Shown here: piece after piece, positions 1 to 20,427 of the stretch
How positions within the stretch are numbered: position 1 is the stretch's first letter
Layout: each line of letters starts with the position of its first letter
Origin: a virus
Reading direction: 5' to 3' (one strand)
Virus record (IMG/VR): IMGVR_UViG_3300046001_005512
Location: 1 to 20,427 of that record
DNA: 20,427 nt
Translations under genes and position numbers: made by a program
Notes under the pieces: generated by a model
Told to the model about the DNA's origin: nothing
Databases searched by the model: none
The model's input: only the letters and a program-made list of their open reading frames with translations

Positions 1-1929
1 GTCTCTTAAAAATACATTAAATGCATTTATAGGTCCAGCATAATCTTTTAAAATAGAACCGGATGAAGGTATTGATTTAGTAGTTCCTGTATTTTTAAGA
101 GATTTTTTAAATCTATCTCTTAAACCAGCATTCATTACTCCTAAAGCTGTTGAATCTTGTCCTAAAACATAATTATTAGCAGCTGCTCCTACAGTAACCA
201 AAGTAGCTAAATTAGGAGGTACGGTTGTTGTAAAACTTAAATCTCTAACAAAACCACCTGTTGAAGAACCACTTTTATCAAAATAATATCCTTGAATATT
301 AAAATTAGCTAATTCTGTTGATCCTGATAGATTTTTTATAAAGTTATCTTTATTAGGTAATATAACTTCATCTACAAATTTAATTTCATTATTTTCAGTA
401 TCTACTACAGGTGCTAATTTATTAAAATTACCAGTAGCAAAGTTCCATCCTTTACATAAACATTCTAATAAACTAAATAATGGAACTTTACCATCACTAT
501 TTTTTAAAGATTCCATTTGTGTAAGAATATATACTATATTAAAATAAGAATTCATTATATATCCATAACGATTTCCATCTACACTAGGAGCATAAAATGT
601 ATCAGCATCATTAGCAAATTGAATAAATCCACTTGGGGTATTGAATTTAACTTTAAATAAGCATATACCTGGATCTGTACTAATTTGTCTTCCTAACAAA
701 TATATAATATTTTCTCTTACTTTATTATTTATTTTTAATAAAGTTATTTGATTATTAATATCTTCATTACTACCCTCTATATCAGGAATTAGATTTTTTT
801 CTATCCATTTTAAAAACCAACCTAATTTAACATAATATTGAGTAGCTCCTTTATCTTGATAAATTTGTTTAAAAAATGAAACACTATCTCCAGAATCTCT
901 TCCACTATATTCTAAATTAGATTCTGTAATTACTGAAATTCCTTCTTTGCCACTAGCTAAGGGGGCTAATATTTGTTGTTTTTCATAAAACATTTTACCA
1001 ATTTCATGAACATTAGCAAAATCTTTAATTACGGATTCTGGGGTTGGAGCTGGGGGTGTTGAGCCTGAAACAGGAGTTGTAGTTGAAGTATCTAAACTAC
1101 CACCTGGTAGAAGAGCATTAGTTTTAAGTGATTCAATTACATCACCCATACTAATTATTTTTAAAGTAATTTCGTATGTTAAATCTTTAGTAAAATTCCA
1201 AGAAAAGTTAACTACTTTACCTATAAGAGCATCATAATTACCACAAGATTTTTCTCTTTTATCTTGAATTTTATTATAAATTGTATCATAACCTAATTTA
1301 CCTAATAAAAATTCATCTGATAGACTATGTGGATTATCTTTTATGTAAACTCCATCATTGTCAAAATAAGAACTATTACCCCATTCTAATAACATTGAAA
1401 ATCCTAAACGCATATATAACAAATCAATAACATCAAATTGTTGTCTATTATTTGCTTGAATTTTTACTTCTGCTGTTTTAATTGACCCACGAGTTTCAGT
1501 TTTAATAGTAGCTGATTTGATACCAGGCATAGGGCGTAAACCATAATCTGTTCCACCCATTCCATAAGCATAATAATTATAAGGTTGATTTACATTTTCA
1601 CCATCAATAGTTGATTTACCATCCCATATACCACCTCTTGAATAATTATTACTAATAATTTCTCCATTACTACCAGTAACTGGTTTTTGAGTTGTGGTAC
1701 CATTAAATAAAACATTTTCTTTAGCTAAATTAGAACCACCTACACCGAATCCACCTCTTATATTACTATCTATTAGATCAACAGATGATACTAATCTTAC
1801 CCAACCTGTTCTAGCTTCTAAATAAGATAGTTGTTCATTAGTTCTATTTGCAGAACCATATACATTTTGACGTACATCAATTTGTTTTATTATTTCTTTT
1901 GGAAAACCTTCTCCTACTATATTTGACAT
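1..1929 (-). CDS. Large baseplate-type virion protein (C-terminus outside window)
   Basis: The reading frame is open from the ATG at 1929 to the left edge: 643 codons without a stop. The product starts MSNIVGEGFPKEIIKQ. It is rich in Asn, Gly and aromatic residues and has no signal peptide or membrane segment. A Thr/Pro/Ser/Gly linker (about residues 285-305, containing PTPAPPTSGS) separates an N-terminal part from the rest. I do not recognise a named domain. It follows the LysM protein with a 3-base gap, so it is probably translated from the same message. It is the last visible member of a row of tape measure, tube-cap-like and wedge-like genes. That position and its size suggest a baseplate wedge or hub component. 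The role is inferred from context; that it is a real gene is clear from the long open frame and tight spacing. Confidence 0.75.
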   Translation of the reverse strand, partial: MSNIVGEGFPKEIIKQIDVRQNVYGSANRTNEQLSYLEARTGWVRLVSSVDLIDSNIRGGFGVGGSNLAKENVLFNGTTTQKPVTGSNGEIISNNYSRGGIWDGKSTIDGENVNQPYNYYAYGMGGTDYGLRPMPGIKSATIKTETRGSIKTAEVKIQANNRQQFDVIDLLYMRLGFSMLLEWGNSSYFDNDGVYIKDNPHSLSDEFLLGKLGYDTIYNKIQDKREKSCGNYDALIGKVVNFSWNFTKDLTYEITLKIISMGDVIESLKTNALLPGGSLDTSTTTPVSGSTPPAPTPESVIKDFANVHEIGKMFYEKQQILAPLASGKEGISVITESNLEYSGRDSGDSVSFFKQIYQDKGATQYYVKLGWFLKWIEKNLIPDIEGSNEDINNQITLLKINNKVRENIIYLLGRQISTDPGICLFKVKFNTPSGFIQFANDADTFYAPSVDGNRYGYIMNSYFNIVYILTQMESLKNSDGKVPLFSLLECLCKGWNFATGNFNKLAPVVDTENNEIKFVDEVILPNKDNFIKNLSGSTELANFNIQGYYFDKSGSSTGGFVRDLSFTTTVPPNLATLVTVGAAANNYVLGQDSTALGVMNAGLRDRFKKSLKNTGTTKSIPSSGSILKDYAGPINAFNVFLRD

Positions 1930-1932
1930 AAA

Positions 1933-2256
1933 TTAGGTATTTATTGCTGTGAAATTTCTTACTACATTTACATAATTTGCTGGGATTCGTATTTGAATTC
2001 CTTGAGGAATTACTAATGTATTTTGAGGTAAACTTGTTAATGTGCCTGCACCTGCATTGCCTGTATTAGCAATAGATATAACCCACCATAAAGAACTATC
2101 TTTATAATATTGTTGTGCTAACACATCAAATCTATCACCTTGAGTTGTATAAACGTAAATATCATTTTCGGATAATTGTACCTCAGGGTATCTTGATGTT
2201 TGATAAACAAGATTTCCATCAATTTTTATTTTTGGTATGTTTTGATATCTATTCAT
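1933..2256 (-). CDS. LysM-like baseplate wedge protein (T4 gp53-like)
   Basis: This is a 107-residue protein. Residues 33-95 have the pattern of phage LysM-type baseplate proteins: a strand with YVYTTQGDRFDVLAQQYY, then SSLWWVISIANTG, then a short loop and the ending LVIPQGIQIRIP. In T4, gp53 carries a LysM domain and helps clamp wedges around the hub; other contractile tails use small LysM proteins at the tube/baseplate junction. The protein has no signal peptide, so peptidoglycan hydrolysis or export is unlikely and a structural role fits better. It is shorter than T4 gp53, so it may be little more than the LysM module. The gene sits 2 bases after the 596-residue gene and 3 bases before the large left-edge gene, consistent with one operon. 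The LysM assignment is fairly safe; gp53 equivalence is an inference. Confidence 0.7.
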   Translation of the reverse strand: MNRYQNIPKIKIDGNLVYQTSRYPEVQLSENDIYVYTTQGDRFDVLAQQYYKDSSLWWVISIANTGNAGAGTLTSLPQNTLVIPQGIQIRIPANYVNVVRNFTAINT

Positions 2257-2258
2257 TA

Positions 2259-4049
2259 TTATTGAGCAGCTACTGGAGCATTTGAAGTATTAGAAAATTC
2301 ATAATTACTATCTGCATTATTGGGTCCATTGGATAAAGCTATAAATCTTTCAGGTCCATAAGTTTCTGCAAAACCTTCACCATCAGTTCCAAAGGAATTA
2401 CCTTGAAGTCTTGGAATAAAGTTTTGAATTGGTGTAAAATTAAATCCTGTAACTCTAATAATTTGAGTTAATTCTTTTACAGTTCCATCTTCTGACCCTG
2501 GTGTTATTCCAATTCCTATTTCCCATGGACTATCTTCACTCATTTCATATGTTAATCCCGTTATAAAGCCAGGTTGTTCATATAAATAACCACCAATTGT
2601 TAATTGAACTAAATTACCTCTCATATAACCATTTGGACTGTAGTCTGGGGCTAATGTAGATGCAAGATAATTTAATTTTTTATACATTGGAATAAGTTCC
2701 TGTTTTGATTGAGCAGCAACGGTCCATGATAATGAAATTTGTCGAGTAAACCCACCATAAGTGTAGAAATTTTCACCTCTACCAAGATATTGAAAACTAT
2801 TCCATTGAGCATTATATGAATCTGATATAGGTCCTAAAAATGCTCTAAAATGCATAAATGTTTTAAAATTAGGAGCATCATTATCAATAACAGCAATTCT
2901 AAATTTTACAAAATCATTTATTACATCATCTGTAGATACATTTTGACTTCTATATATAGGTAATGAATTTATTTTATCTAAACCAAGAGAATAAGAACCT
3001 ATTTGAGGAATATCTCTATTACCATATGATACACCTTTAGAATAATCAGCATAGCTTTTATTTTGTCTTTGTCCTGGGTCTCCTATATTTACACGTTTTT
3101 CAAAATTTCCTGCATCTTGGTCTGAATAATTTAGTGAATAAGCTGTTGCTCCACTATCAGTAGCATTTTTGCCTTCTGTAGTACTAATACCTAGTTTTTC
3201 TCTTAATATTTTTCTAAAATCTTGAATTTTAGGAGAAGAAATACTACCTTGTGGTCCTGAACTTTGAGCTTCTGGTATTAAAGGAAGTAAGGGTGCTTGA
3301 TAATAAGGTGCAAATAAATCTTTAGAATTAAAAACCCAGTTACCTGTAGATTTACCAACAGTAAAATTATTATTTTTAGTTGGATTTGTTAAAAAAGTTC
3401 GAGATAACTTAGAATATTTTATAGCTGTGTTTCCTACTCCTAATAAAGAACCAGGACCACCTGTATAGGTCATCACATTAGTACCATTATTAAGTATTAC
3501 TCCTGTACCAAAAGGACGAGGAGTGCCTTCTAGGGGTGAAGTTGAAGTTACTTCATATAAATTAAATAATCTATTTTCAGATGGTGGTTTAAATTTATTT
3601 ACTTTAAAATCATATAAAGCATCGTTATTAGCATCTACTCCTGTTTCAGCAAATGGATTAAGACCTTGTTTATTTAAATGATAACCACCAGCTATTACAC
3701 CTGCTTGTGCTAATGTGTTTAATGGAGAATATATACCTTCGTTTAATGTACGACCACTAGTTTGAGTACGAACTGCTGTACGTGATAATAATTGTTGTTT
3801 AGCAATAAAAAGTAATCCGTTTGGAGACTTTGTATCAATAAACATTTTACCTAAACGTTTAATATCTGTGAGAGAATCTCTTACAGCATTTATTCCGCCT
3901 CGTAAAATAAAATCTTCATTAGCTCCTAAATCATTAAAGCTATCAGGTATTGGTGTTTGAATATAGGGTTGGCCACTATACCCTCCACCAAGGGTATCTT
4001 TCCCATATCTTAGGGACTTAAGATCAGTCTTTAAGTCAATTAACCCCAT
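2259..4049 (-). CDS. Tail tube cap / baseplate-like structural protein
   Basis: This is a 596-residue protein starting MGLIDLKTDLKSLRYG. The N-terminal 380 residues are Asn/Ser/Gly-rich, without a recognisable domain. Residues 385-520 look like a tube-fold domain: FRAFLGPISDSYNAQW, then FQYLGRGENFYTYGGFTRQI, ISLSWTVAAQSKQEL, LNYLASTLAPDYS and a GYMRGNLVQLTIGGY strand. This resembles the domain I associate with the T4 gp48/gp54 type, which terminates or starts the tail tube. Its start overlaps the stop of the preceding small gene as TAATG (4051-4047), so translation is probably coupled. Its location just after the tape measure matches the usual place of tube-initiator genes. Structural role is likely; the exact equivalence to gp48 or gp54 is tentative. 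Profile-profile comparison would be decisive. Confidence 0.65.
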   Translation of the reverse strand: MGLIDLKTDLKSLRYGKDTLGGGYSGQPYIQTPIPDSFNDLGANEDFILRGGINAVRDSLTDIKRLGKMFIDTKSPNGLLFIAKQQLLSRTAVRTQTSGRTLNEGIYSPLNTLAQAGVIAGGYHLNKQGLNPFAETGVDANNDALYDFKVNKFKPPSENRLFNLYEVTSTSPLEGTPRPFGTGVILNNGTNVMTYTGGPGSLLGVGNTAIKYSKLSRTFLTNPTKNNNFTVGKSTGNWVFNSKDLFAPYYQAPLLPLIPEAQSSGPQGSISSPKIQDFRKILREKLGISTTEGKNATDSGATAYSLNYSDQDAGNFEKRVNIGDPGQRQNKSYADYSKGVSYGNRDIPQIGSYSLGLDKINSLPIYRSQNVSTDDVINDFVKFRIAVIDNDAPNFKTFMHFRAFLGPISDSYNAQWNSFQYLGRGENFYTYGGFTRQISLSWTVAAQSKQELIPMYKKLNYLASTLAPDYSPNGYMRGNLVQLTIGGYLYEQPGFITGLTYEMSEDSPWEIGIGITPGSEDGTVKELTQIIRVTGFNFTPIQNFIPRLQGNSFGTDGEGFAETYGPERFIALSNGPNNADSNYEFSNTSNAPVAAQ

Positions 4050-4294
4050 TATTTAGGTGGATTATCCAAATATTTACTTGGTGTTTTTCCGTCTAAATCA
4101 AGTTGTGAGGTAGCTAATGATTTTTGATAATTAGAAACACCATCATATTGTAAAGGTGTTTTGCCATCTAAGTCTAATTGTGAGGCAGCTAAATCTTTTT
4201 GATAGTTTGAAGCACCATCATATTTTACTGGTGTTTTACCATCTAAATCAGTTAGTACTGAACCTGCTTTTGTTAATTTATCTAATAGTCCCAT
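4049..4294 (-). CDS. Small protein with 25-residue LDGKTP repeats
   Basis: This is an 81-residue protein made almost entirely of an internal repeat. LDGKTP occurs at residues 17-22, 42-47 and 67-72, exactly 25 residues apart, each followed by a YDG-SNYQK-type stretch (the third copy is truncated and ends in NPPK). The N-terminus MGLLDKLTKA resembles that of the next gene (MGLIDLKTD), which could mean a shared short signal for docking to the same partner. Its stop overlaps the next start by one base (TAATG), so both are probably made in fixed proportion. It begins 31 bases after the tape measure stop, where a candidate promoter motif lies. The function is unknown; its place between tape measure and baseplate genes suggests a small tail or assembly component. 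Confidence 0.7.
   Translation of the reverse strand: MGLLDKLTKAGSVLTDLDGKTPVKYDGASNYQKDLAASQLDLDGKTPLQYDGVSNYQKSLATSQLDLDGKTPSKYLDNPPK
4055..4246 (-). repeat. Three in-frame 75-bp coding repeats
   Basis: Two full copies and one partial copy of a 25-codon unit make up the small protein. Each copy starts with LDGKTP. The DNA copies have drifted at synonymous positions (the Lys-Thr-Pro codons differ between copies), so the repeat is old or held at protein level rather than freshly duplicated. Confidence 0.75.
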
Positions 4295-4312
4295 TGTTGT
4301 GTTATTTTTTAT

Positions 4313-4321
4313 TATAAATAT
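4313..4321 (-). promoter_or_regulatory. Candidate promoter motif ATATTTATA
   Basis: The exact nine-mer (TATAAATAT on the plus strand) lies 18 bases upstream of the small repeat gene, in one of the few real intergenic gaps. The same nine-mer occurs in four other gaps. Low sequence complexity makes the call tentative. Confidence 0.35.
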
Positions 4322-4325
4322 TAAA

Positions 4326-6896
4326 TTATTGAACTCTATATGTTCCTACATTCATTGCTGTACCTACTTTAGTAGCATCTAAATATACATTTCCTCCTGC
4401 TTTTACAGCAGCTACAAGTTCTCTAAGTAATGCTGTTACTTCTTCACTTCCACCACCCAAATTAGTACCACCCATTATAACATCACCTTTATTGGCTTTT
4501 ATAATTTGTTTTGAACCTGGGCGAATAATAAAATCATCGGCTTCTTCAGCATCTGCAAAGAAATTTTTATATGCTCCATATCCTGCTCCTAAAGCACCAC
4601 CAATTGCTGCTCCTGGAACTGCTCCTATTCCTCCAAAAAATGCACCAATTGTACCTCCTATTCCTGCTCCTGTTAAAGCTGAACTTCCTATATCTGTAGC
4701 TTTTCCAACATTTCTTGCTTTTGCTGCTGCTTCAAGTTGACCGGATTGTTCAAGTTCTTGGGCTTTTTCCATTTGGTTTTCAGTAGCATAATCTAATGCT
4801 GCACCACCAAGTAAAGAACCTACTCCACCAGCTAAACCCTTAGCTATTTTTAAACCAGTACCCCCCATTTTTAAAGCTCTCATATAAGCTTTAGGGTTTT
4901 TAAATAATGTTTTTGCTTGTTTAGCTAAAGAAGCTGGTTTTGCTCCTTTTCCTAATGAACCTGATGAACCTGATAAATCTGTATCACCTAAGCCACCTCC
5001 CCCACCGGCTACAATTACATGTAATGGTTTTAAGGCTGAACCATCCGGTTTCATTATGTTTTTTGCAAACATTGCTACTTTAAAAGCAACAAAACCAGCA
5101 AGTATTTTATCTAAATTAGGGATAACATATTTAGCTAATCCATCTGCAAGACCTGTTACAATTTTAGCAAATTTATCCATATTTTCAGGAGAGAAAAGAG
5201 ATTTTGCTAATGGTGCAAAGGCATTTGCTATACTTTCTTTAGCTTGTTCATAAGTTTTATTAAGTTCTTGAGCAGCTTTTTGTTGTTTAAGAGTATCATC
5301 TATACCTTTAGTTTTAAAAGCAGCAATTGCTTCTTCTCTACTAACACCTTTTTCCATTTCATATGCAATTGCTTTTTCAATAGATGCTTGATCTTTTCCT
5401 AATTTGTTTTGCAATTCCATAGATTCTTGCATTTGAAGTAATTCTTCTCTACTAAGACCTAAAGTTTTTGCAAATTGATCTTGTGCAATTACATTACCTT
5501 TGATTTTATCTTTGTTTTCAGTTATTAAACGCTGCATTTCTTTAGTCTGTGTTGTAACATCCCCTGTTAATGCTGCATATCTTAATTGTTCAAGATTTAA
5601 ATCTGTATTTAATAATAATTCTGATTGAATTTCATCAGCTATACTTTCTTCAAAATTTAAAGTATTTTCTGCTGCTTTTTGTATTTGGTCTAAAGAAGCT
5701 CCCATTTTAGCTGCTTCAATAGCTGCTTTTGTTAGTTCAGTAGTTGAACCTTTTAAATTTACTCTTATAGAAGCACTAGATGAGGTAATGTTTTTTAAAA
5801 CTTTATTTTCATTTACTGCGGCTTTATTTCTAACATTATATAAACCTGTTTGAACAGCTACATCTTTTGTTATATTTTCAAATTCAGTCCCATTTAATTG
5901 AGATATTCTATATAATTTAGAAGCTTCTTCACCTGAAAGACCTAAGTATGAAGTTAAATCAACATATGTTTTTAAATTCTTTTCGGATACACTAGCAAAA
6001 GTCCCAGTTTCATTATTTAAATCCGTGAAAGCTTTTTGTATTTCTTTTGAATTATAATACAAACCACCACTACTTGAAGCTATATCTCTAAAACTTTGTA
6101 CTAAATTATTAGCTTGTGAACCTATAGCTATAAAATTTCTTCCAGCATCAGCAACATCGTCTTTAAATGAAAAAGCTATTGTTTTTAAATAAGTAAAAGA
6201 TTTGCTTATTAAATTTACATAAATTAAAGGATCATTAAATGCTTGAAGTAATCCTTTACCTAATGATTTTGTAGCAGCACCTAATACTTTAAATTTACCT
6301 ACAATTCCTAAAGTATTTGTTTCTGATACACCTAATGCTTTTGCTTGTTCTACAGCTGATTGTCTAGCATCTTCAAATACATCATCTAAACCACTTAATC
6401 CTAATTTAGATGCTAATTTAGATGCTGCTGAAAGACCAGCACCTGATAGTCCTATACTTTTATTTATATTTTGAGAATAAGAAAGTTGTTTTTTTAATTC
6501 TTTTTCATATTCTTTATTTTGTTCAATAATTTTATCGTATTCTTTTTTTAATTTACTAGCATTTTTAACGCCATTAACTTCAGCAATTTCAATTGCTGTT
6601 TTTATTGCTGCTAATTTTGAATTTCTTTCTTGAATTTGACGAGTTATATCTCGTTGTTTTAATAATCCATTTGATGCTTTTTCGTTTGATGATGCTAAAT
6701 CTTTACTAATTTTACTTAAATTGTTAAGACCAGATTGAGCATCCTTAACCATATTTTTAGCTACATCTTCTCCTCTACTCAATGCTTCTTCAAAATAATC
6801 ACCTATTTTAGATGATATATTACGAAAAGCATCTTCAACTACTCTTGCAGTATCTTGTGCTTCTTTTTTAATTCTTTTTTCGTTATCTAAAGCCAT
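4326..6896 (-). CDS. Tail tape measure protein
   Basis: This is an 856-residue protein and the longest complete gene here. Residues 1-150 are a highly charged helix with heptad-like spacing. Residues 150-600 are mostly helical, Lys/Glu/Ala-rich and Gly-poor. From about 590 hydrophobic and Gly/Ala-rich segments appear, the clearest at about 735-780 (GAGIGGTIGAFFGGIGAVPG). These are typical of tape measures that end up in the host membrane. The C-terminus contains FIIRPGSKQIIKANKGDVIM and VYLDATKVGTAMN, a tail-tip type ending seen in many tape measures. The tape measure rule (about 0.15 nm per residue) predicts a tail near 130 nm. The gene follows a gp26-like gene with a frameshifted extension, the usual position just after tail assembly chaperones. 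Its start has no Shine-Dalgarno sequence; a hairpin and a promoter-like motif lie upstream. Confidence 0.9.
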   Translation of the reverse strand: MALDNEKRIKKEAQDTARVVEDAFRNISSKIGDYFEEALSRGEDVAKNMVKDAQSGLNNLSKISKDLASSNEKASNGLLKQRDITRQIQERNSKLAAIKTAIEIAEVNGVKNASKLKKEYDKIIEQNKEYEKELKKQLSYSQNINKSIGLSGAGLSAASKLASKLGLSGLDDVFEDARQSAVEQAKALGVSETNTLGIVGKFKVLGAATKSLGKGLLQAFNDPLIYVNLISKSFTYLKTIAFSFKDDVADAGRNFIAIGSQANNLVQSFRDIASSSGGLYYNSKEIQKAFTDLNNETGTFASVSEKNLKTYVDLTSYLGLSGEEASKLYRISQLNGTEFENITKDVAVQTGLYNVRNKAAVNENKVLKNITSSSASIRVNLKGSTTELTKAAIEAAKMGASLDQIQKAAENTLNFEESIADEIQSELLLNTDLNLEQLRYAALTGDVTTQTKEMQRLITENKDKIKGNVIAQDQFAKTLGLSREELLQMQESMELQNKLGKDQASIEKAIAYEMEKGVSREEAIAAFKTKGIDDTLKQQKAAQELNKTYEQAKESIANAFAPLAKSLFSPENMDKFAKIVTGLADGLAKYVIPNLDKILAGFVAFKVAMFAKNIMKPDGSALKPLHVIVAGGGGGLGDTDLSGSSGSLGKGAKPASLAKQAKTLFKNPKAYMRALKMGGTGLKIAKGLAGGVGSLLGGAALDYATENQMEKAQELEQSGQLEAAAKARNVGKATDIGSSALTGAGIGGTIGAFFGGIGAVPGAAIGGALGAGYGAYKNFFADAEEADDFIIRPGSKQIIKANKGDVIMGGTNLGGGSEEVTALLRELVAAVKAGGNVYLDATKVGTAMNVGTYRVQ

Positions 6897-6911
6897 TAGT
6901 TAGGTATATGT

Positions 6912-6920
6912 TATAAATAT
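6912..6920 (-). promoter_or_regulatory. Candidate promoter motif ATATTTATA
   Basis: An exact copy of the recurring nine-mer sits 15 bases before the tape measure start and directly after a perfect hairpin. On the coding strand it reads AATATTTATAACATA, sharing the trailing AACA with the copies upstream of sheath and tube. Confidence 0.35.
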
Positions 6921-6921
6921 T

Positions 6922-6947
6922 AAAGGCATCATTTCTTTGATGCCTTT
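6922..6947 (-). terminator. Perfect 10-bp hairpin, possible weak terminator
   Basis: AAAGGCATCA and TGATGCCTTT pair perfectly around a 6-base loop. The stem includes the stop codon of the frameshift extension (TGA at 6931-6929) and is followed on the coding strand by an AT-rich stretch starting TTTAATATTTAT. It has A-tract/T-tract flanks on both sides, so it could end or slow transcription from either direction. The U tract is short, so partial read-through into the tape measure gene is expected. Confidence 0.55.
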
Positions 6948-7228
6948 GTTTTATAAGAAGGAATTGATGGAGATGGAGCAATTCCCGTATTTTTAGCCAT
7001 TTTAAGATTTCTTATAGAAGTTTGTACTGAATCTTCTTGTGATTTTTGATTCTGAGATTCAAAGTAGTTTCTAATTTTACTAAATGTATATTTTCTTAAC
7101 CATAAAGGCATATCGTATATAGTATTCCAATCATATCCTCCATTACCATGAAATACTATTTCATGGATTTGATTAAAAACTTTTTCTCTATATTCAGATG
7201 CCTCACTAGGCGTCAGGGAAAAAAAAAT
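6929..7228 (-). CDS. Frameshift extension of the gp26-like gene (tail assembly chaperone type)
   Basis: This is an open frame of 99 codons, starting right after a stop at 7231-7229 and ending at the TGA at 6931-6929. It has no ATG until 7111, yet the part before that ATG looks fully coding: SLTPSEASEYREKVFNQIHE, then IVFHGNGGYDWNTIYDMPLW and LRKYTFSKIRNYF. A helix followed by a GGYDW--IYDMPLWLRK segment is a pattern I associate with small T4-like phage proteins encoded after gp26. It overlaps the end of the gp26-like gene in the +1 frame, over a run of nine U. The most economical reading is that ribosomes shift frame and make a fusion of about 339 residues. A separate 60-residue protein from the ATG at 7111 would lose the most conserved part and lacks a ribosome binding site, so I consider it unlikely. 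Confidence 0.65.
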   Translation of the reverse strand: MFFSLTPSEASEYREKVFNQIHEIVFHGNGGYDWNTIYDMPLWLRKYTFSKIRNYFESQNQKSQEDSVQTSIRNLKMAKNTGIAPSPSIPSYKTKASKK

Positions 7229-7949
7229 TTAATCCAATTGGAATGTTTATTTTTTCAGTTTCTTCATTTGATATTTCTATTTCAAATGTTAAATCAACAT
7301 CTGGTTGGATTTTACCAATATATTCTCTTAATGATCTAGAATCTTTAGCTAAAAGATAATTATCTACAAATTCACGAATTGTTTTTTTCTCATAATCACC
7401 ATCAATAGATAAAATAACTTGTTTTAAACGAGTTGTTAATTCAGGAACACTATCTTTGTTAATTTTTTTAAGACCTTTTAATTCATCTTCAATTTTATTT
7501 TCATCACCTTCTGTTAAAAGTTTAAATGTAATAGGTGTATTAGAATGAGGTAAAGTAAATGCAAATTCATTTTTACCTTTAATAAAAATAGAATCATCTA
7601 AAACTTTATTATTTAATTTAGATAAATCAACTACTTTCACTTCGCCTAAGTAATTAAAATCATAATCTTTACCATAACCTAAAATACGAGATGCTACTAA
7701 CAATGCATTTTTATCACCAATTAAAAGTGTATTATAATCAAATTTAGTAACAATTAATGATTGTAGTAATTTATCAATTACTACACCTTTTACGATATAA
7801 TTTTGATTAGTTAAGATATCTTCTTCTCTTGCAGTCATGTATTTCATTTCAACTTGACCAGATGATAAAGGATGTCCTTCGGGATAAACTAAACCTTTTG
7901 AAGGTAAATCTACCATTTCGGTAGGAAATTTAAATTTTTGTTCTTCCAT
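7206..7949 (-). CDS. T4 gp26-like baseplate / tail assembly protein
   Basis: This is a 247-residue protein. Residues 14-50 carry the signature of the T4 baseplate protein family to which gp26 belongs: LPSKGLVYPEGHPLSSGQVE followed by MKYMTAREEDILTNQ. The middle is helical and charged, and the end is a strand-rich part finishing NIPIGLNFFFPDA. From memory, relatives end in a similar NFFWP stretch, so the zero-frame ending looks genuine rather than a broken tail. Such proteins were described as baseplate hub subunits, but their position before the tape measure and the frameshifted extension also fit a tail assembly chaperone, analogous to lambda G and GT. The gene starts about 100 bases after the tail tube gene, behind a terminator and a promoter-like motif, so it is probably made at a different level from the tube. 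Confidence 0.8.
   Translation of the reverse strand: MEEQKFKFPTEMVDLPSKGLVYPEGHPLSSGQVEMKYMTAREEDILTNQNYIVKGVVIDKLLQSLIVTKFDYNTLLIGDKNALLVASRILGYGKDYDFNYLGEVKVVDLSKLNNKVLDDSIFIKGKNEFAFTLPHSNTPITFKLLTEGDENKIEDELKGLKKINKDSVPELTTRLKQVILSIDGDYEKKTIREFVDNYLLAKDSRSLREYIGKIQPDVDLTFEIEISNEETEKINIPIGLNFFFPDA
7209..7228 (-). other. Candidate recoding site: run of nine U
   Basis: The mRNA reads AAU UUU UUU UUC CCU GAC GCC UAG in the gp26-like frame; the nine U are at 7227-7219. The frames overlap only between 7228 and 7206. A +1 slip of UUU to UUU, a tandem -2 slip of UUU-UUC to UUU-UUU, or polymerase slippage on the homopolymer would all give the same downstream frame. A sequencing indel in the homopolymer is the alternative. 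Confidence 0.55.
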
Positions 7950-7980
7950 AATTTTTATTTTTTATAACTTTATTGTCATA

Positions 7981-7989
7981 TATAAATAT
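7981..7989 (-). promoter_or_regulatory. Candidate promoter motif ATATTTATA
   Basis: An exact copy of the recurring nine-mer lies 31 bases before the gp26-like start and a few bases after the terminator of the tail tube gene. It is embedded in a longer AT palindrome (CATATATTTATATATG), which makes chance occurrence more likely here than at the other sites. Confidence 0.3.
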
Positions 7990-7995
7990 ATGAGA

Positions 7996-8029
7996 AAAAA
8001 AGAAACTCGCAAAAAATGCGAGCTCTTTT
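7996..8029 (-). terminator. Intrinsic terminator after the tail tube gene
   Basis: On the coding strand CTCGCA and TGCGAG form a 6-bp stem around a five-T loop. The stem can be extended by AAAAG/CTTTT pairing across a small internal loop, and TTTCTTTTTTT follows directly. It lies 20-50 bases after the tail tube stop. It would cut transcription after the two most abundant tail proteins. Confidence 0.75.
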
Positions 8030-8048
8030 AATAATAATTGTAATTTTA

Positions 8049-8537
8049 TTAGAAATTCAACACACAATAATCTGGTTGAACTGTCATTGTGATGTTTACA
8101 GCTGTGTTTTCAGTATCCCAGTTGTAATCTCCAAAGTTTGATTCGGTAATTAACGCGCCTTTGATAATCCATTCTGAAACGATATCACCTACTGGTCCTA
8201 ATACGTCAAATGTTAAGTCTTTTTTATAAAAATCACTATAACCATCACGACCTGTTACTGATTCGTGGTGTAAACGTACCCATTCCATTACTGCCTGCGC
8301 ACCTGAAGGTGTGATAGGATCGAATAATGTAAATTGAATAGTACCCCAAGTAGTTTTACCTTTCACAAAACGTTGTACGTTAATATGATTTAAAGGAACT
8401 GTTCCTTGAGTTAACGTCACTGCACCTACACCTTTGATCTCATACGCAGGAATACCATCAATATACATGATAAAGCGGTTCGCCTGTTTTGGTTCAAATG
8501 CTGTGAAAAATATTTCGTTTGGATCTAATACTGCCAT
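8049..8537 (-). CDS. Tail tube protein (T4 gp19-like)
   Basis: This is a 162-residue protein of the T4 gp19 tail tube family. It opens with NRFIMYIDGIPAYEIKGVGA, the first strands of the tube fold. It continues with VQRFVKGKTTWGTIQFTLFD, FYKKDLTFDVLGP, WIIKGALITESNFGDYNW and a final strand ending in TMTVQPDYCVLNF. Length and order of these elements fit gp19. The protein stacks as hexameric rings inside the sheath and forms the channel for DNA. It follows the sheath gene by 46 bases, as in T4, and is followed by a terminator. All four Arg codons are CGN, whereas the glycosyltransferase genes mostly use AGA; this fits high expression. The leader and start (8549-8530) share 20 identical bases with those of the 224-residue gene at 15860-15841. 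Confidence 0.93.
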   Translation of the reverse strand: MAVLDPNEIFFTAFEPKQANRFIMYIDGIPAYEIKGVGAVTLTQGTVPLNHINVQRFVKGKTTWGTIQFTLFDPITPSGAQAVMEWVRLHHESVTGRDGYSDFYKKDLTFDVLGPVGDIVSEWIIKGALITESNFGDYNWDTENTAVNITMTVQPDYCVLNF

Positions 8538-8559
8538 TTTATTTATTTATTTGTTTTGT

Positions 8560-8568
8560 TATAAATAT
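8560..8568 (-). promoter_or_regulatory. Candidate promoter motif ATATTTATAACAAAAC
   Basis: An exact nine-mer lies 22 bases before the tail tube start. The longer stretch ATATTTATAACAAAAC is identical to that before the sheath gene, at nearly the same distance from the start. This extended match makes it one of the two best copies. Confidence 0.45.
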
Positions 8569-8583
8569 CTACGTTTTAAAAAA

Positions 8584-10683
8584 TTACGCCGGGAAAACTG
8601 CTCCAGTTGGTAAAATGTTGAAATCCAAGTAAATGAATTCAGCAGTCTTAGTAGGTTGAATATAAATTTGACCTACCATCTGGTTTCTGTCGATTACGTC
8701 AGCGGTGTTGTTTGAGTCATCCATGATTACTTTAAAAGCATACAAACCTTGTCTTTGTTGTACTGATTCTAAGTATGGATTAACTTGACTTAAGAATTGG
8801 TTTCTTGTAGCAATACTGTTTTGTTCAAACACTAAGTTTTGAGCTACTTGAGAAATGTATCCTTTAAGTTGGATTAATAATCTACGAACGTTTACACGAT
8901 CTAAAGCAGATGCTTTAGTTTGTAATGTTTTCTGTCCGTATACTACAACTCCTGTTCCAGGGAATGTTGCAATTGGATTAACTTTGTTTTGATATAAAGT
9001 ATCGCGGTTTGTTTGAGATAATTTTTTCTCAGCTCTAACTACTGTACCTAATCCACCTCTGTTAATACCTGCTGGTGCAAACCAAGGTTCTGATACACTA
9101 TCGTTATAAGCGTAAACACCTGCTACCAATGTAGAAGCCGGTACCCAAATTAATTGAGCAGAATCTGGATCAATTGTTTGAACCCAAGGCCAATATGTTG
9201 CTGCGTATGAAGTATTTTTAGCGTTTGCTTGAGTAACTACATCATTAATGCTTGAACTAAATGGTACTAAATCTACTACATAAATAGCATCTCCTCTATT
9301 CATTGTATTATTAATTGCTGTGGTTACTTGTGATGAACCTAAATTTAAGGTTGGTGCAAATAAACCAGGAGTTAATAATACATTGTATTGATAATCATCA
9401 GCATTAGCCATTAAGTTAAGCATGTTAGTGTAATCACTACCTGTTAAACCTTGTGTATTTGTTGAAGCAACATCAATATTACTATTATAATCAGCAACAA
9501 TTCCAGTATTTAAAGTACCTGTAGCTCCTATAAATGAACCACTTGCGTTTGATGGGATTGATGATGTGTATTGAGATTTTGCTTGTCCATTGTTATCAAA
9601 ATAGAATGGAGTTGGTGTTAAAACACTAGATACATAAACATATCTTGAATTTGTTGGATAATCACCAATTACTTCAATTTGATTATCATCAACATTGTAT
9701 TGTTTATATTGGTTACCAATTAATCTAGCTACATAATTTGGTGCTGTTGGATCCATTGATAAGTTAGTCCAAGATTCTAATACAATAGGATTAGTTGAAT
9801 TATCATCTCCTTGACGGATTAATAAAGTAAATGTACCTGAACTTGTATCACGATTTTGGATTTGCCATCTGATATTATCAGCTGAACCTGAAGCTAATGA
9901 ACCACTTACATCTAATGAACTAGAACTATTCATAATAGCACCTTCCGAAATTGTTTTTAAAATTAAAGCTTCTGTATTTGTAGCTCCACTAAATAAAGTA
10001 GTAGTACTTCCAGATACAAAAGTATAAGCATTTAAAGTATCTGCTGAGAAAGTAGTTCCAATTTGTGAAGATGTTGTATTAAAGAATAAACCAGTAGATC
10101 CAGAAGCACTAGCAACAATGTATTGTAATGAAGAACTATATGGAGCTACAGAAGAACTAGCATTAAATGCTGCTACAATAGCTGTAACTGTATTTGCTGG
10201 TGTTGAACCTGAGGCTACAAATATTATTGTTGCTGTATTAGCAGGTGTTGTACTTCCAGTAACAGCAATTGTGATTCCATTAATTAAAAACGATCCCGTA
10301 GGAGTAATAAAAGGAGCTAAACTAGCACTACTAACAGTAACGGAGGCTGTTGTTGCTAAATTTGCATTAACAATAGGAGTTGAATCTGCAGAATCAAAAG
10401 TTCCACTTACTACTCTTGTTACTAATAATGTTTGACCACCATTGTTAAAATAGTTAAAAGCCGCTACTGAGGTAAAATAAGTATAAACTTGGCTAGCACT
10501 TAAAAAAGTTGTACCAAATTTGTTTTGATAATCGCTATATGAGCGAACAACTGTTGGAACTTCAACAGGACCTTTTACTGTTGGACCAACGATAGCTGCT
10601 CCAACGGTGATTGGTAGCGCGGAAACGAAAGAATTGTCATTTTCTAACGCTAATACACCCGGAGATATTAATGTTTCTGCCAT
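8584..10683 (-). CDS. Contractile tail sheath protein (T4 gp18-like)
   Basis: This is a 699-residue protein. The N-terminus (SPGVLALENDNSF, then VGAAIVGPTVKGPVEVP and a YSDYQNKFGT segment, residues 7-58) and the C-terminal domain (GINRGGLGTVVRAEKK, LNPxxTFPGTGVVVYGQKTL-type region, RVNVRRLLIQLKGYISQVAQ and the ending FIYLDFNILPTGAVFP) are those of phage sheath proteins. Sheath subunits surround the tube and contract to drive it into the host. Residues from about 93 to 240 form an insertion very rich in Ser, Thr, Ala and Gly, with the near-repeat GSTTPANTATIIFVASGS / GSTPANTVTAIVAAFNAS. By analogy with T4 gp18, whose inserted domains face outward, this would be surface exposed. Codon use is biased in the same way as in the tube gene. 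The gene is followed by the tube after 46 bases and preceded by a promoter-like motif. Confidence 0.93.
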   Translation of the reverse strand: MAETLISPGVLALENDNSFVSALPITVGAAIVGPTVKGPVEVPTVVRSYSDYQNKFGTTFLSASQVYTYFTSVAAFNYFNNGGQTLLVTRVVSGTFDSADSTPIVNANLATTASVTVSSASLAPFITPTGSFLINGITIAVTGSTTPANTATIIFVASGSTPANTVTAIVAAFNASSSVAPYSSSLQYIVASASGSTGLFFNTTSSQIGTTFSADTLNAYTFVSGSTTTLFSGATNTEALILKTISEGAIMNSSSSLDVSGSLASGSADNIRWQIQNRDTSSGTFTLLIRQGDDNSTNPIVLESWTNLSMDPTAPNYVARLIGNQYKQYNVDDNQIEVIGDYPTNSRYVYVSSVLTPTPFYFDNNGQAKSQYTSSIPSNASGSFIGATGTLNTGIVADYNSNIDVASTNTQGLTGSDYTNMLNLMANADDYQYNVLLTPGLFAPTLNLGSSQVTTAINNTMNRGDAIYVVDLVPFSSSINDVVTQANAKNTSYAATYWPWVQTIDPDSAQLIWVPASTLVAGVYAYNDSVSEPWFAPAGINRGGLGTVVRAEKKLSQTNRDTLYQNKVNPIATFPGTGVVVYGQKTLQTKASALDRVNVRRLLIQLKGYISQVAQNLVFEQNSIATRNQFLSQVNPYLESVQQRQGLYAFKVIMDDSNNTADVIDRNQMVGQIYIQPTKTAEFIYLDFNILPTGAVFPA

Positions 10684-10707
10684 TTTTTAGATTGATTAAT
10701 GTTTTGT

Positions 10708-10716
10708 TATAAATAT
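10708..10716 (-). promoter_or_regulatory. Candidate promoter motif ATATTTATAACAAAAC
   Basis: An exact nine-mer lies 24 bases before the sheath start and is followed by AACAAAAC as at the tube gene. A sheath gene needs strong expression, and this gap holds no other recognisable signal. Confidence 0.45.
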
Positions 10717-10735
10717 GTAAGAAACCTTCAAAATG

Positions 10736-10984
10736 CTATCGAGAAATCACTTCCCCTGTAGACAAATTGATGTTTCCGTCACCATACTTTTGTTGTAACA
10801 AACCACCTAAATCTAATTCAGCTGCTTTTAATTTTGATAACTCATCAATTAATTGTTCTTTTTGTAATTCTAAATCTTGAATGTTTATTTCAAGAATTCC
10901 GAATTGTTCAACTAATTGTCCTCTTTTATTATCTAACTCTTGTAATTTTGATAACTCTTCTGGTGTTAAAACTTTATTTTCCAT
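10736..10984 (-). CDS. Small coiled-coil protein, unknown function
   Basis: This is an 82-residue protein starting MENKVLTPEELSKLQELDNK. I chose the ATG at 10984 because it is 1 base after the stop of the heptosyltransferase-like gene; the upstream ATG at 11020 would add a hydrophobic stretch read through the end of that gene in another frame. Residues 7-62 form one long amphipathic helix with Leu/Ile at heptad positions (QFGILEINIQDLELQKEQLI), probably a dimeric or trimeric coiled coil. The end (KYGDGNINLSTGEVISR) is a short polar tail. Small proteins of this type recur in uncultured marine myoviruses near tail genes as far as I recall, without known function. Position between glycosyltransferases and sheath fits either a virion component or an assembly helper. 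Confidence 0.75.
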   Translation of the reverse strand: MENKVLTPEELSKLQELDNKRGQLVEQFGILEINIQDLELQKEQLIDELSKLKAAELDLGGLLQQKYGDGNINLSTGEVISR

Positions 10985-10985
10985 G

Positions 10986-12188
10986 TTAATAAATATATAG
11001 AAGTTTATTAATAGATTCAATCACTTGAGAAGGCTCAATAACTTTTGTGCACTCAAATTGACGTGGTGTATCTTTATGGTCAGGACACCATTCCCAATCA
11101 CCGGGATTTAACCATTGGCGATTAAAGCATCCTCTACATGTTTTAGGATCTTTAGGAAATAAACGTTCACAATCTTGAAATTCAGTATATGGATAACTAA
11201 ATCCTGAAATTAATATTGTAGGTGTATTTAATCCCCAACTTAACCAACTTAATCCACTGCCTAATCCAATAAATAAATCAGCATCTCTAATATCAACCAT
11301 TCTATCTTCTAAGGAAATATTAAATCCTGTTTTATCAATAACACCTGTTAATGTACCTCCTAATTTTGAATCATGCCACTCATCATTTAATGGTTCTGCT
11401 GTTAACATAACAACTTTATAACCTTTTTCATTTAAATAATCAATAATGGTTTGCCATCCACCTGGATGATTCCAATACTTAGCATGTGCTGAAGCATGAG
11501 GGGCTATAACAACGTATTTACCTTCAATATCAGTTTTATGTTCAGGGGTAATTAATTTTGGTTTTACCTCTCTATATTTCATTCCTAATATTTCAGTAGC
11601 GGTTTGTTGTAATGGATATTTTTTAAAGTCAATCGGTGTTCTATCATAAACAACCTTTTTATTATCATAAAACCATCCAATAGTAAACATACCATATAAA
11701 CCATGTACTTCTTCTCCAGGTTTAACAAATTTTAATTCAGGATAATTTCCTTCAAACCATTCATTATGGAACGTAGAACATACTACTTCACATTTATTTT
11801 CTTTCCTAAATTCATCAATTATAGGAAACCAAGCTAATGTATCTCCTAATGCTCCTGAATCTAAATGGATGTAAATTCTTTTACCTTCAGGTTCAAAATT
11901 ATGTTCTAAAATTTTAAATCCACTTTCTTTATCATATATCTCAATACGCCATTTAACTAAATACTTAATATTAGTACGAGTCCACATATTATTACTAATA
12001 GTGTTTTCAAATAAAACTCGGTTAGTTTTAGTGTTAATAAATTTTACTTGGTATGTTTTTTGTAGTGGTCCTAAAACTTCTACAAAAGCACCATCCATAA
12101 AATTTATGTTAAAAATATTTTCGGGTTTTTTGTGAGGTAATCCTAATATTTTAGTGTTACCATACTCGTTAATTAAAACTTCTTTCAT
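10986..12188 (-). CDS. TibC/Aah-like protein O-heptosyltransferase
   Basis: This is a 400-residue enzyme that resembles the autotransporter heptosyltransferase family (TibC, Aah). These are GT-B enzymes that move heptose from ADP-heptose to Ser/Thr residues of repetitive surface proteins. Residues 28-95 are a beta-rich N-terminal domain. The family's loop appears as HLDSGALGDTLAW (108-120), with Asp110 where I recall the catalytic Asp of TibC. The nucleotide-sugar half has APHASAHAKYWNHPGGWQ (229-246) and GLGSGLSWLSWGLNTPTILI (308-327). Four cysteines (C351, C354, C368, C380) in the context CRGC, EWCPDH, FEC match the iron finger of TibC. The start overlaps the stop of the GT4 gene as ATGA. 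No autotransporter is in the window; the nearest repetitive Ser/Thr-rich proteins are the fibre and the sheath insertion. Family membership is well supported; the sugar and acceptor are unknown. Confidence 0.85.
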   Translation of the reverse strand: MKEVLINEYGNTKILGLPHKKPENIFNINFMDGAFVEVLGPLQKTYQVKFINTKTNRVLFENTISNNMWTRTNIKYLVKWRIEIYDKESGFKILEHNFEPEGKRIYIHLDSGALGDTLAWFPIIDEFRKENKCEVVCSTFHNEWFEGNYPELKFVKPGEEVHGLYGMFTIGWFYDNKKVVYDRTPIDFKKYPLQQTATEILGMKYREVKPKLITPEHKTDIEGKYVVIAPHASAHAKYWNHPGGWQTIIDYLNEKGYKVVMLTAEPLNDEWHDSKLGGTLTGVIDKTGFNISLEDRMVDIRDADLFIGLGSGLSWLSWGLNTPTILISGFSYPYTEFQDCERLFPKDPKTCRGCFNRQWLNPGDWEWCPDHKDTPRQFECTKVIEPSQVIESINKLLYIY

Positions 12189-13126
12189 ATATTATTGTAT
12201 AATTCTATTAATTCTTTTGAGCGATTTAACCATGATAATTCTTGAGCAGTATTTAATGAACGTTGTCTATATTCATCATACTCATTTATAATAGTGTCTA
12301 AACCGCGTAACATTTCATTTAAATTTCTTGGTGCTCTCCATAACCCATGAAATGTTGTTTCCATTTCTATCCATCCTAAAATAGGTAAACCACAAGCTGC
12401 TGCCTCCAGTAATGTAAGATTAGGATGTCCAGCTTCCAAGTCTGATGGGTGAAGAAATATAGTGTGTGATGTGTAAAGTTGTCTTAATTGTTCGTTTGAA
12501 GGTTCCCAAATAATAGTTAATTTAGGATATCCTTTAACCCATGGATTATCATTAAGCCAATTTTCATTATTTTTAGGACCTGCAAGTGTGATTGGTAAAT
12601 TACGAGACATTGCTACTTGTACACCTAATCCAAATCCTTTTCTATCATATGAACCATAACCTCCTAATCCATTATTTGCTAACATTAACAAACTATGGTT
12701 TATAGGATATGTTTCGTTTGGATAAAATTTAGTTATGTCGGCTCCATGTGAAAAATAACATACTTTATCTGTATCAAAATAATCAACTAAATAACGAGCA
12801 GGTACTAATGAAAAAATAGATTTTTCCATTGCCTCTAAATTTTCCTTATACACAGATGAATCTTTACCATAATGAAAGGCGTGGTGGTCGTGATGTTGGA
12901 AGATATAAGGTACATCTCTATCAGCAAGAAATAAAGCTAAATTAGCTACATGAACCATTACTATATCATATTCACCTGGATAGATCTCAGCAGCATATTT
13001 AATATCTACTTCATGTCCTAATTCTCTAAGATTACAAGTAAGTTCCCATACGATTTTTTCTACAGCACCCCATGCTACTGGTGGTACTGGTATTCCGCAA
13101 CCTGGATGTACTTGACAAATTTTCAT
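12185..13126 (-). CDS. GT4-type glycosyltransferase
   Basis: This is a 313-residue GT-B fold enzyme. The N-terminus MKICQVHPGCGIPVPPVAWG shows the strand and Gly-rich loop of the acceptor half. VCYFSHGADITKFYPN (122-137) is the linker to the donor half. The donor half has YDRKGFGLGV (160-169), LAGPK (181-185) and the GT4 signature with two glutamates, EAGHPNLTLLEAAACGLPI (231-249). It is slightly short for the family but all main elements are present. It has no membrane segment, so it acts in the cytoplasm on a soluble donor. It overlaps both neighbours (TAATG before it, ATGA after it), so three glycosyltransferases are translated as a coupled unit and probably act in one pathway. Donor and acceptor cannot be read from the sequence. 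Confidence 0.85.
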   Translation of the reverse strand: MKICQVHPGCGIPVPPVAWGAVEKIVWELTCNLRELGHEVDIKYAAEIYPGEYDIVMVHVANLALFLADRDVPYIFQHHDHHAFHYGKDSSVYKENLEAMEKSIFSLVPARYLVDYFDTDKVCYFSHGADITKFYPNETYPINHSLLMLANNGLGGYGSYDRKGFGLGVQVAMSRNLPITLAGPKNNENWLNDNPWVKGYPKLTIIWEPSNEQLRQLYTSHTIFLHPSDLEAGHPNLTLLEAAACGLPILGWIEMETTFHGLWRAPRNLNEMLRGLDTIINEYDEYRQRSLNTAQELSWLNRSKELIELYNNI

Positions 13127-15114
13127 TATTTTGTTTCTAAATTTCCGTTTAATTGGATTTTATTATCTAAATAATCTTGATTAACTACAATAACTTTTTC
13201 ATTAAGAAATTTGTTATCAAAGGCATCATAAAATTTAAATCTAAATGTAACTTCTTTTCCCATAAATTGATATAATCTATACCAAGCAAATTTATGAGTA
13301 ATATCTATTTTTTCACTAAATGTTTCTATTCCTTCTTCTTCACCACTTACAATTAAAGTTCTATTATCTGATTCGTTTGAATTTTGATAATAAACAGCAA
13401 AGTGATTTTCTACATTAGAGGGTAAAACAGTTGTATATTCTACTCGAGAAAAATTATTATGTTTAAAATTTTCAGCAATTAACCAATCCCAATCTTCACT
13501 AGTTTCTATATGAATTTGGTTTCTAAATGGTTTTAAAGCAAAATGAAAAATATTTTCATATCCATTAGAAAAACTACCAACTTTGTTTTTTAAATTATCA
13601 TATTCGGTAGCAGTAGATACAAATTCGTGTGTTTTAAAGAAAAAATTAGTTTGTATACCAAAGAAAAATGTTGCACTTACCATTCCTTCAGGATATTCAC
13701 GTTCATCTACGTATGCTTTTTTCTTATTTAATATAGATGATATATCATTAATAAATTCGGGGTTAGTTAAAATGTAATCATAATTAGTAAAATATAATTT
13801 TTTAAATCCTATATTTTTTGCTAATGAAGCTGCATTATAATAATTTGTATAAACAGCAGGACCATGATATACATCATTATCTTCTCCTTGTAATAAAGTA
13901 TTTACTAAAAAATGTCCATAATCAACCCAACAATAATAATAAAAATCATGTTTAGTTAATAGGTTATTTTTATCATAAACACAGTAATCTACTAATTCTT
14001 GTAATTCTTGAGGAATGGGAACGTGTGAGGTTAATATAATTTTTCTACCTGTTTGTTTAAATGATTCAATACATTCTTTAGTTGAATCTATAATACTTTG
14101 TTGAACAGGGTATGTTGAAATAATTATTGCTTCTTGTTCCGGATAAATTTCTTCTTCTGTTTCTAAAATTTCTTTAATTAATTCACAATTATTTTCAAAA
14201 CTACTAAAATCAAGATAATCAACTGTATCAAATCTATCAAAATAGTTTTGGTATACTTCTAAATTATAAATTAATGTTGGGATTTGATGGGAAATTGCTT
14301 CACGAATAACTAAAGGCATTGTTTCTTTATCATTAGCTGAACCTCGTGATGTAAATAAAAATAAATCCATTGCCTGATAGAATTTATCTACATCTGTTCT
14401 TTCATCCCACCATGTTAAATTTGGGGGAGTATTTTGAGCTAATGGTTCCCAATACCATTTAAAATTATCTGCTCTATTACCTAAACTATGAAATTCATAT
14501 TCAGGAAACTGTCTAGCATAATCAAAAAATTCAGCTTGATTTTTACGAGAGGTGTATAACCCTACGTGTAAAATGTGTTTTTTAGTTGTATCTAGTTGTA
14601 ATTTACGCAATGCCTCTTCACGGTCGGGGCGTTTTATATATTCAATAGGATATTCAACTAATACGCGTGGAATGTCAATATCTTTATATTGGTCTATTTG
14701 CCAATTAGATACAAACATAAACTTATCTGGGAAGAATTTTTTCTGAGTAGTATCAAAGGATGAATCATGTGATGTTTCTACTATAATATATTTTCTTTTA
14801 GGATTATATAAAGCAGAAGCAACCTCAAAATCCATATAAAACTCAGGAATTTCCTCACTATGAACAATATCAGGTTGGATACGATTAACGATATCCATTA
14901 ATTCCATTTTGTTTTTACCTAATGTAAAAAAATTATTAGGTTTAACTAATTTTAAGATTTTGTTTTTTGTTACAACTAATCTACCACCAGTAACATCTGA
15001 CCATTCTATAAGATAAATTTCAAATTCATCTTTTAGTAGTTCTATTTTTTTAGTTAAATATTGGGGAAGACCACCTGTTGATAGATGGGGAGCAATATAC
15101 AACAATTTTTTCAT
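13126..15114 (-). CDS. Two-domain glycosyltransferase (GT4-like plus second domain)
   Basis: This is a 662-residue protein. Residues 1-320 form a GT-B glycosyltransferase: YIAPHLSTGGLPQYL at the N-terminus, HILHVGLYTSRKNQ near 180 and KETMPLVIREAISHQIPTL near 265, the GT4 donor-site region (one Glu is kept, the first is less clear). From about 330 a second domain begins with EAIIISTYPVQQSIIDSTKE and GRKIILTSHVPIP, the opening of a GT-A-like alpha/beta fold, as seen in other marine phage glycosyltransferases I recall. The last 100 residues are beta-rich (AWYRLYQFMGKEVTFRFKFY). The first gene of the glycosyltransferase cluster, it begins after a 59-base gap with a variant of the promoter-like motif, and its stop overlaps the next start (TAATG). 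Two catalytic domains in one chain would allow two successive sugar additions. The GT4 assignment is good; the second domain's activity is inferred. Confidence 0.75.
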   Translation of the reverse strand: MKKLLYIAPHLSTGGLPQYLTKKIELLKDEFEIYLIEWSDVTGGRLVVTKNKILKLVKPNNFFTLGKNKMELMDIVNRIQPDIVHSEEIPEFYMDFEVASALYNPKRKYIIVETSHDSSFDTTQKKFFPDKFMFVSNWQIDQYKDIDIPRVLVEYPIEYIKRPDREEALRKLQLDTTKKHILHVGLYTSRKNQAEFFDYARQFPEYEFHSLGNRADNFKWYWEPLAQNTPPNLTWWDERTDVDKFYQAMDLFLFTSRGSANDKETMPLVIREAISHQIPTLIYNLEVYQNYFDRFDTVDYLDFSSFENNCELIKEILETEEEIYPEQEAIIISTYPVQQSIIDSTKECIESFKQTGRKIILTSHVPIPQELQELVDYCVYDKNNLLTKHDFYYYCWVDYGHFLVNTLLQGEDNDVYHGPAVYTNYYNAASLAKNIGFKKLYFTNYDYILTNPEFINDISSILNKKKAYVDEREYPEGMVSATFFFGIQTNFFFKTHEFVSTATEYDNLKNKVGSFSNGYENIFHFALKPFRNQIHIETSEDWDWLIAENFKHNNFSRVEYTTVLPSNVENHFAVYYQNSNESDNRTLIVSGEEEGIETFSEKIDITHKFAWYRLYQFMGKEVTFRFKFYDAFDNKFLNEKVIVVNQDYLDNKIQLNGNLETK

Positions 15115-15128
15115 AATAACTTATTTCC

Positions 15129-15137
15129 AATAAATAT
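15129..15137 (-). promoter_or_regulatory. Variant promoter-like motif ATATTTATT
   Basis: On the coding strand TATATTTATTGG lies 14 bases before the two-domain glycosyltransferase start and differs from the recurring nine-mer at its last base. It would separate expression of the glycosyltransferase group from the fibre genes. This is weak evidence in such AT-rich DNA. Confidence 0.25.
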
Positions 15138-15173
15138 AATAAAAAATATTTAAGACTCCAAGTTATAGTAAAA

Positions 15174-15848
15174 TTAACTACAAGTTATATCAAACTGAAG
15201 TCCTGTTGCTCCCATTCCTCCAAAAAAAGCAACATCTGCTGTACCATAAGTATTTGAGTCTAAAACATTAGGTGTAGGTCCAGCTGTTAAAGCTATTAAA
15301 TTAGCATAGTTAGTTCCATTAATATCAATAGTAACTGAACCACCTCCAAAATTAGGATCTGTAGAAACTTCAACTTGCCAATAAGCTCTAAAAATTATAG
15401 GAGTTGTAGCTTGGGAAATATCTGCATTGTAGTTTCCTCCACCAGCTAATAATATTCCACTATTACCTCCTACATAATTATAAGTAAAAGAACTATCAAA
15501 TAAATTCAATATTATTGATAAGTCATTATTTACAGGAGCAGGTTGAGCACTAATATTATTAGTAGCATTTAATACAATTTTAAAATTAGTTTGATCATAA
15601 AAATAAGTTAACCCATCAAAATCACCAACTTGAATATTTGTTGTTTTAGCAGTAGTATTATATATTCTATTATCTCCTGATGCTTCACCTTGGCCCCAAT
15701 TATTATCAGGTTCATTACTAGAACCATTAGGACCAGAAAAATATGAGAAAAAACTCATGGTGTTTAAGCTAAGGATACCTGAACCATAGGCTCCATTAGC
15801 TTCACTCCATATGTCACTAAATTTTACGTTTGTAGATGGAACTGCCAT
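15174..15848 (-). CDS. Probable virion protein, unknown function
   Basis: This is a 224-residue protein beginning MAVPSTNVKFSDIWSEANGA. It is rich in Asn, Gly, Ser, Thr and aromatic residues with few Lys or Arg, a composition typical of beta-structured fibre or receptor-contact proteins. Visible segments include FFSYFSGPNGSSN, NNWGQGEASGDNRIYN, a Gly-rich stretch GGNSGILLAGGGNYN and the ending FFGGMGATGLQFDITCS. It has no signal peptide or membrane helix. The gene starts 5 bases after the fibre stop, so both are probably made together, suggesting a fibre-tip, spike or fibre-associated protein. Its leader and first codons share 20 identical bases with those of the tail tube gene, including AAATAAATAAAATGGC. 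No domain is recognised, and the role is inferred from location and composition only. Confidence 0.7.
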   Translation of the reverse strand: MAVPSTNVKFSDIWSEANGAYGSGILSLNTMSFFSYFSGPNGSSNEPDNNWGQGEASGDNRIYNTTAKTTNIQVGDFDGLTYFYDQTNFKIVLNATNNISAQPAPVNNDLSIILNLFDSSFTYNYVGGNSGILLAGGGNYNADISQATTPIIFRAYWQVEVSTDPNFGGGSVTIDINGTNYANLIALTAGPTPNVLDSNTYGTADVAFFGGMGATGLQFDITCS

Positions 15849-15853
15849 TTTAT

Positions 15854-18800
15854 TTATTTAATTTGTTTTTTTAATTCTTCAACTTCTTTACTTAATTCTT
15901 TAATTGCTTCAATTAATAGAGCATTTAAGTTACCATATGCTACTGATTTCATTCCTGTTTTAGCATCTGTATTAACTACTTCTGGGAATACTAATTCTAC
16001 TTCTTGGGCAATTACACCTGCGTGTCTATCTTTATAATTTTCAGTATCATCAGTTCTTATAAATGTTACACCGTTAATTTGATTAATTTTATTAATAGCA
16101 TCTTCTACTATTTTAATATCACCTTTTACTCTTCTATCAGAGAATGCTTGGATATCATTTGATGCGTATATAGATACACCACTTACGTTTGCATTTACAT
16201 GGAATGGATAGCTAGGAGATGTTGTACTAAGACCTAATCTACTATTTGTAGTATCAGCATATAAGAACGATATACTTTGTATTGTTGCTGTACCTGTAGT
16301 TCTTACTAAATAGTCAGGTTGGTTTGTAAATGTACCACCACTAATACCTGAAGTACCATTAAATGATAAACCTGAGGTACCTGCTGAACCACTTGTACCT
16401 GAAGTACCGCTTGGAGCACTTGTTCCATTAGCACCACTAATACCTGTTGTACCTGATGTACCTGAAGAACCAGCTGTACCTGAAGTACCTGAAGTACCTG
16501 ATTGTCTTGATGTACCACCAGCTCCTGTTGTTCCTGCACTACCTGCTGTACCTGAAGTACCACTTGTTCCGCTTGTACCTGAAGTACCTGCTGTTCTGCT
16601 TGTACCACTAGTACCATTTGAACCTTCAGTACCTGATGTACCTGAAGTACCTGATGTTCCTGCTGTTCTACTTGAACCAGCAGTACCTACTGAACCTTGA
16701 GTACCTGATGTACCACTAGTACCTGAAGTTCCACTAGTTCCTGATACGTTACTGTTTCCGTTAGCACCTATTGTACCTGCGCTACCTGCTGTACCTGATG
16801 TACCACTAGTACCACTTGGACCAGAAGTTCCAGGAGCACCTGTAGCTCCGTTTGTTCCAGTTGAACCACTTGTACCTGAAGTACCTGATACATTACTTGT
16901 TCCTGAAGGACCTGCTGTACCATTTGAACCTGTAGAACCTGCTGTACCACTTGTGCCACTTGTACCTGATAAGTTACTATTTCCATTAGCACCAATTGTA
17001 CCTGAAGAACCTTGTGTTCCACTAGTTCCTGATGTACCTGATGCTCTTGATAAGCCTCCATTTCCTATAGTACCTGCTGAACCTTCAGTACCTGATGTAC
17101 CTGATGTACCTGATGCTCTTGATAAACCTGAGTTACCTGTAGTACCTGCTGAACCAGCTGTACCTGAAGTTCCTGATGTACCTGATACTTGGCTGTTTCC
17201 GTTAGCACCTATTGTTCCGCTTGAACCAGCTGTTCCTGAAGTTCCTGATGTACCTGAAGTACCTGAAACTTGTGAGTTTCCATTTGCACCTACTGTACCT
17301 GCTGAACCTGCTGTTCCGCTTGTACCTGATGTACCACTTGCGGCGCTTGCACCTGCAGGACCTGTTGTACCTGATGAACCAGTTGAACCACTTGTACCTG
17401 ATGTACCGCTTACATTACTTGTTCCTGAAGGACCAGCTGTACCATTAGATCCTGTAGAGCCTGAAGTTCCGCTTGTACCTGATATGTTACTTGTTCCACT
17501 AGGTCCTGCTGTACCATTAGATCCTGTAGATCCTGATGTACCTGAAGTGCCACTTGTACCTGAAGTTCTTGATGCACCTGAAGCTCCGTCAACACCATTT
17601 GTTCCTGATGAACCACTTGTTCCTGATGTACCAGCAGTTCTACTAGCTCCTGAAGCACCTACTGTACCTGATGAACCTGCTGTTCCTGAAGTACCACTTG
17701 TACCTGATACTTGGCTATTTCCGTTTGCACCAATAGTACCTGATGAACCGGCAGTACCTGATGTACCTGATGTACCACTTATGTTGCTTGTTCCGCTTGG
17801 GCCTGCTGTACCATTTGAACCTGTAGAACCACTTGTTCCACTAGTTCCAGATACATTGCTTGTTCCTGAAGGACCTGCAGTACCATTTGAACCTGTAGAA
17901 CCACTTGTTCCACTAGTTCCAGATACATTGCTATTTCCATTAGCGCCTATAGTACCGCTTGAACCTGCTGTACCTGAAGTACCGCTTGTGCCTGATACTC
18001 TGCTTGTACCACTAGTACCATTTGATCCTTCAGTACCTGAAGTACCACTTGTACCTGAAGTACCTGCTGTTCTACTAGTTCCTGATGTACCTATTGAACC
18101 TTGAGTTCCTGAAGTACCGCTAGTACCGCTAGTACCACTTGCTTGACTATTTCCATTAGCACCAATTGTTCCTGAAGAACCTGCTGTTCCTGAAGTACCA
18201 CTTGTTCCACTTATATTACTTGTTCCTGAAGGACCTGCTGTACCGTTTGAACCAGTTGAACCTGAAGTACCTGAAGTACCTGAAGTACCTGCTGTTCTGC
18301 TTGCACCTGCTGTACCATTTGAACCTGCACTACCTGCTGTTCCACTAGTTCCTGAAGTTGCACTTGCTCCACTAGCACCTGCATTACCACTTGTACCATT
18401 TGAGCCTGCTGAACCTGCTGTACCTGAAGTTCCTGATGTACCACTAGTACCTGAAACATTGCTATTTCCATTAGCACCAATAGTACCACTTGAACCCGCT
18501 GTTCCGCTTGTTCCGGAAGTACCTGATACTCTACTTGCACCACTTGTACCATTTGAGCCTTCTGTTCCTGATGTACCTGAAGTACCTGATGTTCCTGCTG
18601 TTCTACTTGAACCAGCAGTACCTACTGAACCTTGAGTACCTGATGTACCTGATGTTCCTGAAGTACCACTTACTTGACTATTTCCATTAGCACCTATAGT
18701 ACCACTTGAACCTGCAGTACCGCTAGTACCGCTTGTTCCTGATACGTTGCTTGTTCCGCTTGGACCGGCAGTACCATTTGAACCAGTAGAACCACTTGTT

Positions 18801-20427
18801 CCTGAAGTACCACTAGTTGCTCCAAATCCTGATGCGCCTGATGTTCCGTTAGAACCTGCACTACCGGCAGTACCGGAAGTTCCTGATGTACCGCTTGTAC
18901 CTGATGCTTTGCTTTGACCTGATGTACCAGCTGAACCTTCAGTTCCACTTGTTCCACTTGTTCCTGATGTGCCTGATGTTTTGCTAATTCCTGAAGTACC
19001 AGCTGAACCTTCTGTACCTGAAGTACCGCTTGTTCCTGAAGTACCTGCTGTTCTACTAGCACCTGATGAACCATTTGTTCCTGCGCTACCTGCTGTTCCG
19101 CTTGTTCCTGAAGTACCACTTGTTCCTGATACTTGGCTTACACCATTTGCACCAATTGTTCCTGAAGAACCTGCTGTTCCTGAAGTACCTGAAGTACCTG
19201 AAGCTGAACTAGAACCATTAGAACCAGTTGAACCACTTGTACCTGAAGTGCCACTTGTACCTGCTGTTCTACTTGCGCCTGCTGTACCTGCTGAACCAGC
19301 ACTACCTGCTGTTCCACTAGTTCCTGAAGTACCACTTACTTGTGAGTTTCCGTTTGCACCAATTGTTCCTGAAGAACCCGCTGTTCCACTTGTACCACTA
19401 GTACCACTTGCTGAGCTTGAACCACTAGTACCTGCTGAACCTGCTGTTCCGCTTGTTCCTGAAGTACCTGAAGTACCAGCTGTTTTACTTGTTCCTGATG
19501 TTCCAGCGCTACCTTCAGTACCGCTTGTTCCACTTGTTCCTGAAGTACCTGCTGTTCTGCTTGAACCTGCTGTACCTGCTGAACCAGCTGAACCGGCTGT
19601 TCCTGATGTACCTGATGTACCACTAACTTGTGAGTTTCCGTTTGCACCAATTGTACCACTTGAACCCGCTGTTCCACTAGTACCACTAGTACCACTTGCT
19701 AAACTTGAACCGCTAGTACCTGCTGAACCTTGAGTTCCACTTGTACCTGATGTTCCTGATGTTCCTGCGGCACCGGCAGCTCCGCTTGTACCTGCTGAAC
19801 CTGCAGTACCTGAAGTACCGCTTGTTCCACTAGTACCACTTACTTGTGAATTACCATTTGCTCCTATTGTTCCTGAAGAACCTGCTGTACCGCTTGTTCC
19901 ACTTGTACCTGAGACTCTACTTGTGCCTGAAGTTCCATTTGAACCTTCAGTACCTGAAGTACCGCTTGTACCACTTGTTCCAGCTGTTCTACTTAAACCT
20001 GCTGTACCTATTGAACCAGATGTTCCTGAAGTACCGCTTGTTCCACTAGTACCACTTGCTTGGCTATTTCCGTTAGCACCTATTGTACCTGAAGAACCTG
20101 CTGTTCCTGAAGTACCGCTAGTACCACTTACATTACTTGTTCCTGAAGGACCTGCTGTACCATTTGAACCAGTTGAACCACTTGTTCCTGAAGTACCGCT
20201 AGTTGCTCCAAATCCTGAAGCACCTGAAGTACCATTTGAACCTGCTGAACCGGATGTTCCACTTGTACCGCTTGTACCACTTGTACCTGATGCTTTACTT
20301 TGACCTGATGTACCCGCGCTACCTTCTGTACCTGAAGTACCTGAAGTACCGCTTGTACCAGCTGTTTTACTTAGACCTGAAGTTCCGGCTGAACCTTCAG
20401 TACCTGAAGTACCGCTTGTACCGCTTG
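15854..20427 (-). CDS. Collagen-like tail fibre with S74 chaperone domain (N-terminus outside window)
   Basis: The frame is open from the right edge to the TAA at 15856-15854: 1,523 residues, with the N-terminus missing. From the edge to about 16337 the protein is Gly-X-Y, mostly GTS, with GTA, GSS, GTN, GPS and GTE. It then reads GISGGTFTNQPDYLVRTTG and a shaft segment with RLGLSTTSPSYPFHV, and ends with an intramolecular chaperone domain of the S74 family. Such domains trimerise fibres and then cleave themselves off. The protein is therefore expected to be a trimeric fibre with a very long stalk; as a fully extended triple helix (0.286 nm per residue) 1,363 repeat residues would span about 390 nm, far more than the predicted tail. 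The stalk has few prolines, so a polyglycine-type or other fold is possible. It heads the visible operon. Gene and domains are clear; the contact partner is unknown. Confidence 0.93.
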   Translation of the reverse strand, partial: SGTSGTSGTEGSAGTSGLSKTAGTSGTSGTSGTEGSAGTSGQSKASGTSGTSGTSGTSGSAGSNGTSGASGFGATSGTSGTSGSTGSNGTAGPSGTSNVSGTSGTSGTAGSSGTIGANGNSQASGTSGTSGTSGTSGSIGTAGLSRTAGTSGTSGTSGTEGSNGTSGTSRVSGTSGTSGTAGSSGTIGANGNSQVSGTSGTSGTSGTAGSAGTSGAAGAAGTSGTSGTSGTQGSAGTSGSSLASGTSGTSGTAGSSGTIGANGNSQVSGTSGTSGTAGSAGSAGTAGSSRTAGTSGTSGTSGTEGSAGTSGTSKTAGTSGTSGTSGTAGSAGTSGSSSASGTSGTSGTAGSSGTIGANGNSQVSGTSGTSGTAGSAGSAGTAGASRTAGTSGTSGTSGSTGSNGSSSASGTSGTSGTAGSSGTIGANGVSQVSGTSGTSGTSGTAGSAGTNGSSGASRTAGTSGTSGTSGTEGSAGTSGISKTSGTSGTSGTSGTEGSAGTSGQSKASGTSGTSGTSGTAGSAGSNGTSGASGFGATSGTSGTSGSTGSNGTAGPSGTSNVSGTSGTSGTAGSSGTIGANGNSQVSGTSGTSGTSGTQGSVGTAGSSRTAGTSGTSGTSGTEGSNGTSGASRVSGTSGTSGTAGSSGTIGANGNSNVSGTSGTSGTSGTAGSAGSNGTSGNAGASGASATSGTSGTAGSAGSNGTAGASRTAGTSGTSGTSGSTGSNGTAGPSGTSNISGTSGTSGTAGSSGTIGANGNSQASGTSGTSGTSGTQGSIGTSGTSRTAGTSGTSGTSGTEGSNGTSGTSRVSGTSGTSGTAGSSGTIGANGNSNVSGTSGTSGSTGSNGTAGPSGTSNVSGTSGTSGSTGSNGTAGPSGTSNISGTSGTSGTAGSSGTIGANGNSQVSGTSGTSGTAGSSGTVGASGASRTAGTSGTSGSSGTNGVDGASGASRTSGTSGTSGTSGSTGSNGTAGPSGTSNISGTSGTSGSTGSNGTAGPSGTSNVSGTSGTSGSTGSSGTTGPAGASAASGTSGTSGTAGSAGTVGANGNSQVSGTSGTSGTSGTAGSSGTIGANGNSQVSGTSGTSGTAGSAGTTGNSGLSRASGTSGTSGTEGSAGTIGNGGLSRASGTSGTSGTQGSSGTIGANGNSNLSGTSGTSGTAGSTGSNGTAGPSGTSNVSGTSGTSGSTGTNGATGAPGTSGPSGTSGTSGTAGSAGTIGANGNSNVSGTSGTSGTSGTSGTQGSVGTAGSSRTAGTSGTSGTSGTEGSNGTSGTSRTAGTSGTSGTSGTSGTAGSAGTTGAGGTSRQSGTSGTSGTAGSSGTSGTTGISGANGTSAPSGTSGTSGSAGTSGLSFNGTSGISGGTFTNQPDYLVRTTGTATIQSISFLYADTTNSRLGLSTTSPSYPFHVNANVSGVSIYASNDIQAFSDRRVKGDIKIVEDAINKINQINGVTFIRTDDTENYKDRHAGVIAQEVELVFPEVVNTDAKTGMKSVAYGNLNALLIEAIKELSKEVEELKKQIK
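15857..16141 (-). other. S74 intramolecular chaperone domain of the fibre
   Basis: This is the last 95 residues of the fibre. The junction reads NDIQAFSDRRVKGDIKIVED; the Ser of SDRR (codon 16141-16139) is the expected self-cleavage nucleophile. RHAGVIAQEVELVFPEVV and GMKSVAYGNLNALLIEAIKE follow, both family hallmarks, and the chain ends in a Leu/Glu/Lys coiled coil. Known relatives fold the fibre trimer and are then released. Confidence 0.92.
17808..17932 (-). repeat. Recent 72-bp tandem duplication in the fibre array
   Basis: Bases 17808-17860 and 17880-17932 are identical over 53 bp at an offset of exactly 72 bp, one 24-residue unit. Elsewhere the units differ at many synonymous sites, so this pair is probably one of the youngest duplications in the array. 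Confidence 0.75.
20132..20427 (-). repeat. Second copy of a fibre array segment (first copy 18746-19041)
   Basis: The order of interruption types here (Asn, Ala with GFGATSG, Lys, Lys) and their spacings (72, 90, 72 bp) match exactly those starting at 18746, 1,386 bp away. The rare GFGATSG stretch occurs only in these two places. The segment runs to the window edge, so its full length is unknown. Confidence 0.7.

Follow-up and report, generated by a model that had tools for sequence, protein, structure and literature searches.

A putative +1 frameshift at a UUU-pyrimidine site in a gp26-like phage tail gene, and its proposed relation to T4 gp26 and gp51

Results

Two overlapping frames between the tail tube gene and the probable tape measure gene

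The window (the whole stretch of DNA that was analysed) is an uncultured virus record of 20,427 bases that carries a contractile-tail module, including baseplate genes, on the minus strand. In this module a gene pair, here called frame A and frame B, is situated between the tail tube gene and a probable tape measure gene (Table 1). A PHROG profile search with the latter, the 856-aa ORF, gave no match, and its identification rests on the annotated gene order in Flavobacterium phage immuto.

Frame A is gp26-like and its product ends in ...GLNFFFPDA, followed by a TAG stop codon. Frame B, which is +1 (equivalently -2) relative to frame A, opens at 7228 after a TAA at 7231-7229, remains open to 6932 and has its stop at 6931-6929. 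The first ATG, GTG or TTG of frame B in the window is found at 7111. The stretch in which a shift would have to occur reads ATTTTTTTTTCCCTGACGCC and contains a run of nine U, the sole A or T homopolymer of at least eight bases in the 20,427-base window. The original prediction of a gp26-like frame that overlaps a second frame with its first start at 7111, and with U9 in the overlap, held with respect to this ORF geometry. Within U9 the P-site UUU codons lie at 7226-7224 and 7223-7221 and each is followed by a U, so that +1 re-pairing of tRNA-Phe is possible at both. U9 was present in each of four near-identical contigs from separate metagenomes. The inferred fusion has 339 residues (computed on row L002, which is identical to the window here) and reads ...IPIGLNFF-SLTPSEASEYR... 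at the junction. The predicted junction peptide in the window is INIPIGLNFFSLTPSEASEYR for a +1 shift and INIPIGLNFFFSLTPSEASEYR, with an extra Phe, for a -2 shift.

Table 1. Features of the tail module around the two overlapping frames (positions in the window).
Feature	Position	Strand	Basis
Frame A, gp26-like, 247 aa, putative unshifted short product (lambda gpG-like)	7206..7949	minus	ORF; phrog_150 match; AlphaFold model
Frame B, putative C-terminal domain of the long product, 99 open codons and stop	6929..7228	minus	ORF; conserved motif; predicted helical
20-nt overlap confining the shift (past the frame B stop, ahead of the frame A stop)	7209..7228	minus	frame geometry
U9 run	7219..7227	minus	sequence; UUU-Y in 43/43 relatives
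Tail tube protein, directly upstream of frame A	8049..8537	minus	phrog_4542, E 2e-23
Tail sheath protein (contractile tail)	8584..10683	minus	phrog_23, E 4e-70
856-aa ORF directly downstream, probable tape measure protein (putative client of the chaperone)	4326..6896	minus	position compared with immuto

Three further regions of the window were recorded. Between the tail sheath gene and a fibre-like protein, at 10986-15114, lie three glycosyltransferase-like ORFs with GT9-like and GT1-like Pfam matches. The segment 15854-20425 encodes a collagen-like GTSGTSG repeat protein of at least 1523 aa, which is open at the window end, has a Peptidase_S74 chaperone domain at its C-terminus and contains repeats of 9, 18, 27, 45 and 72 bases. 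An 81-aa ORF at 4049-4294 consists mostly of 2.3 copies of a 75-base repeat (DLDGKTPxKYDGxSNYQKxLAxSQ).

Conservation of the +1 arrangement among relatives

With protein A alone as query 21 loci were gathered and with frame B as query 80. The row set consisted of 100 fetched loci and the window; two were cut short and some contigs had been fetched twice, leaving 99 readable rows that reduce to 43 non-redundant lineages. Frame B was in the +1 relation in all 99 readable rows. The query with protein A only gave the same +1 outcome, which is therefore not a bias of searching with B.

The junction was kept almost base for base across the 43 lineages. In every one of them the first junction Phe codon is TTT followed by T or C, whereas only 57 of the 321 other TTT codons in these genes have a pyrimidine next (binomial p 5e-33, uncorrected for relatedness), and CCT follows the junction site in 43/43. 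The run itself varied: U7 was found in 33 lineages, U8 in four, U9 in four and the broken form UUUCUUU in two. What is conserved is thus not U9 as such: the site usually reads U7-GG, and UUUCUUU-GG is also found. The original prediction had designated U9 as the slip site, for which UUU-pyrimidine (UUU-Y) is the better description. The homologue alignment that it proposed as a check confirmed the two-frame arrangement and not the U run, and neither of the observations that would have refuted it (other run lengths restoring a single frame, or homologues with a separate start for B and no overlap) was made.

The bases after the slip are constrained in both frames. Over the 43 lineages frame A reads F[FL][FWY]P[DK], mostly FFWPD, where frame B reads [GST]L[TS], mostly GLT. 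Such dual-frame conservation is what would be expected if the ended and the shifted product both matter, as far as can be inferred from sequence alone. Further downstream in B the motif GNGGYDWxTVYNMPxWLR is strongly conserved, and 15 of the 43 lineages have no ATG, GTG or TTG in frame B ahead of the MP in it.

The +1 arrangement was also observed in six distant phages, namely those of Flavobacterium, Microcystis, Streptococcus, Listeria and Rhodothermus and a huge uncultured phage, each of which has UUU-Y inside the overlap. Their sites include TTT CTT TGG (immuto), TTT CTA TTC (the huge phage, LR756508), TTT CGT (Streptococcus phage GXN1), TTT TTT AGT (Listeria phage LIS04) and TTT TTT TGG (Rhodothermus phage RM378). 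In Microcystis phage Mel-JY01 the annotated start of B lies within the overlap.

Two rows deserve separate mention. In the public record, frame B of immuto (Immutovirus; L102:4851-4961, NC_055915.1) is given as a hypothetical protein of 36 aa that starts at an inner ATG, an annotation that misses the conserved first part of B and the fusion. At L068:740-3434 frame B continues in frame into the large downstream ORF (897 codons), which is not so in the near-identical L054 and L055; this joining of B to the tape measure gene could reflect a deletion or an assembly chimera.

The proposed slip site and its surroundings

UUU-Y is a known site prone to +1 slippage (reviewed in Atkins et al., 2016; PMC5009743), and Schwartz and Curran (1997) reportedly dealt with UUU-pyrimidine sites. 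The anticodon of tRNA-Phe is GAA. In the proposed mechanism the ribosome would mostly end at the frame A stop, which would yield the short protein of 247 aa. In a minority of ribosomes the tRNA-Phe on UUU, with a pyrimidine next at the junction, would slip forward by one base, re-pair with UUU or UUC and remain cognate; translation would then go on in frame B and give the 339-aa fusion. Because tRNA-Phe is cognate to both UUU and UUC, each of the sites permits a +1 shift.

A conserved RNA structure downstream of the site was not found (the mean z was -0.46 and that of a control stretch -0.24, and a consensus fold was absent). Upstream, AGGAG or GGAGG was present about 26-33 nt before the first TTT in 31 of the 43 +1 lineages (in L041, L007 and L104, for instance, as GAGGAGG). 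For the Glu at -30, GAG is strongly preferred to GAA: it is used in 27/34, as compared with 117/828 at other positions of these genes (binomial p 2e-17, again uncorrected for relatedness). This Shine-Dalgarno-like element accompanies 30 of the 34 -GG sites and the one UAC site, and none of the eight U8/U9-CCC sites, among them that of the window; these eight are distributed over two or more parts of the tree. Its distance from the slip site fits neither the 3-nt spacing of prfB nor the spacing of about 10 nt of dnaX. The element may represent a new kind of stimulator, a role that has been inferred from sequence alone.

Alternative explanations for the second frame

A -2 shift of the kind known from phage Mu could also join the two frames. 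It leads to the same frame, and in runs of U7 to U9 tRNA-Phe could re-pair two bases back; the original prediction had left the choice between +1 and -2 undecided. No good P-site re-pairing two bases back exists, however, in UUUCUUU (L007, L018 and immuto) or in UUUCUA (LR756508), whereas a move from UUU to UUC at +1 is always possible. The +1 shift is therefore favoured and the -2 shift appears highly improbable. Slippage of RNA polymerase on U9 would give some transcripts with 8 or 11 U, in which A and B form one frame. A run of nine U is in principle long enough for this, and the subgroup to which the window belongs carries U8 or U9. Yet a run of no more than U7 is found in 33 of the 43 lineages, and in two the run is interrupted by C, so that transcriptional slippage cannot be the shared mechanism. 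As a general explanation there is very little in its favour, but it might contribute some of the fusion in the lineage to which the window itself belongs.

Homopolymers are error-prone and the data are metagenomic, so that a sequencing or assembly error might have split one continuous gene. This can be practically ruled out: the four near-identical contigs agree on U9, the +1 relation is kept in all relatives despite mostly different site sequences, both frames are conserved after the slip and complete genomes of phage isolates show the same arrangement. It might further be argued that B is a separate protein, started in the overlap or by coupled reinitiation. A potential start codon (ATG, GTG or TTG) does occur upstream in frame B in some relatives, and in public records B begins at an inner ATG (immuto) or within the overlap (Mel-JY01). 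The possible starts, however, are at scattered places and absent from the 15 lineages mentioned above, strongly conserved residues precede the inner ATG, and T4 gp51 holds both parts in one protein that is colinear with the fusion of the -1 relatives described below. An independent B is consequently hard to sustain. A CUG start for B at a conserved CTG was disfavoured as well, as L072 has CTA at that position.

The reading preferred by us is that of +1 slippage at UUU-Y, giving a fusion and with it a two-product tail assembly chaperone of the G/GT kind. We consider this to be strongly supported, albeit by inference from comparative sequence evidence. What the comparisons show is the frame geometry, the conservation of the site and of both frames, and how the -1 relatives described below relate to T4 gp26/gp51; that the fusion is produced, how often, at exactly which slip codon, and what each product binds are inferred, without protein or reporter data.

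A probable tail assembly chaperone role

Frame A matched phrog_150 ('baseplate hub') with an E-value of 7.9e-8 over residues 4-244. The Pfam family PF12322 (T4_baseplate) gave no match above its curated cut-off for the window protein A or the immuto protein, so the former is not filed under that family; the related proteins of GXN1, LIS04 and RM378 do match it. A sub-threshold Pfam match of the window's A to WD40_alt was rejected as implausible.

An AlphaFold model of A was obtained with a pLDDT of 90. Of 685 solved chains compared with it, YqbN (3klu) scored highest with Z 5.8, followed by the HK97 tail assembly chaperone (2ob9) with Z 4.8; in each case the match covers the N-terminal approximately 95 residues of A. 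These scores are below the safe level of the tool, which warns that a Z below 8 may reflect a common arrangement, and a Foldseek search with the model gave 2ob9 only at E 1.2. The predicted likeness in fold is thus weak and no more than suggestive. The model of frame B is helical and of moderate confidence (pLDDT 75); a fold search with it returned nothing useful. A place after the tail tube gene and ahead of the tape measure gene, combined with an overlap that gives two products, is characteristic of lambda G/GT-type tail assembly chaperones. Together, the genomic position and the weak resemblance in fold to YqbN and the HK97 chaperone indicate a tail assembly chaperone resembling lambda G/GT, with binding and product ratio being inferred. 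By analogy with lambda, and without binding data, the short product would be the abundant one and coat the tape measure protein, and the long product, present in few copies, would bring in tail tube subunits. The original prediction, in which the gp26 family acts as a tail assembly chaperone with frameshifting and the fusion, of about 339 residues, is encoded just before the tape measure gene, is in this way supported by comparative evidence.

Relatives with a -1 arrangement and the T4 proteins gp26 and gp51

Both T4 gp26 (208 aa) and T4 gp51 (249 aa) belong to phrog_150, and the extra C-terminal part of gp51 matches phrog_634, 'baseplate hub assembly catalyst'. A gp26-family gene with a small overlapping ORF in -1 was found in cyanophage S-RIM8, Methylophilales phage Melnitz-1 and Aeromonas ZPAH1, and likewise in Serratia 3M, Delftia PhiW-14 and Vibrio phi-ST2. 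Among the relatives retrieved with S-RIM8 gp26 alone the second ORF was in -1 in 84/84 rows. In the reduced set of 65 lineages the Phe pair at the site was TTT TTC in 64, the remaining one having TTT TTT. Upstream of the site, at 11-15 nt, there is an enrichment of GAG and GGG codons, and this distance is close to that of the stimulators known for -1 shifts. The cyanophage-type relatives are thus inferred to shift by -1 at U_UUU_UUC, on the strength of their sequences.

Profile comparisons, the E-values of which are for single pairwise comparisons, related the -1 fusion to both T4 proteins. The alignment with T4-type gp51 (E 1.5e-21, 236 columns) runs through the shift site; that with T4 gp26 (E 2.4e-21) stops one or two residues beyond the Phe pair. 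The -1 B domain alone matched gp51 (E 3e-9) and gave no match to gp26 in the profile comparison. The +1 fusion matched the -1 fusion with E 4e-7 over 273 columns and +1 B matched -1 B with E 3.6e-5. Directly compared with T4 gp51, +1 B gave a weak match (E 0.015), and the link runs via the -1 group. A midpoint-rooted tree of the A domain, which has some long branches, contains a 100/100 branch that has every +1 member on the same side. Likewise, a 99/95 branch holds together the whole of the T4-type gp26 and gp51, and the -1 members lie outside it.

Since the -1 fusion is colinear with gp51, and gp26 ends at the shift site, T4 gp26 and gp51 look like duplicated short and long products. As inferred from the sequence comparisons and the tree, the simplest reading is that the T4 lineage swapped the frameshift for a duplication. 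The comparison with T4 gp26 and gp51, suggested in the original prediction as a check, hence led to a link that goes further than was proposed there.

Discussion

In the window phage and in hundreds of relatives one gene appears to yield a short and a long tail-assembly protein; all the evidence is comparative, and on it we hold this view with considerable confidence. A bolder reading, which we think probable, is that gp26/gp51 of the T4 superfamily is its G/GT chaperone. The ancestor would have been one gene with two frames, from which a +1 branch at UUU-Y and a -1 branch at U_UUU_UUC would have descended, with duplication in T4 and with the upstream Shine-Dalgarno-like element perhaps acting as a stimulator.

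Frameshifting in tail chaperone genes is described as nearly universal in long-tailed phages and T4 is listed as an exception (Atkins et al., 2016). In cyanophages and marine vibriophages gp51 was described as lacking the first approximately 200 residues and sharing the C-terminus, and no frameshift was mentioned (Sullivan et al., 2010; PMC3037559). The resemblance of gp26 and gp51 has already been noticed by annotators (Klebsiella phage Miro). No proposal of a gp26/gp51 frameshift was found in the open-access literature searched; novelty is provisional, as subscription papers and preprints were outside the search.

If the bolder reading is true, the T4 superfamily falls inside the tail chaperone frameshift rule, and gp51 of T4, which is essential and functionally unexplained, gains a testable role. 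The exception of T4, the role of gp51 and the truncated gp51 of cyanophages would then have one explanation, and the annotation of two neighbouring genes would be corrected in very many environmental phages. The family would also provide a naturally occurring pair of shift sites, one +1 and one -1, built on the same Phe-Phe codons in homologous genes, together with a case in which a recoding event has apparently been exchanged for gene duplication. The main value is that the question of T4 gp26 and gp51 is made directly testable.

Among known systems, lambda gpG/gpGT shares with the window the overlapping frames between the tail tube and tape measure genes, and a short product next to a longer frameshift fusion. 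It differs in that the window shift would be +1 at UUU-Y instead of -1, in a protein of gp26-family sequence, and in that the product ratio and binding are here inferred. A +1 shift in the tail chaperone of a contractile-tailed virus has been cited as very likely for the archaeal myovirus HSTV-2 (PMC5009743), which belongs to another family and infects a host of another domain. The bacterial release factor 2 gene prfB, with its +1 shift at CUU_U, has P-site slippage in common with the present sites, and some relatives have CUU U as the second codon; the +1 sites described here, however, have no A-site stop codon and no Shine-Dalgarno element 3 nt upstream. The T4 hub assembly chaperones gp26 and gp51 share phrog_150 membership with the window's A (E 8e-8), but they are two separate genes without a frameshift where the window has one gene with two frames, and the similarity of B to gp51 is weak. 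In gp26 and the short gp51 of the cyanophages and vibriophages the same gene pair, the overlap and the invariant Phe-Phe at the shift site return, whereas the putative shift is -1 at U_UUU_UUC and the pair is annotated as two genes.

Follow-up and report, generated by a model that had tools for sequence, protein, structure and literature searches.

The collagen-like fibre protein encoded in the window, by which we mean the whole analysed stretch of 20,427 nucleotides, is built from a 24-residue module of eight Gly-X-Y triplets, in which slots 5–8 form a conserved node and the eighth Gly is usually replaced by Ala, Asn, Arg, Gln, Ser or Lys. We tentatively read the shaft, with a probability of roughly 45%, as a proline-free, probably glycosylated, trimeric Gly-X-Y rod with regular nodes, carried on the fibre of a contractile-tailed phage of Flavobacteriia.

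The fibre ORF (15854..20425, minus strand) encodes 1523 residues in the window and overruns the window end, so that its 5′ end and the N-terminus of the protein lie outside. Its Gly-X-Y array (16355..20422, minus strand), with a non-Gly residue at slot 8 of its 24-residue modules, extends past the window and matched PF01391 with E=1.7e-128. The Gly-X-Y phase is constant, without a frame slip, across 452 triplets (1,356 residues), and the longest perfect run consists of nine successive 24-residue modules, or 216 residues (17561..18208, minus strand). Long ORFs on the plus strand at 16953-18104, 18969-19733 and 19923-20303 (VPLVPDVPD type) are antisense mirrors of this array and not genes.

A conserved junction, NGTSGISGG (16316..16354, minus strand), lies between the array and the head region, which contains a C-terminal Peptidase_S74 intramolecular chaperone domain (PF13884; 15974..16141, minus strand; E=6.8e-14). 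Profile matches of the S74 region were PDB 6f45 (gp37 of phage S16), 7dc3 (MyRF) and 8jov (a tail fibre). Alignment with seven relatives identified SDRRVK (16124..16141, minus strand) as the self-cleavage signature S-D-x-R-x-K, whose Ser, Asp, Arg and Lys are invariant among the seven. The solved S74 relative, gp37 of phage S16 (PDB 6f45), is homotrimeric (PMC6851490). By analogy with these relatives, the S74 chaperone at the fibre C-terminus probably holds a homotrimer together and cleaves itself during folding.

When the array was parsed in the Gly frame, 52-53 of the 452 triplets lacked Gly. About 12% of the Gly positions were thus replaced, at a fixed spacing of 8 triplets. Exactly 8 triplets (72 bp) separated successive non-Gly triplets in 36 of 52 steps, and the hand count of 36 in 50 given in a first-pass annotation of this DNA was accurate. 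The remaining steps were of 9 triplets (six cases), 10 (four), 7 (two), 16 (two) and 11 (one), with a final step of 6. In 20,000 trials of random placement, spacings of 8 never numbered more than 10, and a stricter null model, with spacings of at least 6 and an unchanged total, gave at most 22. Autocorrelation, which the annotation had proposed as the check, peaked at lags of 8, 16 and 24 triplets (5.9x, 5.0x and 3.9x) and had no signal at lags 1–5; the 24-residue peak is common to the homologues. The residues at the replaced site (Arg, Asn, Gln, Lys or Ala, rarely Ser or Leu) and after it (Val, Thr, Ala or Ile, then Ser or Ala) were those annotated. The steps of double length are present as well, as the two steps of 16 triplets, but they are not lost units: in the window and in the relative L003 the module runs on through them with Gly merely kept in slot 8, as GAA or GPS. 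The phase of the annotated register of Gly replacement is real, but the replacement is only one feature of a module with slot-specific X and Y residues.

An average profile of 674 units, drawn from 28 array sets, defined these residues. In slots 1–4, X was Thr or Ser and Y mostly Ser, Asn or Thr. Slot 5 had Ala at Y (64%) and T/N/A/V/I at X, and slot 7 had A/L at X and Ser at Y (96%). The node triplet (slot 8) was A/R/N/Q/S/K followed by T/L/V and then S, and GTS came next. Counted over the node contexts, the Y residue just before the replacement was Ser in 90%. The extra triplets of 9-triplet units fell mostly in slots 4–6 and rarely in slots 7–8. Ser and Thr made up 69.5% of X and Y residues pooled over the transferase-linked arrays. 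Pro occupied only 1.3% of X and Y positions in the window and 0.2% in the pool, compared with 15.7% in chromosomal Flavobacteriaceae arrays. The array is about 30% Gly and has no long Gly runs, and its node segment is conserved.

A charge coupling was also seen. All nine Glu residues at position -10 in the window preceded Lys or Arg (9/0 against 13/31, p=1e-4), a sharper link than the one annotated, and the coupling of Glu at -10 to a basic node held in 26 of 26 cases in the window and L003 together (17/17 in L003). An acidic residue (D/E) at -7 was coupled to a basic node in 25 of 25 cases in L039, L053, L088 and L102, and mostly in L084 and L107. In L004, L065 and L072 a few acidic residues occur with no basic node. 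L109 is an exception in that its acidic and basic modules alternate: at 3440-5716, a module with a basic node (GLV..RTS) alternates with one that has an acidic slot 5 and a neutral node (GAD..ATS/STS). A ladder test for like residues in successive nodes gave weak and inconsistent results (z -2.9 to 2.5).

Nine close fibre relatives came from a search with the S74 region; a neighbouring 313-residue transferase, used as the query, matched at least 168 viral stretches, of which the best 80 of 168 were retained. The strongest lag was 8 triplets in 27 of 30 array pieces (29 proteins on related viral contigs), with secondary peaks at 16 and 24 and lag-8 z-scores up to 18.8; the phages behind these 27 pieces are related to each other and therefore not fully independent. 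Their module sequences differ widely, for example GTSGTSGTAGSSGTIGANGNSQVS in the window, GTSGSGGSNGTTGAAGSSGSSNTS in L004 and GTSGSTGSNGSSGNAGNSGASALS in L007. In some lineages an additional replacement splits the module into 2+6, and the sum stays 8. About 10-18% of Gly positions were replaced. As judged from these sequences, the 24-residue spacing is kept by dozens of related viruses despite their differing modules. A complete fibre relative, L027+L007 (contig G006:C1, ~14647-28633), has 4,660 residues, about 4,380 of them in Gly-X-Y, and its array is among the longest met in this analysis. A DNA-level search of isolate phages with array units returned only the arrays of LR756501/3 (735 kb) at useful coverage; at the protein level the units matched nothing there, probably owing to the low-complexity filter, and no cultured relative turned up in the isolate collection.

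The 24-residue period is deeper than the Gly loss, because it persists in X and Y where Gly is kept: 97 uninterrupted triplets in L010 (z 11.4) and 59 in L007 (z 8.6) have it. Uninterrupted stretches at 2019-3746 in L010 and 3202-7305 in L067 also have a weaker 12-residue sub-period (lags 4, 12 and 20 triplets). By contrast, the X/Y autocorrelation was flat in L062 and in phage LR756501 (735 kb), whose GTS arrays reach 308 triplets with no replacement. L115-L117 combine an S74 domain with T/S-rich Gly-X-Y without interruptions, and the GTS arrays of L032 are likewise uninterrupted; together with L171 and L180 these served as controls, all uninterrupted or nearly so. Since such uninterrupted arrays exist in related S74 fibres (L115-L117) and in L032, the Gly-X-Y rod seems to be the common base. 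Gly-X-Y matches occurred in 93 of 399 Flavobacteriaceae genomes. Bacterial chromosomes were rejected as the source of the array, as the best matches inspected had few or no interruptions and many Pro, Gln and charged residues, with phage-like contigs such as L195 as exceptions. No Gly-X-Y array was found in the 45 kb scanned of Flavobacterium phage immuto.

The residues that replace Gly are not those expected from mutation. Among >1,500 isolated replacements, Ala made up 31%, Asn 17%, Arg 16%, Gln 13%, Ser 10%, Thr 5% and Lys 3%, and Val, Asp and Glu together only 2.8%. One-base changes of the Gly codons in the window would give 17% Val, 12% Asp and 5% Glu, and no Asn, Gln, Thr or Lys; these four, unreachable from Gly by one base change, account for about 37% of the replacements. 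The spacing nulls and this spectrum rule out random Gly decay, as the annotation had argued from the phase. For window modules that agree pairwise at 22 or more of the 24 residues, codon sharing was 0.531, compared with 0.506 for random codon choice; in relatives with at least 20 such pairs it was 0.52-0.59 compared with 0.44-0.51, slightly over random. This codon identity rules out recent duplication of 72 bp of DNA as the cause. Because near-identical modules have near-random synonymous codons, the amino-acid pattern has been held while synonymous sites turned over.

Directly downstream of the fibre gene lies orf224 (224 residues; 15174..15848, minus strand), which has no family match and is the fastest-varying gene of an otherwise conserved cluster (25-57% identity, often undetectable). 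It is a candidate fibre tip or adhesin by its position, which is like that of gene 38 in T4 and S16; in T-even phages the adhesin gene 38 stands behind gene 37. Three glycosyltransferase genes follow, all on the minus strand: one of 662 aa (13126..15114) and one of 400 aa (10986..12188) were assigned to Glycos_transf_1 and Glyco_transf_9, respectively, by family search, and the 313-aa gene between them (12185..13126) is GT4-like, with Pfam scores just under the curated cut-offs. Every one of the 29 scanned loci had this cassette, and one of the transferases had served to find most of them. It is a reasonable inference that the adjoining transferases decorate the fibre. The three transferases recur in unchanged order in LR756501, located away from its GTS arrays: the intact cassette is at L033 10166-15923, and the GTS and GP-type Gly-X-Y arrays of this megaphage lie elsewhere, without periodic interruption. 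For the T/S-rich arrays of L115-L117, no transferase was found on their contigs, which are fragments.

Past orf224 and the transferases, the gene order (sheath, tube, hub, tape-measure) is compatible with that of immuto, and the tail sheath (8584..10683, minus strand) is 47% identical over its full length to the immuto sheath. On this similarity, the cluster belongs to a contractile-tailed phage related to Immutovirus (T4-type). The host is probably a flavobacterium, since a transferase was also found in two flavobacterial metagenome bins (Winogradskyella and Flavobacteriales). Elsewhere in the window (4080-4250), a 75-bp tandem repeat of 2.3 copies, within an 81-residue ORF at 4049-4294, encodes LDGKTPLQYDGVSNYQKSLATSQ-type units.

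In the reading that we prefer, the triple-helical state of the array is an assumption. The S74 domain would bring three chains together in register and then cut itself off. Seven intact triplets (~6 nm) would form a proline-free collagen-type triple-helical rod, which may be stabilised by sugars on Thr and Ser, added by the neighbouring transferases. The node would open the helix locally, at the same level in all three chains, resulting in a bendable shaft like beads on a rod. Nodes would align only with the chains in register, and slipped chains would have three times as many breaks. The charge of a basic node would be offset by the acidic residue coupled to it. In support of this reading are the constant Gly-X-Y phase, the PF01391 match, the S74 domain and its cleavage motif with a homotrimeric relative, the register across relatives, the near-random synonymous codons, the non-mutational replacement spectrum and the conserved node context; T/S at about 70% of X and Y and the constant three-transferase cassette are consistent with a glycosylated shaft. 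A GQG break in mannan-binding lectin bends the triple helix by up to 85 degrees (PMC9898670). Two of the roles that the annotation had proposed for the replaced position, a bend and a registration mark for the chains, may both apply. A charged stripe fits some lineages, but neutral A/N/Q/S/T residues dominate the replaced slot (~76%) and Arg and Lys make up about 19%; a metal site found no support.

Other points count against a triple helix. By what is known of collagen stability, low Pro and 10-18% of Gly replaced, often by Arg, Gln or Asn, should destroy a conventional one. There is no intrinsic reason in it for exactly 8 triplets, or for a period in X and Y with intact Gly. At 0.286 nm per residue, the window array would extend to about 0.39 µm and the L007 relative to about 1.25 µm, which is very long for a phage fibre.

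A serious rival, somewhat less probable, is that the array is not a triple helix but a compact repeat fold that completes one turn per 24-residue module, such as a solenoid or a polyglycine-II/PPII sandwich. Slot 8 would be a short beta strand or turn with the former Gly site facing solvent, where polar residues are welcome. At 0.48 nm per turn, the window array would be about 27 nm and the L007 relative about 88 nm long, and lengths of 27-90 nm are sensible for a fibre. Such a fold would give a natural account of a spacing of 8 with 7, 9 and 10 tolerated, of indels in slots 4–6 that are rare in 7–8, of the X/Y period without Gly loss, and of the near absence of Pro. In the sole array model, a monomer of nine modules, strands rather than a rod were predicted, at residues 21-26, 45-50 and so on to 189-194, every 24 residues exactly, at S-x-T-S-G-T, and a polar residue (22) alternates with T/V/L (23) at the strand. 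However, the confidence of this model was low (pLDDT 48, pTM 0.48), and AlphaFold2 is prone to draw solenoids for tandem repeats. A structure search of PDB and BFVD with the array model gave nothing significant. Since the weak best matches included a Synechococcus phage fibre and a collagen-like protein of a giant virus, other Gly-X-Y chains may come out of AlphaFold2 looking much the same. Thin alignments limit the predictions, as the C-terminal model reached a pLDDT of only 33 though S74 is a known fold. The absence of a strong ladder effect between adjacent units also argues against a compact fold, and the strict one-in-three Gly and the period-free 300-triplet GTS arrays fit a continuous rod better. 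The fixed spacing, the lack of Pro, the tolerance of Arg, Asn and Gln at the Gly site and the lengths favour a 24-residue fold; the strict one-in-three Gly, the uninterrupted relatives and the trimeric S74 head favour the triple helix. That the arrays only resemble collagen, with packed PPII/PGII segments in a fold repeating every 24 residues and the replaced Gly marking an outward strand or turn, seems to us doubtful on balance, if worth serious attention.

Two further explanations are unlikely. In one, an ordinary triple helix would bear the period as a surface code, with hydrophobic and charged bands every 6.9 nm for the lateral, in-register association of fibres with one another or with the host surface, likened to the D-period of collagen fibrils. 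The Ala, Leu and Val of slots 5–8 against the Thr and Ser of slots 1–4, the tendency of acidic residues at -7 or -10 to accompany a basic node, and the alternation in L109 are consistent with such bands. About one third of the steps are not 8, however, so that a long-range period drifts, and the replacement of Gly itself is left unexplained. Just as improbable is that the three neighbouring glycosyltransferases are guided by the module, as a signal for recognition or spacing, with a sugar at or near the N/Q/R-T-S node. The cassette accompanied every interrupted array checked for it, S-x-T/V-S is kept at the node, and N-x-S is frequent; but Ala or Arg often occupies the node, the transferase-linked loci L061-L063 and L106 have few or no interruptions, and LR756501 combines an intact cassette with GTS arrays that are essentially uninterrupted. 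The sugar site proposed in the annotation has indirect support only, from the three transferases near the fibre gene, and because a megaphage with the same cassette has uninterrupted GTS arrays, sugar addition does not explain the interruption. An N-glycosylation sequon (N-x-S) was rejected as a separate candidate: it is frequent in some lineages, yet Ala, Arg and Gln nodes are equally common. It is very improbable that the register is a functionless relic of 72-bp DNA units copied in tandem, even though tandem repeats of 72 bp and 288 bp can be detected in places: synonymous codons match random expectation in the window and come near it in relatives, and the spacing outlasts complete turnover of the module sequence among relatives.

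Gly replacement is regarded as the textbook route to breaking a collagen helix. In this virus family it is fixed about every 24 residues over shafts of 1,250-4,400 residues with almost no Pro, under clear selection. If the shaft is a triple helix, it is stable, regularly jointed and proline-free, and would be useful for the theory of collagen stability and for designed flexible fibres. If it has a different fold, a widespread type of fibre has been mislabelled as 'collagen-like'; with a 24-residue fold, many 'collagen-like' proteins of Bacteroidota phages would form a new fibre class. A sequence search also returned a solved fibril with GAPGSQGAPGLQ repeats (PDB 8zxl / 9ius, 'spindlefibril | axialfibril', 45 chains), a possible structural reference for long Gly-X-Y fibres.

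Collagen IV, mannan-binding lectin and C1q are like the window array in having breaks in the Gly-X-Y pattern. Their breaks are few or irregular and their helices rich in Pro, whereas the substitutions in the window array are in phase and at fixed spacing. BclA has GPT repeats with Pro and is not known to replace Gly; it is a spore surface protein, while the window protein is a phage fibre with glycosyltransferase genes nearby. The glycosylated bacterial collagens of the BclA type have Thr-rich Gly-X-Y, and their sugar is thought to be stabilising (PMC8968730). The polyglycine-II adhesin gp38 of Salmonella phage S16 has a domain that exceeds 50% Gly, in which hypervariable loops separate long Gly runs (PMC6851490). 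Like the snow-flea antifreeze protein, it is made of Gly-rich PPII-type helices, and in this the window array would resemble it; the array differs in having one Gly in three, no Gly runs and a conserved node. Closer to the window fibre are EPclA-D of E. coli prophages, phage fibre proteins with a Gly-X-Y domain that were demonstrated to be trimeric (PMC3368898). Compared with typical PF01391 proteins, the interruptions of the window array are not merely sporadic and its X and Y positions are not rich in Pro. Collagen-like S74 phage tail fibres (PF01391 with PF13884; PHROG 5073, 6320 and 1806) have the same Gly-X-Y array, tail-fibre location and self-cleaving C-terminus, but those examined as controls are uninterrupted or nearly so, whereas the window fibre has a conserved 24-residue module with one Gly replaced. 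Among open-access papers, we found none that describes Gly replaced at a regular spacing in collagen-like fibres of phages. The comparison points to an undescribed repeat unit for collagen-like proteins, in a fibre that is a variant of the collagen-like phage fibres with a real chance of a different fold.
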